This document shows positions 1 through 64,000 of a stretch of DNA of 64,000 bases, one piece after another. A program made the translations under genes and the position numbers. The stretch lies in the NCBI RefSeq assembly GCF_900106535.1, contig NZ_FNOH01000004.1, positions 186,001 through 250,000 of the forward strand, given 5' to 3'. The notes under the pieces are model-generated. The model was not told the DNA's origin, did no database searches, and saw only the letters and a program-made list of their open reading frames with translations. Position 1 is the first letter of the stretch; every line of letters starts with the position of its first letter. The stretch comes from Myxococcus xanthus (GTDB taxonomy: Bacteria > Myxococcota > Myxococcia > Myxococcales > Myxococcaceae).

Positions 1-1167
1 GAGGACCGGATGACCACGCATCTGCTCCAGCCGTACATCCTGGGCATGGACTTCAACTTCCAGCTGACGTCCATCTTCTCCTACGCGCCGCGCGACGTGC
101 AGCGCCGCAACAACTCCACGGGTGGTGACTCGCCGCTGGGCAACATCGCCGCGGACTCCATGCGCAAGCGCCGCCGCGTCGAGGCGGAGATGGCGCTCAC
201 CAACTCGCTGGGCATCCGCGACAACCTCTACGCGGGCGTGGTGAGCCAGGAGTCGATGTTCAACGTGTTCCCGTTCGAGAACACCATCAACATCATGTAC
301 CTCTCCGGCAAGGAGATGCAGGAGATGTTCGACTTCGTCACCGAGCGCTCCGCGGAGCGCGGCTGCGTCAGCCAGGCGCAGATCTCCGGCGCCCGCTTCA
401 CCATGGACTGCGCCCAGGTGCAGGTGAACGACCTGCAGACCCCCTGCAACCCGGAGCTCAACGGCACGGACTGCCCCAACCAGGACCGTCAGGGTCACGC
501 GCCGTGGCAGTGCCTGGTGGACCAGAGCAGCGACTCCAGCGTGGGCCGCTGCTACGCGCACCCGGGCACCAACATCCAGATCAACGGCAAGCCGCTGGAC
601 ATCACCGGCACCTACAAGATCGCCGTCAACGACTACATCGCCAAGGGTGGCTCGGGCTTCAACGTCCTCAAGCGCAACACCACCCGCATCGAGACGGGCA
701 TCTCGCTGCGCGACTCGCTCATCGGCTACATGCAGGGCTTCTGCACCTGCGAGGACATCCTCGCGGGCCGCGAGACGTCCAAATCGGGCCACTACTGCGG
801 CAACCTCGTCAACGGCCGCTGGACGGTGAACGAACAGGTGGTGGGCTCCTGCCGCGCCGCTGCCGACTTCAAGGCCGCGCTGGACAAGCAGGTGGGCAGC
901 TGTGACTGCAAGGATCTGCTGTCGCTCCCCTCGGACGCCGCGGAGCGCTGCGGCGTGCCGGGCCTGACGGCCGAGGATATCCAGAGCCAGTGCGACGTGC
1001 CGGAGGGTCCGTACACAGGCCGCTGCAGCTGCCGGGATGTGCTGGCGGGCAACAACCCCATCTGCGGCACAGTGACGAACCAGCTGCGGAACTTCTGTGA
1101 GAACCCCACCTCCGTGTCCATCGCGGACGCGGTTGAGGATTCCCGTATCGGCCGGAGGGTGAAGTAA
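1..1167 (+). CDS. 5'-nucleotidase/UshA-family protein, 3' part, with Cys-rich tail
   Basis: The reading frame is open from base 1, so this is the C-terminal part of a longer gene; the ATG at 10 is probably internal. The visible part matches the C-terminal substrate-binding domain of the 5'-nucleotidase/UshA family: GNIAADSMR near 139, the NVFPFENTI region near 262, and the typical domain end with TYKIAVNDYIAKGGSGF near 610-660. The metallophosphoesterase half should lie upstream of the window. A Cys-rich insertion (about 361-570) and a tail of three related Cys modules (742-1116) are added to the usual family plan, suggesting a disulfide-stabilised exported protein. The stop is directly followed by the ATG of the lipoprotein gene, so the two are cotranscribed. 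The substrate is not shown by the sequence. Family sure, boundaries partial. Confidence 0.85.
   Translation, partial: EDRMTTHLLQPYILGMDFNFQLTSIFSYAPRDVQRRNNSTGGDSPLGNIAADSMRKRRRVEAEMALTNSLGIRDNLYAGVVSQESMFNVFPFENTINIMYLSGKEMQEMFDFVTERSAERGCVSQAQISGARFTMDCAQVQVNDLQTPCNPELNGTDCPNQDRQGHAPWQCLVDQSSDSSVGRCYAHPGTNIQINGKPLDITGTYKIAVNDYIAKGGSGFNVLKRNTTRIETGISLRDSLIGYMQGFCTCEDILAGRETSKSGHYCGNLVNGRWTVNEQVVGSCRAAADFKAALDKQVGSCDCKDLLSLPSDAAERCGVPGLTAEDIQSQCDVPEGPYTGRCSCRDVLAGNNPICGTVTNQLRNFCENPTSVSIADAVEDSRIGRRVK
742..1116 (+). repeat. Three tandem Cys-rich modules in the nucleotidase tail
   Basis: Within the encoded protein a module of roughly 40-50 residues recurs three times. Each starts with a C-x-C-x-D-x-L core: CTCEDIL at 742, CDCKDLL at 901 and CSCRDVL at 1024. 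Each continues with a CG pair and a further single Cys. The copies diverge in DNA sequence, so this is an old protein repeat, not a recent DNA duplication. Confidence 0.7.
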
Positions 1168-3138
1168 ATGAAGCGCCTGCTCTTCCTGTCGGCCCTGGCG
1201 GCGGCCGGCTGTTACACCCAAGAAACGCCGCAGCCTGATGGCGTCGCCTCGTTCCGGGTCAACCTCACGGGCATCTACACCGGCGGCACGCGTACCCCGC
1301 TGCCGGTGGTGAATGAGTGCGCCACCGCGCACGGCGGCCAGGACAAGGTGCCGCTGGAGGTTCGCGGCACGGCGGACTGCCGGCTGACCATGCCCCGGAC
1401 GCCGGTGGACTTCGACGTGGAGATCCTCGCCCTGGACGCGAAGGGCCAGCCCATGGAGTCGTTCAACGGGCCGGTGTCCTTCCGCACGGTGCCGGGCAAC
1501 CTGATGGGCGAGTACCGCTACCGCTGGACCCAGCTCACTAACGGCCGGGGCACCGGCACGGTGCGCTCCGGCCAGCTCTACGGCGACGCCCACGTCTGGG
1601 TGCAGGACGAGCCGCCCCAGGTGGATTACGCCGACGGGCAGGTCATCCCCGGCGAGCTGCCCCAGGAGCCGGCGACGCGCACGAACGCCACCGGCCTGTC
1701 GCGGATGATGAAGTTCGAGGAGCCGACCATCTCCACGGTCCAGGTTCCGCAGAACAGCGATCAGCTCACCGCTTATGCCGGGACGTACATGCGCATCGGG
1801 CGCAACCCGGAGGCCGGCCCACCGCTGCTGCAGAACTGCGCCGAGGGCGACCCGAACGACAAGCAGCCGGTGACGCTGCTGGTGACGGGCACGGACCCGG
1901 GCGGCTTCTTCGTCACGGACATGACGGCCTGCCGCGTGGGCGAGAACAGCGTCCCGGGCGCCAACATCCAGACGGGTGAGCCGGACGGCTACTATCCCGG
2001 CCGCTTCAACTCGCTCTACGTCTACAACTACTCCTTCCCCGAAGGGCTCGACCCGGGCGACCTGCTGTGGTCGGTGTCCGGCTCCGTGCAGGAGTTCACC
2101 GCCACCACGCAGCTCACCTTCCCCGCCTGGACGACGCGCGAGCGCGTCCGGCTGCTGCCCCAGTCGGAGTGGGACAAGTACCTGAAGCTGAACCCGCCGG
2201 TGGAGATCAACGGCCGGCTGTGCGGCTACAGCGGTTCGCTCTACATGACGGACCCGCTGTGCGGTTACAGCTACGGCAACTACAAGATGGAGAGCCTGGA
2301 GTCGTCACTGGTGAAGCTCAGCCGGGTGAAGTTCCCGCGCGTCTTCCACAACTGTGACGCCAACGGCAACGGCAACGTCCCCTTCTTCTGTCCCAATACC
2401 CGCGCGGGGACGTGGGGAAGCTGCGGCACGGACAACCCGAACGATCCGGACATCGCCGAGCGGCAGTGCAACATCGACTGCACCATGGGCATTGGCCAGT
2501 TCGCGGGGGTCCACTGCGCCGAGCGCAACACGTACAACGGCTTCGGCCAGTTCGTCGTGGAGATGAACCCCACCGGCGCCGCCTCGGCGGGCCTGGACGA
2601 ATCCGTCCCCGGGCGCATCCAGACCTTCACCGCCTCCGTCAACGCGGACCCCACCATCGTCAACTGGGCCCAGTCGGACACGTTCAGCAGGGATCAGCGC
2701 GTCAACGTGTCCTGCGACAAGGCGGCCAACGTGCGCTTCGGCGCCAACGGCACGCCGGTGGCGCTGACGGCCCAGACTCCGCTGCAGCACACCATGGCCG
2801 CGGGTGAGGGCGTCGTGTACGCCTCCGTCCAGAACCGCGAGGATGGCACCCTCACCTGCAAGGTGGCGGCGGACGCGCGCACGCGCATCAACCTGGTCAC
2901 CAAGGACGCGGTGCCGGACCTGGTTCCCGACTGCCGCGAGGATGACCCGAACGCGGAGGCGGCCCAGCAGTGCCGCAATCTGCATGCGGCCACCTTCGAC
3001 GTCGTGGGCCACCTGCGGCAGGTGAGCGCCGCCCGCCCTCGGTGGAACGTGCTGCCTCGCGACGTGGACGACATCTGCTGCTACCCCGGCCCGGGCATGG
3101 AGTGCCCGCGACCGATCCGACCTTGCGTCAATCCGTAG
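1168..3138 (+). CDS. Large Cys-rich lipoprotein of unknown function
   Basis: 656 residues. The N-terminus MKRLLFLSALAAAGC is a lipoprotein signal with Cys15 as the lipidated residue. Position +2 is Tyr, not Asp, so outer-membrane sorting is expected. The mature protein is rich in Gly, Asn, Pro and Cys, with clusters such as CDANGNGN near residue 395 and CCYPGPGMEC close to the C-terminus. I recognise no catalytic motif and no known domain. The ATG immediately follows the stop of the nucleotidase-like gene, and an outer-membrane barrel gene follows after 77 bases. The three probably form one surface-exposed unit, and this member may be a cell-surface adhesin-like or ligand-binding lipoprotein, which is inference only. 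Confidence 0.85.
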   Translation: MKRLLFLSALAAAGCYTQETPQPDGVASFRVNLTGIYTGGTRTPLPVVNECATAHGGQDKVPLEVRGTADCRLTMPRTPVDFDVEILALDAKGQPMESFNGPVSFRTVPGNLMGEYRYRWTQLTNGRGTGTVRSGQLYGDAHVWVQDEPPQVDYADGQVIPGELPQEPATRTNATGLSRMMKFEEPTISTVQVPQNSDQLTAYAGTYMRIGRNPEAGPPLLQNCAEGDPNDKQPVTLLVTGTDPGGFFVTDMTACRVGENSVPGANIQTGEPDGYYPGRFNSLYVYNYSFPEGLDPGDLLWSVSGSVQEFTATTQLTFPAWTTRERVRLLPQSEWDKYLKLNPPVEINGRLCGYSGSLYMTDPLCGYSYGNYKMESLESSLVKLSRVKFPRVFHNCDANGNGNVPFFCPNTRAGTWGSCGTDNPNDPDIAERQCNIDCTMGIGQFAGVHCAERNTYNGFGQFVVEMNPTGAASAGLDESVPGRIQTFTASVNADPTIVNWAQSDTFSRDQRVNVSCDKAANVRFGANGTPVALTAQTPLQHTMAAGEGVVYASVQNREDGTLTCKVAADARTRINLVTKDAVPDLVPDCREDDPNAEAAQQCRNLHAATFDVVGHLRQVSAARPRWNVLPRDVDDICCYPGPGMECPRPIRPCVNP

Positions 3139-3215
3139 TCTTCTGATGATTCTCGCGACCCGGTGACGGGAAGCAGGGAGGAGCGGTCCATTGGGCCGCT
3201 CCGTGGAGAGGGACA

Positions 3216-4751
3216 TTGAAAACGCTGCAGAAGCTGGCCCTGACCGGCCTGATTTCCCTGAGTGCGCCCGCGTGGGCCAGTGACTTCGTGGACACCCGTC
3301 TGTCGTTCGTCTTCGCGGACGACAACGTGCTCGCGGGCTCTGGTGAGACGACGCCGAACAGCCCCGATGCACGGTTCGGCGCCGGCAACCAGAACACGCA
3401 GTTCTACGACAACTTCAACACCCGGTTCTCCGGCTTCGAGTCCCTGTCGAACGTGGTGCTCTACAAGCGGGCACCGGCGTTCTTCGAGGGTTTGACGACC
3501 GAAGCGGCGCTGACGCTGCTGGTGCTCGAGCGGCCGTCGGGCGGCGTCGACATCCGGGACAACTCCAGCTACATCCGCCTCAACTACCAGCCGCCGGGCT
3601 GGAGCGAGAAGGAAGGCATCTCGCTCGTCGGCTTCCCGGTGTCCGCGGACCGTTTCCGTCTGGGCTATGCGTACCGCATCTCCTGGGGTGGCAGCGGCGT
3701 GTTCACCACCCGCGCCGCCACCAACGGCGTGCCCGGTGGCAAGCTGCAGATCACCCGCGACAACTGGTACGCGTACGTCGGCGGCAAGACTGCGCTCATG
3801 CAGAACGAGCTCATCCGCGAGGAAGAGACCAAGTACGGCCTCATGGCCGGCGCGGGCTGGGACATCCTGGAGACGCTGCGCGTCGAGGCCGGCGGCGGCT
3901 ACTTCCAGAAGGGCCTGGTGCCCGGCCTGGCGACGCTCGGCGTGGAAGCGCCGGTGAACGCCGCGGGCGTGTCCGGACAAATCGTCTACCACGTGGGTGT
4001 GCCCGTCGGCACCAGCGTGGACTTCCGGCTCTACAAGAACGACCCGGACATCTATCAGCGCTTCTTCGCGCCGGAGCAGTACCCGGGCGGCCTGTCGTAC
4101 ACCGTGTCGCTGGAAGGTAGCTACCTGTCGCAGACGCTGGAGAAGCCCAACGACTTCGGCGCCACCAAGCCGCAGGGCGCCACCGCCGTGGCCCTCCAGG
4201 CGCGCGCGAAGTACGACCTGCTCCGCGTCAGCCTCCTCGGCCTGTACCGCAGCCTGTCCTTCATCCAGTTCGAGGTGCCGGGCTTCCCGCCGTTCCAGGA
4301 CTTCCCGGAGGGCACGGAGCTGAAGCCGGAGATGTTCCTCGCGGTGGGCGCGGACTACCACCTGCCGAAGCTGCACTTCACGCCGGGCTTCATCATCGGT
4401 GTGCAGCAGCCGGCCTCGTTCCGCAGCCCCACGCCGGTGCTGGGCGGCAACAACCCGCCGGAGAACCTCATCGGCACGCGCACCGTCGTGGTGCGTGACG
4501 TGAACCAGCTCAGCATCCTTCCGGAGACGTGCGGCCGCGGCGGCGCGGCGTGCAAGGCGGAGCCCATCTACTCCGCGAAGGCCACGTTCCGCTGGGACCT
4601 GTCCGACTCCGTCGCCGCCGTCGGCGAGGTCTACTACACGTACGACACCAACCGGACCACGTTCCGGGACGACGTGACGGGTGTGGCGCAGCCGAGCTTC
4701 GAGCGCCCGCACGCGCTGGGCTTCAACACGATGCTCCAGGCGCGCTTCTAG
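3216..4751 (+). CDS. Outer-membrane beta-barrel protein
   Basis: 511 residues, starting with TTG at 3216, 6 bases after a GGAGAGG ribosome site. The signal peptide MKTLQKLALTGLISLSAPAWA is followed by SDFVDTRL, so cleavage after Ala21 is likely. The rest shows alternating amphipathic strands rich in Gly, Tyr and Phe with short turns. The protein ends in MLQARF, a C-terminal Phe with alternating hydrophobics as expected for a BamA substrate. No enzymatic motif is visible. It is the last gene of the surface cluster that includes the nucleotidase-like protein and the lipoprotein, and it ends just before a strong hairpin. A role as porin-like channel or anchor for the two upstream proteins is possible but unproven. 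Confidence 0.8.
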   Translation: MKTLQKLALTGLISLSAPAWASDFVDTRLSFVFADDNVLAGSGETTPNSPDARFGAGNQNTQFYDNFNTRFSGFESLSNVVLYKRAPAFFEGLTTEAALTLLVLERPSGGVDIRDNSSYIRLNYQPPGWSEKEGISLVGFPVSADRFRLGYAYRISWGGSGVFTTRAATNGVPGGKLQITRDNWYAYVGGKTALMQNELIREEETKYGLMAGAGWDILETLRVEAGGGYFQKGLVPGLATLGVEAPVNAAGVSGQIVYHVGVPVGTSVDFRLYKNDPDIYQRFFAPEQYPGGLSYTVSLEGSYLSQTLEKPNDFGATKPQGATAVALQARAKYDLLRVSLLGLYRSLSFIQFEVPGFPPFQDFPEGTELKPEMFLAVGADYHLPKLHFTPGFIIGVQQPASFRSPTPVLGGNNPPENLIGTRTVVVRDVNQLSILPETCGRGGAACKAEPIYSAKATFRWDLSDSVAAVGEVYYTYDTNRTTFRDDVTGVAQPSFERPHALGFNTMLQARF

Positions 4752-4791
4752 TCCACCGCCCTGCCCCACCGGGGCAGCCAGAAGGACTCCG

Positions 4792-4824
4792 CGGCCCGGC
4801 CTCTCCTCGTGGGAGGCCGGGCCG
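4792..4824. terminator. Hairpin between convergent genes
   Basis: A perfect 12-bp inverted repeat (cggcccggcctc / gaggccgggccg) with a 9-base loop lies between the barrel gene (+) and the GspE-like gene (-). There is no T-tract on either side. The position between convergent genes and the stem strength support a bidirectional terminator. Confidence 0.65.
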
Positions 4825-4831
4825 TCGTGCG

Positions 4832-6679
<1,848 letters not shown>

Positions 6680-6831
6680 GCGCGTCTCCTTTCACCCCGG
6701 CCACCCGCCGGAGTGCGACCCCGAAGCGTACCAGACGGACTCCGGCACACGGTGGTGCACCGAGCGGAAAACACCCCTGCGCCCCCCGCTCCACCAGCCA
6801 GGCATGGAGCCGCTGTCAGGCACGTCGTGCG

Positions 6832-6847
6832 GCCGTGCGGGCACGGC
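6832..6847 (-). terminator. Short hairpin downstream of hemD, weak candidate
   Basis: Perfect 7-bp arms (gccgtgc / gcacggc) separated by only two bases lie 13 bases after the hemD stop. There is no T-tract. The rest of the 180-base gap between hemD and the GspE-like gene shows nothing clear other than the ribosome site of the latter. Confidence 0.3.
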
Positions 6848-6859
6848 GCCGCGCCACCG

Positions 6860-7630
6860 TCAGTGCACGGTGCTCGTCACCGCGAGCACGGCGGCATCCA
6901 CCAGGGACTCTGGCGTCGGCCGCTCCGCGACGGCCGCCGCGGGCACGCCCAGCCGCTCCAGGGCGGACGCCGTCGTCGGACCGATTGCCACCACCCGAGC
7001 GGTGGCCAGGCGCTCGCGTCCGGCCTCTTCCACGAAGGCCTCGGCCGTGCGCGGCGAAGCGAAGAGCACGACGTCCGGCGGTGAGGCATCCAGTAAGGCC
7101 AGCGACTCCGGTGGCAGGGGCGCGGGCGTGGCGCGATACGCCGTCACCCGCGTCACCAGGAGGCCGTACTCTCTCAGCCCGTCTTCCAGCTCACGCCGGC
7201 CTTCCTCGGCGGCGGGAAGCAGGACTTCGTCACCCGGTTGCAGCGCATCCTTGATGAGGTTGAGCAGGGCCGCGCCCGTGCCCTCGGAAGGTTCGGCCAC
7301 CACGACCAGGCCGTAGCCCTCCGCGGCGCGCGTCGTGCGCGGCCCCACGGTGGCCACCTTCACCCGCTGTATCCGGTCCTGGGTGCCCGCCTCGCGCAGG
7401 GCCTCCATCAGCGCATCCACGCCGGTCGGGCTCGCGAACACCACCCAGGTGTAGCGCTGGATGTGCTCGGCCGCAGACGCCAGCGGACGTGGGTCCTCCG
7501 GAGGATGCAGTTCCAGAAGGGGCACGCTCAGCACTTCGGCGCCCTCATCCTCCAGGAGGAAGCACAACTCCTCGGCCCGCTCACGCGGGCGCGTCACCAA
7601 GACTCTCTTGCCTTCAAGTCGCCGTTCCAC
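6860..7630 (-). CDS. hemD: Uroporphyrinogen-III synthase HemD
   Basis: 256 residues, usual length for the family. It closes and inverts ring D of hydroxymethylbilane to make uroporphyrinogen III in the cytoplasm. The N-terminus contains the family start RVLVTRPRERAEEL. The bilobed HEM4 pattern continues with WVVFASPTGVDAL in the first lobe, and in the second DVVLFASPRTAEAF and VVAIGPTTASALERLGV near the end. HemD sequences diverge widely, so the call rests on these motifs plus position: it follows hemC by 12 bases in a heme operon. The start codon is GTG with a weak ribosome site, in keeping with translation linked to hemC. It is the last gene of the operon. Confidence 0.93.
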   Translation of the reverse strand: MERRLEGKRVLVTRPRERAEELCFLLEDEGAEVLSVPLLELHPPEDPRPLASAAEHIQRYTWVVFASPTGVDALMEALREAGTQDRIQRVKVATVGPRTTRAAEGYGLVVVAEPSEGTGAALLNLIKDALQPGDEVLLPAAEEGRRELEDGLREYGLLVTRVTAYRATPAPLPPESLALLDASPPDVVLFASPRTAEAFVEEAGRERLATARVVAIGPTTASALERLGVPAAAVAERPTPESLVDAAVLAVTSTVH

Positions 7631-7642
7631 GCGAGCAGCAGT

Positions 7643-8584
7643 CTAGGACTCCCGCGCCTCGAAGCGGCGCGCGAAATCACGCAAGATGTCCGCCGCCCCA
7701 CGCGAAAGCAGGTCATCCGCCAGGGATTCACCCAGTGCATGGGCCTGCGACACGGGGCCGCGCACCTCGCCCCGCACCACGTGTGTGCCATCCGGACGGC
7801 CCACGAGTCCGCGCAGGAAGACGGTGTCGCCCGACACGGTGGCATACCCGGCCAGGGGCACGGTGCAGCCCCCCTCCAGCTTCGCCAGCAGCGCGCGCTC
7901 GGCGGTGACGGCGATGCGAGTGGTGGCGTGCTCCAGCGGCACCAGCAGCGCGCGCACGCGCGCATCGTCCGTGCGGCACTGGATGGCCAACACGCCCTGC
8001 CCCACCGCGGGCAGGCTCACCTCGGGCGGCAGCACCTGGGTGATGACGTCCTCCAGGCCCAGGCGCTTGAGTCCGGCGTAGGCCAGCAGCGCACCCGCGA
8101 GCCCCTGCTCCCGCGTCCTCGCCAGGCGCGTCTGCACGTTGCCGCGCACGCTGACGATGTCCACGTCCGGCCGGCGCGAGCGCAAGATGCAGCTCCGGCG
8201 CAGCGACGACGTGCCCACGCGCGCGCCCTGCGGAAGCGTGTCCAACGTCAGCCCGCCCAGGCCACAGAAGACGTCGCGCGGATCCTCCCGCTCCGGCACC
8301 GCCGCGAGTATCAGCCCTTCCGGGAACACGGACGTCATGTCCTTGAGGCTATGCACGGCGATGTCCGCACGGCCGTCGAGCAGCGCCTGTTCGATTTCCT
8401 TCACGAACAAGCCCTTGCCGCCCACCGCGGACAACGGCGCGGACAGGAAGCGGTCTCCCTCGGTGGTCATCTCCACCAGGGTCACTTCCAAACCGGGATG
8501 CCGCGAGGTCAGCAGCGCGCCCACGTGACGCGCCTGCCAGAGCGCCAGGGGACTCTGCCGGGTGGCGATACGCACGTGCGTCAT
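7643..8584 (-). CDS. hemC: Hydroxymethylbilane synthase (porphobilinogen deaminase) HemC
   Basis: 313 residues from ATG at 8584. It polymerises four porphobilinogens to hydroxymethylbilane using a dipyrromethane cofactor. The family start [15 protein letters not shown] is present, followed by [11 protein letters not shown] and the VRGNVQTRL stretch. The cofactor-attachment Cys lies in [12 protein letters not shown] at about Cys240. The hemA stop TGA overlaps this ATG by one base (TGATG), and a GTG at 8587 is an alternative start overlapping hemA by four bases. Either arrangement implies translational coupling. HemD follows directly. Complete and unremarkable family member. Confidence 0.95.
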
Positions 8585-9909
8585 CACTTGCCCCCCGTGG
8601 CGACCTGGACTGGCGCGGCCATGACGGAGGGCGCGGCGGCGGCGGTGCCGACCTCCTCCTCCAGGAGACCGAACAGCTCGGCGGCGGCACCCGCCAGGCG
8701 GTTGCCCTCCCCTTCCGGCCCCACGGCGCGCAGCCGCGCGGTGGGCTCATGCAGCAGCTTGTTGACGATGGCTCGGCCCATGGCCTCGATGCTCTTGCGT
8801 TGCTTTTCGTTGAGTCCGTCGCCCAGGGCGCCCAGCGTGCGCTCCACCTCGGAGCGGGCAATGGCTTCCGCGCGCTGACGCAGTCGCGCCAGCACCGGCG
8901 TGCCCTCACGCAGCGCACGCTCCTTGACGAAACGCGCTACTTCCTGCGCGACGAGCACGCCCGCCTTCTGCGCCTCTTCCGCGCGCGCCGCGGCGTTGTC
9001 CGCGACGAACTTCTGGATGTCGTCCACGTCGTATGCATGTACCCAGTCCAGCGTGCCCACCGCCGGATCGATGTCGCGAGGCACCGCCAGGTCCACCATG
9101 AACAGCGGCCGCCCCCGGCGTCCGCGCCCCAGGGCGCCCACGTTGTCCCGCGTGAAGAGCGGCGCCTGCGACGCCGTGCTGCACACCACCACGTCCGCCG
9201 CGGCCACCAGACCGAGCAGCTCCTCGAAGGGCCTCGCCTGTCCGCCCACCTCCGCCGCCAGCGCCTCCGCTCGCGACAGGGTGCGGTTGGTGACGTAGAG
9301 CTTCGACGCACCAGCCTGCTTCAAGTGGCGCGCCGCCAGCTCGCCCATCTCCCCCGCGCCCACCACCAGCACCGTCTTGCCCGCGAGCCCATCGAACACC
9401 TTGCTGGCCAGTTGCACCGCCGCCGCCGCCATGGACGTGGCCGCGCGGCCAATGGCCGTCTCCGTGCGCACGCGCTTGGCGCAGCTGAAGGCCGCCGCGC
9501 ACGCGCGCATCAACTCACCACGCACCGCGCCCGCGCCCTGGCCCCGCTCGAAGGCTTCCTTCACCTGGCCCAGAATCTGAGCCTCGCCCAGCACCATGGA
9601 GTCCAGGCTGCACGCCACGCGGAACAGGTGCACCAGCGCCGCCTCGCCCTGGTGCTCGTAGAGGTGCTCCAGGGCTTCCACCCCGCCCAGCACCTGCAGC
9701 TCCATCAAGGCGCGCTGCCGCGCCATCGCCGCGTCCGGCGCGAACAGGTACACCTCCACGCGGTTGCAGGTGGACACCCAGAGGGCCTCCACGGGCGCCT
9801 GGGCCAGCCGCTGGAGCACGTCCACCTGACGCGACTCCGGCAAGGCCAGTCGCTCGCGGACGGTGAGGGGCGCCGTCCGGTGGGACAGGCCAATGCAAAT
9901 GAGCTCCAT
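8584..9909 (-). CDS. hemA: Glutamyl-tRNA reductase HemA
   Basis: 441 residues. It reduces glutamyl-tRNA(Glu) with NADPH to glutamate-1-semialdehyde, the committed step of C5-pathway heme synthesis. The N-terminal catalytic domain has GLSHRTAPL at 7-15 and the nucleophile Cys48 in [10 protein letters not shown] Rossmann domain shows [17 protein letters not shown], and the C-terminal dimerisation helix contains the [16 protein letters not shown] stretch. It follows the CcsA/HemX-like gene by two bases, and its stop overlaps hemC, the same order as in the Bacillus hemAXCD group with the membrane gene moved first. The C-terminal tail after about residue 415 is Ala-rich and probably disordered. 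Confidence 0.95.
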
Positions 9910-9911
9910 AC

Positions 9912-10727
9912 TCAGGGCATCCTCATGGCCGCCGAGGGCGACGACACGTCATACGAGGACAGGAAGGACACCATGACCAGGCAGAACCCCGCCATGGTGA
10001 GGAAGGCCACCCGCCGCCCCCGCCAGCCCGCGACGGAACGCGCCACCAGCAGCGCGGCGAAGACCGCCCACGCAACGAGGGTGGCCAGCGTCTTCCCATC
10101 CACGGTCCAGGGGCCCGGCGCGGTGCCCACGAAGAAGGCCCCCGTGGCGAGCGTGATGGACAGCGCCAGGAAGCCCCACACCACCAGGCGCCGGTTCAGC
10201 GTGTCCAGGAACTCCAGGGAGGGCAGGCGGGAGAACAGCAAACCGAAGCGCTTCGCCTTCACCTGCCGCTCCATGAGCACGTACATGACGCCCACTCCCG
10301 CGGCGACCGCGAACGCGGCCAGCCCCATCAGCGCCAGGGTGATGTGCAGCGGCAACAGCGGCTGACGCACCCCGGGAGGCAGCGGCGCCTGCCCGCCCTG
10401 CAACAGCAGACCGGGCAGCAACGCGGCCAGCGCCAGCGGCGTGAGGAAGGCGCCGATGACGGGCCGGCGGTAGCGCACGTCCAGGAACAGGAAGATGGCC
10501 AGCAGCAGGAAGGCCAGCGCGGAGAAGCCTTGCGCCAGGCCCACCGGCCGCCCGCTCTGCACCCCGAGCAACTCGAAGAGCGCCACGCCATGCAGCGCCA
10601 ATCCACCGCCCACCAGCACGCGCCCGGCCGTGGCCAGGGCCTCGGACTGGCGGACCAGGTAGGCCAGGTAGACGACAGCGGCGATGCCATACGCGTGGCA
10701 GGCGAGCGAGACGAGCGTGTGGCTCAT
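9912..10727 (-). CDS. CcsA/HemX-like cytochrome c assembly family membrane protein
   Basis: 271 residues, with about eight hydrophobic segments over nearly the whole length. It belongs to the CcsA/CcmC/HemX family of heme-handling membrane proteins. A weak form of the heme-binding WWD-type loop is visible as PGPWTVDGKTLATLVAW (about 215-231), keeping W, D, K and a later W but not the full consensus. Placed directly before hemA, it resembles HemX, which in Bacillus influences HemA level. A role in heme export to cytochrome c maturation is the other option. The gene has an ATG start 34 bases after the preceding small gene and 2 bases before hemA, so it is part of the heme operon. Confidence 0.85.
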   Translation of the reverse strand: MSHTLVSLACHAYGIAAVVYLAYLVRQSEALATAGRVLVGGGLALHGVALFELLGVQSGRPVGLAQGFSALAFLLLAIFLFLDVRYRRPVIGAFLTPLALAALLPGLLLQGGQAPLPPGVRQPLLPLHITLALMGLAAFAVAAGVGVMYVLMERQVKAKRFGLLFSRLPSLEFLDTLNRRLVVWGFLALSITLATGAFFVGTAPGPWTVDGKTLATLVAWAVFAALLVARSVAGWRGRRVAFLTMAGFCLVMVSFLSSYDVSSPSAAMRMP

Positions 10728-10761
10728 AGGGGCAGGCTCATAACCACGGAAGACGGGCGAA

Positions 10762-11142
10762 TCAGCCCATCTTGTTGAGGATGAAGGCAGCCAGAAGGTC
10801 TGCTTCAGAGTCCGGTTTCTTGTCCGCGCCCTCTGGCCTGGGCGCGCCGGCGGCGACCTCCGCTACATACCCTGGAACAACCTCATAGGCGTTGTCCCCC
10901 ACCAGCACCGAGTCGGCCATCTGCTCGGCACCCAGTCGGGCAAGTTGCTCCTCGGTCTTCACCCGGGCCACCAACCCCTGGGTGTCTTCGCCCGACACGA
11001 GTTGGACGAAGTGGACCGCGGGCATGAGGGGGAAGGCCACGCCGCCTTCCGCCATCACCACCAGCCGGCCTTCGCGCAGGTCTGCTTTGTCCGCCAGCGC
11101 CCACTCCTCGAGCTGGGTCTGGGGCAGGAAGAGCTTCGTCAC
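10762..11142 (-). CDS. Conserved-looking small protein heading the heme operon
   Basis: 126 residues from a GTG at 11142; the frame stays open to a possible ATG at 11223, but the extra 27 residues look non-coding. The protein starts VTKLFLPQTQLEEWALADKADL and has an alternating pattern of short beta strands (GRLVVMAEG, VHFVQLVSG, GLVARVKT, DSVLVGDNAYEVV). The tail is charged with a final helix, LLAAFILNKMG. There is no signal peptide or membrane segment and I recognise no domain. It is 34 bases upstream of the CcsA/HemX-like gene, so it is likely cotranscribed with hemA, hemC and hemD. The start is uncertain because the GGAAGG before the GTG is too close. Confidence 0.65.
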   Translation of the reverse strand: MTKLFLPQTQLEEWALADKADLREGRLVVMAEGGVAFPLMPAVHFVQLVSGEDTQGLVARVKTEEQLARLGAEQMADSVLVGDNAYEVVPGYVAEVAAGAPRPEGADKKPDSEADLLAAFILNKMG

Positions 11143-11323
11143 GCCTTCCAGCTTACACCAGCCACCCCTCCCCAGGGGGAACGCTTGGGGGAAATGGTTG
11201 AAACAGGCGCCATCCATCCGCATCTGAGCCGCCAGATTGGCTGATGGCCGGCCGATCCTTGCAGGCCCACCGGACGCGTACTACACGCGGCGGAGGTGCC
11301 CGGACAGGGCACGAGGAGACACC

Positions 11324-11656
11324 ATGGCAGGCGCGGACGTGACGAACATCGGGGATGGCGATTTCAAGCAGCAGGTCCTGGACTCCCAGGAGCCCGTGCT
11401 GGTGGATTTCTGGGCGACGTGGTGCGCGCCGTGCCGCGCCATCGCGCCCTCCATCGAAGCGCTGGCCTCGCAGTACAAGGGGCAGGTGAAGTTCGCCAAG
11501 CTCAACATCGATGAGAACCAGGACACGCCGCAGGAGTACGGCATCCGTTCCATCCCCACCCTGCTCCTGTTCAAGGGCGGCCGCGTGGTGGAGCAGATTG
11601 TCGGCGCGGTGCCCAAGGCCCGCATCGAAGAGGCGGTGAAGAAGGCCCTGACGTAG
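11324..11656 (+). CDS. trxA: Thioredoxin
   Basis: 110 residues, normal thioredoxin size. It is a cytoplasmic dithiol-disulfide reductant. The active site is WCAPC with Cys34 and Cys37, preceded by VDFWATW, and the cis-proline loop is in IRSIPTLLLFKGG. The chosen ATG has GAGGAGAC 4 bases upstream, and an in-frame ATG at 11237 would add 29 residues with no family match. The WCAPC form, with Ala in place of Gly, is a common variant. The gene stands alone, divergent from the small gene heading the heme operon and convergent with PPK2. Confidence 0.95.
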   Translation: MAGADVTNIGDGDFKQQVLDSQEPVLVDFWATWCAPCRAIAPSIEALASQYKGQVKFAKLNIDENQDTPQEYGIRSIPTLLLFKGGRVVEQIVGAVPKARIEEAVKKALT

Positions 11657-11735
11657 ACGCGCCGCGCTGCGGGGTCGGACGCGCGAGAGAGCCCCTGCTG
11701 CTCTTCCGCGCCCCTCCCCGCGGCCTCCTCCTGTC

Positions 11736-12515
11736 TCAGCCCAGCAACTCCACGCAGCGGCGGAGCACCTCCAACCGCGAGTAGCGCTTGTCGTTCCCAG
11801 GCACCACGTGCCACGGCGCGTCGGGGCGGTGCGTGCGGTCCAGCATCTCCTGGATGGCCGCTTCGTACTTCTTCCACTTCGCCCGGTTCCGCCAGTCCTC
11901 GGGCCCCAGCTTGTAGCGCTTGGCCGGGTCCGCCTCGCGCTCGCGAAACCGCAGCAACTGCGTCTTCTTGTCGATGTGGATGAAGAACTTCACCATCCGC
12001 ACACCGTCCGCGGTGAGCATGTGTTCAAAAGCATTGATTTCATCGTAGGCGCGCCGCCATTCCGCCGGCTTCGCGAAGCCCTCTACCCGCTCCACCAGCA
12101 CCCGGCCGTACCAGCTCCGGTCGAACATGCAGACCTCGCCCGCGCCCGGCGTCTTGCGCCAGAAGCGCCACAGGTAATGGTGTCTGCGCTCTTCCTCTGA
12201 CGGCGAGGAGATGGGCCAGACTTTGTAACCACGCGGGTCCATCAGCGTGGTGAGCCTGCGAATGGCGCCGCCCTTGCCGGAGGCGTCCCAGCCCTCGAAG
12301 ACGATGACGGCCTTCCGCCCCGCCAGGTAGTTCTGGATCTGCAGTTCGAAGACGCGCTCCTGGAGCGTTTTGAGCGTCTTCTCATATTTCGCGTGTTCAC
12401 CCGCCGAGACAGACGGGTCGACCGCTGCGAGTGTCACAGTGCCGTGAGGACATACGGGAAACACGTATCCATTTGCAGTCTTGTCATCAATTTTTTGAGA
12501 TCGTTTACGAGTCAA
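11736..12515 (-). CDS. ppk2: Polyphosphate kinase 2 family protein
   Basis: 259 residues. PPK2 enzymes transfer phosphate between polyphosphate and nucleotides. Walker A is GWDASGKGG at about 75-83 and Walker B is MFDRSWYGRVLVERVEGF at about 134-151. The lid region contains FREREADPAKRYKLGPEDW, all typical of the one-domain PPK2 group. Which nucleotide it uses cannot be read safely. The start is TTG at 12515 with GGAGGG 6 bases before. The first 25 codons use AT-rich codons unusual here, and the base composition dip runs on into the intergenic gap, where a small AT-hook gene is transcribed away on the other strand. Confidence 0.92.
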   Translation of the reverse strand: MTRKRSQKIDDKTANGYVFPVCPHGTVTLAAVDPSVSAGEHAKYEKTLKTLQERVFELQIQNYLAGRKAVIVFEGWDASGKGGAIRRLTTLMDPRGYKVWPISSPSEEERRHHYLWRFWRKTPGAGEVCMFDRSWYGRVLVERVEGFAKPAEWRRAYDEINAFEHMLTADGVRMVKFFIHIDKKTQLLRFREREADPAKRYKLGPEDWRNRAKWKKYEAAIQEMLDRTHRPDAPWHVVPGNDKRYSRLEVLRRCVELLG

Positions 12516-12614
12516 GACAGACCCTCCAAGGTTGTATTGACAGCGATGACTTCAACCGCCAAATAGGCACATAGCAGTGTCTGTGTTGGCTGACTGTTTT
12601 CACTTGGAGTATTC
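12516..12614. promoter_or_regulatory. AT-rich divergent intergenic region
   Basis: This 99-base gap separates PPK2 (-) from the AT-hook/zinc-knuckle gene (+). It is much richer in A and T than the neighbouring DNA. A perfect TTGACA sits at 12537-12542 on the + strand, but no good -10 box follows at 16-18 bases. Both ribosome sites (GGAGGG for PPK2, TTGGAG for the + gene) lie at the edges. It should hold both promoters and may be a binding site for the AT-hook protein it precedes, which is inference. Confidence 0.5.
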
Positions 12615-12950
12615 ATGGCACGTCCACGCAAAGAATTGTCCACCGTCCCGCTGACGCCGGCCATGGTGAACTGGGCCGAAGCCTTGGGAGACGCCATTGG
12701 CCGCGGCATGCTGCGCGCGCTCAACGACGGGATGCCCAGGCTGGGCAGCACCTCGCCCAGCTCTACCGCGCTCACCGCGGGCCGACGCCGCGGCCGTCCG
12801 CCGAAGGTGATGGCGGGCGCCAGCCTGGTGTCACTGGATCGCCGTTGCACCATGGAGGGCTGTAGTCGCGAGCAGCGCTCGAAGGGTCTGTGCTCCGCGC
12901 ACTACCAGGCCGAACGCCGCCGCCAGATTTCGGGCAGCAAGTCGGCCTGA
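12615..12950 (+). CDS. Small basic protein with AT-hook and C-C-C-H zinc-knuckle motif
   Basis: 111 residues, ATG start with TTGGAG 6 bases upstream. The middle carries a classical AT-hook core, GRRRGRPPK at about 56-64, preceded by a second basic patch RPRK at 3-6. The C-terminal part has a C-x4-C-x9-C-x2-H pattern at Cys78, Cys83, Cys93 and His96 (CTMEGCSREQ... GLCSAHY), like short zinc knuckles found next to HNH or WRKY-like folds. The segment between is low in predicted structure. It is a likely minor-groove DNA-binding protein. It stands alone, divergent from PPK2. The family is not one I can name, and zinc binding is inferred from the spacing only. Confidence 0.8.
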   Translation: MARPRKELSTVPLTPAMVNWAEALGDAIGRGMLRALNDGMPRLGSTSPSSTALTAGRRRGRPPKVMAGASLVSLDRRCTMEGCSREQRSKGLCSAHYQAERRRQISGSKSA

Positions 12951-13005
12951 GTGCCTGCACACCGGACACCCGCCCACGGCCCTGGGCGATGACCGGTCCA
13001 ACGCA

Positions 13006-13695
13006 TCAGCCCTGCCAAGGGTCGGAAACGGACGACGTCGCCTTGAGCAGCTCCCAGGCCGCCAGCACGTCCACCACGCGTTCCACCTCGTTGGGCAGGG
13101 AGCGAGCCCGCTGGGACTTGAGATAGTCCTCCGCGAAGGCCCTCAGCCGCATCCCCACGAAGAGCCGCGCCAGTGCCACCTCCGTCTGACCGCTGAAGTC
13201 GAGGAAGCGCACGCCAAAGCCGCTGCGGCCCTCCGGCCCGTCCCCCCGCTCCTCCCGCACGATTTCCGCGCGCGCCTGCACGGGCGCGGCGCCCGGCTCC
13301 AGCGCGAAGCGCACGCCCAGCACGGTGCCCAGCGGCAAGTAGAAGGTGCTCTCCAGGAACGCCCCGCTGACGCTGACGTTGACGGACACGAGGCTCGCCT
13401 CGAAGCGACGCTCGCCCGCCTCGTCATCCACCCACACCTCGAAGCGCGTGGCGAGCTGGGCGCGGGGAAAGTGACGGTGCTCCGCCTCGCCCTGGTTCAT
13501 CTCAATCAACGGCGTGAAGGTCGGCCTCGGCTCGGGGCTCACCGCCGCCACGTTGCCGCCAGGACGCGCCGGAACCACCGCGGGGCGGACCTCCTTCGCC
13601 AGCGCCGCGGCCTGCACTGGCGCTCGCGCGGGCGCGCGCACCGGCGCCTCCACCCGCGTGCTCCCGACTGCCTTCTGGCCACCCTTCCTCTGCAT
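13006..13695 (-). CDS. PilZ-domain protein (predicted c-di-GMP receptor)
   Basis: 229 residues. The first 60 are Ala/Pro/Arg-rich and likely disordered. A PilZ domain follows at about 72-180. Its c-di-GMP signature is complete: RHFPR at 74-78 gives the RxxxR motif, and NVSVSG at 106-111 gives the (D/N)xSxxG motif. The beta-barrel part contains GFGVRFLDFS. The last 50 residues form a charged helix region of unknown role. The gene lies 126 bases downstream of rodA on the same strand, so it may be read with the elongation operon or from its own promoter. Retained ligand residues suggest real c-di-GMP binding. Confidence 0.9.
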   Translation of the reverse strand: MQRKGGQKAVGSTRVEAPVRAPARAPVQAAALAKEVRPAVVPARPGGNVAAVSPEPRPTFTPLIEMNQGEAEHRHFPRAQLATRFEVWVDDEAGERRFEASLVSVNVSVSGAFLESTFYLPLGTVLGVRFALEPGAAPVQARAEIVREERGDGPEGRSGFGVRFLDFSGQTEVALARLFVGMRLRAFAEDYLKSQRARSLPNEVERVVDVLAAWELLKATSSVSDPWQG

Positions 13696-13821
13696 GACGC
13701 GTCCTCATCTGCCCGGGAGGACTCGCCCTCCACGTGCGTTGGTGGGGTGATTCATACACCACCCCATGCCGCGCGCCGAGAAACGCTTGCGCCCGTCTCG
13801 CGAGGATAAATCCGGAATTTC

Positions 13822-14991
13822 TCAGAACATGTGACGGCGCATGCTGATGTTCACCAGCAAGCCGATGCTGAGCATCACGGAAAGCAGGGATGAGCCGCCA
13901 TAACTCATCAACGGCAGGGTGATTCCCGTCACCGGCAGCAGGCCAATCACCATGCCGATGTTCTCGAACACCTGCCAGAAGAGCATCGCCACGACGCCCA
14001 CCGCGACGAAGGCGCCGAACCTGTCACGCGCGTTGAAACCCACGCCCAGGCCGAAGATGAAGATGGCGCCGTAGAGCACCAGCAGGACGATGCACATGAC
14101 GAAGCCATGCTCCTCCGCCCACACGGAGAAGATGAAGTCGGTGTGCTGCTCGGGCAGGAAGCGCAGGCCCGTCTGGGTGCCCTCACGCCAGCCCTTGCCG
14201 GACACGCCGCCGCTGCCCACCGCGATTTTCGACTGCGCCGCGTGATAGCCGCTGCCGCGCAGGTCCGCCTCGGGGTCCAGCCAACCGGAGATGCGCTGGC
14301 TCTGGTGCTTCTTCAGGTGGTGCCGGACGATGGTGGGCCGAGGCTCCGGCACGTCACGGATGTAGTCGTTCCAGATGACGATGCCCGCGGCGAACACGCC
14401 CGCCACCAGCGTGGCCACCAGATACCAGCGCACCTTCCCGAAGAGGACGATGGTGAGCGATGACAGGCCAATCATCAGCGCGGTGCCCAGGTCCGGCTGC
14501 ACCAGCACCAGCGCGAAGGGCACGAAGACGACGAGCACCGGCTTCCACAGCCGCGTCAGGTTGTACGAGGGCGCGTTGGGCTGGAAGTCGTCGTGATAGA
14601 CCTTGGCCAACATCAGCACGACGCCAATCTTCATGAACTCCGCGGGCTGCATGCGGAACGGGCCGATGACGAACCAGCTCTCCGCGCCCTTGGCCGTGTG
14701 GCCGAAGAAGCGCAGCGCGATGAGCAGCAAGATGTTGCCCACGTAGATGGGCAGCGCCATGCGCTGAATCCACCGGTAGTCCACCAGGCACACCACCAGC
14801 ACGGCGACCATGCTGATGCCCAGGTAGCCCATCTGCGAGCCCCAGACGGGTGAGTGCGGCGGCCGTGACGCCGAGGCGAGGTTCCAGATGCCCAGCCCGC
14901 ACACCGCCAGCACGGAGAAGATGAGGCCCCAGGGGATGTGGGGCACCATCCGGCGCTCAATCCGCAGTTGCACGCGTGCGGTCCTCTTCAT
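13822..14991 (-). CDS. rodA: Rod-shape SEDS glycosyltransferase RodA
   Basis: 389 residues with about ten transmembrane segments. RodA polymerises lipid II glycan strands during side-wall growth with PBP2. SEDS family motifs are visible: QPDLGTALMI in the middle, KIAVGSGGVSGKGWREGTQ in the large periplasmic loop, FLPEQHTDFIFSVWAEE, and the final LPLMSYGGSSLLSVMLSIGLL. Its start overlaps the end of mrdA by 35 bases, so the pair is translated together. The RodA assignment rather than FtsW rests on adjacency to mrdA, mreD and mreC. It is the last gene of the mre/mrd block. Confidence 0.95.
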   Translation of the reverse strand: MKRTARVQLRIERRMVPHIPWGLIFSVLAVCGLGIWNLASASRPPHSPVWGSQMGYLGISMVAVLVVCLVDYRWIQRMALPIYVGNILLLIALRFFGHTAKGAESWFVIGPFRMQPAEFMKIGVVLMLAKVYHDDFQPNAPSYNLTRLWKPVLVVFVPFALVLVQPDLGTALMIGLSSLTIVLFGKVRWYLVATLVAGVFAAGIVIWNDYIRDVPEPRPTIVRHHLKKHQSQRISGWLDPEADLRGSGYHAAQSKIAVGSGGVSGKGWREGTQTGLRFLPEQHTDFIFSVWAEEHGFVMCIVLLVLYGAIFIFGLGVGFNARDRFGAFVAVGVVAMLFWQVFENIGMVIGLLPVTGITLPLMSYGGSSLLSVMLSIGLLVNISMRRHMF

Positions 14992-16996
14992 CGCCCGGAA
15001 GCCGGGCCGGTGGCCGTACCCTTCGCGTCAGCGCCGCCTCGTCGGCCGAGGGCGCGCGCGTCACGGAGGACGGCGTGTAGGGCTGGTTGGGACGCGGCGG
15101 CGGAGCCGTGGCGTCCAGCTTCTTCAAATCGAAGTACTTCTGGAACACCGCCATCGCGGTGGGCGCCGCGTCCGAACCGCCGTGGCCGCCGTGCTCGTTG
15201 AGCACGACGATGACCAGCTCCGGCTTGTCCGCCGGCGCGAACCCCGCGTACCAGGCGTGGTCGCGCTCGAAGTAGCTCATCTGGTGCGTCCGCAGCCGGA
15301 TTGCCCCCAGGCGGGCCACCTGCGCGGTCCCCGTCTTGGACGCCACCAGGATGTCCTTGTCCCGCATGTGATTCATGCGCGCGCGATAGGCGGTACCGCC
15401 CGGCTCGTGCGCCACCATCACCAGGCTATCCACCACCGCCTTGAGGTGCGCGGGCGGCAGGTCCACCTTCCGCACCACCTCCGGCTGGAACGACTCGATG
15501 GTCTGCCCGTCCAGGTTCTCCAGACGGTTCACCATCTGCGGCTTGTAGAGCGTGCCGCCGTTGGCGATGGCCGCGTACACCAGCGCCAACTGGAGGGGCG
15601 TGACGTTGTTGTCGCCCTGGCCAATGGAACTGTTGAGCGCCATGCCCTTGGTGTAGCCGCCGGGCGACGCCTTGTCGTGATAGGCGCTGGTCGGCATGAT
15701 GCCTGGGACCTCGGCCACCACGTTGACGCCCGTGGGGCTGCCCAGGCCCAGGGCCTTGCCCATCTCTCCAATGGGGTCCAGGCCGATGGTGTCCGCCACC
15801 TTGTAGTACCAGGTGTCGCAGGACGACTTCATCGCCGTGAAGCCATCCACGAGCCCGTGTCCGGCGTCCCTGTGGCAACGCCAGGTGCGCGCGCCCAGGC
15901 GGTAGCCTCCGGGGCAGTTCACCACCGTCTCCGGGCGGAAGGCGCCGGACTTGAACGCGGCCAGCGCGGTGACGACCTTGAAGGTGGAGCCTGGGCTGTA
16001 GTGCTCGGCGGCCACGCGGTTGATCATCGGGTCCAGCGGATCTCTCGACAGGAGCGCCATCTGCGCGGGCGTCACGCGGCCAGTGAGCAGGTTGGGGTCG
16101 AAGCCCGGTCGCGACACCAGCGCGCGGATGAAGCCCGTGTTGGCGTCGATGGCGACCACCGCGCCCGTCACGCCGGGGAAGGCCCGCTCCGCCTCCTCCT
16201 GCAACCGCATGTCGATGGACAGCACCAGGTTGTTGCCCGGACGCGGCGACACCACAGCGTTGTCGCCCAGCTTGTCGTTCAGCTCTTCAATGGTCTGCCC
16301 GCGCGCGTTCACCACTTCCTTGCGCACGCCGTCGGTGCCGCGCAGCCGCTGCTCGAAGTAGCGCTCCAGCCCGCGCCGGCCAATGTAGTCCCCCAGGGCG
16401 TAGCGGGCGCCGTCGCCATTGAGGCGCTCCAGCTCCTCCTGGGTGATTTCATTCATGTAGCCCAGCACGTGCGACAGCACGGAGTTGGTGCGGTAGTGCC
16501 GGTGCGGCACGGGCGCCACCTCCACGCCGTCCAGGATGTCGCGGCGCGCAGCCAGCCGGTCGTACTCGTCGCGCGACAGGTCCACGCGCACCGGCACCGG
16601 CTGGAAGGGGGCGTTGCGCCGCCCCATGCGCACCATGTCCTCCACCTTCTTGCGCTGGTCCGGGTCCCACTGGAGCAGCTCCGCCAGGCGGGGGATGACC
16701 TGCTCGTAGCAGTCCGTGCAGAAGGCCGGGGTGATGAAGGCGTCGAAGGACGGGCGGCTGTCCACCAGGATGGTGCCGCGCGCGTCCTTGATGACGCCGC
16801 GGTCGGCGCGCAGCCGCACTTCCTTGACGAAGTTGGCCACGCTCTTGGCGGCGTACTCCTCGCCCCGGGTGATTTGCAGGCGGTAGAGCTGGATGGAAAT
16901 CAGCCCCAGGCCCGCCATCATGGCCAGGCCCAGCCACAGGAAGCGCCGCTTGAGCTCGCGCCCCGGCGTCGTGTTGCCCAAGGTGGGTGGGGTCAC
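14957..16996 (-). CDS. mrdA: Penicillin-binding protein 2 (peptidoglycan transpeptidase)
   Basis: 679 residues. PBP2 cross-links side-wall peptidoglycan, partnered by RodA. One N-terminal membrane segment at about 17-37 is followed by a dimerisation/pedestal domain and the transpeptidase domain. Catalytic motifs are STFK near residue 337, SCD in the second position as in other PBP2s, and KTGTAQ near 550. The start is GTG, overlapping the mreD stop by four bases, and the 3' end runs 35 bases into rodA. The C-terminal 50 residues (Pro/Arg-rich) extend beyond the usual domain end and may be disordered. Order mreC-mreD-mrdA-rodA is the standard elongation cluster. Confidence 0.95.
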   Translation of the reverse strand: MTPPTLGNTTPGRELKRRFLWLGLAMMAGLGLISIQLYRLQITRGEEYAAKSVANFVKEVRLRADRGVIKDARGTILVDSRPSFDAFITPAFCTDCYEQVIPRLAELLQWDPDQRKKVEDMVRMGRRNAPFQPVPVRVDLSRDEYDRLAARRDILDGVEVAPVPHRHYRTNSVLSHVLGYMNEITQEELERLNGDGARYALGDYIGRRGLERYFEQRLRGTDGVRKEVVNARGQTIEELNDKLGDNAVVSPRPGNNLVLSIDMRLQEEAERAFPGVTGAVVAIDANTGFIRALVSRPGFDPNLLTGRVTPAQMALLSRDPLDPMINRVAAEHYSPGSTFKVVTALAAFKSGAFRPETVVNCPGGYRLGARTWRCHRDAGHGLVDGFTAMKSSCDTWYYKVADTIGLDPIGEMGKALGLGSPTGVNVVAEVPGIMPTSAYHDKASPGGYTKGMALNSSIGQGDNNVTPLQLALVYAAIANGGTLYKPQMVNRLENLDGQTIESFQPEVVRKVDLPPAHLKAVVDSLVMVAHEPGGTAYRARMNHMRDKDILVASKTGTAQVARLGAIRLRTHQMSYFERDHAWYAGFAPADKPELVIVVLNEHGGHGGSDAAPTAMAVFQKYFDLKKLDATAPPPRPNQPYTPSSVTRAPSADEAALTRRVRPPARLPGDEEDRTRATAD

Positions 16997-17493
16997 CGCA
17001 GCAACCCCGTGGGCCGCTCCTGAGACGCCTCGAAGCGCCGCAGCAACGGGTAGAGCGCCAGCGCCGCGATGCCCGTGAGCGCCACCTGCAGCGGCATCTC
17101 CGCCAACTGTGAGCCCGGACCGTCCTCCTTCACCGTCAGCCAGGTGAAGAAGGTGGCCAGCAGCGAATGGCCCACGTCCGCGCCCATGGCGAACAAGGCG
17201 AAGGCCAGCGGACCCCGGACCTCCACGAAGGTCGGCACCAGCCTTCCCACCAGGAAGATGAACACGGCCAGGAAGGTGTAGAGCCAGGTGGGCTGCCCGC
17301 TCATCAGGTCGAGCAGATACCCCACGGAGAAGGCGGAGAAGGTCCCTTCGAGCAGCGAAGCCCGCAGGGCCAGGAACGCCACCAACACCACGGTGACGTC
17401 AATCCGGCCGAGCTCCAGGCCCGCCTGCTTCACCAGGACCGATTCCAGCGTGAGCAACGCCAGCGCCAGTGCGACGGACACCAGGAACTTCAT
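16993..17493 (-). CDS. mreD: Rod shape-determining membrane protein MreD
   Basis: 166 residues with five to six hydrophobic segments, usual for MreD. It is part of the elongasome linking MreC and the wall synthases in the inner membrane. Sequence conservation is low in this family. The call rests on size, hydrophobic pattern, the family-like segment RASLLEGTFSAFSVGYLLD, and position between mreC and mrdA. It overlaps both neighbours by four bases (ATGA and GTGA), which shows tight translational coupling. Confidence 0.92.
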   Translation of the reverse strand: MKFLVSVALALALLTLESVLVKQAGLELGRIDVTVVLVAFLALRASLLEGTFSAFSVGYLLDLMSGQPTWLYTFLAVFIFLVGRLVPTFVEVRGPLAFALFAMGADVGHSLLATFFTWLTVKEDGPGSQLAEMPLQVALTGIAALALYPLLRRFEASQERPTGLLR

Positions 17494-18350
17494 TTCGACG
17501 CGCCCTCCGCGGCGCTGCCCGGCGCCATGGCGCTGTAGGGGCTGCCCACCACCAACACCTCTTCCAGCTTGCTCGTATCCACCGCCGGGACGATGTCCGC
17601 GCCCTGGAACATGCCGTGCTCCTTCTTCTCCAGGTTCGTCACGCGTCCCACCACCACGCCGGGCGGATAGATGCCGTCCGTGCCCGCGGTGATGATGAGG
17701 TCACCGTCCTCCACATCCTCGGTGCGCAGCATGTTCTCCAACTTCAGGGGCCCGCCTCCCGTTCCCGCCGCCGTGCCCCGGGCCCGCGAGCGCTGCACAC
17801 GCACCGCCACCCGGCTCTGCGGGTCCGTCACCAGCGCCACATCCGCATACCCGCCCGTCGCCCGGATGACCTGTCCCACGATTCCATCCGGCGTCACCAC
17901 GGACATGCCGCGAAACACACCCTGCTGCTCACCACTGCTGATGCGGACCGACAGCAGCTTCGCCACCGGATTGACGCCCACCACCCGCGCGGGGATTTCC
18001 GGCCCGGGCTCGGCCTCCGCGTAGTTGAGCAGCTTGCGCAGCCGCTCGTTCTCCATCCGCGACTCCCCCAGGGACTGCACCGCCGCGCGCAGTTGGAGGT
18101 TCTCCAAGCGCAATGCGTCATTCTCCTGCCGCACGCCTCGGAGGTCCAGGTAGTTCTGGACCCCAGCCACCCCACCCTCAATGACGGACGTCAGCCCCTG
18201 TTGCACGGGGGACGCGACGGCGATGATCGCCCGGTCGACGAAGTTGGGTTCCCTGCCCTTCCGGCCACCGAGCAGGAAGGCCACCAGCGGCGAAAGGAGC
18301 AGAAAGCCCACGATGAGGGGGCGGTAATACCGCTTCAGGAGCGACCACAC
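17490..18350 (-). CDS. mreC: Rod shape-determining protein MreC
   Basis: 286 residues. MreC is a periplasmic scaffold that activates PBP2-RodA. A short cytoplasmic start and a membrane segment (about 10-30) are followed by a coiled coil at about 60-100 and the two beta-barrel domains, with family motifs RVVGVNPVAKLLSVRIS, GIVGQVIRA and LITAGTDGIYPPGVVVGRV. The tail contains VVGSPYSAMAP and is short. The start is GTG at 18350 with a poor ribosome site. It is the first gene of the operon. mreB is not adjacent in this window. Confidence 0.94.
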   Translation of the reverse strand: MWSLLKRYYRPLIVGFLLLSPLVAFLLGGRKGREPNFVDRAIIAVASPVQQGLTSVIEGGVAGVQNYLDLRGVRQENDALRLENLQLRAAVQSLGESRMENERLRKLLNYAEAEPGPEIPARVVGVNPVAKLLSVRISSGEQQGVFRGMSVVTPDGIVGQVIRATGGYADVALVTDPQSRVAVRVQRSRARGTAAGTGGGPLKLENMLRTEDVEDGDLIITAGTDGIYPPGVVVGRVTNLEKKEHGMFQGADIVPAVDTSKLEEVLVVGSPYSAMAPGSAAEGASK

Positions 18351-18414
18351 AGGCAGGAGTTTCCGGGGGTGTAATGGGGGAGCAGGGGCTGGCTAAGGGC
18401 TCTAAATCGCTTGC

Positions 18415-18444
18415 ATTTTCCGGTGCGTTATCCTAGGCAGTCAA
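18415..18444 (-). promoter_or_regulatory. Candidate sigma-70 type promoter for mreC-mreD-mrdA-rodA
   Basis: Read on the minus strand, TTGACT (18444-18439) and GAAAAT (18420-18415) are separated by 18 bases. They match the -35 consensus at five of six and the -10 consensus at four of six positions. The mreC start would lie about 55-60 bases downstream of the expected start of transcription. The surrounding stretch is locally AT-rich. No comparable pair was seen for the divergent foldase gene. Confidence 0.45.
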
Positions 18445-18552
18445 GGCCTGCATGGGGGGCGGTTCCTGGTCCACCACCCACCGGCCGGGCTACCAACAAC
18501 ACCGCGTCGCGAGTCCTTCCGCACGGCTTTTCTCGGCGCGTTTGCCCCAGAA

Positions 18553-20127
18553 GTGACGACAATGGACGGTCTGAATCCCCGGAAGGTTGCCTCGCTCCTG
18601 TTCATCATCGGCATCGCGGTGGTGTTCACGCTCCAGTTCGGCCCGGGCAGTTCTGGCTTCGGCGCCACGGGTGGGGCGACGGCGCCCGGTTCGGTGGCCT
18701 CGGTGAACGGCAAGGAAATCCCGCTGCGTGACTTCGCCGCGGCCTGGGCCCAGCAGATGAGCTTCCTGCGCTCGCAGGGCAGCCCGGTGCCCGAGTCGCT
18801 CGCCCGCCAGTTCGGCATGCATAACCAGGTGCTCGACCGGTTGGTGAACACGGAGCTGCTGGCCCAGGCGGCCGAGCGCCACGGCATCGCCGCGTCCGAC
18901 GATGAGCTGCGCAAGCTCATCCACCAGAACACGGACTTCCAGAAGGATGGCCAGTTCGACTTCGAGCGCTACCAGCAGGTGCTGCGCGACTTCTACCGGA
19001 AGTCCCCGCAGGACTTCGAGGCGGAGCTGCGCCGGCAATTGGCGGCCCAGAAGATGATGGACGTGGTGCGCGGCAACGCGGTGGTGTCGGACGACGAGGT
19101 CCGCGCCCGCTTCGAGAAGGAAGGCAACCAGGCGAAGGTCGTCTTCGCGCGCTTCCTGCCGGCCATGTACGCCGACAAGGTCCCCAGCCCCACCGCGGCG
19201 CAGCTGGCCGAGTGGAAGAAGGCGCACGAGAAGGACATCAAGGAGTACTTCGAGGCCAACCGCTTCGTGTACCAGCAGCCGGAGCGCATCCGTGCGCGGC
19301 AGGTGCTGGTGAAGCTGCCCCCGGAGGCCACCGCCGACCAGAAGAAGGCGGCCCTGGAGAAGGCGCAGGCGCTGCGCAAGGAAATCGAGGGCGGCAAGGA
19401 CTTCGCCCAGGTGGCGCGTGACAGCAGCGAGGACCCGGGCAGCAAGGCGCGCGGTGGCGACCTGGGCTGGGTGGAGCGCGGCAGCTGGGAACCGGCGCTG
19501 GCGGACGCGGCCTTCGCGCTGAAGCAGGGCGAGGTGACGCAGCCGGTGGAGACGAAGTTCGGCGTGCACCTGGTGAAGGTGGATGAGAAGCAGGCCGCCC
19601 AGGACAAGAAGCTCGAGGACGTCCAGGACGAGATTGCCACCACGCTCTACAAGCAGGACCGCGCCAAGCAGCAGGCCCGCGCCGAGGCGGAGAAGGCGTT
19701 GGCCTCCGCCAAGGCGGGCCAGGACCTGAAGACGCTCTTCCCGCCGGAGAAGGAGCAGCCCGCGCTGCTGCGCTTCGAGACGGAGACGCGCCCGGAGGCC
19801 GTGGAGACGGACAGCTTCACCGCCGAGGGTGAGGCGGTGCCTCACCTGGGCCCCGCGCCCGAACTGGTGAAGGCGGCCTTCGCCGTCAGCGCCCCGCAGC
19901 CGCTCGACAGCGTGTTCCCCCTGGGTGAGGGCTTCGTGGTGGCGCAGGTGGTGGAGCGCCAGAAGCCGGACGCCGAGGGCTTTGACAAGCGCAAGGAGGA
20001 ACTGCGCGCCCAGGCCCGTCAGGCCAAGCAGATTGAGCTGACGGAGTCCTTCCTCAAGGCGCTGCGTGAGCAGGGCTCGGTGGTAACGAACACCGCCGCC
20101 ATCGACTCCGTGGTGGGCACCGGGTGA
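18553..20127 (+). CDS. PpiD/SurA-like membrane-anchored peptidyl-prolyl isomerase
   Basis: 524 residues. It is a periplasmic folding factor, probably anchored by a single N-terminal membrane segment (VASLLFIIGIAVVFTLQFG, about 12-30). A SurA_N-like helical chaperone region (about 50-230) precedes a parvulin domain at about 245-345 with RARQVLVKLP, FAQVARDSSEDPGSKARGGDLGW and FGVHLVKV. A second, degenerate parvulin-like or helical part fills the C-terminus. Start is GTG at 18553; ATG at 18562 is an alternative. It is divergent from the mre operon, so both may serve envelope assembly. The plan is that of PpiD more than soluble SurA. Confidence 0.9.
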   Translation: MTTMDGLNPRKVASLLFIIGIAVVFTLQFGPGSSGFGATGGATAPGSVASVNGKEIPLRDFAAAWAQQMSFLRSQGSPVPESLARQFGMHNQVLDRLVNTELLAQAAERHGIAASDDELRKLIHQNTDFQKDGQFDFERYQQVLRDFYRKSPQDFEAELRRQLAAQKMMDVVRGNAVVSDDEVRARFEKEGNQAKVVFARFLPAMYADKVPSPTAAQLAEWKKAHEKDIKEYFEANRFVYQQPERIRARQVLVKLPPEATADQKKAALEKAQALRKEIEGGKDFAQVARDSSEDPGSKARGGDLGWVERGSWEPALADAAFALKQGEVTQPVETKFGVHLVKVDEKQAAQDKKLEDVQDEIATTLYKQDRAKQQARAEAEKALASAKAGQDLKTLFPPEKEQPALLRFETETRPEAVETDSFTAEGEAVPHLGPAPELVKAAFAVSAPQPLDSVFPLGEGFVVAQVVERQKPDAEGFDKRKEELRAQARQAKQIELTESFLKALREQGSVVTNTAAIDSVVGTG

Positions 20128-20154
20128 GTCCCGGCGTCCAACCGTGACGCCCCC

Positions 20155-20191
20155 GAGGGCCGGGCCGAGGGTACTCCCCTCCCCGGCCCTC
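20155..20191. terminator. Hairpin between foldase and GGDEF genes
   Basis: Perfect 10-bp arms (gagggccggg / cccggccctc) flank a 17-base loop that can pair further inside. It is followed on the + strand by TCTCATT, a poor T-tract. It lies 27 bases after the foldase stop and before the convergent GGDEF gene end, so it probably serves both. Confidence 0.6.
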
Positions 20192-20232
20192 TCTCATTGC
20201 GGGCTTCGCGGCCAACAGCGCCGAAGCGCCAG

Positions 20233-21327
20233 CTACCGCTCCGGGAACTCGTGGGAGCCTGTGCCGCCGTTCGGAGCAATGGGCTCGGCGATGCAGAGCG
20301 CGTCCCGGCCCCGGGCCTTGGCCGCGTACATGGCGAAGTCCGCCGCGCGGATGAGGTCCAGCGCGGACGAGGCATGGTCCGGGTAGGTGGCCACGCCCAC
20401 GCTGGCGGTGAGGCGCACGTCCAGGCCCTGCTCCAGGAGGAAGCCCCGCCCCCGAAAGGCCTCGCAGACGCGCTGGCCGATGACGGCCGCGCCCTCCGGG
20501 TCCGTCTCCACCAGCAACATGGCGAACTCGTCGCCGCCGTAGCGGAAGACGGCGTCCAGGTTCTGCCGGCCCAGGGTCATCAGCAGGTCCCCCACTTCCT
20601 TCAAGGTGGCGCTACCCACCAGGTGCCCATGGGTGTCGTTGATGCTCTTGAAGTGGTCCAGGTCCAGGAAGACGAGCGACAGCGGGTGGCTGAAGCGCTC
20701 CGAGCGCTTCACCTCCTGGTCCAGCAAGGCGCGCAGGTGCCGGGCGTTGTAGCAGCCGGTGTGCTCGTCCGTAATCGTCAACTCCTGCACCCGCCGGAAG
20801 TTGCGCGCGTTCTCAATCGCGATGGCCGCGTAGTCCGCGATGGCGGTGAGAATGGTGAGGTCCTCGTTGGTGAAGGGGGGGTCCATGGGCCCGTTCACCA
20901 GTTCGATGATGCCCAGGACCCGGCCCCGGGCCAGCAGCGGCACCGCGAGGATGGAGCGGGTGTGGAAGGCGGAGGCTTCATCGAAGCGTGGCGAGAAGCT
21001 GGGGTCCCCACCCACGTCATGGACGAGCCGCGCCGCGCCGGACGTGAAGACGGCGCCGGCAATGCCCTCGCCCGGGTTGAGCTGGAGGCCCTTGAGCACG
21101 TCCGCGCCGTCACCCACCGCGATTTCGAAGTAGAGCTTTCCGGTGCGCTCGTCCTGGAGGATGAGCGACCAGTTGCGAGGCAGCAGCAGGCTGCTGACCT
21201 TCTGCATCACCAGCGCCAGCACCTCGCGGAGCTCGAGCGTGGACGTCAGGGCCTTCGCCATCTCATTGAAGGCGGCCAACTGCTCCACTGTCCGCTTCAT
21301 GGCCGACAGGAGGTCCGCGGGATTCAT
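20233..21327 (-). CDS. GAF-GGDEF diguanylate cyclase
   Basis: 364 residues from ATG at 21327; the open frame extends upstream but those residues show no homology-like pattern. A GAF sensor domain spans about 25-175 (LRARG-type core with [20 protein letters not shown]). The GGDEF domain spans about 190-355 and has the intact active site RYGGDEF near 261-267 plus the metal-site [12 protein letters not shown]. It should make c-di-GMP from two GTP. The residues before the active site read [15 protein letters not shown], so Gln replaces the first Arg of the RxxD inhibitory site in the normal register. No membrane segment, so cytoplasmic. It is divergent from maf with a 53-base gap. Confidence 0.92.
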
Positions 21328-21386
21328 CCGTAGAGTCCACTCCGGGGCACAAGTCTGGTAAGGCCGGGCCGAGCCGTAACATGCAC

Positions 21387-21977
21387 ATGAACGCAGATCA
21401 AACGTTGCTCGTCCTGGCCTCGGCGTCGCCGCGACGCAGGGAACTTCTGGCACAGCTGGACATCCGTTTCACCGTTTCCGCGGCGGACATCGACGAAACG
21501 CCCCACGCCGGCGAGGCAGCGGAGGCCTATGTCGGGCGGCTCGCCCGGGAGAAGGCCCACGTGGTGGCCTCCCGCCACCCGGGCGCCTGGGTGCTGGCCG
21601 CCGACACCACCGTCGCCCTGGGCGCCGAGCTGCTGGGCAAGCCCCGGGACGCCGAGGAAGCCCAGGCCATGCTCACGCGCCTGTCCGGGCGGACGCATGA
21701 CGTCTACACGGGCGTGGCCCTGGCCGGCCGGCATGAGGAGACGCTGGTGGTCCGCACCCGCGTCACCTTCCGCGCACTGAGCTCCGGGGAGATGTCCTGG
21801 TACGCGAACAGCGGCGAGCCCCTGGACAAGGCCGGTGCCTACGCCATCCAGGGCAAGGGCGGTTTCCTGGTGGCGGGCGTGGAAGGCAGCACGTCCAACG
21901 TCGTGGGCCTGCCGCTGGGCGAGACAGTGGCCCTGCTGGAGCGGGCCGGCCTCCCCTTGCCCTGGAGGGCCTCATGA
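21387..21977 (+). CDS. maf: Maf-family nucleotide pyrophosphatase
   Basis: 196 residues from the second of two nearby in-frame ATGs (21381 is the other). Maf enzymes hydrolyse dTTP, UTP or modified nucleoside triphosphates, a house-cleaning role. The family N-terminus [14 protein letters not shown] is clear. The catalytic AADTTVAL motif near residue 71, the [12 protein letters not shown] segment and [20 protein letters not shown] near the end follow. Its last four bases overlap the YggS-family gene (ATGA), so the two are a translationally coupled pair. The subgroup (dTTP/UTP versus m7GTP) is not assigned. Confidence 0.93.
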
Positions 21978-22657
21978 GCGGAAGCGTCGCGGAGCGGCTG
22001 GCGTCGGTGCGGGAGCGGGTGGTGGCGGCCTGTGCCCGGGCGGGGCGGCCGGTGGAGTCGGTGACGCTGGTGGCGGTGTCCAAGCTGAAGCCCGCGGACC
22101 TCATCCGCGAGGCCTATGCCGCCGGTCAGCGCGACTTCGGGGAGAACTACGCGCAGGAACTGCGGGACAAGGCCGCGGAGCTGGCGGACCTGGAGGGCCT
22201 GCGCTGGCATTCCATTGGGGCGCTCCAGACGAACAAGGTGAAGTACGTGGCGCGGGCGGCTGGGGCCTTCCACGCCCTGGACCGGCTGGAGGTCGCTCGC
22301 GAGCTGTCGAAGCGCCGCGAGGGCGCCCCGCCCCTGCCCGTCTACGTCGAGGTCAACGTGGGCGGCGAGGCCACCAAGAGCGGCCTGGCGCCCGACGCGC
22401 TCGGCGCCTTCCTGGATGAGGTCCGCGCCCTGCCTGGCCTCCAGGCGGTGGGGCTGATGGCGCTGCCGCCCCCCACGGAGGACGAGGCCCGGGCCCGTGC
22501 GGACTTCCAGGCCCTGCGCGAGCTGGCCCGTGTGCACGGGCTGCCGGGCCTGTCCATGGGCACCACCCATGACTTCGAGTGGGCCATTGAAGAAGGCGCC
22601 ACCGTCGTCCGGGTGGGCACCGCCATCTTCGGTGAGCGCGCGCTCAAATCTCCTTGA
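21974..22657 (+). CDS. YggS/PLPBP-family pyridoxal phosphate homeostasis protein
   Basis: 227 residues. Members bind pyridoxal 5'-phosphate on a single alanine-racemase-like barrel without known catalysis and buffer PLP. The PLP lysine lies in [14 protein letters not shown] near residue 37. Other family blocks are [42 protein letters not shown], and [28 protein letters not shown] in pieces at the end. The start overlaps maf by four bases. The last 14 bases overlap the 3' end of the convergent zinc-ribbon gene. Complete family member. Confidence 0.94.
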
Positions 22658-22865
22658 ACTTCACCCGCCCCTCCGAGTTCACGCTGACCTTGAACTCGGA
22701 GCCGCAGTAGTTGCAGCGCACCTCGTCCCCCTGGGCGAGCGCTTCATCCACGGGGTTGTTGGCGTTGCACGAAGGACAGTCGAAGTCCTTGTGCGCCTTG
22801 CCACCTCCGCGCGTGGACTCCTTCTCGTCATCGTCGAAGTCGAACGAACCGCCACCACCAGACAT
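22644..22865 (-). CDS. Small zinc-ribbon protein with acidic N-terminus
   Basis: 73 residues, ATG at 22865 with AGGAGGGG 4 bases upstream. The N-terminus is Gly-rich then acidic (GSFDFDDDEKE), and a zinc ribbon follows with CPSC at 30-33 and CNYC at 51-54. The last part, [18 protein letters not shown], forms the ribbon's final strands. It resembles small adaptor or carrier ribbons, but the partner is unknown. The chosen start is secure; the upstream open frame lacks a ribosome site. Its 3' end runs 14 bases under the YggS-family gene. Confidence 0.85.
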   Translation of the reverse strand: MSGGGGSFDFDDDEKESTRGGGKAHKDFDCPSCNANNPVDEALAQGDEVRCNYCGSEFKVSVNSEGRVKFKEI

Positions 22866-23171
22866 GTGCCCCTCCTGCGGGATGGCGCCCGACACCGCGG
22901 GCTGCCCCGCGCGGAGGCTACCAGCGGTGTCGTCGAGTGGACACGCCACTGCGCGGCACTGCCGCCTGCCGGGCGAACAGGCCCCGGCCGGGAAGAGGCG
23001 TGCGGGAGCGTGACGTGGGAAAGTGTGCCTCCCCGTGAAGTGAGCGGCCAGCATTTGAATGGCTGGTCAACAACCGCGTCAGTGGAAATGGGCGGTGGCG
23101 GGAATGGTTCCAAGCCGGGTCTGGCGCGGTGCGGCCCGGCTACCTAATTTCCAAGCGAGGGAGCTCACCCG
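22866..23171. other. Intergenic region of 306 bases, no gene seen
   Basis: It separates the zinc-ribbon gene (-) from the first DUF3108 gene (+). It contains the ribosome sites of both, and must hold two divergent promoters, but I could not find a convincing -35/-10 pair, a long inverted repeat or an RNA gene. Open frames crossing it lack a ribosome site and coding-like codon use. Confidence 0.5.
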
Positions 23172-23975
23172 ATGCAAACGCAGTCCAAGTGGGGGTTCGC
23201 GGCGGCGCTCGCAGGGCTGGTCTGGTCGGCGACGGCCATGGCCCAGGAGTCCGTGAACCCGGCGTTCGGCCCTGGGGAGCAGAGCTCCTACCGCGTCAGG
23301 TACCTGGGCATCACCGCGGGAACCGCGCAGGTGACGGTGGGTGCCCACATGAAGCAGTGGGGCCAGGACGTGTGGCCCATCGTCGCGGTGGCACGCTCCA
23401 ACGACATGCTGGGCGTGTGGCCTATCAAGGACAAGTTCGTGTCCTACTGGCAGCCGGAGAGCCAGCGTGTGGTGGGCAGTGACTTGCACGCGGATGAGAA
23501 CGGCTCACGCCGCCGGCAGCGCATCAAGATGGAGCCGGACGGCAAGACGGCCTTCGTGGTGAAGCAGAAGGAAGGCGAGTCCCCGCGCGAGTCCACCCGC
23601 GAGGTGATGGAGGGCACGCTGGATGTCACCGGTGCGACGTTCGCATTGCGCAACCGGGAGCTGGTCGTGGGGCAGGAGTATGCCTATCCCGTCTTCACCG
23701 GCAGCAAGCAGTTCACCCTTCGGGCGAAGGTGGAAGGGCGTGAAGTCCTGGGCACGGCGATGGGCGACAAAGAGGTCTTCAAGCTCAGCGTGAAGACGGA
23801 GTTTGGCGGCAACCTCGCCTCGAAGCGGGACATGTTCGTCTACTTCACCACGGACTCCAGCCACGTGCCGGTGCGGGTGGAGGCGGAGTTCGCGCTGGGC
23901 ACTATCGTCGCGGAGATAACCGACTACAAGCCGGGCCGGAGCATGACGGTGGCCCGCGCCGAGAATGGCGGGTAG
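23172..23975 (+). CDS. Exported DUF3108-family protein (first copy)
   Basis: 267 residues. A signal peptide ends at ATAMA near residue 24. The mature part fits DUF3108, a beta-rich periplasmic domain: GEQSSYRVRYLGITAGTAQV, then a central WQPESQRVV strand pair, FTGSKQFTLRAKVEGRE, and a closing SHVPVRVEAEFALGTIVAEI. Function of the domain is not established. The start has GAGGGAG 9 bases upstream. The next gene (DUF4091) begins 26 bases on, then another DUF3108 gene, so this is the first of a three-gene exported cassette. Confidence 0.88.
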   Translation: MQTQSKWGFAAALAGLVWSATAMAQESVNPAFGPGEQSSYRVRYLGITAGTAQVTVGAHMKQWGQDVWPIVAVARSNDMLGVWPIKDKFVSYWQPESQRVVGSDLHADENGSRRRQRIKMEPDGKTAFVVKQKEGESPRESTREVMEGTLDVTGATFALRNRELVVGQEYAYPVFTGSKQFTLRAKVEGREVLGTAMGDKEVFKLSVKTEFGGNLASKRDMFVYFTTDSSHVPVRVEAEFALGTIVAEITDYKPGRSMTVARAENGG

Positions 23976-24001
23976 CACCCGCCGGAGAGTGAAGGGGGCG
24001 G

Positions 24002-25687
24002 ATGGGGGCAGGATGGGCGTGGGCGGTGGTGGCGGCGATGTCCGCCACGCAGGAGCCTCAGGTGGTGTCGCCCCTGGTCAAGGTCCGGCCGGGCGAAGCA
24101 GTGAAGGGACGCAAGGAGGCGCGCCTCAGCCTCGCGCGCGGTGAGTGTGAGGCCGTGCAGGTGGTGCTTCCCGGCCGGGTGGAGCGCCCCGCCGTGGAGT
24201 CGCTGACGTTGAAGGGCCCGGGCGCGGCGCTGAAGGCCAGCGTCTGGCGCGAGGCCTTCATCGACGTGAAGACGCCGTCCAACGGCCAGGGCCACAAGGG
24301 CCCGTGGCCCGACGCGCTGGTTCCGGTGGATGCGCCGGGACATGACTCGAAGCTGCCCACCGTCTTCTACGTGGAGGTGTGCGCCCCGGAGAAGCAGGAG
24401 CCGGGGACGTACCGGGGACAGCTGCTGGTGAAGGCGGGTGGCGCGAAGTTCCGGCCAGTGCCGTTCACCGCCGAGGTGCAGCCCTTCGCCCTGCCCGCCA
24501 CGTCCTCGCTGCCCAACAGCTTCGGGGTGTCGATGTACAGCATCGCCCGGGGCCACGGCGTGGCGCCGGAGTCGGCGGAGTCACGCAAGCTGTTGCGTGA
24601 CTACGGACGCGCGCTCCTGGAGCACCGGGTGAGTGCCCACGGCATGAGCATGACGCCACCTCCCGTGCGCTTCGAGAAGGGCCGCGCGGTACTGGACTGG
24701 CGCGAGTACGACGCGGAGATGGCGCCCTTCCTGGACGGCAGCCTGCTGCCCTCCGGCGCCCGCTTCACCAGCACCGACGTGCGTGACAGCAAGCAGGCGA
24801 AGACGGACGCGGAGAAGACGGCGTACTACCGCGCCTTCGCCGAGCACTTCCGCGAGAAGGGCTGGCCCGCGCAGCTCTTCTTCTACGCCAAGGACGAACC
24901 CAAGCCCGAGGACGTGCCGCTGGTGAAGGCCCAGTCCACGCGGGTGCGCGCGGCGGGCAAGATTCCCGTGCTCGTCACCAGCCCGCTGGATGACGCGCTG
25001 AATGGCTCGGCGGACATCCTCACGCCCACGCTCAACTGCTTCTACCCGCGCCCCGGGCCGCAGACGTGCCGCAGCGTGGTGGAGGCGCGCGCGCTGCGCA
25101 AACGGCTGGCAGGTGACACCCGGGTGTGGTGGTACCAGAGCTGCAATTCGCACGGCTGCAACGGCGGCCCCCCGGCGGACAAGGCGGTGGACGCGGCCTA
25201 CAGCGGCTGGGCTTCGTACATGGTGGACCACCCCGCCCCGCTCAACCGGGCCATGGGCGTGCTCGCCTTCTCCTCCGGCGTGGACGGCGAGCTCTATTTC
25301 GACACCGTCTTCGCCTACAACACGAAGAAGGACCCCTGGAAGGACGTCTTCGAGTTCGGCGGCAACGGCGACGGCACCCTCTTCTATCCGGGGACACCCG
25401 CCAGGGTGGGTCCTTCTGGCCACCAGCCCATCCTCACGCTGCGGCTGAAGCACATCCGGGACGGACTGGAGGACTACGAGTACCTCCGGTTGCTCGCTGA
25501 GCTGGGGGACGCCACCTTCGCCCGGACGGCCGCGCGCAAGTTGGCGCGCACCGGTTGGGACATCAACGCGGATGCGGGAGAATGGGAGGCGGTCCGCGAG
25601 GAAGTCACCACCCGGCTCCGGAAGCGCTGGGCGGAGTCCGAATATGCGAAGCGCACGGACCGTCAGACGCCGCAGAGCACCCCGTAG
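24002..25687 (+). CDS. Exported DUF4091-domain protein, glycoside hydrolase-like
   Basis: 561 residues with a short N-terminal signal (GWAWAVVAAMSATQE, cleavage near 18). The N-terminal beta domain (about 20-165) precedes an (alpha/beta)-barrel-like region (about 175-440) with LFFYAKDEPKPEDVPLV, where the acidic DE pair is a candidate catalytic site, and VWWYQSCNSHGC. The C-terminal part has the DUF4091 features GELYFDTVFAYN and a final LRLKHIRDGLEDYEYLRLL. Such proteins are predicted carbohydrate-active enzymes, with substrate unknown. A GAAGGGGGC ribosome site precedes the ATG. It lies between two DUF3108 genes on the same strand. Confidence 0.85.
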   Translation: MGAGWAWAVVAAMSATQEPQVVSPLVKVRPGEAVKGRKEARLSLARGECEAVQVVLPGRVERPAVESLTLKGPGAALKASVWREAFIDVKTPSNGQGHKGPWPDALVPVDAPGHDSKLPTVFYVEVCAPEKQEPGTYRGQLLVKAGGAKFRPVPFTAEVQPFALPATSSLPNSFGVSMYSIARGHGVAPESAESRKLLRDYGRALLEHRVSAHGMSMTPPPVRFEKGRAVLDWREYDAEMAPFLDGSLLPSGARFTSTDVRDSKQAKTDAEKTAYYRAFAEHFREKGWPAQLFFYAKDEPKPEDVPLVKAQSTRVRAAGKIPVLVTSPLDDALNGSADILTPTLNCFYPRPGPQTCRSVVEARALRKRLAGDTRVWWYQSCNSHGCNGGPPADKAVDAAYSGWASYMVDHPAPLNRAMGVLAFSSGVDGELYFDTVFAYNTKKDPWKDVFEFGGNGDGTLFYPGTPARVGPSGHQPILTLRLKHIRDGLEDYEYLRLLAELGDATFARTAARKLARTGWDINADAGEWEAVREEVTTRLRKRWAESEYAKRTDRQTPQSTP

Positions 25688-25704
25688 TCTCTGGAAGGAA
25701 AAGG

Positions 25705-26601
25705 ATGAGCCCCCTGCGCACCCTCTTCGCGGCCCTGTTGTCACTGTCCAGCGTCAGCGCCTGGGCCCAGCTGCCGGACGCGGAGGCGGACGCGCCGGAG
25801 GCTGAGAGCGCCAAGGCCGAGGAGCCCGAGGCGCCCCTCACCGTGGCACCGTGCAACGCCGCGCTGCCGGCGCTGCGCACGCCCCTGGCGTTCATGCCGG
25901 GTGAGGTGCTCGAGTTCGACCTCGACGCCATGGGCGCTCAGGCGGGCACCATGACGATGCGCGTCCACAAGCAGAAGGATGGGCATCTCCCCATCCAGGT
26001 GGAGGCGCAGACCAACACCTTCTTCTCCAAGGTGCGGCGCGTGCGCGGCAGTGCCACCGCGTACCTCCACCCTCGCACGCTGCGCCCCAATCGCTACGTC
26101 GAAGACACCATGGAGAACGAACAGCGCCGCAAGGTGGAGGTCGCGTTCGGCCAGAAGGAGCGCACCGTCAAGGTCGACTACCAGTTCGGCCAGCGCCCCA
26201 AGGGGCAGTTCAACTACACCTTCGACAAGGACGGCCTGGATGTGGCCGGGGCCATCTACCTGCTGCGCCAACTGCCGCTCAAGGACGACCTCCAGGTGTG
26301 CTTCGACGTCTACGGCGTGCGCCGCATGTGGCGCATGCAGGGCGCAGTGGTGAAGCGCGAACAGGTGACGACGCCGCTGGGCCAATTCAATGCCTGGCAC
26401 GTGACGGGCACCGCCGTGCGACTGGACCGGCCCAAGCAGAAGCGCGAAGTCCACGTCTGGATTTCAGACGACGCGCGACGCCTGCCGCTGGCCGCCGTGG
26501 GCACCATCGACCTGGGCGCCGTGCGCGCCACCCTCACCTCCGTGTCGCGTCCGGGTGAGAAACCGCAAAAGAGTGAGGGCCAAGAAACGATGAAGTGGTG
26601 A
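25705..26601 (+). CDS. Exported DUF3108-family protein (second copy)
   Basis: 298 residues from ATG at 25705 with GGAAGGAAAAGG just upstream. A signal peptide ends at SAWA near residue 20, and an acidic Ala/Glu linker follows (to about 45). The DUF3108 domain starts at about 60 with GEVLEFDLDAMGAQAGTMTM, continues with VRGSATAYLHPRTLRPNRY and VQVCFDVYGVRRMWRM-like strands, and ends in ISDDARRLPLAAVGTIDLGAVRATL. It is a distant paralogue of the first copy, 17 bases after the DUF4091 gene. Two hairpins follow directly, so it closes the unit. Confidence 0.85.
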   Translation: MSPLRTLFAALLSLSSVSAWAQLPDAEADAPEAESAKAEEPEAPLTVAPCNAALPALRTPLAFMPGEVLEFDLDAMGAQAGTMTMRVHKQKDGHLPIQVEAQTNTFFSKVRRVRGSATAYLHPRTLRPNRYVEDTMENEQRRKVEVAFGQKERTVKVDYQFGQRPKGQFNYTFDKDGLDVAGAIYLLRQLPLKDDLQVCFDVYGVRRMWRMQGAVVKREQVTTPLGQFNAWHVTGTAVRLDRPKQKREVHVWISDDARRLPLAAVGTIDLGAVRATLTSVSRPGEKPQKSEGQETMKW

Positions 26602-26620
26602 GCGGCTGACGCACCACTTC
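26592..26620 (+). other. Hairpin spanning the stop codon of the second DUF3108 gene
   Basis: A perfect 9-bp inverted repeat (gaagtggtg / caccacttc) with an 11-base loop. The TGA stop lies at the end of the left arm. It is the first of two consecutive hairpins after the gene and has a partial T-rich stretch downstream (CGTTGC). Confidence 0.55.
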
Positions 26621-26632
26621 GTTGCTGCACTC

Positions 26633-26661
26633 AAGGCCCGTGGCCCTGCGCCGCGGGCCTT
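26633..26661 (+). terminator. Terminator hairpin after the DUF3108/DUF4091 cassette
   Basis: Twelve-bp arms (aaggcccgtggc / gccgcgggcctt) with one T-G wobble enclose a 5-base loop. It is followed by CTCATTTG, a weak T-rich tail. The size and position 31 bases after the stop make an intrinsic terminator likely. Confidence 0.7.
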
Positions 26662-26831
26662 CTCATTTGCCAGAAACGTGACGGGCGGGCCCGGCCCCTG
26701 GAGGAAGCCCTCCTCTGGCACAGCGGCGAAGGTTCCCGGGTTCGCGCTGAGGGCCGGGGCGCGTCGGCGCGCCGGGCTTCGGCCCTGACTGGAAAATTGA
26801 CGGAGTGCTACCTGCCTGTAGCGTCGAGGCC

Positions 26832-27203
26832 ATGCCCCCTCCGGCCCTGACCCTCGTCGCCCCTACGCCGTCGCGCCGTGCGGACCCGGTCCGGGTGGCG
26901 GTGGAACAGCTCGCCCGCTCACTGCCTGCGCGCACTGACGCGGCTGTGCTCCTGGACCTGCTGGAGGATGACCTCCGTGAGGGATTGGATGCGCTTGGCG
27001 AGGTGGAGGCCCATTTCACGGACCTGCTCGACACGCTTCGCACGGAAGCGGTGACACCGGCCGCGCTGGTGGAATCGGGTGATGACCTGCGCGTCCTTCA
27101 ACAGTTGGATTCACTCCACGACGCCGTCGTGCGGCTGCGCAAGCGCCTGTCCCAGGCCGCGAGCATGAATCGGCTGGCACATGCGCCGGTGCGCAGCCGC
27201 TGA
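26832..27203 (+). CDS. Hypothetical helical protein
   Basis: 123 residues from ATG at 26832 (an upstream start at 26805 would add nine). Codon use is typical of the region (G/C third positions). The protein has two long amphipathic helices, one around VEQLARSLPARTDAAVLLDLLEDDLREGL and one around VLQQLDSLHDAVVRLRKRLSQAA. No signal peptide, membrane segment or known motif. There is no clear ribosome site. It stands alone between the DUF3108 cassette and a convergent gene. Called as real on codon use only. Confidence 0.55.
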   Translation: MPPPALTLVAPTPSRRADPVRVAVEQLARSLPARTDAAVLLDLLEDDLREGLDALGEVEAHFTDLLDTLRTEAVTPAALVESGDDLRVLQQLDSLHDAVVRLRKRLSQAASMNRLAHAPVRSR

Positions 27204-27384
27204 CACGCTGCTGTGAAGCCTCGTTCTAACGCCTGCCCCAGCCGCAGGCAGTGCCAGCGCACGGCCGCGAACGCCGATGCACTGCCTCGACAATGCCCGT
27301 TTCGGGCCGAGAGCAGGCGACGGCCCGCGCCAATGCGCTACCGCTCCCCGTCATCCCGGCGGCCTTGTCGTTACGAACCTCCAC

Positions 27385-28815
27385 TCAAGGACCCGCCGCG
27401 GCAGGCGCGGCGGGAGCGGGAGCGGGAGCGGGAGCGGTCGTCGCGGGCCCCAACACGGGAGAAGGCGTCGCGGGCAGCGGGAGCGCTGGCGCGGCGTTGA
27501 GCGGCGCGGGCGTCCCCAACAACGGCGTCGGAGTCCCGGCATTCAGCGGCGCCGGCGTGCTCAGCAACGCCGGCGGCGGCGTGGCAGGATTCGAGTTGAG
27601 CGGAGGCTCGGTGGCGATGATTCCCGCGCTGGACTGCCCCGTGCCGATAAACGCACCGAACGAGCCCGGCGCCAGCGGCTGCACCGTGAACGAACCGAAG
27701 GTGGACATGGTGGGCGGCGTCGCGAACGCCCCCGTCGTCGTGCCTCTCCCGGGCGTCCCCGCCACCACGGTGGTCCCATCCAACGGCGTCACCGGAAGCT
27801 GTCCCGAGTATGTCACGGGCGTGTTCGTCACCATCGGCACGGGCAGGCCCCCACTGATGATCTCAGGCGTCACCGGCACCCCTGGCACCGTCGTGGTCTG
27901 CACGGGCGCAGTCGCCAGGCGCCCTGGAGCCGTCGCCGGCACCGTCACCCGCGTCACGGCCCCCGTATCCTGAAGCGCCCCAGCCGTCCCACCGCCTCCG
28001 ATGGCCGAAGGCGCGGGCGGAGGCGACGCGGTAACAGGCGCCCCTACCACGGCGGAGGGCGGTACCGGCGTCAGTGAGCGCCAGCTCAGCGGCGGATTGC
28101 CCGTGTTCTCCACGAAGGGCCGTGAACGCACCGCCGTGCCGCCCACGTCGATGGCTACGTCCTCAAACACGAACTGGATGAAGCCGCGCGGCTCGAGCTG
28201 CGGCGGGAGGTTCCACACCAGCACCACGAGCTCCGTGTCGTCGTAGCGAGCCTGACGCAGCAGCCGGTGGGTGTCGTCATCCGCGTACGCGCCTGCGGCC
28301 AGCGCCGCCGCGTGCACGAAGGCCGTGTCCGTCAGAAGCTGTCCGTTGCGCCAGACGCTACCCACGCCCCAGACAGCCACCGCGGCGTGGGTACGCGTCA
28401 TCGCCGTCCAGCCCAGGCCACTGTCCCCATAGAGCGGGACGTCCAGCAACACGCCGCCGCCAATGGCATGTTGAGGCGGGCGAGGAGGCGGGCCCGAGCC
28501 CCCCTTCCCCTGCTCCGGCGGGAAACCAGGCCGCATCAGCTCGACCCGGTACTCCGTGGCCCCCAGGCGGAAGGACGCTTCCAGCGTCCCCTTATCCCCA
28601 AAGGTAGCGCCCGGAAGGGACACGCGGTCCTCCACCGTCAGCGACGCGCTCCCCGTGCCGCTTTCAGCGAGGTCCGTGAAGGGAAGTGAGCCTTGGATGA
28701 AGAAGCCGTCTGGCTGCTCGGTCCTCGCGCTGGCCTCGCGGCCCTCGAACGTGAACCCACCTGGCGCCGCAGCCAGCAAACCGGACAGAACGAACGTGGT
28801 GAAGGGTCCCGCCAT
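27385..28815 (-). CDS. Secreted protein of unknown function with Pro/Thr/Ala-rich tail
   Basis: 476 residues. The ribosome site AAGGAGG is 8 bases before ATG. A signal peptide (MAGPFTTFVLSGLLAAAPGG) precedes a folded-looking beta-rich part at about 20-250, with FQFVFEDVAIDVGG-type strands. From about 255 the chain becomes low complexity, rich in Pro, Thr, Ala and Gly. It carries near-repeats such as LLSTPAPLNA and LLGTPAPLNA at about 435-455, and ends in an Ala-Pro run coded by a hexanucleotide repeat. No domain recognised. The tail could be a cell-surface stalk. Confidence 0.8.
   Translation of the reverse strand: MAGPFTTFVLSGLLAAAPGGFTFEGREASARTEQPDGFFIQGSLPFTDLAESGTGSASLTVEDRVSLPGATFGDKGTLEASFRLGATEYRVELMRPGFPPEQGKGGSGPPPRPPQHAIGGGVLLDVPLYGDSGLGWTAMTRTHAAVAVWGVGSVWRNGQLLTDTAFVHAAALAAGAYADDDTHRLLRQARYDDTELVVLVWNLPPQLEPRGFIQFVFEDVAIDVGGTAVRSRPFVENTGNPPLSWRSLTPVPPSAVVGAPVTASPPPAPSAIGGGGTAGALQDTGAVTRVTVPATAPGRLATAPVQTTTVPGVPVTPEIISGGLPVPMVTNTPVTYSGQLPVTPLDGTTVVAGTPGRGTTTGAFATPPTMSTFGSFTVQPLAPGSFGAFIGTGQSSAGIIATEPPLNSNPATPPPALLSTPAPLNAGTPTPLLGTPAPLNAAPALPLPATPSPVLGPATTAPAPAPAPAAPAAAGP
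27411..27437. repeat. Hexanucleotide repeat (cgggag) in four copies plus a partial
   Basis: Four perfect cgggag units and a final cgg lie near the 3' end of the Pro/Ala-rich secreted gene. On the coding (-) strand they encode alternating Ala and Pro. Gain or loss of a unit would change length by two residues without frameshift. Confidence 0.9.
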
Positions 28816-28882
28816 CGACGCTGCCTCCTTGGTTTACAAGGTAGGCAGCGGAGCGGGGAACGGCATGCCCCACCCCTGCGAA

Positions 28883-29401
28883 CTAGATGAGGCCGCGCGC
28901 CCTGCGGATCTGCTCGACCGTCTTGTTGTACTCGATGTCGAAGGCGCTGGTGCCCTCCTGCAGGTGCTTCAGGCGGGAGCGAGCCTCCTTGTCGATTTCG
29001 TCGTCCACGTCGAGGTGACGCTTCATGACGGCGAAGATCTTCTGACGCAGCCCGTTATCCGCCGAGTACACCTCTTCGACGTTCCGGCTGATGAGCAGGA
29101 ATTCAATCATCTGGTTGATGACGTACTCGATGCCCTCGTCGCCCATCTTGAAGCCGCGGACGTCCGCCATCTCGCGCTTCACCTGGTTGAACTTGGAATA
29201 GTCGTAGCCGCGACGCTCCAGCGCTTCACGCGTCGCCTGGTTCACACGCTCCTCGTTCGCAAGGTACTCACGCATGATGGCTGACAGGTCCATCTCGGCG
29301 TCGGCCACGCGCATCGGCTCCACCTCGATGTCCCCGTCCTGCATGAGCTGCTGAACGGCCTCGCGCGAGATGATCGGGATCACCTTCGGATACAGCCTCA
29401 T
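28883..29401 (-). CDS. DUF507-family protein with extra central segment
   Basis: 172 residues, from ATG at 29401 with GAGGGAC upstream. Typical DUF507 proteins are about 90 residues. Here the usual start (MRLYPKVIPIISREAVQQLM) and the usual end (VDDEIDKEARSRLKHLQEGTSAFDIEY, then KTVEQIRRARGLI) are separated by about 80 residues with a charged helix (MREYLANEERVNQATREAL). Acidic and helical throughout, no signal or membrane segment. The function of the family is unknown. The open frame continues 14 residues upstream but lacks a ribosome site there. It stands alone between uvrC and the secreted-protein gene. Confidence 0.85.
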   Translation of the reverse strand: MRLYPKVIPIISREAVQQLMQDGDIEVEPMRVADAEMDLSAIMREYLANEERVNQATREALERRGYDYSKFNQVKREMADVRGFKMGDEGIEYVINQMIEFLLISRNVEEVYSADNGLRQKIFAVMKRHLDVDDEIDKEARSRLKHLQEGTSAFDIEYNKTVEQIRRARGLI

Positions 29402-29538
29402 GTCGGTCCCTCGCCCTCTGTGAAACGTGCTCGGAATCGTCAACCGCTATAGTTCAGCGCCGAGCCCAGTCGCAATGAAAAACCCCAGGAACGTCGCGCT
29501 TCCAGCGCACTTCCCATCAGGTCTGCAGCGGAAATTAA

Positions 29539-31479
29539 TCACGCTGCCCCGGGTGGCGACCCTCCCTGCGTTTTTTCGTCAACGGGTTCGTGCGCGTCGT
29601 CAAGGGAAGCCTCCCGTACGGGATCTTCCGCATCCTCTTCTGGATGTCCGTGAAGGCCCGCATGGACGCGTTCCGCCATGGCCGGTCCGACGACCTCCGC
29701 GAGCTCCTCGATGGAGGCGTCCCCCACCCGCTTGAGCGAGCCGAAGTGCCGAAGCAGTTGCTTGCGCCGCGTCTCCCCCACGCCCGGGATGTCCTCCAGC
29801 GCCGAACGCACCCGGCTCTTGCGCAGCACCTGCTTCTGGAAGGTGATGGCGAAGCGGTGGGCCTCGTCCCGCATTCGCGTGAGCATGAACATCTCCGCCG
29901 AGTTCTGGGACAGGACGATGGGGTCCTTGCGCCCCACCACGAAGATGCGCTCGGGGCTCCGGGCGCTCTCCGCGTCGCGGTCGAACACCTCCAGGTCGCG
30001 GCTCTTGGCCAGACCCACCACGTCCACCGACTCCACGCCCACGTCCTTCATCGCCGCGTGCGCGCTGGCCAGTTGCCCCTTGCCTCCGTCGATGACGAGC
30101 AGGTCCGGCAGGTCATTGTCCTCCAGGCCCTTCTTCAGGCGGCGGGAGATGACCTCGTACATGCTGGCGAAGTCGTCCTGCTTCTCCAGCGTCTTGATTT
30201 TGTACTTCCGGTAGCGCGACTTGTCCGCGTCCCCGTCCGTCACCGCCACCTGCGACGCGACGATGGCCGACCCCTGGAAGTGCGAGATGTCGAAGCACTC
30301 CATCCGGCACGGGAAGTTGCGCAGCCCCAGCCGCTGTTGGAGCCGGGACAGCACGGTGTCCGTTTCGTCCTTCGTGCGTCGGCGCTCCACGAAGGCCTGT
30401 TCGGCGTTCTTCGCCGCCATCTTCACCAGGTCCAGCTTCTCCCCGCGCTTGGGCACCAGGACGCGCACGCGCTCGCCCTTGCGCTCCGTGAGGAGTGCCT
30501 CGAGCCCCCCGGTGCCGTCCTCCAGCTCCAGCGGCAGCAGCACCTCCTCCGGCACGAAGCTGCCCTGGTCGTAGTAGAGGTTGACGAACGAGGCGATCAG
30601 CTCCTCGTCGGGAAACTCCTGGCTGCCGAAGGGGAAGGCCTGCCCGCCGTTGAGCCGGCCCTGCCGCACCCACAGGACGTAGAACAGGATGCGGTCCCCT
30701 TCCCGGTGGAAGGCGAAGACATCCTGGTCCTTGAAGTCGGTGGTGGCGACCTTCTGCCGCTCCAGGCTCCGCTCGATGGCGTTGAGCTGGTCCCGTATCC
30801 GCGCGGCCTCCTCGAACTTCAGCTCCTGCGCGGCGCGCTTCATGCGCAGGCGCAGGCCCTCCACCAGCTCCCCCGCCTTGCCCTCCAGGAACATCACCAC
30901 CTCGTCCACGCTGCGGTGGTAGTCCTCCTGGGGCACCGGGTACACGCACGGGGCCGGGCAACGGCCAATCTGGTGCAACAAGCAGGGCCGCTTGCGGTTG
31001 GCCAGCACGTGGTCGGTGCACGTGCGCAGGCGGAAGAAGCGGTTGACCACCCGCAGCGTCTCGCGGATGGCCCCCGCGCTGGAGTACGGCCCGAAGTAGC
31101 GCGCGCCGTCGCGCTCGTATTTGCGCACCACTTCCAGGCGCGGATAGGGCTGGGTGCGGTCCAGGCGCAGGGAGATGAACTGCTTGTCGTCCTTGAGCAG
31201 GACGTTGAAGCGCGGCCGGTGCTTCTTGATGAGCTCGTTTTCGAGCAGCAGCGCTTCCTTCTCGTTGCTGACGAGCACCGTCTCCAGGTCACCCAGCAAC
31301 TGGTCCAACAAGGACACGAAGACGCGCGTGTCGCCGGTGCGGTTGAAGTACGAGCGCACCCTGCTGCGCAGGTTGATGGCCTTGCCCACGTAGATGACCT
31401 GACCCCGGCGGTCCTTCATCAGGTACACGCCGGGCTCGGTGGGCAGTGCGTCCAGCTTCTCCAGGAGCTTCGCGTCCAT
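29539..31479 (-). CDS. uvrC: UvrABC excinuclease subunit C
   Basis: 646 residues. UvrC makes both incisions in nucleotide excision repair, on DNA held by UvrB. The GIY-YIG nuclease domain is at about 13-95 ([21 protein letters not shown] split here). A UVR helix pair sits at about 205-240, and the C-terminal RNase H-like endonuclease domain contains [19 protein letters not shown] and [13 protein letters not shown] helix-hairpin-helix pair follows with [19 protein letters not shown] near 580-600. The Cys-containing 4Fe-4S-type cluster region shows [21 protein letters not shown] at about 155-175. It starts 12 bases after uvrB ends, so uvrB-uvrC is an operon. Confidence 0.96.
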
Positions 31480-31491
31480 GCCAGCCCCCGC

Positions 31492-33606
31492 CTACTTGCG
31501 GCTCCGGGCCCGCGCGGAGCGTCCTCCGCCCCCGCGCCCCTTGCCCTTCTTCGGGGCTTCCGCTTCCGCCGCCTTCGCCGGGGCCCGCAGCAGCGAGCGC
31601 GACGCCGGCTTGAGCCCCAGGTCCATGTCCTTCAAGAGCTGCACGCGGTCCCGGTACTCGGCCGCCTTCTCGAACTGCATCTCGTCCGCGGCGGCGAGCA
31701 TGTCCTTGGTGAATTCCTCGATGAGCCGCTTGATTTCCTTCGGCTGGAGGACGTCGTCCTCGCCTTCGGCCGCCATCGGCAGGGCGCCCACGTCACCCGC
31801 ATCGTAGGCCGCGTGCTCGGACAAGTCGGTGATGTTGCTCTTCACCGAACGCGGGGTGATGCCGTGCTCCTGGTTGTACGCGCGCTGGATGTCGCGGCGG
31901 CGCGTCGTCTCCTCCAGGGCCTTCTTCATGGAGTCGGTGACGTTGTCCGCGTACATGATGACGCGGCCGCTCACGTTACGGGCCGCGCGGCCAATCGTCT
32001 GGATGAGGGAGACGTGGCTGCGCAGGAAGCCTTCCTTGTCCGCGTCCAGGATGGCCACCAGGGACACCTCGGGGATGTCCAGGCCCTCGCGCAGCAGGTT
32101 GATGCCCACCAGGACGTCGAACTCGCCCTTGCGCAAGTCACGGATGATGGCCATGCGCTCAATCGCGTCGATGTCCGAGTGCAGGTAGCGCACGCGCACG
32201 CCTACGTCGGAGAAGTACTCCGTGAGGTCTTCCGCCATGCGCTTGGTGAGCGTCGTCACCAGGACGCGCTCGCTGCGGGACACGCGCTGACGCACCTCCT
32301 CCAGCAGGTCGTCCACCTGATTGCCCACGGGGCGAATCTCCACCTCCGGGTCGGTCAGGCCCGTGGGGCGGATGATCTGCTCCACCACCACACCCTGCGA
32401 CTTCTGCAGCTCGTACTCCGCCGGCGTCGCGGAGACGAAGATGGCCTGGGGCACCAGCTCCTCGAACTCACCGAACTTGAGCGGGCGGTTGTCCAGCGCG
32501 CTGGGCAGGCGGAAGCCGAAGCCCACCAGCGTCTCCTTGCGCGCGCGGTCGCCGCGGTACATGGCGCCAATCTGCGGCACCGTCTGGTGGCTCTCATCGA
32601 GCATCACCAGCAGGTTGCGTGGGAAGTAGTCGATGAGGCACGGCGGCGGCTCTCCCGCCGCGCGGCCGGAGAAGTGCCGGGAGTAGTTCTCGATGCCACT
32701 GCAGTAGCCGACCTGCTCAATCATCTCCAGGTCGAACATGGCGCGCTGCTCCAGCCGCTGAGCCTCGAGCAGCTTGCCCTCGCGCTTGAATGTCTGCAGT
32801 TGTTCGGACAGCTCGTCGCGAATGGTCTGGATCGCGCGCCGACGCACGTCCTCCTCGGCCACGTAGTGGCTGGCGGGGAAGATGACGATTTTCTCCAGCG
32901 CGCCCAACGTCACGCCGCGCAGCGGGTCGAACTCGGTGACGCGCTCCACCTCGTCGCCAAAGAAGCTGACGCGCACGGCCCGCTCCTCCTCGTACGCGGG
33001 AAACACCTCGACGGTGTCTCCGCGCGCGCGGAAGGTGCCGCGGTGGAAGTCCAGGTCGTTGCGCTTGTACTGGGCCTCCACCAGCTTGCGCATGAAGGTG
33101 TCGCGCCCCATCTCCTCGCCCACCGCCGCGCGCACCGCCAACTCCACGTAGCTGCGGGCCGCGCCCAGGCCGTAGATGCAGGACACGCTGGCGACGATGA
33201 TGACGTCGTCCCGCGTGCGCAGCGAATGGGTGGCCGAGTGGCGCATCCGTTCGATGTTGTCGTTGATGGACGAGTCCTTCTCGATGAAGGTGTCCGTCGA
33301 CGGAACGTAGGCCTCGGGCTGGTAGTAGTCGTAGTACGAGACGAAGTACTCGACGGCGTTGTGCGGAAAGAGCGCCTTGAATTCGCCGTAGAGCTGCGCG
33401 GCCAGCGTCTTGTTATGGGCCATCACCAGCGTGGGCCGCTGCACGTTGGCGATGATGTTCGCCATCGTGAACGTCTTGCCTGACCCGGTGACGCCCAGGA
33501 GGGTTTGGTAGCGGTCACCCCGCAGAAGGCCCTGCGTGAGTTCGCCAATGGCCCTCGGCTGGTCGCCTCCGGGACTGTGTTCGCTGACGAGCTGGAAGTC
33601 CGACAT
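31492..33606 (-). CDS. uvrB: UvrABC excinuclease subunit B
   Basis: 704 residues. UvrB is the damage-verifying helicase-like subunit. Walker A GVTGSGKT is at 39-46, the beta-hairpin region has [12 protein letters not shown] near 95-106, and helicase motifs include DESHQT and QTIGRAARN. The UVR domain near the C-terminus ([23 protein letters not shown]) binds UvrC. The last 30 residues are basic and Gly/Lys-rich. I chose ATG at 33606 because the family start [16 protein letters not shown] follows; a GTG at 33624 is possible. It is separated from uvrC by 12 bases. A LexA-type operator was not recognised. Confidence 0.96.
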
Positions 33607-33659
33607 AGCCGCGAGACTTAACACCGCGCGGGAGGGAAGGCCGGATGTTCGTCACCGCG

Positions 33660-35339
33660 CTACTTCGAAGTGTCCTGTCGCTTCAGCGCTTCCAGGGATT
33701 GCAGCCGGGCAGCCTCGAACTCATCCCCCTTGTTCCAGCGCGGCAGCTCCGGTTGCCGGGCAACGTGGGCCCCCAGCAGGAAGAACAGGCGGATGTCCTC
33801 CACCGCGCCGGAAAAGTCCCAATCCGGACGCAGCTCGTCCGACGGCTGGTGGTAGTGCTTCGACTCCCAGACTTCCCGCTGCTGCTTGCCCCAGCCCTCC
33901 GGCTTGCCGATGAAGTCCATCCCACTGCCGAAGTACGCGGCGGGAATGCCCCGCTTGGCGAAGTTGAACTGGTCCGACCGGTAGAAGAAGCCGCGGTCCG
34001 ACAGCTGGTCCGCCTTCACCACCCGGCCCTGCGTCTTCGCCAGGGCGACCAGTGTGGCGTCCAGGTTGGATTTGCCCAGGCCAATGACGGTGAGGTCGCG
34101 GGTGCGGCCATGGATGTTGGCGCCGTCGATGTTGATGTTGGCGGCGACCCGGCCGTGGGGCACGGGCGGGTGCTCGGCCAGGTACTGCGAGCCCAGCAGC
34201 CCCTGCTCCTCGGCGGCCACGGCGGCGAAGAGGATGGAGCGGCGCGGCGCCTTGGGAAGGGCCTTGAACGCCTTGGCGATGTTGAGCATCGCCGACACAC
34301 CGGACGCGTTGTCGAGCGCGCCGTTGTAGATGGTGTCCTCGCCCGGCTTGCCGCCTTCCTTGCGGCCCAGGTGGTCATGGTGCGCGGTGTAGAGCACCAC
34401 CTCCTGGGACAGCTTCGGGTCACTTCCGGGCAGCAGCGCCAACACGTTGGCGGTGGGACTGCGGCGCACCGTGTTGGTGAGGCGCGACGACACCGTCACC
34501 CCGAGTGGCACGGGCTGGAAGTCGCGCTTCTGCGCGGCGGCCCACAGCGCGCCCAGGTCCTTGCCCGCCAGTTGCAACACCCGGCGCGTGGCCTGCTCGG
34601 TCGTCCAGGCCTTCACCTGGAGGCGGGGCCCCTCCGCCGCGGGCAACTCGAACTGCTCACCCGTCCACGACGTCTGCACCACCTGCCACGGGTAGCCCGC
34701 GCTCGGCGTGGTGTGGATGATGATGGCGCCCGCCGCGCCCATCTTCGCGGCCTGCTCGTACTTGTAATCCCAGCGGCCGTACCAGAGCCGCGTCTTCCCC
34801 GCGAAGAGCTGCGGGTCATCCTCCGGGTCGCTGTTGAGGATGAGCAGCGTCTTGCCGCGCAGGTCCATCCCCTTGAAATCGTCCCACTTGTACTCGGGGG
34901 CCTGGATGCCGTAGCCCACGAAGACGAGCTCGGACGCCGCCAGCTTCGACTCGGGGGACTGCACGCCGGACACGGCGATGAAGTCCGTGTGGAAGTCCAG
35001 GTGCACCGCGCCCTGGGGCGCCTGGAACGACAATTCCTTGGGGCTGCTGGTGACGCCCACCAGGTCAAAAGGCTGCAGGTACGAGCCGTCCGTGCCCAAC
35101 GGCTGCAACCCGAGCGCCTCGAACTGCGAAGCGATGTACGCCTGCGCGAGCGCGTCCCCTCGTGTGCCGGGACCACGGCCCTCCAGCAGGTCATTCGCGA
35201 GGAAGCGCACGTGCGCACGCAGCACCTCCGGAGCGATGACACCGGACGCGGACTTCTCCGCGGGCGTCGTCAACTGCACGCGCTGCGCGAGCGCCGGAGC
35301 GGAGCAGAGGGCGAGAAGCAGGGGCAGCGAGCGCATCAT
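33660..35339 (-). CDS. Secreted M28-family metallopeptidase with PA domain
   Basis: 559 residues. A signal peptide MMRSLPLLLALCSAPALA leads an exported zinc aminopeptidase. The PA (protease-associated) domain is at about 130-260. Two-zinc M28 residues are visible: the AHHDHLG motif near 318, Asp in NGALDNASGV near 342, Glu-Glu in AEEQGLLG near 374, and a late His in HYHQPSDEL near 520. The first ATG is directly preceded by a hairpin, with no good Shine-Dalgarno. It lies 47 bases downstream of cysS. Substrate unknown; likely peptide digestion outside the cell or in the periplasm. Confidence 0.92.
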   Translation of the reverse strand: MMRSLPLLLALCSAPALAQRVQLTTPAEKSASGVIAPEVLRAHVRFLANDLLEGRGPGTRGDALAQAYIASQFEALGLQPLGTDGSYLQPFDLVGVTSSPKELSFQAPQGAVHLDFHTDFIAVSGVQSPESKLAASELVFVGYGIQAPEYKWDDFKGMDLRGKTLLILNSDPEDDPQLFAGKTRLWYGRWDYKYEQAAKMGAAGAIIIHTTPSAGYPWQVVQTSWTGEQFELPAAEGPRLQVKAWTTEQATRRVLQLAGKDLGALWAAAQKRDFQPVPLGVTVSSRLTNTVRRSPTANVLALLPGSDPKLSQEVVLYTAHHDHLGRKEGGKPGEDTIYNGALDNASGVSAMLNIAKAFKALPKAPRRSILFAAVAAEEQGLLGSQYLAEHPPVPHGRVAANINIDGANIHGRTRDLTVIGLGKSNLDATLVALAKTQGRVVKADQLSDRGFFYRSDQFNFAKRGIPAAYFGSGMDFIGKPEGWGKQQREVWESKHYHQPSDELRPDWDFSGAVEDIRLFFLLGAHVARQPELPRWNKGDEFEAARLQSLEALKRQDTSK

Positions 35340-35374
35340 GGTGTCCCGAGCCCTAACATGAAGCCCGGGACACC
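35340..35374 (-). other. Hairpin between cysS and the M28 peptidase gene
   Basis: Perfect 9-bp arms (ggtgtcccg / cgggacacc) with a 17-base loop. On the coding strand the 3' arm ends immediately before the first ATG of the peptidase, so it may act as cysS terminator and also restrain peptidase translation. There is no T-tract. Confidence 0.5.
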
Positions 35375-35386
35375 CGAAGCACTGCA

Positions 35387-36880
35387 TCAGCCCTGGAGCG
35401 GCGCCACCTTCCACGTCGTGCCAGCGGGCGTGTCCATGATTTCCACGCCCTTCTCCTTCAGCTCGCTTCGCACCCGGTCTGCGGCGGCGAAGTCTTTCGC
35501 CGCGCGGGCAGCGGTGCGCTCGCCCAGCAGGCGCTCCACCTCCGCCACGTCGATGCCCCGCTCGCGCACAGCGCGCTCGCGGCGGCGCAGCAGCCACGCA
35601 TCGGGCGCGTCCTCGAAGAGGCCCAGGACGCTGGACACCCTGCGCACATCCTCACGCAGCGCGTGCAGTGTGCGGCCCACCAGGGCCTTGTCCTTCACGG
35701 GCGGCTTGTCGGTCAGCTCGTTCATCATCCCGAAGAGCCCCGACAGCGAGCCCAGACCGCCCGCGGTATTGAAGTCGTCGTCCATGGCGGACTCGAACTC
35801 GGTGAAGAAGCGCTGCGGGTCGCCATGCAGGGGCCCCTTGCCGAAGTCCTTCCCCGAGATTCGCTCGTCCACCTTGCGGAGCGTCTCGTAGAAGTACTCC
35901 ATGCGCGTCTCCGCATCCGCCAGCGCCTTGTCGGAGAACGACAGCGGGTGACGGTAGTGCGTGGCGAGGAAGAAGAAGCGCAGCGCTTCCGGGTCCACCT
36001 TGGTCAGCGCGTCGCGCAGGCGCACCACGTTGCCCAGCGACTTGGACATCTTCGCGCCTTCCAGGTCCAGGAAGCCGCAGTGCATCCAATACCGGGCGAA
36101 CGTCACCCCGTTGGCGGACTCGCTCTGAGCGATTTCGTTCTCGTGGTGGGGGAAGATGAGGTCCAGCGCGCCGCCGTGGATGTCGAACGTCTCACCCAGG
36201 TACTTCGCGCTCATGGCGGAGCACTCGATGTGCCAGCCCGGACGGCCGGGGCCCCAGGGGCTCTCCCATGCGGGCTCTCCCGGCTTGGCCGCCTTCCACA
36301 GGGCGAAGTCGAGCGGCTCGCGCTTCTGCTCACCCGGCTGCACGCGCTCGCCCACGCACAGCTCGTCCAGGTTGCGCTTGGACAGCTTCGCGTAGTCCTC
36401 GTCGCTGCTCACGGAGAAGTACACGTCGCCCTGGGAGGCGTACGCGTGGCCCTTGTCCACGAGCTTCTGGATGATGGCGATGATTTCGGGGAGGTGGTCG
36501 CTCACCCGCGGCGAGAAGTCCGGCTCCAGCAGGTGGAGCGCCCGGGTGTCCTCCCGGAAAATCTCCACGTAGCGCGCCGCCAGCTCCACGGGGGCCTCCC
36601 CCGTCTCCGCGGCCGCCTTGATGATCTTGTCGTCCACGTCCGTGAAGTTGCGGACGTACCGGACCTTCAGGCCCCGGTGACGGAGGTAGCGGACCACCAC
36701 GTCGAAGGAGGTGAAGGTGCGGGCATTCCCGATATGGATGTAGCTGTAGACGGTAGGACCACAGACGTAGACCCCCACCTCGCCAGGAATGGCGGGCTGC
36801 AGCAGCTCCTTCTGCATGGTCATCGTGTTGAAGAGCCGAATGGCGGGCGGGGTCACGTGCGGCAATCCTCTCGGGTCCAT
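35387..36880 (-). CDS. cysS: Cysteinyl-tRNA synthetase
   Basis: 497 residues from ATG at 36880. A GTG at 36901 would add seven, and neither has a strong ribosome site. The class I signatures are complete: HIGN at 49-52, and KMSKS at 276-280. Zinc ligands include Cys40 in [15 protein letters not shown], Cys in WHIECSAM and the [10 protein letters not shown] region. The C-terminal anticodon-binding helices are normal. It charges tRNA-Cys in the cytoplasm. It faces the FHA gene across a short divergent gap and is followed by the M28 peptidase gene. Confidence 0.96.
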
Positions 36881-36978
36881 AGGCGTGGGTGTGTCCCGCA
36901 CTCTAGAGTCTTGGGTCGCGGACAGGCCAGTATTCGCAAGGGGTTCGTCGCCGCCCCCAATCTGGGAGAATGGGCATC

Positions 36979-38448
36979 ATGGCTCCACCGAACCCAAAGC
37001 GGCCCCCTCGGCCGCCCCGCCCGCCCGGTACGCAGGCGCCCCAGGATTCAGACGTGGAGCTGCCCTTCGATGACGACGAGGTGGATCCGCTCCAGGCTGA
37101 CGACCCACGTCCCCAGCGGGTCCCCCAGTTTCCCGCCGGCTCCCGCCGCAGCCGGCGCCAGGGCCCTGGAGGGCGCGCCAACAGCGACCGCGAGCTCGCC
37201 TCCCGCTTCGACACCGCGAATGAGTACTCGGACCCCGGGTACGCGCCTGCCTTCCTGTACGTCGAGCGAGGCCCCGGCGCCGGGCAGTTGGTGCCCGTCA
37301 AACAAGGGGCGCTGGTCATCGGGCGGTCCTCCTCGTCCGACCTCCGCCTGCAGCACCCGTCCATCAGCCGCCGGCATGCGCACCTGACCCGCCGCGGCGA
37401 GCGCTTCTTCCTGAAGGACCTCAGCAGCCAGAACGGCACCTTCCTCAACCGCCATCGCATCACCTCGGAGGTCGAGCTGATGCCGGGGGACGAGGTGTCC
37501 CTCGGCAACGCCCTGCTGCGCCTGCGCGGCCCCGGTGGAACCCCTGCCCTGGGTGTGCCCGCCGTCTCCCACGACGAAAAGCCGCCTTCGCGCGGGGCCT
37601 TGAGCACGGTGGGTGTGGCCCTGGGCGCCGCGGCGCTGGGTTCGGGTGTGGCCGCGCTCATCGCGCTGCTTTCCATGCGGATGGCCGGCGGCGCGGAGCA
37701 CACCTCTCCCGTCCCGCCACCGGCGGCCCCCCAGCATGCGGCCGCCGCTTCGCCGACCGTGGTCGCGTCGGGTGCGCCGACGCGGCTCGACATGGAAGTG
37801 CCCGCGGCCGGCAGCGCCGAGAAAACAGGCGACACGGCGGTTGGAGCCGCGACGGCCACCACGGAGAATCCACCTCCCGAAGCGGAGAACGCGCCCCTGA
37901 CGCCCAAGGCCACGGGCATCAGCGCCCTGAACGTGGCTCGGGGCACCACGAAGCAGGTGCGTCCCGTGGCCGTGGCCCCCTCGAACAAGCGGGCGGCTGG
38001 GGCGCGCGATTCGGCGGCGGCGCCATCCGACGCCACCTCCGCGAAGGAGGCCGAGGTCCTGCGCCGCTACGAAGCGGGAGATTTGGCGGCGGCCCGGGAC
38101 CTGGCCCAGGCGGAGAAGCTCACCGCGCTGCACGGGCAGCTCATCCGTTTCGAGACCGCCGAGGCGCAGGCGAAGAAGGCCCTGGCGCAGCGGGACTTCC
38201 CGGAGGCCATTGCCCAACTGACGCTCGCCATTTCCGTGGACGATGCCCTGGCACATGGCTGGAGCAAACACGGACCGCCCCTGCGCAAGCAGTTGTCGCG
38301 ACTCCATGTCCAGGTCGGCACGGAGCATGCCGCCGCGGGCCGGGTGAGCGAGGCGCGCGCCGCCTTCGAACAGGCCCTGAAGCACGACACTGGCAACCGC
38401 GAGGCCCGCGAGCAACTCGGCCGGCTCACCGGCGCTTCAGCCCCCTGA
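36979..38448 (+). CDS. FHA-domain membrane protein with TPR-like tail
   Basis: 489 residues from the second of two in-frame ATGs; GGGAG lies 9 bases ahead of it but only 2 ahead of the one at 36970. A Pro-rich start is followed by an FHA phosphothreonine-binding domain at about 95-185 with IGRSSSSDLRL, SISRRHAHL and DLSSQNGTFLN, all key residues retained. One membrane segment is near 215-235 (ALGSGVAALIALLS). After a low-complexity Ala/Thr/Pro linker comes a helical TPR-like region (about 355-485). It likely reads Ser/Thr kinase phosphorylation at the inner membrane. The 3' end overlaps the convergent gene by 23 bases. Confidence 0.9.
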   Translation: MAPPNPKRPPRPPRPPGTQAPQDSDVELPFDDDEVDPLQADDPRPQRVPQFPAGSRRSRRQGPGGRANSDRELASRFDTANEYSDPGYAPAFLYVERGPGAGQLVPVKQGALVIGRSSSSDLRLQHPSISRRHAHLTRRGERFFLKDLSSQNGTFLNRHRITSEVELMPGDEVSLGNALLRLRGPGGTPALGVPAVSHDEKPPSRGALSTVGVALGAAALGSGVAALIALLSMRMAGGAEHTSPVPPPAAPQHAAAASPTVVASGAPTRLDMEVPAAGSAEKTGDTAVGAATATTENPPPEAENAPLTPKATGISALNVARGTTKQVRPVAVAPSNKRAAGARDSAAAPSDATSAKEAEVLRRYEAGDLAAARDLAQAEKLTALHGQLIRFETAEAQAKKALAQRDFPEAIAQLTLAISVDDALAHGWSKHGPPLRKQLSRLHVQVGTEHAAAGRVSEARAAFEQALKHDTGNREAREQLGRLTGASAP

Positions 38449-39073
38449 CCAGCAGCATCGCGTTGAGCACCACGAAGGTGACCAGCGCCAGGCACACGAG
38501 CAGCAACCCCCTGTCCGTGCCGGGCCGCTCGCCTTCGATGAGCAGCCACAACCGGCCGTCCCGCGGTTGGAGCTCGCCCATGCGCTCCATCAGGGCCAGC
38601 GCATCGCGGTAGCGACGGGCATCCGCTTGCGCCAGCAGCCGTCCTCGCACGGCGAAGGGACGCTGGTCGGGCTGCGGCGGCGGACGGCCATCCGTCCACT
38701 GCTCCCCCGGGAGCGCTGGCCGGCGCACCACGAAGGGCGAGTCCCGCAGCCCCACGAGGACATACAGCGCGCCGTCCGCGCGCTCATAGGCGCCCCGGAC
38801 CGTGGGCACGCCATGCACCTGGGCGTATCGGTTGGAAACGAGCGCCTCGAAGCGGTACGCCCCTTCCGCCCCCAACGTCAGCGGCACGCTTGGGGACAGG
38901 AAATACGACAAGTCCTTCCACTGCATGCCGAGCAGCACCAGGCCCACGGCGATGGCCATGACCGCGGCCATGGGACGTACGCCCACGCGGCGGCGTGACA
39001 ACCGGAACTCGAGCTCCGCGATGCGGCGCGCTCGCGCCTCTTCCGAGGGGGACTGCGGCAGCTGCTCACTCAT
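38426..39073 (-). CDS. Hypothetical two-helix membrane protein
   Basis: 215 residues. A charged cytoplasmic start (about 1-35) precedes a membrane segment at 36-55 (AAVMAIAVGLVLLGMQW). A periplasmic domain of about 120 residues has strands such as YRFEALVSNRY and ALYVLVGLRDSPFVV. A second membrane segment lies at 185-207 (LLVCLALVTFVVLNAMLLV). No known domain. Its 3' end overlaps the FHA gene tail by 23 bases. The gene follows cdnL on the same strand beyond that gene's terminator, so it likely has its own promoter. Confidence 0.8.
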   Translation of the reverse strand: MSEQLPQSPSEEARARRIAELEFRLSRRRVGVRPMAAVMAIAVGLVLLGMQWKDLSYFLSPSVPLTLGAEGAYRFEALVSNRYAQVHGVPTVRGAYERADGALYVLVGLRDSPFVVRRPALPGEQWTDGRPPPQPDQRPFAVRGRLLAQADARRYRDALALMERMGELQPRDGRLWLLIEGERPGTDRGLLLVCLALVTFVVLNAMLLVRGLKRR

Positions 39074-39095
39074 GGGCGGACATGATGTGGCGTGG

Positions 39096-39135
39096 AAAGA
39101 CGAAACCCCGAGCTCCCTGACTGGGGAACCCGGGG
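39096..39135 (-). terminator. Intrinsic terminator of cdnL
   Basis: On the minus strand, 12-bp arms (39135-39124 and 39117-39106) with two G-T wobbles enclose a 6-base loop. They are followed by TTTCGTCTTT, a T-rich tract. This is the clearest rho-independent terminator in the window, and it lies 30 bases after the cdnL stop. Confidence 0.85.
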
Positions 39136-39164
39136 CGACGAGTCTTGGACGGCAGCTGGACGGC

Positions 39165-39659
39165 TCAGGCCAGATTGAAGATCTTCTTCAGGTCCGACTC
39201 GATTTCGTCCTCGGAGCAGTCCTTGGCCAGCGACAGCTCCTTGATGAGCAGCGAGCGCGCGGTATCCAGCATCTTCCGCTCGCCGAAGGAGAGGTCCTTG
39301 TCGCCCTTCAGGAGGTACAGGTCGCGGAGCACTTCGGCGATTTCGAACACCGAGCCCGTCTTGATCTTCTCCATGTACTCCCGGTAACGACGGTTCCACG
39401 TCGTGGAGTCAACGGAGATGTCCTTCTCCTTGAGGATGGAGTAGACCTGCTTGACGTCCTCCTCGCTGATGATCTCCCGGAGACCGACCGACCCGACCTT
39501 GTTGATCGGGATCATGATCCGCATTCCGTTCTCCAGGATGCGCAGCACGTAGAAGGACTGGCGCTGCCCGGCCACCTCGGTGTGTTCGATACCCATCACT
39601 TCACCGACGCCCTGGCCCGGGTAGACCGCCTTGTCACCAGTCTTGAAGCTGGTCTGCAC
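39165..39659 (-). CDS. cdnL: CdnL, CarD/CdnL-family RNA polymerase-binding regulator
   Basis: 164 residues. CdnL binds the RNA polymerase beta subunit and stabilises open complexes at rRNA and other promoters; it is essential in M. xanthus. The N-terminal CarD_CdnL_TRCF (Tudor-like) domain starts FKTGDKAVYPGQGVGEV and spans about 1-68. A helical DNA-contacting C-terminal domain follows with TWNRRYREYMEKIKTG and LSFGERKMLDTARSLL. No AT-hook domain is fused, unlike CarD. The start codon is GTG with AAGGAGG 6 bases upstream. A leader with a hairpin precedes it, and an intrinsic terminator follows. The sequence agrees with what I recall of M. xanthus CdnL. Confidence 0.97.
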   Translation of the reverse strand: MQTSFKTGDKAVYPGQGVGEVMGIEHTEVAGQRQSFYVLRILENGMRIMIPINKVGSVGLREIISEEDVKQVYSILKEKDISVDSTTWNRRYREYMEKIKTGSVFEIAEVLRDLYLLKGDKDLSFGERKMLDTARSLLIKELSLAKDCSEDEIESDLKKIFNLA

Positions 39660-39664
39660 TCACT

Positions 39665-39702
39665 GCCTCCTTGAAAGACTCGTTCCCGGCCTTTCAGCCG
39701 GG
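39665..39702 (-). promoter_or_regulatory. Structured leader of cdnL
   Basis: On the minus strand a 6-bp GC-rich hairpin (cccggc / gccggg) carries the loop tgaaag. That loop is complementary to ctttca, which directly precedes the Shine-Dalgarno AAGGAGG. The two pairings could compete or form a pseudoknot near the ribosome site. This is a structural inference only, and no protein binding site is implied. Confidence 0.4.
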
Positions 39703-39842
39703 CACTACTACCACAAACCACATCCACGGGCAACGATAACGCCTTGACCACCCAGGACGCTCCCGACTACGTTGTCGGTTTCTACACGCGGTGTCGGCAG
39801 ATGTGTGCACCAGCGTGACGGGCGGCGGGTGGGGGTCGGAAG

Positions 39843-42311
39843 GTGGAACGTCATGCTTGGCGCGACCTGGGCGCGCGTCCTCTCTTCTTTCCCGCCCTGA
39901 GCCTGTCACTCGGAGCCCTCTGCGCCCCGGTAACAAGCGCGTACGCCGAGCCATTTCTCGTTTGTGGGCTTTTACTGGGAGCGCTCGGGCTGACGCTTGC
40001 CCGGCTGCCTAGTGCGCATCTCGCCGTGCTGGCGTCGCTCTGGGCGGCGGGCGCGGGGCTGGCGCGCTGGGAATCCCAGGTGGATGTGCCGGCGGAGTTG
40101 ACCCAAGGCAACACCATCGTCATCGAGGGGGAAACGGAGCGGGTGGACCGCTTCGACGGGACGACGCGTGTCCGATTGGCCGTCGCGCGGGCGGGCGTCT
40201 CTCCCGGGCCGCTCGCGCCCGTACGGTTCCGGATGAACCTGTCGCTGCGCGGCGATCCACCGCCGCTCCTGCCCGGGCAACGTGTCCGGGCAGAGACGAA
40301 GCTGCAGCCAGACGCGCCCCCATCAAACCCAGGCGAGAAGGATTTCGGAGCAGCGCGACGGCGACAGGGCGTGGCCTTCACCGGTGGCATGGACGCGCGG
40401 CGCCTGATGGTGCTCTCCCCTGCCCCGGCGTGGCGGGTGTCATTGGAGGACACGCGCACGCGGCTGGCGGCGGCGGTCCATGCGGTGTCGCCTTCGACGG
40501 ATGCGGCGGCGCTCTTCCTCACCCTGGCGGCGGGGCAACGCGCGGCGCTGGATGACTCGTGGGAAGAGGCCTTCTCTCGCGCAGGACTGGCCCACGTGTT
40601 GAGTGTCAGCGGGCTGCACGTGGCGGCGTTGGCGCTGATGACGCTCGCGGTGCTGCGGCGGCTGGTGGTGCGCACCGGCGAGCGGTGGCGGATGCTGGAT
40701 GCTCGGCAGGTGGCGGCCCCCGCGGCGGTGCCCTTCGTCTGGGCCTACGTCGTGTTCACTGACAACCAGCCGCCCGCGGTGCGCTCCGCGGTGATGGCCA
40801 CGGTGGTGCTGCTGGGGCTCGCGCTGTGGCGGCGCGCGGACGGGCTCAACGGACTGGCCGCCGCGGCCGTGGTGCTGGTGGCCTGGGCGCCCTCCAGCGT
40901 GGCCGACCTGTCGCTGCGGCTGTCGTTCCTCGCCGTACTGGGACTGGTGCTGCTGTCACCGCCGCTGCGGCAGGCGCTGCCCCTGGCCGAGCCCGACCCG
41001 TCCGAACCCCACCGCGTCCGGCGCTGGTGGGGACAGGCGCAGGAGACGGTGGCTCAGACGCTGTGCGCGAGCGCGGCCGCGACGCTGTCGGGACTCCCCA
41101 TCGTCGCGGCGACCTTCGGACGGGTGAGTATCGCGGGGCTCATCTCGAACGTGGTCGCCCTGCCCTTGTGCGGGCTGCTCACGGGCCTGGCCGCGGGTGG
41201 CGCCGCGCTCTTCGTCGTCGCCCCCGTGCTGGCGACACCGGTGCTGTGGGCCGGCGCTTGGGCGTCCGAGCTGCTGCTGGTCATCACCCGGCTCTTCGCG
41301 GCGGCGCCGCTGGCCTCGGTCGAGGTGCCGTCACTGGGCTTCCTGTCGGCGCTCTACGCGGCGGGACTGCTGACGTGGGCGCTCGGCACGGGGCGCTGGC
41401 GGCTGGGTGGTTTGTTGGCTCCCGCGGCCGTCGTCGCCGCCATCCTGGCACCGGTGCTCACGCCGCAGCCCGGGCTCCGCGTCACCTTTCTCTACGTGGG
41501 TCAGGGCGACGGCGTGGTCGTCAGCTCCGGTGGTGAGCACATGCTCGTGGATGGCGGCGGCGTTCCAGGCGGCATGGACACCGCGGAACGCTTCATCCTC
41601 CCGTACCTGAAGCACGCGGGCATCTCCCAGTTGGACCTCGCCGTGCTGTCACATCCGCATCCGGACCATGCGCTCGGGCTGGCATCCGCGTTGAAACAGA
41701 TTCCCACCCAGCGACTGTGGATGCCCGCGGGCGACGGAGACGGCCCGCTCTCGCGGCAGGTGGTGGCTGCGGCGGGGACGGCGCTCGTGGAGGAAGTCGA
41801 GGTGGGCCATCCACCCCTGCGCCTGGGCGAGGCGACCATCGAAGTGCTCGGGCCACCAGCGTTGGAGACACGCGACCTGCTGGAAGGCGCGAACGACCGA
41901 AGCGTGGTGCTCCTTGTGCGCCACGGCGACGTCACCGTGCTGCTCACGGGCGACGTGGAGGCGGATGGCGAGGAGTCCCTGGCGGAACTGTTGGGTCCGG
42001 TGACGGTGATGAAGGCCCCTCACCACGGCTCACGGACGTCCTCCACGGAAGCCCTGCTGGCACGCACACGCCCACGGCACGTCGTCTTCTGCGTGGGCCG
42101 GCGCAACCGGTACGGGTTCCCCCACGACGACGTGGAGGCGCGATACCGGGCGCTGGGAAGCGAGTGCTGGAGAACTGACCAGCATGGCGCCATCACCGTG
42201 GAAAGCGACGGCCAGGACGTCCGCCTGCTCACCTTCCTGCCCCACGAGCCCTCTCCCCGGGCCACACCGGTTGCGCGGGCTGGGGACCCATCACCAGATT
42301 GGGGCCGATGA
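39843..42311 (+). CDS. comEC: ComEC/Rec2-family DNA uptake channel and nuclease-like protein
   Basis: 822 residues. ComEC forms the inner-membrane channel for single-stranded DNA in natural transformation. An N-terminal DUF4131-type membrane region is followed by an OB-like extracytoplasmic domain, then the Competence domain with many membrane segments (about 215-500) containing LSVSGLHVAALALM. The C-terminal metallo-beta-lactamase domain (about 535-790) keeps FLYVGQGDGVVV, the metal motif HPHPDH near 603-608 and LLTGDVEADGE. The start is GTG at 39843, after a weak GGTCGGAAG. The stop overlaps the next gene by four bases (ATGA). Confidence 0.94.
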   Translation: MERHAWRDLGARPLFFPALSLSLGALCAPVTSAYAEPFLVCGLLLGALGLTLARLPSAHLAVLASLWAAGAGLARWESQVDVPAELTQGNTIVIEGETERVDRFDGTTRVRLAVARAGVSPGPLAPVRFRMNLSLRGDPPPLLPGQRVRAETKLQPDAPPSNPGEKDFGAARRRQGVAFTGGMDARRLMVLSPAPAWRVSLEDTRTRLAAAVHAVSPSTDAAALFLTLAAGQRAALDDSWEEAFSRAGLAHVLSVSGLHVAALALMTLAVLRRLVVRTGERWRMLDARQVAAPAAVPFVWAYVVFTDNQPPAVRSAVMATVVLLGLALWRRADGLNGLAAAAVVLVAWAPSSVADLSLRLSFLAVLGLVLLSPPLRQALPLAEPDPSEPHRVRRWWGQAQETVAQTLCASAAATLSGLPIVAATFGRVSIAGLISNVVALPLCGLLTGLAAGGAALFVVAPVLATPVLWAGAWASELLLVITRLFAAAPLASVEVPSLGFLSALYAAGLLTWALGTGRWRLGGLLAPAAVVAAILAPVLTPQPGLRVTFLYVGQGDGVVVSSGGEHMLVDGGGVPGGMDTAERFILPYLKHAGISQLDLAVLSHPHPDHALGLASALKQIPTQRLWMPAGDGDGPLSRQVVAAAGTALVEEVEVGHPPLRLGEATIEVLGPPALETRDLLEGANDRSVVLLVRHGDVTVLLTGDVEADGEESLAELLGPVTVMKAPHHGSRTSSTEALLARTRPRHVVFCVGRRNRYGFPHDDVEARYRALGSECWRTDQHGAITVESDGQDVRLLTFLPHEPSPRATPVARAGDPSPDWGR

Positions 42312-42562
42312 TTCCAGAGGATATCGACCTCCAGCAGCTCACCGCCGACCTGAAGAACGCGCTCGGCCCGGGAGAACCCATCGGGTACCTCCGTGGCAAG
42401 TCCGTGATGCGCAACCTGCTCGTGGACATGCGCGGCTTCTCGCAGTTGGAGGCGGAGGAGCTCATCGACACGATGGAGACTCGCGGCTTCCTCCGCTTCC
42501 TGGGGGACCCCACCGAGCGGTCCGTCGCGGAAGCGCACTGGGACATCAGCCCCCACGCGTGA
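42308..42562 (+). CDS. Small hypothetical protein coupled to comEC
   Basis: 84 residues. ATG overlaps the comEC stop in ATGA, so translation is very probably coupled. It is acidic, all-helical in pattern, with LQQLTADLKNAL at the start and SQLEAEELIDTMETRGFLRFL in the middle. No signal, membrane segment, cysteine or known motif. Codon use matches the neighbours. The coupling suggests a stoichiometric or regulatory link to ComEC, but no function can be given. Confidence 0.8.
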   Translation: MIPEDIDLQQLTADLKNALGPGEPIGYLRGKSVMRNLLVDMRGFSQLEAEELIDTMETRGFLRFLGDPTERSVAEAHWDISPHA

Positions 42563-42575
42563 GCACGGGCGCCCC

Positions 42576-43778
42576 CTATTCGAACACGAGCCAACCGAAG
42601 CGCGGCAGCGCATGGAAATCGCCGACGAAGAGGGGCGAGAAGGACTGCCCCTCCACCGTGCGGCGGTCATGGTGCTCCAACCGGTAGAGGTTGAAGCGCC
42701 AGCGGTCACCCGGCTGGGGCGGAATGTGCGGGACTTCGGCCAGCCGGTCGAAGGGAATCTGCATCTCCACCGACCAGCCCTCGTCACGGTCCGAGTCATC
42801 ATCCAACGTGCCCCGCACCTTCACGGCGGACGTCATCCCTGAATCCCAGGAGCGGTCCATGCCCTGCCGACGGGCGGGGAAGTACGCGTCGAAGATGACG
42901 TTGTGCGGAGACACCTGGAGTTCGTTGTATGTGCGGCCATCCGCGTTCGCGTCGAGGAAGATTTCCACCACCTCCTCCTCGTAGATGGGGTCATCGCGCT
43001 TGCGCAGCGTGCCCCACACGTCCGGGTCATCCAGGTCGAAGGCCACGTAGAGGAACTTGCCGTCATGGACGAGCCGCGCCTCGGTGCGCTGGCGCGCGGC
43101 GCTCCCGTCGAAGCTCCGGCGCAGCACCACCGGTTTGGACTGCTTCCACGCCGCGTCATCGAGCACGCCGTCGATGGTGGGCGGCTGGCTCACGCGTGGG
43201 ACGGAGTACTCGGGCAGCTCCTGCGCGGCCCCGCCCAACTGAGGCCCCAACATCCGCTGCGAGCCGTCATGCGCATTGGCGTCGTCCACGGGCAGCCGGG
43301 AGCCTCCCCGCCAGAAGCCGAGCATCACGCGCGCGGGCGTGCCCGGCATGGGCACCGAGTGGACGTCCTCGATGACCTTGCCCACCGGCCATGACGCCAG
43401 CGGCGCGGCGCCCCCCTGTACCTCATGGTCCGCGTTCGTGAGCATGCCGCCACTGGCCGGGTCCACGACGTGGACGAAGAAGGCGAAGCCCTGCGGCGGC
43501 GGACGAACCGCTCGGAAGTAATGGGCCAACCTCACCTGCGTTCCGGGCGCGGCCTTCTCCGGTGACACCTTGGAGCCCAGGTACACCACCGCGCCACCGG
43601 CGAACGTCGCGCCGCTGCGGAACGTGAGGTCCGCGGGCGCCGCGTCCAGGGTGCGGAGCTGCGTGGGCGCGGGAATGCGGGGCGTCTGCTGACGCGGCCC
43701 GGCATGCTCATCACGACAGGCGGTGGCAAGACAGGTGACGGCCAGCAGCGGAGCGAGGACGGAGGACGGGAGACGCAT
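42576..43778 (-). CDS. Lipoprotein with C-terminal CBM9-like domain
   Basis: 400 residues. The signal MRLPSSVLAPLLAVTCLATAC is a lipobox (LATAC), with the lipidated Cys at 21 and Arg at +2. A beta-sandwich of unknown type fills about 55-185. The C-terminal domain at about 195-400 matches the carbohydrate-binding CBM9/DOMON-like pattern, with PTIDGVLDDAAWKQS, FLYVAFDLDDPDV, YEEEVVEIFLDANADGR and WSVEMQIPFDRL. It probably binds a sugar polymer or acts as a surface-associated accessory protein. The gene is convergent with the comEC pair and has a divergent neighbour encoding a small barrel. Confidence 0.85.
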   Translation of the reverse strand: MRLPSSVLAPLLAVTCLATACRDEHAGPRQQTPRIPAPTQLRTLDAAPADLTFRSGATFAGGAVVYLGSKVSPEKAAPGTQVRLAHYFRAVRPPPQGFAFFVHVVDPASGGMLTNADHEVQGGAAPLASWPVGKVIEDVHSVPMPGTPARVMLGFWRGGSRLPVDDANAHDGSQRMLGPQLGGAAQELPEYSVPRVSQPPTIDGVLDDAAWKQSKPVVLRRSFDGSAARQRTEARLVHDGKFLYVAFDLDDPDVWGTLRKRDDPIYEEEVVEIFLDANADGRTYNELQVSPHNVIFDAYFPARRQGMDRSWDSGMTSAVKVRGTLDDDSDRDEGWSVEMQIPFDRLAEVPHIPPQPGDRWRFNLYRLEHHDRRTVEGQSFSPLFVGDFHALPRFGWLVFE

Positions 43779-43945
43779 CGGGGCCGCGCATCCTAGCGGG
43801 CTTCGCGTCCAATGGGTTCACCACGAGGTGGGCGAGCAGGCAACCATCGAGCTCCTCTCGCCTTGAAGTCCCGGCAATTGTCATGCCGAGCGGTGGCTCC
43901 CATCTTCTCGCCTCAACCAGCGGTTCAGGCCCAAGGGAGGCGCGA

Positions 43946-44569
43946 ATGAAAACTCTACTCAAGGTGGGTGCGGTGGTGGGTGTCCTGGGAGCAGGGAGCG
44001 CCATGGCACAGGAGCGGCTGGAGTCCTCCGCGGACATGCGCGGACTGACGTTCCTGGTGGGCGGCGGTGTCGAGGGCTACACGAGCGCACTGGGCTCCGA
44101 CATCAACCCGGGCCTTGGCTACGGCGTGACGGTGGCCATCAAGCCCACGAAGGTGCTGGGCATCGAGCTGGGCTACTCGGGTGCCCTCAACGAGTTCGAC
44201 CAGCGCGTGGTGACGGGCGCCCGAAGCGGCCCGGACCTGGTACGAAACGGCGCGCACGTGGTGGCCACGCTGGGCCTGGGTGCCGCGCCCGTGCAGCCCT
44301 ACGTCCTGGGCGGCGTGGGCATCAGCCGGTACAACGTGCGGGCACCCACGGTCGCCTTCGCGGATGACACGGCGGGCAACATCCCGTTGGGCGGCGGCCT
44401 GCGCGTCCACATGGGCAACTTCACCGCCGATGCCCGGCTCCAGTACAGCTTCCTCCTGGACCAGCAGTTCGCGGCGAACGCCCCGCCCGGCGACGTCACG
44501 ATTGGCGACCGGAACTTCAGCAGCGGCGGCAGCTACGCGGGCACCGTCAACATCGGCGCGACCTGGTAG
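43946..44569 (+). CDS. Small outer-membrane beta-barrel protein
   Basis: 207 residues from ATG at 43946 with AAGGGAGG 6 bases upstream. The signal peptide MKTLLKVGAVVGVLGAGSAMA is followed by QERLES. The mature chain shows eight or so alternating amphipathic strands (GYGVTVAIKPTKVLGIELGYSG, VVATLGLGAAPVQPYVLGGVG, FTADARLQYSFLL), ending in the terminal strand GTVNIGATW with aromatic Trp. That is the OmpA-barrel/OmpW size class. No periplasmic domain. Function unknown. Confidence 0.85.
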   Translation: MKTLLKVGAVVGVLGAGSAMAQERLESSADMRGLTFLVGGGVEGYTSALGSDINPGLGYGVTVAIKPTKVLGIELGYSGALNEFDQRVVTGARSGPDLVRNGAHVVATLGLGAAPVQPYVLGGVGISRYNVRAPTVAFADDTAGNIPLGGGLRVHMGNFTADARLQYSFLLDQQFAANAPPGDVTIGDRNFSSGGSYAGTVNIGATW

Positions 44570-44731
44570 CGACGCGGCCACCTGTGCCTGAGCATGAAGC
44601 GAGCCCGGACACCTGGCCTCCACCGAGCGCGCCCCCGTCGCAGAACACCGGCTTCTGCGAGGGGTGAGCGCGACGCACGCCCACCGTCAGACGGAGTAGC
44701 GTCGGGAGACGCCCCTGCATTAGGACGAGGC

Positions 44732-45502
44732 ATGCGCCCTTTCCTCACGGCGGAGTGGCGGTATCTCGTCATGCTCAACTACGAGGTGGACCCGGAGGTA
44801 CTGCGCCCCCTCGTCCCTCGTGACACGGAGCTGGACACCTGGCAGGGCCGGACCTTCGCCAGCATGGTGGGCTTCCGATTCCTCGACACGCGCGTGCGGG
44901 GACTGCCCGTGCCGTTCCACCGCAACTTCGATGAGGTGAACCTGCGCTTCTACGTGCGCCACCTCGGCCCTGAAGGCTGGCGGCGAGGCGTGGTGTTCGT
45001 GAAGGAAATCGTCCCGCGACAAGCCATCGCCACCGTGGCGCGCGTGCTCTACAACGAGCCGTATGTCGCGCTGCCCATGCGGCACGTCGTGGAGATGGAA
45101 GGCGCGCACACCGGCGCCCCTGGCCGCGTCGAATATGCGTGGAAGGCGGGGGGAAAGTGGCAGCACCTGGCGGCGACGACGCTCGGTCCGCCGCAGGCCA
45201 GCGAGCCTGGCTCGGCGGCGGAGTTCATCACCGAGCACTACTGGGGCTACACCGCGCAACGGGACGGCGGCTGCGCGGAGTACCGCGTGGAGCATCCCCG
45301 CTGGTCCGTGTGGCAGGTGGACACCACCGCGCTCGAGATTGACGTGGAAGGCATGTACGGCGCGAGGTTCGTCCCCTTCCTGCGCGGCAAGCCCAGCTCC
45401 GCCTTCGTCGCGGACGGCTCGGCCGTGGCCGTGTATCCCGGCACGCGAACGGGCTCCGGTGCCAGCCAGTCGCCAGCCTCCGAGAAGCCGCGCGCCGCCT
45501 GA
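44732..45502 (+). CDS. YqjF-like DUF2071 protein
   Basis: 256 residues from ATG at 44732 with AGGACGAGG 2 bases upstream. It matches DUF2071/YqjF: MRPFLTAEWRYLVMLNYEV at the start, LRPLVPRDTELDTW, ASMVGFRFLDTRVRG, HRNFDEVNLRFYVR, and the end FLRGKPSSAFVADGSAVAVY. The family has no established activity. The upstream open frame (from 44594) is Arg/Pro-rich and lacks a ribosome site, so it was not used. The C-terminal 25 residues are Ser/Gly-rich. A 66-base gap leads to the FHA gene. Confidence 0.88.
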   Translation: MRPFLTAEWRYLVMLNYEVDPEVLRPLVPRDTELDTWQGRTFASMVGFRFLDTRVRGLPVPFHRNFDEVNLRFYVRHLGPEGWRRGVVFVKEIVPRQAIATVARVLYNEPYVALPMRHVVEMEGAHTGAPGRVEYAWKAGGKWQHLAATTLGPPQASEPGSAAEFITEHYWGYTAQRDGGCAEYRVEHPRWSVWQVDTTALEIDVEGMYGARFVPFLRGKPSSAFVADGSAVAVYPGTRTGSGASQSPASEKPRAA

Positions 45503-45568
45503 GCAAGCTCCGCGTTGCCTCCGCGGGTGTCTCGCGCTTCGGACGGCCCCATCGCCACCGGGACGCAC

Positions 45569-46495
45569 ATGGACGGCAAGTCCGCGGAACCCTGGCCTCC
45601 TGGGACGGCCGGCCCGTTGCTTCCGGGCTGTCTCATGCGCTTCGAATTCGAACACCTGGGCTCCACCACCCCCTTCGAGCTCTCCGATGGCATCCACCTC
45701 CTGGGAGGCGGCCCGGATGACCACATCCGACTGGAGGGCCTGCCCCCGAGCCTTCTCAGCCTGCGCATCGAGGCACAGCGGCTCATGGTCGAGGCCGCGC
45801 GCACCTTCTCCGTCAATGGCGTGCTGGTCCCTCCGGGTGTCCCGAGGCTGGTGATTCCCGGAGAGGCGCTCGGCCTGCCCGACGACATGGGACTGCGCGT
45901 GCTTCAAGAGGCCGTCAGTGAGCGCGGGCTGGGCACCGTGGCGCTCCTCAAGGGATTGCTGACGGGAACGGATGAACCGGCCCCATCGCGCGCGGCCACC
46001 CTCACCTGCCTCACGGGACTGGATGTCGGGCGCGTCCATGCGCTCGCCGAGGAACAGACGGACATCGGCCGAGGCAGCGACGTGGCGATGCGGCTGAGAG
46101 ACCGGGCCGTGTCCAGGACGCATGCGCGCGTCCTCCACGGCGAGGGAGGATTCTCCCTGGAGGACCTGGGCAGCCCCAACGGCGTCTTCCTCAACGGCCA
46201 GCGCGTCGACTCCCGGGTTCCGTTGGCGGATGGCGACGTCATTGAAATGGGCCGTTCACTGCTCCGCTTCCAGGCCGCCGTGGAAGAGCCCCCGCCCCCC
46301 GCCTCGCCTGCTGGCGAGCAGGAACCGCCCTCTGGCGCGGTCAGCCCCGCTTCCACCGAGGTCACGCTGGAGCCCACGCCCGAGGCACCTCCCAGCGTGC
46401 CCAAGCCTCGCGGCGAATGGTGGCTGATTGGACTGGGCGCGGTGGCGGCCTCCGTGGGCGTGGCCGTCACGTGGCTGCTCGCGACGGGAAGCTGA
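45569..46495 (+). CDS. Tandem FHA-domain protein with C-terminal membrane anchor
   Basis: 308 residues from ATG at 45569 (in-frame alternatives are TTG at 45515 and ATG at 45635; none has a strong ribosome site). A degenerate FHA-like domain (about 25-115) has LSDGIHLLGGGPDDHIRL and NGVLVPPGVPRLVIPG but lacks the Arg-Ser-His core. A full FHA domain follows at about 160-235, with IGRGSDVAMRL, VSRTHARV and DLGSPNGVFLNG. A Pro/Glu linker precedes a single C-terminal membrane segment (IGLGAVAASVGVAVTWLLA). This orientation puts both FHA domains in the cytoplasm. It is likely a phosphothreonine reader. The gene is convergent with the PH-domain gene. Confidence 0.85.
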   Translation: MDGKSAEPWPPGTAGPLLPGCLMRFEFEHLGSTTPFELSDGIHLLGGGPDDHIRLEGLPPSLLSLRIEAQRLMVEAARTFSVNGVLVPPGVPRLVIPGEALGLPDDMGLRVLQEAVSERGLGTVALLKGLLTGTDEPAPSRAATLTCLTGLDVGRVHALAEEQTDIGRGSDVAMRLRDRAVSRTHARVLHGEGGFSLEDLGSPNGVFLNGQRVDSRVPLADGDVIEMGRSLLRFQAAVEEPPPPASPAGEQEPPSGAVSPASTEVTLEPTPEAPPSVPKPRGEWWLIGLGAVAASVGVAVTWLLATGS

Positions 46496-46503
46496 CGCGA
46501 GGC

Positions 46504-46938
46504 TCAGCCTGGAATGGGCCCCAGCCCCGCGCGCTCCACGAGGAGCCGCGCGAGCTGCTGATGGTGCATGAAGAAGCTGGTGAAGTGGACGAGGCCCGCC
46601 TTGCCCCGGATGGCGTAGACAGTCACCGGTCCGGGCAGGACATCGAGCTTGCGGATGTCCGCGAAGGTGAAGCGCCGCGTCCGCACCATGCCTCGGTAGG
46701 TCAAGCCCCGGGCATCCACGACGATGTGCGTGCGCCCGTAGTACATGAGCGACACGGCGAAGAAGAGGACGAAAAAGCCCGCTGAGAGGAAGGTCTTGAG
46801 CGGGACCTCATCGAAGAATCGGAGGAGGTACACCAGCACGGCAACCCAGAGGAGACCCGCGGCGGCCATGGCCGCTGCGAGGACCCGTCGGGGTCTGAAG
46901 ACCTGCCGTCCGTTCGGTTCCGCGTCGCGCCCGGTCAT
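46504..46938 (-). CDS. Small membrane protein with bacterial PH domain
   Basis: 144 residues. Two membrane segments at about 20-40 and 48-68 form a hairpin, followed by a short PH-like domain (about 70-135) with IVVDARGLTYRGMVRTRRFTF split over two strands, and a final helix FFMHHQQLARLLVERAG. Such proteins sit in the inner membrane. No function is known. ATG start without a good ribosome site. It is convergent with the tandem-FHA gene (8-base gap) and tail-adjacent to the TPR gene. Confidence 0.8.
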   Translation of the reverse strand: MTGRDAEPNGRQVFRPRRVLAAAMAAAGLLWVAVLVYLLRFFDEVPLKTFLSAGFFVLFFAVSLMYYGRTHIVVDARGLTYRGMVRTRRFTFADIRKLDVLPGPVTVYAIRGKAGLVHFTSFFMHHQQLARLLVERAGLGPIPG

Positions 46939-47000
46939 TCATGGAAGCTAATGCTTGGGGCTGACACGGTCCACCGACCCGCAGGCTTCCTGCCTGCCGG

Positions 47001-48317
47001 TCAACGCAGGCGCGCCGCCTTCTGTCGGGATTCCTCCTGGAGCTGGGGGCGGACGTCCGCGGAGGAGGAGGCAGCATAGCGCTCGTAGAGGTCGCGTGCC
47101 TCCAGCGTGCGGCCCATGGCGCGGAAAGATTCGGCCAGTCCGTAAAGCGGAGACGCCGAGCCGGGCTCCAGCTCCAAGGCGTACTGATAGTCCGCCGCGG
47201 CTTCCGCGTAGCGACGCAGGCCGATGTTGGCGCTGCCTCGCGCGACGAAGGCCACGGTCAGCATGGGCTCGAGTTGGATGGACTGGGTGAGGCTGGTCAG
47301 CGCGCCACTGAAGTCCTTGCTGGCGATGCGCTGTACGCCCTGCTCATACGCCCGGCGCGCCAACGCGCGCGTCGTGTCGGCCACGGGGCCGGAGCCCGGT
47401 GCCTGTCCCGCGGCCTGGGGAGAAACGCCCGCCTGCACCATCTTCGCCCGCGCGCGGTCGATGTTCTCCTTCGCGCTCTGCTGGATGGCCGCGTCCTTCG
47501 TGAGCGCGGTGGCCCGCTCCCACTGCGCCACCGCCTGTCCGTAATAGCCCAGCACCGCCAAGGCGTTGCCCAGCTTGAACAAGGCCTCCACATGGCCCCC
47601 ATCCGCGTGGGACGCATCCAGGAAGGCGAAGGCCGCCTCGCGGTAGCGGCGCTCCTTCATCAAGGCGTCGCCGTCACGGATGCGCGACGCCGCCAGCGCC
47701 GGATTGGACGTCACGGATTCCGCGGCGGGCGCCGCCGAGGGCGTCGCAGAGGCCGGCGCGGTGGCCACCGCGAGCGGCTCGGCACCCATGGCCTTCAGGT
47801 GCTCGGTCGCCTTGCGGACCCAGACCTGCTCCCCCTTGCGCTGCTCACGGGCGATGTACGCCTGGTACGCGGGAATCGCCTTGTCCTTCTGGCCGAGCTG
47901 CCGGTAACTCTCCCCCAACCCGTAGAACCCGTCCGCGTCGCCGGGCTCGAGCTCGGTGTAGCGCTCGTAGGCCTGTGCCGCGGTGGCCGCATCCCCCGTC
48001 TTCCGCGCGGCATAGCCCAGGTTGAACCAGGCCATCTTGAAGCCGGGGTCGGCCTTCGCGGCGTCACGAAAGAGCGTGAGCGCCTCCTGCACCTGCCCCT
48101 TGCGGAAGAGCACGCTGCCCAGGCCATTGAGGGCGGAGGGATAGCCGGGCGTGTCGGCCAGGGCCTCGCGGTAGGCGGTGGCCGCGTCATCCCAGCGGCC
48201 ACGTGCCAGCGCCGACTCCCCGCGCACGAAGGCGGCCCGGGCCGCGGCGGATGGCTCCGCAGCCCCCAGCAGCATTGCCGCGGACAGCGCGATGACGAAG
48301 CTGCGCAAGACGACCAT
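47001..48317 (-). CDS. Exported tetratricopeptide-repeat protein
   Basis: 438 residues from ATG at 48317 with GGGAG 5 bases upstream. A signal peptide (MVVLRSFVIALSAAMLLGAA) precedes an N-terminal TPR array at about 24-155 with repeats such as DDAATAYREAL, QEALTLFRDAA and TAAQAYERYTELEP. A linker with Ala/Pro/Ser follows, then a second set at about 200-270 and a third at about 335-425 (GALTSLTQSIQLEP, EAAADYQYALELEP, EARDLYERYAA). It probably acts as a periplasmic scaffold for protein complexes. It lies 92 bases after purA on the same strand. Start choice avoids 20 extra residues with no ribosome site. Confidence 0.88.
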   Translation of the reverse strand: MVVLRSFVIALSAAMLLGAAEPSAAARAAFVRGESALARGRWDDAATAYREALADTPGYPSALNGLGSVLFRKGQVQEALTLFRDAAKADPGFKMAWFNLGYAARKTGDAATAAQAYERYTELEPGDADGFYGLGESYRQLGQKDKAIPAYQAYIAREQRKGEQVWVRKATEHLKAMGAEPLAVATAPASATPSAAPAAESVTSNPALAASRIRDGDALMKERRYREAAFAFLDASHADGGHVEALFKLGNALAVLGYYGQAVAQWERATALTKDAAIQQSAKENIDRARAKMVQAGVSPQAAGQAPGSGPVADTTRALARRAYEQGVQRIASKDFSGALTSLTQSIQLEPMLTVAFVARGSANIGLRRYAEAAADYQYALELEPGSASPLYGLAESFRAMGRTLEARDLYERYAASSSADVRPQLQEESRQKAARLR

Positions 48318-48409
48318 GACGGCTCCCGGGGTATCGATCCGGAAGCCGTAGCAGAAAAACCAGGGCCGCGTCAGCACGCCCGCGAGCGACGCCAGCCCTT
48401 CGCCTCCGC

Positions 48410-49732
<1,323 letters not shown>

Positions 49733-52700
49733 TTAGCACGCGCGGGGGGCCGGGTGACAGTGTTCCGCGAAGCCACAATGCAGGGCTTGGCAGGCTGCCT
49801 TCTCCCTCCCATCCCATTCACCCCTCGCTTCGCCGCGTGCCACTGCCCGTGCTGCCCCCGCGAGCCGCCCGGCGGCCTCCTCCAGGCCCCTGGGCCCGGA
49901 CAGCCACTCAGGCTCTGGCTGGGACTCTTTCAGGAAGACGACTCCCACCCGCACCGGCACCCCTTCTCGCACCATCCGCCGGGCCACCAGCCCCAGGGCC
50001 GCCAGCTCGTAGGTGTACGCGGCCGCTCCCAGCGGATGACGCCCGCCGTGTTTGAAGGCCACCACCACGGCCTCCCCTTGGGGTGACTCCCACAGCAGGT
50101 CCACCGCCCCCTCGACCCCCACCTCGCCCTCCAGGGCAAGCATGAACGGAAGGCTTCGGTGAATTGTCTGTGACGGCGCCCGCGCCAGTTCACGTGCGAA
50201 CGCCGACGTCAGGAAGCGCTCCAAGGTGTTCAGCACCGCATCCATGCCCTCTTCGTCCGGAAGCGCGCCCGCGTCACGCAGCAGCGTCTCCAGGTGGGCC
50301 CGCCGCTCCGAAGCGTCTACATCCGGCGCCGCCAATCGGAGGTCGACGCCGCGAAGCAGCCGCTGCACCAGGTCCTCGGGACGCTCGGCGGGAAGCCAGC
50401 CGTCAGGCTCCACCAGGGGCGGCGCGCCACGGGGCAGCACTTCCCAGGGCCACGGCGCACCGCGAAGCCCCAGCCGGTGCACGTAGTGGAAGCGGCGCGG
50501 ACAGGCGATGAAGTCCTGCAACGCCTCCGCGGAAGCCACCGCGGCGCCCAGTGATTCCGCTTGCGCGACACGCTGACCTCGCACCCGCAGCAGCGCGGCT
50601 TCGACGCGCGCCTCGGCGAGCAACAGGGCCTCAGGACCGGGCGGCTCCGGGTCCGCCGGTGGAGGGAGCGTGTCGACGTCCAGCTCATCGACCAGGTCAC
50701 GCAGGTCCGCGTCCACCTCCAGGCGCCCGTCGATGAGGTGCCACCAGGAGTCCTTGCCACCGCGTGGCTCCGCGCCGCCCGCCAGCACCAACATGTCCTT
50801 GGCACGCGTGAGCGCGACGTAGAGCAGGCGGCGGTACTCGGCGTCCTCGCGCGCCTTCAGCTCCGCGCGCACCGCGTCGAAGCGGCTGGAGGTGTAGTCG
50901 TCCAGCGAATCCGGAACCCACGGTCGCAGGGAGATGCCATGCGTGCGCTCGAAGTGGGCACGGCCCGAGGTGCCACGCCTCCGGCCGCCCATCGAGGGCA
51001 CCACCACCACCGGCCACTCCAGTCCCTTGGCGCTGTGGATGGTGAGGAGTTGCACCGCGCGAGGGTCGCTCGCGTCCAGCAGGTCCGCCTGGGCCTCCGT
51101 GGGGTTGTTCTCCGCCAGCATCCGCAGCTCGCGAGAGAAGGCGACGCAACCGCCCGTGCCGCGCTCGTCCCGCCGCGACGCCAGCGCCAGCAGCTTCTCC
51201 ACGTTGGCGCTGGCTTGCTCCGCATACGGCGAGCCCGCCAGCGCTTCGCGGTAGCCCGTCACGTCCAGCGCGGCTACCAACAGCTCCCTCACGCCCATCC
51301 GGTCGCGCTCGCGCCTCAGGCCGGGAAGCGCGGCGAGGAAACGCTCCAGACGCTGCCGCTCACGCTCGGACAACGAAACCAACACCTCCGGGTCCGTCAA
51401 CCGGGGCGACGACAAGGACAGGGGCGCGTCTCCCGCCAGGAGGAACAGTGACGCGTCCTTCAACCCCACCAAGGGTGAGCGCAGCACCGCCGCGAAGGCC
51501 AAAGCATCCTCGGCATCCGCCAGCAGCGCGAGCAGCGAGGCCAGGTCCAACACCTCCTGCGCGCCGTAGAAGCCACGGCCGCGCAGCACGCGGTGCGGGA
51601 CACCGTGGCGGATGAGCGCCTGCCGGTACACCTCCAGGTGCGTGAAGGTCCGGAACAGCATGGCCACGTCTCCGCCCCGAGCAGGACGCAACCCTTCGCC
51701 ATCCTCACGCGCGACGGACGCAGGTGCCCCCGGCGCCAGCAGGCACCGCAGCCGGCGGGCAATCGCGTCCGCGTCCAGCCAGCGCAGGTCCGCCGCCGTG
51801 TCCGCTTCCTCCAGTTGCAACCGTTCCACCACTGGCGTTTCCGACAGCGACGGCCTCACCGCGGCGAGGTCGTCCTGCTCCGGAACGTAGATGACCTCGA
51901 AGGGCCGAGGTGCCCGGGCATCCGCGGCGACGAGCACCCCCGCGAAGGTGCGGTTGAAGAACGACAGCAGCCCGGGCACGGAGCGACGGTTGTGCTGGAG
52001 GAAGCCGCGCGTGCCGCCCTCGTCCACCAGCTTCTTCGCCAGCACGGAGAAGACGGACACGTCCGCGCCACGGAACTCGTAGATGGACTGCTTGCGGTCA
52101 CCCACCGCGCAGAGGAAGGCGGGCTCCAGCGGCAGCGCCGTCACCAGGTCCGCATCCGGCGCCAGCTCGCGCGGGCCGTCCTCGCGCTTCTCCGCCAGCA
52201 GCAGCACCAGCTCCAACTGGAGGCGGTTGGTGTCCTGGAACTCGTCCACCAGCAGCGCGCCGATGCGCTCCTGCACCTGGCGGCGGAACTCGGGATGCGC
52301 GCGGAGCAGGTCGCGCGACTTCACCAGCAGGGACGTGAAGTCCAGCACGTTGCGGCGGGACAACTCCGTGTCGTGCCGCGTCTCCACGCGCGTCAGCAAC
52401 TCGCGGAACGTCACCTCGAAGGGCGCGGTGCGCCATGCGGCCCAGGCATCATCCAACCGGGGCACGGAGCCATCGCTCTTGCCGAAGACGCGCCAGTAGA
52501 ACTCTCGCACGGGCCCCGCGGCCCCCTTACTGAGCCGCGCGAAGTTGCGACCGTCCGCCTTGAAGCACGCGCGCAGCCACGGGAAGCGCTCGCCCTGCCC
52601 GAAGTTCTCAGGCGTCATGCCGTTGAGCGCGCGCTCCAGCCCGCCCAGCAACCGGCTCCACTCGCCCTTCGCGTCCAGGCCCCGCGCCTCGGCACACAGC

Positions 52701-53395
52701 TCCAGGCACCGCGTGACGGACGACTCCAGCTCCGCGCGCGCTTCGGCGGCGTCACTCACGGCGGCATTCTCCGCGCGCAACCCTTCCTCGCGCAGCTTGC
52801 CGTAGACGGCCATCAACGCGGCCACCAGCCCGTCGGAGAAGCCCGAACCGGAGAAGCCCAGCTCCTGGCACAGCTCCCGGACCTGCGCGTCACCAGCCTC
52901 CAGCGCGTCCAGCACCACGCGCTCGCAGACGTCCTGCACCAGCCCCGTCGCCTCGAGCGAGTCCAGCACCTCGAAGTTCGGGTCGATGCCTACCGCGGGC
53001 GGTGCGCGCCGCAGCAACTGGCCACACAGTGAGTGGAAGGTGCCCACCGTGGCCGCGCCCAGCTCCTCGCGCAGTTGCCGCCAGGCATCCGGCAGCGGGA
53101 ACGGCTTGTCCAACCGCGCCAGGGATTCACGCAGGTCCACTTCCTGGTCCAGGCGCGTATCGCCCTGGGCCAGCCCGTCCAGGCGCTGGCGGACGCGCGA
53201 GCGCATCTCCGCGGCGGCCTTGTCCGTGAACGTGAGCATGCACAGCCGCGACGGGCGCACCGCACCGCCGGCGACACGCGCGCCGGCCAGCAGGTGCAAC
53301 GTCATGGTGACCAGGCTGTACGTCTTGCCCGCGCCGGCGCCCGCCATCAGGGCGAGGTTGCGCTCCAACGCGAAGAGGGATGGCTCGCTGCTCAT
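49733..53395 (-). CDS. addA: AddA-type UvrD-family helicase with C-terminal Fe-S-like nuclease region
   Basis: 1220 residues. AddA is the helicase motor of AddAB, which resects double-strand breaks for RecA. Walker A AGAGAGKT is at 18-25, and Walker B LLVDEFQDTN near 382. Motif V-VI region has LLTIHSAKGLEWPVVVVPSM and LLYVALTRAKDMLVLAG. The C-terminal nuclease-like domain has a Cys at 965 and Cys1202, Cys1207, Cys1213, as in Fe-S nucleases. Its nuclease motif, however, reads VDLLWES then VVVAFKHGG: Asp1099 and Lys1115 remain, but Ala1113 replaces the usual Asp. The ATG at 53395 overlaps the addB stop (ATGA). The longer open frame upstream is a shadow over addB. Confidence 0.92.
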   Translation of the reverse strand: MSSEPSLFALERNLALMAGAGAGKTYSLVTMTLHLLAGARVAGGAVRPSRLCMLTFTDKAAAEMRSRVRQRLDGLAQGDTRLDQEVDLRESLARLDKPFPLPDAWRQLREELGAATVGTFHSLCGQLLRRAPPAVGIDPNFEVLDSLEATGLVQDVCERVVLDALEAGDAQVRELCQELGFSGSGFSDGLVAALMAVYGKLREEGLRAENAAVSDAAEARAELESSVTRCLELCAEARGLDAKGEWSRLLGGLERALNGMTPENFGQGERFPWLRACFKADGRNFARLSKGAAGPVREFYWRVFGKSDGSVPRLDDAWAAWRTAPFEVTFRELLTRVETRHDTELSRRNVLDFTSLLVKSRDLLRAHPEFRRQVQERIGALLVDEFQDTNRLQLELVLLLAEKREDGPRELAPDADLVTALPLEPAFLCAVGDRKQSIYEFRGADVSVFSVLAKKLVDEGGTRGFLQHNRRSVPGLLSFFNRTFAGVLVAADARAPRPFEVIYVPEQDDLAAVRPSLSETPVVERLQLEEADTAADLRWLDADAIARRLRCLLAPGAPASVAREDGEGLRPARGGDVAMLFRTFTHLEVYRQALIRHGVPHRVLRGRGFYGAQEVLDLASLLALLADAEDALAFAAVLRSPLVGLKDASLFLLAGDAPLSLSSPRLTDPEVLVSLSERERQRLERFLAALPGLRRERDRMGVRELLVAALDVTGYREALAGSPYAEQASANVEKLLALASRRDERGTGGCVAFSRELRMLAENNPTEAQADLLDASDPRAVQLLTIHSAKGLEWPVVVVPSMGGRRRGTSGRAHFERTHGISLRPWVPDSLDDYTSSRFDAVRAELKAREDAEYRRLLYVALTRAKDMLVLAGGAEPRGGKDSWWHLIDGRLEVDADLRDLVDELDVDTLPPPADPEPPGPEALLLAEARVEAALLRVRGQRVAQAESLGAAVASAEALQDFIACPRRFHYVHRLGLRGAPWPWEVLPRGAPPLVEPDGWLPAERPEDLVQRLLRGVDLRLAAPDVDASERRAHLETLLRDAGALPDEEGMDAVLNTLERFLTSAFARELARAPSQTIHRSLPFMLALEGEVGVEGAVDLLWESPQGEAVVVAFKHGGRHPLGAAAYTYELAALGLVARRMVREGVPVRVGVVFLKESQPEPEWLSGPRGLEEAAGRLAGAARAVARGEARGEWDGREKAACQALHCGFAEHCHPAPRAC

Positions 53396-56300
53396 CCCCC
53401 GTCCTCCGTGATGCGCCTGTCCGTAATCCGACACACCGCGCGATAGCCACACGTCCCGCAGTCCTGGGGCCGCGCGGCGAACTGGCCCTGCCGCAGCGTG
53501 CCCACCAGCGCCTCCACGGCGTTGGGCAGGTTGAGGCCTTCCTTCTCCGCCACCTTCGCGCGGACCTCGGGGTCCTTCGACAGCAGCTCGTCCAGCTCCG
53601 CGTCGGAGATGACCTCGGACAGGCGGATGGCCATGCCCGTGCGCAAGGAGAACCACGCGGCCTGCCGCGCTTCCGTATGGCCGCTCTCGCGCGCCGCGTA
53701 GAGGTACAGCGGGAGCTGGAAGTCGGACGTCAGCAGCCGCTCCTTCAGCGAGCGCTTGTCCAGCCGGCCCGACTTGTAGTCGATGACGCCCACCTCGCCG
53801 CCCGACTTGTCGAGCCGGTCGATGGTGCCCTCGAAGTACACGGGCTCCTCGCCCGCGTGAAGGACGACGTTGCTCCACTTGTCGTCACGGGCGGCGGGGC
53901 CGAAGCGGAACTCGAAGTTCTCCGGCGTCATCGTGTCGAAGGGCAGGCCGCGCCGCTCGTCCACGAGGATGCGGCGAGCCATCGCTCGGGCCCGCTCATG
54001 CGCCAGCTTCCATAGCTCCGGATGTCCCACGTGGTGCACGCGCTCGAAGTCCTTGATGGCGGCCTTGAGCGCGGCGTCCAGCACCTCGTCCGGAACCTCC
54101 TCCGGCGCCTTGCCCAACAACTGCTTCTCCTTCAGGGCCGCGAAGACCTCCTCCACCACCTTGTGCCAGAAGGTGCCGCGGCCCCGGGCGTCGAACTCCT
54201 CGCCCGGCACGTCCGGCTCGGCCACCTTCAGGCCATACGAAAGGAAGCCCTGGAAGCCGCAGTTGCCGAAGCGCGCCAGCGCAGACGCGGAGAGCGGCCG
54301 GGTGATGTCGAACCGGAACGTCTCGCGCAGGGACTCGCGCTGCGTGTCGAGGTCCACCGAGCCGGAGTACGGGCCGGGCTGCACTTTCGGATCGCCGAAG
54401 AAGAACAGGCGCTCCATCTCCACTTCGGACAGCTCGCGCGCGCCCGCATACCAGGCTTCGGGTGCGAAGCGGCGCCGAAGCACCGCGGCCGCCGCATCGG
54501 GTTCGGTGACGCGCAGCTTGGGCTGGGACAGGGCTTCCAGCGCCACGCAGCGGCGCAGCTCGGACTCGGTGAGCACTTCGTCCAGCGGTGGAATGGGTGA
54601 CAGCGAGCGCGGCTCCCACTTCAGCGCGGTGAGCCGGCGCACCTCTTCCAGGAACGCCGATGGCACCTGCTCCTGACCGCCCGCGGACTCCACCGCGAAG
54701 GACAGGCTGACGTTCGCCTCGGCGGCAGCAAGTGCGCTGGCGAACAGCAGGCGGTCTTCGGTGAGGCGCCACGCCGCGCGCTCGTCGAACTCGCCGCCCG
54801 TGAGCCGGAAGACGTCGCGGCCCAGATGCTTGTTGAGCGCGGCGCGCTCCGCGTCCGCCAGCAACGGAGACGGTGCGTCACGCCCGGGGAAGCGGCCTTC
54901 CGTCAGCCCCGCGAGGAAGAGGTCCTGGAAGGAACGGCCCGGCAACTCGGCCACGTCGAGCACCTCGACGGCGGCGCCACGGGGCCCGCGCGGAGGCAGG
55001 TGCGCATCCGCCATCGCGTCACGCAGCCAACGGCCAAACGTCCGGCGGCGCATCTTCGGTCCGCCGCCCACCGCCTTCATCATCCGCGTCAGGCCCTGCA
55101 CCCGCAGGCGGAGCGCTTCGCGCGCGGCATCGTCCCGAGCCCGCGCATCCGCCGCGCGCGCGCCCAACCCACCCTCCTCGCGCGGCGCCAACGCGCCCTC
55201 CGAATCCACGAGGCCCAGCCGCTCCACCACCTGCCACCACGCCGCGAGCAACTCCGCGGCGGTGCCTTCTTCGGGAATGCGGCGGCAGGCTTCCACCAAC
55301 AGCAGACAGCGCTCACGCAGCAGCTTCACGGCGTCGACGCGGGTGCTGTCCTGCGCCTTGCGCGTACCGTTGAGCGCGAGCAGCCGCCGGGCCAGCCCGT
55401 CCAAGCGCACGTCGTAGGCGCCCCGGCCTCGCACCGCGCCCAGCCGGTCATCACGCACGGCGGCCTGGGCAAAGAGCGTCGCGGGCGCATCCGGTCCACC
55501 GCGTGACAGCTTTGGCGCGTAGCGGCTGCCCATCAACTCCGCCATGCGCTCGACCGGGAAGCCATCCTCCACCAGCAGCGGCAGGTCCAGCGCCAGACGC
55601 ACGGGCCCAGCGAGCCCCAGCGGCTCGCCCCAGGGTAGACGCACCGGCACGCCCAGCTCTCCCAGCGACTCCGCGAGCCAGCCGGCCTCGGGCCCCAGTT
55701 CGCGGTACGCCACCGCGATGTCGCCGGGCGCCACGCCTTCGGCCAGCAAGCGCCGCACGTCCCGGGCCAACAGACGCGCCTCGTCACGGGCCGTGGCCGC
55801 GTTCCACACGCGCAGGGACGGCACCGCGTCCTTCAACACGTCGCGCGGCGCCCGGGGTGAGAAGAGGTGGCGCCCCAGGTCGATGAAAGGCCGGCCTTCG
55901 AAGGTGACGTCCGCCTTGAAGAGGTCCACGTGCGTCATGGAATCGCCGCGGTTCTCGAAGGCGCGGAACAGCGCCGTCAGCGCCGCGTCCGCCGCGGGCG
56001 AGCCACCCACCGGTGTCTCCACGCGCAACGTCACCCGACGGGACTCGCACGCCGCCGCCAACGCCAGCAACAACTCCAGCCCCGAGGGCCTCACGTCGTA
56101 CACGCCGTGCAGCACGAGCGTGCTCAGCCCCTCCCACCCCACGGGCCACGCGCCTCGGCCCAGCGCCTCGCGTGCACCGCGCAGCACGTCCTCGCGGTCG
56201 GCGAGACAGAGCTCCGCCATCCGCTGTTCGTACAGGTGGTACAGGCGCGCAATCACGCGGATTCGCGTCCTGCGCTCCTGGGGCAGGATTTCCACCGCGT

Positions 56301-56631
56301 CCTGAAGCTCCCGAGCGGACAGGCGCCCGGCCTTCAGGTCCAGCACCACGTCCAGCGCGGCGCGCGCGAAGGCGGGCTCTCGCACATAGTCGCCGAAAGG
56401 TGTGGGCCCCAGCTCCAATCCCAGGGAGGCCACCACCGCTCGCGCCGCCACCGCCGGGCATGGACGCCGGTTGAGCTCCCGCGCGCCGCCCAGCGCCTGC
56501 AGCATCTCCTCCCAGGTCAGCAGGTGCGCGCCCACACTCAACCCGCTGGCGTCGCCCATGGCCCGCAACGCGGCCTGACGCCGGCCGGCGTCGGGGTACA
56601 CGTGGAGGGTGTGGCCAGAGCGAAAGGGCAT
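53392..56631 (-). CDS. addB: AddB-type subunit with intact Fe-S PD-(D/E)XK nuclease
   Basis: 1079 residues. It is the second subunit of the AddAB helicase-nuclease. The N-terminal helicase-like part lacks a true Walker A (YPDAGRRQAAL where a P-loop is expected), as expected for a structural/chi-reading subunit. The nuclease domain has FEGTIDRLDKSGGEVGVIDY then KSGR, with Asp951 and Lys953 as catalytic residues, and QLPLYLYA. The four Fe-S cysteines are Cys791 (FGNCGFQGF), Cys1058, Cys1061 and Cys1067 (CGTCGYRAVC). Its stop overlaps addA in ATGA. The two form the main unit with purA behind. Confidence 0.9.
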   Translation of the reverse strand: MPFRSGHTLHVYPDAGRRQAALRAMGDASGLSVGAHLLTWEEMLQALGGARELNRRPCPAVAARAVVASLGLELGPTPFGDYVREPAFARAALDVVLDLKAGRLSARELQDAVEILPQERRTRIRVIARLYHLYEQRMAELCLADREDVLRGAREALGRGAWPVGWEGLSTLVLHGVYDVRPSGLELLLALAAACESRRVTLRVETPVGGSPAADAALTALFRAFENRGDSMTHVDLFKADVTFEGRPFIDLGRHLFSPRAPRDVLKDAVPSLRVWNAATARDEARLLARDVRRLLAEGVAPGDIAVAYRELGPEAGWLAESLGELGVPVRLPWGEPLGLAGPVRLALDLPLLVEDGFPVERMAELMGSRYAPKLSRGGPDAPATLFAQAAVRDDRLGAVRGRGAYDVRLDGLARRLLALNGTRKAQDSTRVDAVKLLRERCLLLVEACRRIPEEGTAAELLAAWWQVVERLGLVDSEGALAPREEGGLGARAADARARDDAAREALRLRVQGLTRMMKAVGGGPKMRRRTFGRWLRDAMADAHLPPRGPRGAAVEVLDVAELPGRSFQDLFLAGLTEGRFPGRDAPSPLLADAERAALNKHLGRDVFRLTGGEFDERAAWRLTEDRLLFASALAAAEANVSLSFAVESAGGQEQVPSAFLEEVRRLTALKWEPRSLSPIPPLDEVLTESELRRCVALEALSQPKLRVTEPDAAAAVLRRRFAPEAWYAGARELSEVEMERLFFFGDPKVQPGPYSGSVDLDTQRESLRETFRFDITRPLSASALARFGNCGFQGFLSYGLKVAEPDVPGEEFDARGRGTFWHKVVEEVFAALKEKQLLGKAPEEVPDEVLDAALKAAIKDFERVHHVGHPELWKLAHERARAMARRILVDERRGLPFDTMTPENFEFRFGPAARDDKWSNVVLHAGEEPVYFEGTIDRLDKSGGEVGVIDYKSGRLDKRSLKERLLTSDFQLPLYLYAARESGHTEARQAAWFSLRTGMAIRLSEVISDAELDELLSKDPEVRAKVAEKEGLNLPNAVEALVGTLRQGQFAARPQDCGTCGYRAVCRITDRRITEDGG

Positions 56632-56792
56632 GCGGGGCGGATTCTAGAACGACCGGGCGGGTGACTTTCATGCTCCATTCAAGGCCCGCCGCCCAGGTCA
56701 TTTCCGTGCCTGCCCGGCCGCTGTCCGCGTATTCCCGGCCAGTCCATCGATATCCGCGCCGCGCCTCCCGGGTTTACAGCGAGTCGCGGGGG

Positions 56793-57614
56793 CTATGAGC
56801 GCACCTCCAGTGGCAGCTCCAACTCGAGTTGTGTGAGCGGAGTCGCCCCCAATCCCGCCCCCTGGAAGAAGCGCGCCAGGGGGCCTTCCGGCACGACGGC
56901 GCTCACGGCCAGCGCCTTCCCGGGCCACCGGGCGGCAAGAGCCCCCAGGAGCCTGCGGCCAGCGCCCTGCCCTCGGGCCGAGGGCTCCACCCCCACGGAC
57001 CGGACGACCAGCGTGGGCGCCGACACATCCGCCACCATCGCCACCGCGGGGCCCAGCCGGAATGCTCGCGCGGGCAACGCCAACCCCATGACTGTCGCGG
57101 GAGCCAGTTGCCAGGGCAATCCTTCGGGAAGCAGCCGCGCGCACTCCCACGGGTCGACTTCCTCCAGCGCGGATGCCCCCACCCAGGGCTCGGGCGTCCC
57201 CATGAAGCCCACCAGCCGGCGCACGCGCTGGAAGCCCAACCGTTCGTAGAGCGTCACCGCGGGGGCGTTCTGTTCAATGACCTCCAGAAGCATCCGGGTG
57301 TCGCCACGCGCTCGCGCGTCCTCCAGCAGTGGGCGCAGCATGGCACCTCCCAGTTTGCGATTCCGCCAGGCGGGCACCACCCCCATGCCCGCCACGCGGC
57401 TCTCCCGTCCCCGGCGGGCCATCAACACGAGCCCCACGGGCTCCCCGTCCACGCGCGCAACGCGGCTTTCCTCGAGCGAGATGTGCTCACTGCGCACGCG
57501 TGCATCGAACAGGCCGGGGGCATCGGGCACGGTGACGAAATACCCCTCGAAGGCGCGGGCAAACAGCGTGGAGAGGGTGCGCAGTGGCAGTTCCGACGCG
57601 GAAGTCAATTGCAT
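56793..57614 (-). CDS. Double GNAT-domain acetyltransferase-like protein
   Basis: 273 residues from ATG at 57614, where GGAGG lies 11 bases upstream; 57638 is a possible longer start. The first GNAT domain (about 1-145) has the acetyl-CoA loop VVPAWRNRKLGGAML and the closing NAPAVTLYERLGFQRVRR. The second (about 155-273) has VRSVGVEPSARGQGAGRRLLGAL. The first shows a classical Q/RxxGxG/A-type signature in altered form (RNRKLGG). The acceptor is unknown. It is divergent from the PAP2 gene and follows addB after a 161-base gap without visible features. Confidence 0.88.
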   Translation of the reverse strand: MQLTSASELPLRTLSTLFARAFEGYFVTVPDAPGLFDARVRSEHISLEESRVARVDGEPVGLVLMARRGRESRVAGMGVVPAWRNRKLGGAMLRPLLEDARARGDTRMLLEVIEQNAPAVTLYERLGFQRVRRLVGFMGTPEPWVGASALEEVDPWECARLLPEGLPWQLAPATVMGLALPARAFRLGPAVAMVADVSAPTLVVRSVGVEPSARGQGAGRRLLGALAARWPGKALAVSAVVPEGPLARFFQGAGLGATPLTQLELELPLEVRS

Positions 57615-57701
57615 GAGAGGGCACACCTCCAAAGACATGCGGGTCCGAGTCTACGCAGGAAGTCATGTGACTTCGCTGGAACCCGACGGGATTGCGCCCC
57701 T

Positions 57702-58610
57702 ATGCTGCCAGCCGTGCGCCTTCCTTATCGAGCGTTTGCCGTTGCCGTCCTTCTGAGCGTCGTCCCCTTCGCCCCCGCCGCCGCGCAAGACGGCTCGGAC
57801 GAGCCGCGGCTCCATGAGCTCCGCTTCGACTGGACCCGGGATGGCGTCAGCACCGGCGTGGCGGGCGTGCTGTGGATTTCCAGTGAGGCGTTCTTCAAAG
57901 ACAACCTGGCCCCGGCGCAGTGCCGCTGGTGCGACCGCGCGCCGGATGGGACGGACCGCCTCAACCGGCTGGACCGCTGGGGACGCGGCATCGTCGGGTC
58001 GACGCCGTCCGCCCGCAAACGGGCCCACAACTGGAGCAACATCATCGGCTTCGGCGCGCTGCCGGCGGGAGTGCTCGGCATCCAGTACGCCATGGGCCAT
58101 GGCTCGGGCGCTCCGACTCGCTACTTCGCCCAGGACGCCACCATCATCGTCCAGAGCGCGGTGTTCGCCTCCCTGGCGAACCAGACGGTGAAGTTCATCG
58201 CCGGCCGCGAGCGCCCCTTCGTCCACGTGCTGCCCGAGGACCAGAAGGGCCTCACCGACCACCCCAGCGACAACAACCTGTCCTTCTACAGCGGCCACAC
58301 CAACCTCGCCTTCTCGCTGGTGGTGTCCGCGGGCACCGTCGCCGCGCTGCGCGGCTACAAGCACCAGGCGTGGCTCTGGGCGGTGGGCCTGCCCGTGGCC
58401 ACCTCCGTGGGCCTGCTGCGCATGGGCGCCGACAAGCACTACCTCACGGACGTGGCCACCGGCGCATTGCTCGGCTCGGCGTTCGGCGTCGCCGTGCCCC
58501 TGCTGCTCCATGGCCGGAAGGGCGAGGCCTCGCCGGACATCCAGTCAGGGCAGATCCAGATGGCGCCCGTGGCCAGCGCGCGGATGATGGGCATCTCCGG
58601 CACCTTCTAG
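57702..58610 (+). CDS. PAP2-family membrane phosphatase
   Basis: 302 residues. A signal peptide or signal anchor (MLPAVRLPYRAFAVAVLLSV to AAAQ near 29) is followed by a Cys-containing periplasmic stretch. The catalytic PAP2 triad is intact: KFIAGRERP (KxxxxxxRP) near 165, FYSGHTNLAF near 203, and GADKHYLTDVATG (RxxxxxHxxxD form) near 245. Four or five membrane segments carry the active site on the periplasmic face. Likely a lipid or undecaprenyl phosphate phosphatase. The 3' end overlaps the convergent metallophosphoesterase gene by four bases. GTG at 57714 is an alternative start. Confidence 0.9.
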   Translation: MLPAVRLPYRAFAVAVLLSVVPFAPAAAQDGSDEPRLHELRFDWTRDGVSTGVAGVLWISSEAFFKDNLAPAQCRWCDRAPDGTDRLNRLDRWGRGIVGSTPSARKRAHNWSNIIGFGALPAGVLGIQYAMGHGSGAPTRYFAQDATIIVQSAVFASLANQTVKFIAGRERPFVHVLPEDQKGLTDHPSDNNLSFYSGHTNLAFSLVVSAGTVAALRGYKHQAWLWAVGLPVATSVGLLRMGADKHYLTDVATGALLGSAFGVAVPLLLHGRKGEASPDIQSGQIQMAPVASARMMGISGTF

Positions 58611-59539
58611 TTCCGCGCCGGCATCGCCTCTCCGAGGCCGAACTCCGCGGGGGCGCCCTCTCCCTCCGCGGCCAGCGGGGGCAGCGAGTTCATGTCCCAG
58701 CGCTGGCCGGCGGTCCACGAGATGGCGCCCGACAGGCCCCAGCCCGCGCGCAGGGCCTGACGGTCCTCGTACTCCAACCAGAAGATGGACTCCTGGGCCC
58801 TGGCCGCCTGGTCCAGGCAGGCGATGCGGGTGGCCGGACGTCCCGGGCCCTCCAGCGTCACCGCGAAGCCCTTGTGCGAGTGGCCGCACAGCATCCACTT
58901 CGGCAACACCGTGTCCACGAGCCGCCGCGTCACGGGATTGCCAATCCAATAAGAGGGGAGCGGCCTTGGCGGTGACGGGTTCTCCTCCCGCGCGCGCTGG
59001 ACGATGCCTCGCGGCCATTCGTGGACCAGCATCAGGTCCACGTCGCGGAGCTCCGCCACCTGTTCGACCTCCGGCGTGCGGAAGTAGCCGGCCTGCTTCA
59101 CCATGTCCGGCGTGGAGGGTGGCTTCAGTGGCTGGTCGACGAAGCGCGGCGCGTGGATGCCTGACAGGTACGCCACCCGCAGTCCGCACAGCTCGCGAAC
59201 CCCGGCTCGGCCCAGGTACGTCACGTTCGGCGCCAGCGTGCCGCCCAGTTGGAGGTCGTGCAGCGCCTCGAAGTCCTCGTTGTTACCCCCGATGAAGTAC
59301 AGGGGCCGCTTCACTTGCCGGAGTCCATCCGCGTATTCCGCGAACTCGGCGGGCATGGCTCGCTTGGCGGCCTTGCGCCGGTGGTCATCCGAGCGGCGGA
59401 AGGCTTCGACGTCGCCCACCGCCAGCACCAGGTCCACCCGGCGGCCACGAGCCTGCTCAAGCGCGTCCAGCCACGTCTCCACACGGTGGAAGCGGCCATG
59501 GATGTCGCCCACGGCCGCGACAAGTAGGGGTTCCGGCAT
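58607..59539 (-). CDS. Dbr1-like (RNA lariat debranching enzyme-like) metallophosphoesterase
   Basis: 310 residues. Calcineurin-type metal motifs: GDIHG at 11-15, GDVEAFR at 42-48, GGNNE at 84-88, HEWPRGI at 173-179, and CGHSHKGF at 218-225. Beyond these, whole blocks match eukaryotic lariat debranching enzyme Dbr1: YFIGGNNE followed by GGTLAPNVTYLGRAGVREL and LRVAYLSGI, then the WPRGI motif and the ending block GNPVTRRLVDTVLPKWMLC. Two differences: the first motif keeps Asp12 where Dbr1 has Cys, and Asn87 replaces the His of GNHE. There is no signal peptide, so it is cytoplasmic. Substrate inferred from homology only. Divergent from Ada-AlkA, convergent with the PAP2 gene. Confidence 0.85.
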   Translation of the reverse strand: MPEPLLVAAVGDIHGRFHRVETWLDALEQARGRRVDLVLAVGDVEAFRRSDDHRRKAAKRAMPAEFAEYADGLRQVKRPLYFIGGNNEDFEALHDLQLGGTLAPNVTYLGRAGVRELCGLRVAYLSGIHAPRFVDQPLKPPSTPDMVKQAGYFRTPEVEQVAELRDVDLMLVHEWPRGIVQRAREENPSPPRPLPSYWIGNPVTRRLVDTVLPKWMLCGHSHKGFAVTLEGPGRPATRIACLDQAARAQESIFWLEYEDRQALRAGWGLSGAISWTAGQRWDMNSLPPLAAEGEGAPAEFGLGEAMPARN

Positions 59540-59691
59540 CTTGCTTGAAAGGCTGCACGCGCCGTACCGCCCTGTCGAGTCGAGATCATCTCATGTCGCC
59601 AATGCCTGACAGAACGCAACCTCCCCGGGCGGCCGAACCCTGGGCCCAGCGGATGACGCACCCCGTCCAACCCGTGCCATTGAAGTCCGAA

Positions 59692-59710
59692 AGCGGCCAG
59701 ACAGCGGCCA
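59692..59710 (+). promoter_or_regulatory. Direct repeat upstream of the Ada-AlkA gene, candidate Ada box
   Basis: The 8-base agcggcca occurs twice with an 11-base period (59692 and 59703), 24 bases before the chosen ATG. The first copy is part of gaaagcggcca, which resembles the AAAGCG core of the E. coli Ada box. The helical-turn spacing suits an AraC-type binder. It would be a self-regulatory site. Purely sequence-based. Confidence 0.35.
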
Positions 59711-59733
59711 CCCGGTATGGGAGTTTGCCCTCC

Positions 59734-61326
59734 ATGAACGGCTTGGACGCCAGCGCGTGCTACCGCGCGATGCAGACCCGAGATGCCCGCTTCGACGGCC
59801 GGTTCTTCACCGCCGTCCGGACGACGCGCATCTATTGCCGGCCCATCTGCCCGGCCCGGACGCCCCGGTTCGAGAACTGCACCTTCTATCCGAGCGCCGC
59901 CGGGGCGCAGGAGGCGGGCTACCGGCCCTGCCTGCGCTGCCGCCCGGAGACGTCACCGGACCTCGCCTTCTGGCGGGGCACCTCCAACACCGTCGCCCGG
60001 GCCCTGGCGCTCATCGCCGAGGGCGGCCTGGATGACGACGATGCCGGGGTGGAGGAGCTCGCGGGCCGGCTGGGCGTGGGCGACCGGCAGCTGCGGCGGT
60101 TGTTCCAGCAGCACCTGGGAGCCTCGCCCGTAGCCGTCGCCCAGACACGGCGTGTGCTGTTCGCCCGGCAGCTCCTGCACGAGACGACCCTGCCCATGGC
60201 CGAGGTGGCACTGGCCTCGGGGTTCCGCAGCGTCCGCCGCTTCAACGACGTGTTCCGCGCCCTGTATGGACGGCCTCCCAGCGCGCTCCGCCGGAGCCGA
60301 GCCCCGGTGGGCGATGCCGCCGCGGGTGTCACGCTCTTCATCCCCTACCAGCCCCCCTATGACTGGGAAGCGATGCTGGCGCATCTGGAGGCACGGGCCC
60401 TACCGGGCCTGGAACACATCGAGGCCGGGCGCTACCGGCGGACCGTGGCGACCGCGGGCGGTCAGGGCGCCGTCGAAGTCTTCCGAGCCCCTGGACGCGA
60501 CGGGTTGCTCGCGACGCTCCGCCTCCCCCAGGTTCAGGCCCTGCCCACGGTGGTGGGGCAGGTCCGGCGCGTCTTCGACGTGGGCGCGGACATGGACGTC
60601 ATCCGGGAACACCTGTCCCGCGACCCGCACCTCGCTCCGCTGGTGTCCCTGCGGCCGGGACTGCGAGCGCCGGGAGGCTGGGACGGCTTCGAGCTCGCGG
60701 TCCGGGCCGTGTTGGGACAGCAAGTCACGGTCGCCGCGGCGCGCGGACTCGGGGCGCGGCTGGTCGCGGCGTATGGCGAGCCCGCCGGTGTCGCATCGAC
60801 GGGAGACGCCCGGCTGATGCGCACCTTTCCCCGGCCGGAGAGACTGGCGCAGGAGGACTTGAGCTCGCTCGGCATGCCCGCCGCCAGGGCACGGACCCTG
60901 TCGAGCCTGGCCGCGGCGGCCGCAGCGGACCCGAGGCTGTTCCAGCCACGCGCCACGCTGGAGGAGGCCGTCGAACGCTTCAAACGCATCCCCGGCATCG
61001 GAGATTGGACGGCGCAGTACATCGCGCTGCGCGCCGTGCGCGAAACGGATGCCTTCCCTTCGGCGGATGTCGCACTGCTGCGTGCGCTCACGGGCGAGGA
61101 TGGCGTGCGGCCTTCTCCAGATGAAGCGCTCCGCCGCTCCGCGGCCTGGAGCCCCTGGCGTGCCTATGCAGCACAGCACCTCTGGGCCGCGGATGCCGCC
61201 CGGCCCGGACCCACACCCCACCTTTCCCGTTCCTCCTCGCGACAGAGAGATGACGATGCCCCCACCGCTGCGTTTGCTCATGGACCGCGCCCCCACGCCC
61301 ATCGGCTCGATGCTGGTCGTCTGTGA
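59734..61326 (+). CDS. Ada-AlkA fusion: methylphosphotriester sensor and 3-methyladenine DNA glycosylase
   Basis: 530 residues from ATG at 59734. Domain order: an Ada-type zinc domain (about 5-75) with Cys35, Cys39, Cys66 and Cys69 in the same spacing as E. coli Ada Cys38, 42, 69 and 72; an AraC DNA-binding domain (about 85-190) with FRSVRRFNDVFRALYGRPP; an AlkA N-terminal domain (about 195-280); and the HhH-GPD glycosylase with IPGIGDWTAQYIALRAV near 425 and Asp in SADVALLRAL. It senses DNA methyl damage and removes alkylated bases. The same fusion exists in mycobacteria. The last 77 bases overlap the ogt gene, and the C-terminal 45 residues are low in family match. Confidence 0.92.
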   Translation: MNGLDASACYRAMQTRDARFDGRFFTAVRTTRIYCRPICPARTPRFENCTFYPSAAGAQEAGYRPCLRCRPETSPDLAFWRGTSNTVARALALIAEGGLDDDDAGVEELAGRLGVGDRQLRRLFQQHLGASPVAVAQTRRVLFARQLLHETTLPMAEVALASGFRSVRRFNDVFRALYGRPPSALRRSRAPVGDAAAGVTLFIPYQPPYDWEAMLAHLEARALPGLEHIEAGRYRRTVATAGGQGAVEVFRAPGRDGLLATLRLPQVQALPTVVGQVRRVFDVGADMDVIREHLSRDPHLAPLVSLRPGLRAPGGWDGFELAVRAVLGQQVTVAAARGLGARLVAAYGEPAGVASTGDARLMRTFPRPERLAQEDLSSLGMPAARARTLSSLAAAAAADPRLFQPRATLEEAVERFKRIPGIGDWTAQYIALRAVRETDAFPSADVALLRALTGEDGVRPSPDEALRRSAAWSPWRAYAAQHLWAADAARPGPTPHLSRSSSRQRDDDAPTAAFAHGPRPHAHRLDAGRL

Positions 61327-61807
61327 CGAAGCGGGCAGCCTGCGCGCGCTCGACTGGGAGGAGTACGAGCCCCGGATGCTCCGGCTGCTGCGGCTCCACT
61401 ACGGCGTGAACGGCTACGTGCTCGAGCCCGCGAGCGACCCCTTCGGCAGGACGACCGCGATGCAGACCTATCTGCGCGGAGACGTCAGCGTCATCGACTC
61501 GTTGCCCGTGGCCACCGCGGGTACGCCATTCCAGCGAGAAGTCTGGCGCGCGCTGCGTGACATCCCCGCGGGCGCCACCACGAGCTACGGCCAACTGGCC
61601 CAGCGAATCGGCCGCCCCAAGGCCGTGCGCGCCGTGGGGATGGCCAACGGCGCCAACCCGATTGGCGTGGTGGTCCCCTGCCACCGGGTGGTGGGGGCCA
61701 ACGCCTCGCTGACGGGCTACGGCGGTGGACTGGAGCGCAAGCAGTGGCTGCTCGACCACGAGCGCCGCCATGCATCGCGCGGGACGACGCGGCCACCAAC
61801 GCGCTGA
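61250..61807 (+). CDS. ogt: O6-methylguanine-DNA methyltransferase
   Basis: 185 residues. It transfers methyl groups from O6-methylguanine to its own Cys in a suicide reaction. The active site PIGVVVPCHRVVGA has Cys near residue 144. FQREVWRALRDIPAGATTSYGQLA and GYGGGLERKQWLLDHE complete the domain. The start may be ATG at 61250 or 61256, behind ACAGAGAG. It begins 77 bases inside the 3' end of the Ada-AlkA gene, so translation is coupled. Together they provide the adaptive response. The last 14 residues are basic and tail-like. Confidence 0.94.
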   Translation: MTMPPPLRLLMDRAPTPIGSMLVVCDEAGSLRALDWEEYEPRMLRLLRLHYGVNGYVLEPASDPFGRTTAMQTYLRGDVSVIDSLPVATAGTPFQREVWRALRDIPAGATTSYGQLAQRIGRPKAVRAVGMANGANPIGVVVPCHRVVGANASLTGYGGGLERKQWLLDHERRHASRGTTRPPTR

Positions 61808-61851
61808 TGCCGTCGGGCGCCTCGTCCTGAAGACAGACGCCCGGCGGCATC
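61806..61851. terminator. Hairpin between ogt and the VWA gene
   Basis: Fourteen-bp arms (gatgccgtcgggcg / cgcccggcggcatc) with one G-T pair flank an 18-base loop. The ogt TGA stop overlaps its left edge. It lies between convergent genes and has no T-tract, so it probably works for both sides. Confidence 0.65.
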
Positions 61852-61868
61852 ACGCTCCGCACGCCGGT

Positions 61869-64000
61869 TCAGCCGCAGCCCAGCGGGTACGTCACCTCTA
61901 CCAGCGAACCCGCCTCGGGCGCCGTGAAGCGGTCGAAGAGGATGGCATTCTCGCGGGCGTCGTACTCCCAACCGGACGTCACGCGGACGCCGTCCACATC
62001 AACGACGATGCTGCCTGGAGCTTCCGGCGTCTCGGACAGGGGGAACTTGCGGTTCGCGCCAAAGGTGCTGTCGGACAGCTTCTCCAACGAGCTGGCCCAG
62101 TTCGGCGTGCAGATGCTTTCCACCACGCCGCCCGTGGCCTCCGCCAGTTGGATGTAGCGGGTGCCCGAGCTGCTGGACGTGGGGCACCTGGCCAGGTCCG
62201 ACGGCCCGACGATGGCATTGACGCTCAGCTTCGAGCGGTCATTGCCCTTCAGCGCCAGCAGGTACGTCTCGTAGAAGGACACCGGCTGCGCGCTGAAGTC
62301 TTCCTCGTCCGACACGAAGATGATGGCCAGGCGGGCATCCTCGCGCAGGAAGCCTGCGTTGCCGTCGTTGGGCTGCGCGGTGCGCGGGTCATCCTCGTTA
62401 TAGAGCAGCGGGTCCGCCAACGCGCGGTAGGCGGCCTCCAGTCCCTGCTCGTTCCAATGGCAGACACCCACGCGGGTGTTGCTGGCGAAGACGCCCGCGG
62501 CATCCGGCGTCGCCGGGGTGATGATGCGCGGCCGGGAGCCGTCCACTGGGAACAGGCGGCCATTGTCTCCGCCCTGCGAGCCGCCCGGGCACTCGGACCA
62601 GCCGCCCGGAGACGGGTCCAAGCCCGTGGTGGTGACGCCGATGCGGTAGTCCACCGCGGCGCCGTCCGCCGCGCTCAGGAAGGCCGCGAAGTTCTGCCCC
62701 AGGTTCTGCTGCTCCTCCATCATCGACCCCGAGTTGTCGACCACGAAGAGCACGTCCACCTTCGCCTGTGACTCCTGGAAGAAGCGGTCCGTCTGCTCCG
62801 CCTGCGTCACGCCCCATCCCACCATGCCCACCGTGTAGACGGAGCCATCCGCCAGGGTGAAACGCAACGCCGCCGTGTCAGCGCCGTCATCCACCGGGGC
62901 ATAGGTCGCCGTCAGCGCGCGCGCGCTCTGGCTCGCCAGCGTCCACGGGGCGTTGCCGCCACCATCCACGGTGAACTCGCCCGCCCCTGCGTCGATCGCC
63001 ACCTGGCTCACCTGGATGGGCCCGACACACGAGTTCACGGCCACCAACTCCCGTGTGCGCGGGCCGCACGCCAGCTTGGTAACGCCGAAGTCCACCGTGG
63101 TGGGCTGCACCGCGAAGCATCCCACGACGCCCTCGCCCTGCAGCTCCACCAGCGGGTGCCCTTGCGTGGGGCTGTTCACCCAGGCCTCGGCCAGCCCCGA
63201 GAAGCCGCCTTCCTCGGAGGGCCTGAAGCGGACCACCAGCGTCGCCTTCGCGCCCGGCTCCAGCACGCCGTTGCGCACGGGAGACGCGGAGAACACCCTG
63301 TCCGAACCCTGGACGAGCTGCATCGACGCCAGGTAGCACGCCTCCGTGCCCGAGTTCCGCAGCGTCACCCCCAGCGCCACCTCCGCGCCCACCGGCACCT
63401 TGCCGAAGTCCAGTTGCTGGGGCAGCACGTACTGGCACGGCGCGAACACCCGGCTGCGCCCCTCCAGCGCCACCGCCTCCGTGGCCGCGGAGCCGCTGTC
63501 ACGCACCGTGACGGAGAGCTGTCCCTTGCTGGCGTCCGTGCTCCCCGCCTTGGGCCGGAAGGTGACGCTCACCCGGGCATTCTGCCCCGCGGGCACCATC
63601 ACGCTGGCGGGCGCCTGGGCCAGGGTGAAGTAGCCGCCCTGGTGCGTGTCGAGTTGGAGGTCGGTGACGCTCACGTCCGCACGGCAACGGTTGTAGACGG
63701 TGACGTCGCGCGTCGCCGTCATGCCCTCCGCCACCGTTCCGAAAGCCAGCCGCCGGGGCAGCACCGTCACGCACGAGCCGCCACCTTCACCCGCCAGCGA
63801 CACCTTGGGGCCCGGCGCGCTGGAGCCCTGCTCGCGCACGCCAATCTCCACCCGCCCGTCACGCACCTTGCCCACCGCCGCCGGCGTGAAGGCGACGCGC
63901 AGCTCCACCGCCGCGCCCGGTGCCAACTGCCCGTTGGCCACCACCGGCTCACTGGCGATGCGGAAGACGCCCTCCGAGCTGTCCACCAACTGCGAGCCCG
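61869..64000 (-). CDS. Surface protein with anchor-type repeats and VWA domain, 5' end outside window
   Basis: The frame is open to the window end, so the N-terminus is missing; 710 codons are visible. At least three HYDIN/ASPM-type beta-sandwich units carry the recurring pattern xC-x-VLP-xx-LxFGxV-xxG: SCVTVLPRRLAFGTV, PCQYVLPQQLDFGKV and GCFAVQPTTVDFGVT. A VWA domain follows with the MIDAS motif DNSGS in VDVLFVVDNSGSMMEEQQ near base 62740 and a later IIFVSDEEDFS. A short closing beta domain ends in CG. It should lie outside the cell or on the surface and bind proteins with a metal-dependent site. Many such proteins occur in myxobacteria. Confidence 0.88.
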   Translation of the reverse strand, partial: GSQLVDSSEGVFRIASEPVVANGQLAPGAAVELRVAFTPAAVGKVRDGRVEIGVREQGSSAPGPKVSLAGEGGGSCVTVLPRRLAFGTVAEGMTATRDVTVYNRCRADVSVTDLQLDTHQGGYFTLAQAPASVMVPAGQNARVSVTFRPKAGSTDASKGQLSVTVRDSGSAATEAVALEGRSRVFAPCQYVLPQQLDFGKVPVGAEVALGVTLRNSGTEACYLASMQLVQGSDRVFSASPVRNGVLEPGAKATLVVRFRPSEEGGFSGLAEAWVNSPTQGHPLVELQGEGVVGCFAVQPTTVDFGVTKLACGPRTRELVAVNSCVGPIQVSQVAIDAGAGEFTVDGGGNAPWTLASQSARALTATYAPVDDGADTAALRFTLADGSVYTVGMVGWGVTQAEQTDRFFQESQAKVDVLFVVDNSGSMMEEQQNLGQNFAAFLSAADGAAVDYRIGVTTTGLDPSPGGWSECPGGSQGGDNGRLFPVDGSRPRIITPATPDAAGVFASNTRVGVCHWNEQGLEAAYRALADPLLYNEDDPRTAQPNDGNAGFLREDARLAIIFVSDEEDFSAQPVSFYETYLLALKGNDRSKLSVNAIVGPSDLARCPTSSSSGTRYIQLAEATGGVVESICTPNWASSLEKLSDSTFGANRKFPLSETPEAPGSIVVDVDGVRVTSGWEYDARENAILFDRFTAPEAGSLVEVTYPLGCG

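Follow-up and report, generated by a model that had tools for sequence, protein, structure and literature searches.

A gene on the minus strand of the window (the whole analysed stretch of DNA, 64,000 nucleotides) encodes a protein, here called A, which belongs to a bacterial branch of the calcineurin-like phosphoesterases with Dbr1 and CWF19-like protein 1 (CWF19L1) as its nearest solved relatives. Its fold is ordinary, and what is unusual is its kinship, that of a bacterial Dbr1-like family. In a myxobacterial clade of this family the position of the proposed catalytic His of Dbr1 is occupied by Asn, and within the limits of the tree this is one substitution that became fixed and is maintained under purifying selection. 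Judging from the residues kept and exchanged, we regard it as somewhat probable that A is an active metal-dependent phosphoesterase of shifted specificity, while a canonical 2',5'- or msDNA-debranching role of A appears unlikely. Among the two family members of this genome, the second one, B, is the more promising as a candidate debranching enzyme of bacteria and the one to assay.

Gene A and its surroundings

Gene A is an open reading frame of 310 codons running from ATG to TAG; the plus-strand reading of the same interval is interrupted by stops. The gene is thus real as described in an earlier note on this DNA. It lies in a genome of 9.26 Mb, and the nearest named record is Myxococcus xanthus AM003 (99% identical). 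The features of the region are:

58607..59539, minus strand: Dbr1-like metallophosphoesterase, A subfamily (GGNNE), 310 aa (ORF, phmmer, fold comparison)
56829..58610, plus strand: convergent ORF encoding a PAP2 phosphatase domain; the gene starts within the ORF (ORF list, domain search)
59734..61326, plus strand: Ada (Zn-binding, AraC-type HTH)-AlkA fusion, divergent, on the 5' side of gene A
61869..63989, minus strand: ORF with an ASH/HYDIN-type Ig domain, upstream of gene A on the same strand

The stop codons of the convergent PAP2 ORF and of gene A overlap in a palindromic CTAG at 58607-58610. PAP2 neighbours were left out of the neighbourhood counts. Among 45 A loci the ASH-domain gene was present in 25, and in 22 of them it lay directly upstream of A in the same orientation, the two being separated by no called gene. 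In the remaining three (L050, L051, L053) the Ada-AlkA gene, which was found near A in 4/45 loci, lies between the two. Within the window, Ada-AlkA and Ogt (59734-61807) separate the ASH-domain gene from the phosphoesterase gene and are read from the opposite strand. Because the ASH-domain gene and A adjoin each other without them in 22/45 loci, this block appears to have been inserted in the M. xanthus group.

The neighbourhood was discarded as a guide to function. Most of the deeper A members are without the ASH-domain gene, and in 35 B loci no neighbour cluster occurred in more than 5. With neighbours patchy around A and scattered around B, neither set names a substrate. Further observations concern single lineages. 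In four Myxococcus/Pyxidicoccus loci (L104, L121, L124, L126) a DEAD-box-helicase-like gene, named by eye, follows B. Four deep A members (L078, L079, L082, L083) carry C-terminal extensions, giving proteins of 374-387 aa, and all have a member of cluster 12 as a downstream neighbour, which was found next to none of the other A loci. In one genome (G017, locus L028) the A gene falls into two reading frames close to the 3' end.

Kinship to Dbr1

Profile libraries placed the window protein in the superfamily. Up to E 10, Pfam returned generic phosphoesterase models only, and of these only Metallophos (PF00149) exceeded its cut-off (47.7 bits vs 21.5). Among the NCBIfam models the protein came nowhere near a cut-off, with 13.7 vs 56.25 bits for YfcE and 13.8 vs 188 for YaeI. 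It was unmatched in PADLOC, and the PHROGs model phrog_1649, named 'metallo-phosphoesterase' and carrying no function beyond its name, was matched by A at 9.4e-10 and by B at 2.7e-18.

The resemblance to Dbr1 greatly exceeds what chance would give. A phmmer search of 177,635 distinct PDB sequences retrieved five Entamoeba Dbr1 sequences (E 4.1e-24 to 2.9e-23), followed by CWF19L1 at 9.5e-10 and nothing further up to E 10. With a profile of 48 relatives Dbr1 reached E 2e-49 and CWF19L1 2e-16 and 1e-14, and nothing else scored under 0.001. An AlphaFold2 model of the window protein (mean pLDDT 92.2) gave Dbr1 as best Foldseek match (1.9e-23, vs 2e-8 for LpxH). In VIA-align it superposed on Entamoeba Dbr1 with Z 29.8 and an rmsd of 2.4 A over 250 residues, followed by CWF19L1 with Z 24.2 and the next protein with 18.3. 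The structural match stops at Dbr1 residue 265-266.

The earlier note had proposed kinship to Dbr1 from a series of sequence blocks, all of which are present (GDVEAFR, YFIGGNNE, APNVTYLGRAGV, LRVAYLSGI, HEWPRGI and CGHSHKGF). This proposal is strongly supported, as phmmer, profile, Foldseek and VIA-align all place Dbr1 first, and a search for a closer match to another phosphoesterase family, the outcome that would have spoken against it, found none. The set of metal ligands of A is complete and in order: Asp12, His14, Asp43, Asn86, His173, His220 and His222. In literature searches of the accessible papers, no title or displayed abstract dealt with a bacterial Dbr1 relative.

Active-site substitutions are fixed in the A subfamily

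A structural study of Entamoeba Dbr1 describes His91 as placed to donate a proton to the 2'-O leaving group and the branch adenine as sandwiched by His16 and Tyr64. Cys14 is invariant in Dbr1, and its replacement in C14S left no detectable activity in vitro (PMC4176325). The alignments confirm that Asp12 of A stands at Cys14 and Asn87 at His91, as had been noticed earlier. The sites in question are:

59504..59506, minus strand: codon of Asp12 (Entamoeba Dbr1 Cys14), from the alignments; Asp also in B rows
59279..59281, minus strand: codon AAC of Asn87 (Dbr1 His91, the proposed catalytic acid), Asn in 77/77 A rows
59360..59362, minus strand: codon of Arg60 (Dbr1 Tyr64, the residue stacked on the branch nucleotide), Arg in 77/77 A rows
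59375..59377, minus strand: codon of Arg55 (Dbr1 Lys59), Arg in 77/77 A rows
59078..59164, minus strand: residues 126-154, aligned with the lariat recognition loop of Dbr1
58697..58744, minus strand: A-specific C-terminal block, residues 266-281 (GWG...W...W), from the family alignment

The family alignment comprised 130 rows. Four were left out, namely L049 (remote), L028b (a wrong-frame piece), L094 (truncated) and L114, which has the His but Arg at the Tyr64 position. The remaining rows were 77 A and 49 B, which are not independent species, since one species may enter from two collections. The His91 position separated the two groups completely, with Asn in 77/77 A and His in 49/49 B rows. 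At the Tyr64 position all A rows had Arg, whereas B rows had Tyr (46/49) or His (3/49). The Arg158 position was Arg in 77/77 A rows and Asn (24), Thr (23) or another residue (2) in the 49 B rows. The Met231 position, Ser221 in A, was Ser in 68/77 A rows and Met or Leu in 48/49 B rows. Asp stood at the Cys14 position across both groups. The C-terminal block was equally diagnostic: G266, W275 and W281 were found in 77/77 A rows and W267 in 76/77, with gaps in 49/49 B rows. Metal ligands passed in 97% of the A and 95% of the B rows, and all printed A and B rows keep them except the truncated L094 and the wrong-frame L028b. The pairing of Arg154 of A with Dbr1 Arg158 was seen in the phmmer and MAFFT alignments and not in the profile alignment.

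A first search of 61 genomes had found Asn in all 33 A-type matches, and 12/12 further loci, several of them contigs of rows already counted, had both GGNNE and the GWG block. In a tree of 60 rows, a branch supported at 100/100 set A apart, and a single His-to-Asn change is needed; the Dbr1 row forms a very long branch in this tree and several long branches meet, which leaves rooting and deep order unsure. The dN/dS ratios were 0.085-0.302 for 11 pairs of A genes, with some genes entering more than one pair, and 0.335 and 0.279 in two B pairs. A pseudogene or a sequencing error as the source of the Asn is ruled out by its presence in 77/77 rows together with these ratios in the A pairs. The protein set apart above, encoded at L114:4974-5894 of a groundwater MAG, may be an intermediate between B and A, judged from its combination of His and Arg.

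Paralogue B and the distribution of the family

The same genome encodes B (C12:22147-22899, L002:1480-2307), which has an intact GGNHE and is 38% identical to A over residues 6-251. Its similarity to Dbr1 exceeds that of the window protein: phmmer gave 2.9e-33, and the model of B (pLDDT 92.8) superposed on Dbr1 with Z 32.2 and rmsd 2.1 over 255 residues. Like A, B has Asp at the Cys14 position and no Dbr1 C-terminal domain was found in it. It differs from A in keeping His91 (49/49) and Tyr64 (46/49), in having Asn or Thr at Arg158 (47/49) and in lacking the Trp-rich C-terminal block. No named family was found for B, which in PADLOC weakly matched PDC-S10 (1.2e-6).

In a sample limited to the 80 highest-ranking of 165 confirmed relatives, B-type members came from Actinomycetota, Cyanobacteriota, Acidobacteriota, Gammaproteobacteria and Myxococcota, a spread that is a lower bound. 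A-type loci from the same 80 belonged to myxobacteria, delta-proteobacterial MAGs and one record named Comamonas. The records L053 (A) and L096 (B) are named 'Comamonas sp. KCTC 72670'; this name is probably wrong and they were counted as myxobacterial. A scan of viral contigs with the window protein found no relative, whereas a scan with alignment A3 found three. One of the family members on viral contigs, L134:3995-4774 on a contig of 133 kb, is a His-type protein with Asp at the Cys14 position. Remote matches to B were seen in 36 phage and 4 plasmid records, and the single phage protein examined has no FIGGNHE block.

A loose link to reverse transcriptases

Three RVT_1 (retron-type reverse transcriptase) proteins are encoded in the genome, all outside the window. 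Their best PADLOC models were RT_XIII for two of them and, for the third, RT_other followed by RT_outgroup 'retron'. One of the three has 485 aa, the size of the retron Mx162 enzyme, and 'Mx162-type' hereafter denotes a match to this protein at E <= 1e-30. The earlier statement that the window holds no retron is consistent with tblastn of the three proteins against it, a comparison that covers the reverse transcriptase only. Across 129 A, B and related loci (969,998 bases), tblastn with the three proteins at E 1e-4 likewise gave no match, remote reverse transcriptases being missable at this setting. Coupling to retrons by neighbourhood was rejected on this result.

Co-occurrence was counted in 156 genomes of the phylum with a completeness of at least 90%, as raw numbers without adjustment for common descent or for genome size. 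A Dbr1-like match was present in 73 and RVT_1 in 103 genomes; 68 had both, 5 the Dbr1-like match only (G032, G034, G037, G071, G118), 35 RVT_1 only and 48 neither. RVT_1 thus occurred in 68/73 genomes with and 35/83 without a Dbr1-like match (Fisher p 3e-12, raw counts). Within f1, the family to which the genome of the window belongs, it occurred in 65/68 positive vs 11/18 negative genomes (p 5e-4, raw counts), and for the Mx162-type enzyme the figures were 61/68 vs 6/18 (p 3e-6, raw counts).

Exceptions were found in both directions. A was kept without an Mx162-type reverse transcriptase in 8 genomes (G032, G034, G118, G119, G120, G131, G135 and G037, the last from another family than the other seven), in each of which type A was read. 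Four of them (G032, G034, G037, G118) had no RVT_1 match at all. Conversely, six genomes of the family (G030, G097, G098, G134, G140, G141) had the Mx162-type enzyme without A. Coupling by presence was therefore reduced to a loose link, the raw counts speaking for it and the exceptions against it: the association is real in raw counts, and A does not depend on the reverse transcriptase.

What A may do

Since the metal ligands are conserved, A is likely to work in the manner of a metallophosphoesterase, and hydrolysis of a phosphoester by a metal-activated water would be expected. In A the proposed acid for the leaving group has been replaced (His91 by Asn87), along with residues around the branch nucleotide. 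Because the residues needed to open branched RNA have been permanently swapped, A probably acts on something other than branched RNA. Its substrate would then differ from that of Dbr1, being anionic and held by the new arginines, and its leaving group would depart without the help of a His acid. A may still bind branched RNA, because an Arg present in 77/77 A rows and lacking in B falls on Dbr1 Arg158 in two of three alignments.

Against this reading of A as an active phosphoesterase of shifted specificity, the loss of the catalytic His with retention of the metal ligands also fits a binding protein. In that case A would be a pseudo-enzyme, by analogy with Drn1/CWF19L1, and would hold a partner or a nucleic acid, branched or structured, that it does not cut. 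The lost acid, the invariant arginines, CWF19L1 as second closest solved relative and the presence of the catalytically more complete B in the same genome all point in this direction. The metal ligands, on the other hand, are conserved in A as they are in B and would be superfluous in a pure binder. Moreover, many genomes of the family have a single match among the matches listed, and those that were read are A, so that A seems independent of B, an argument weakened by draft assemblies and by a limit of 15 scored candidates per genome. We consider a pure binding role for A a serious though rather unlikely alternative.

That A debranches msDNA or branched RNA in the full sense, working without the His, we judge improbable. 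In its favour, Dbr1 is the nearest family with a solved structure, the lariat recognition loop is matched by a stretch of comparable length, three retron-type reverse transcriptases are encoded in the genome, and the raw co-occurrence with such enzymes is significant. Against it, A is without His91, Tyr64, Cys14 and the C-terminal domain, and Entamoeba Dbr1 deprived of Cys14, of the loop or of the C-terminal domain no longer debranches in yeast (PMC4176325). It also sits poorly with the 8 genomes that have A without an Mx162-type enzyme, four of them without any RVT_1 match, with the six family members showing the reverse, and with the 129 loci in which no reverse transcriptase matched. Still less credible, indeed very improbable, is a housekeeping phosphoesterase of the type of YfcE, LpxH, GpdQ or the purple acid phosphatases, bearing Dbr1-like blocks by chance. 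Although the generic Metallophos model is the only one of Pfam to exceed its cut-off, the scores against YfcE and YaeI are low, and both sequence and fold place LpxH, GpdQ and the purple acid phosphatases well below Dbr1. Of the earlier proposal, then, the kinship to Dbr1 stands; msDNA debranching by A is not borne out, as His, Tyr, Cys and the C-terminal domain are missing and A persists without the reverse transcriptase and the reverse transcriptase without A; and paralogue B, which keeps both His and Tyr, had gone unseen.

Comparison with Dbr1 and CWF19L1

Dbr1 is described as central to eukaryotic RNA metabolism (PMC4176325) and as the only known enzyme that selectively cuts the 2',5' bond of lariats (PMC10470207). 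Entamoeba histolytica Dbr1 (PDB 4pef, 4peh, 5k77) and A are alike in the metallophosphoesterase domain and in the order of the blocks. A has equivalents of Dbr1 His16, Asp45, Asn90, His180, Trp182, His230 and His232, and the distance from the Ile of SGI to the His of HxWP is 45 residues in A vs 48 in Dbr1. At the lariat recognition loop (130-158) A has a stretch of near-equal length, in which the pairing of Arg154 with Arg158 depends on the alignment. The two proteins differ at Cys14 (Asp in A), His91 (Asn), Tyr64 (Arg), Lys59 (Arg) and Met231 (mostly Ser). The Dbr1 C-terminal domain (262-354; PF05011) was not found in the window protein up to E 10, nor, with E values as high as 1, in 32 members of the family, and in its place A has the Trp-rich block. 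For Entamoeba Dbr1 the structural study reports that debranching in yeast is lost without Cys14, the loop (130-158) or the C-terminal domain (PMC4176325). As His91, Tyr64, Cys14 and this domain are missing, A is not to be filed as a Dbr1.

This is a bacterial family with Dbr1 as its nearest solved relative, and it comprises a His type, present in several phyla, and an Asn type that is fixed in the myxobacteria. A and B thereby offer a concrete gene pair for the question whether msDNA or group II intron lariats are enzymatically debranched in bacteria, and because a single laboratory organism (Myxococcus xanthus and near relatives) carries the two genes, the question is testable by deletion.

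CWF19L1/Drn1 (PDB 8ro2) is second closest to A in sequence (9.5e-10) and fold (Z 24.2). It has further CwfJ C-terminal domains after its phosphoesterase domain, which A lacks, as only phosphoesterase Pfam models matched the window protein up to E 10. Beside Dbr1, Drn1/CWF19L1 presumably binds without cutting. By analogy, and as a doubtful proposal, A and B might form a bacterial debranching pair in which B would cleave the 2',5' branches of msDNA or group II intron lariats, while A would be a myxobacterial offshoot with an altered site that binds branched nucleic acid, standing to B as Drn1 does to Dbr1. If this were true, the Dbr1/Drn1 group would have bacterial roots older than the spliceosome.
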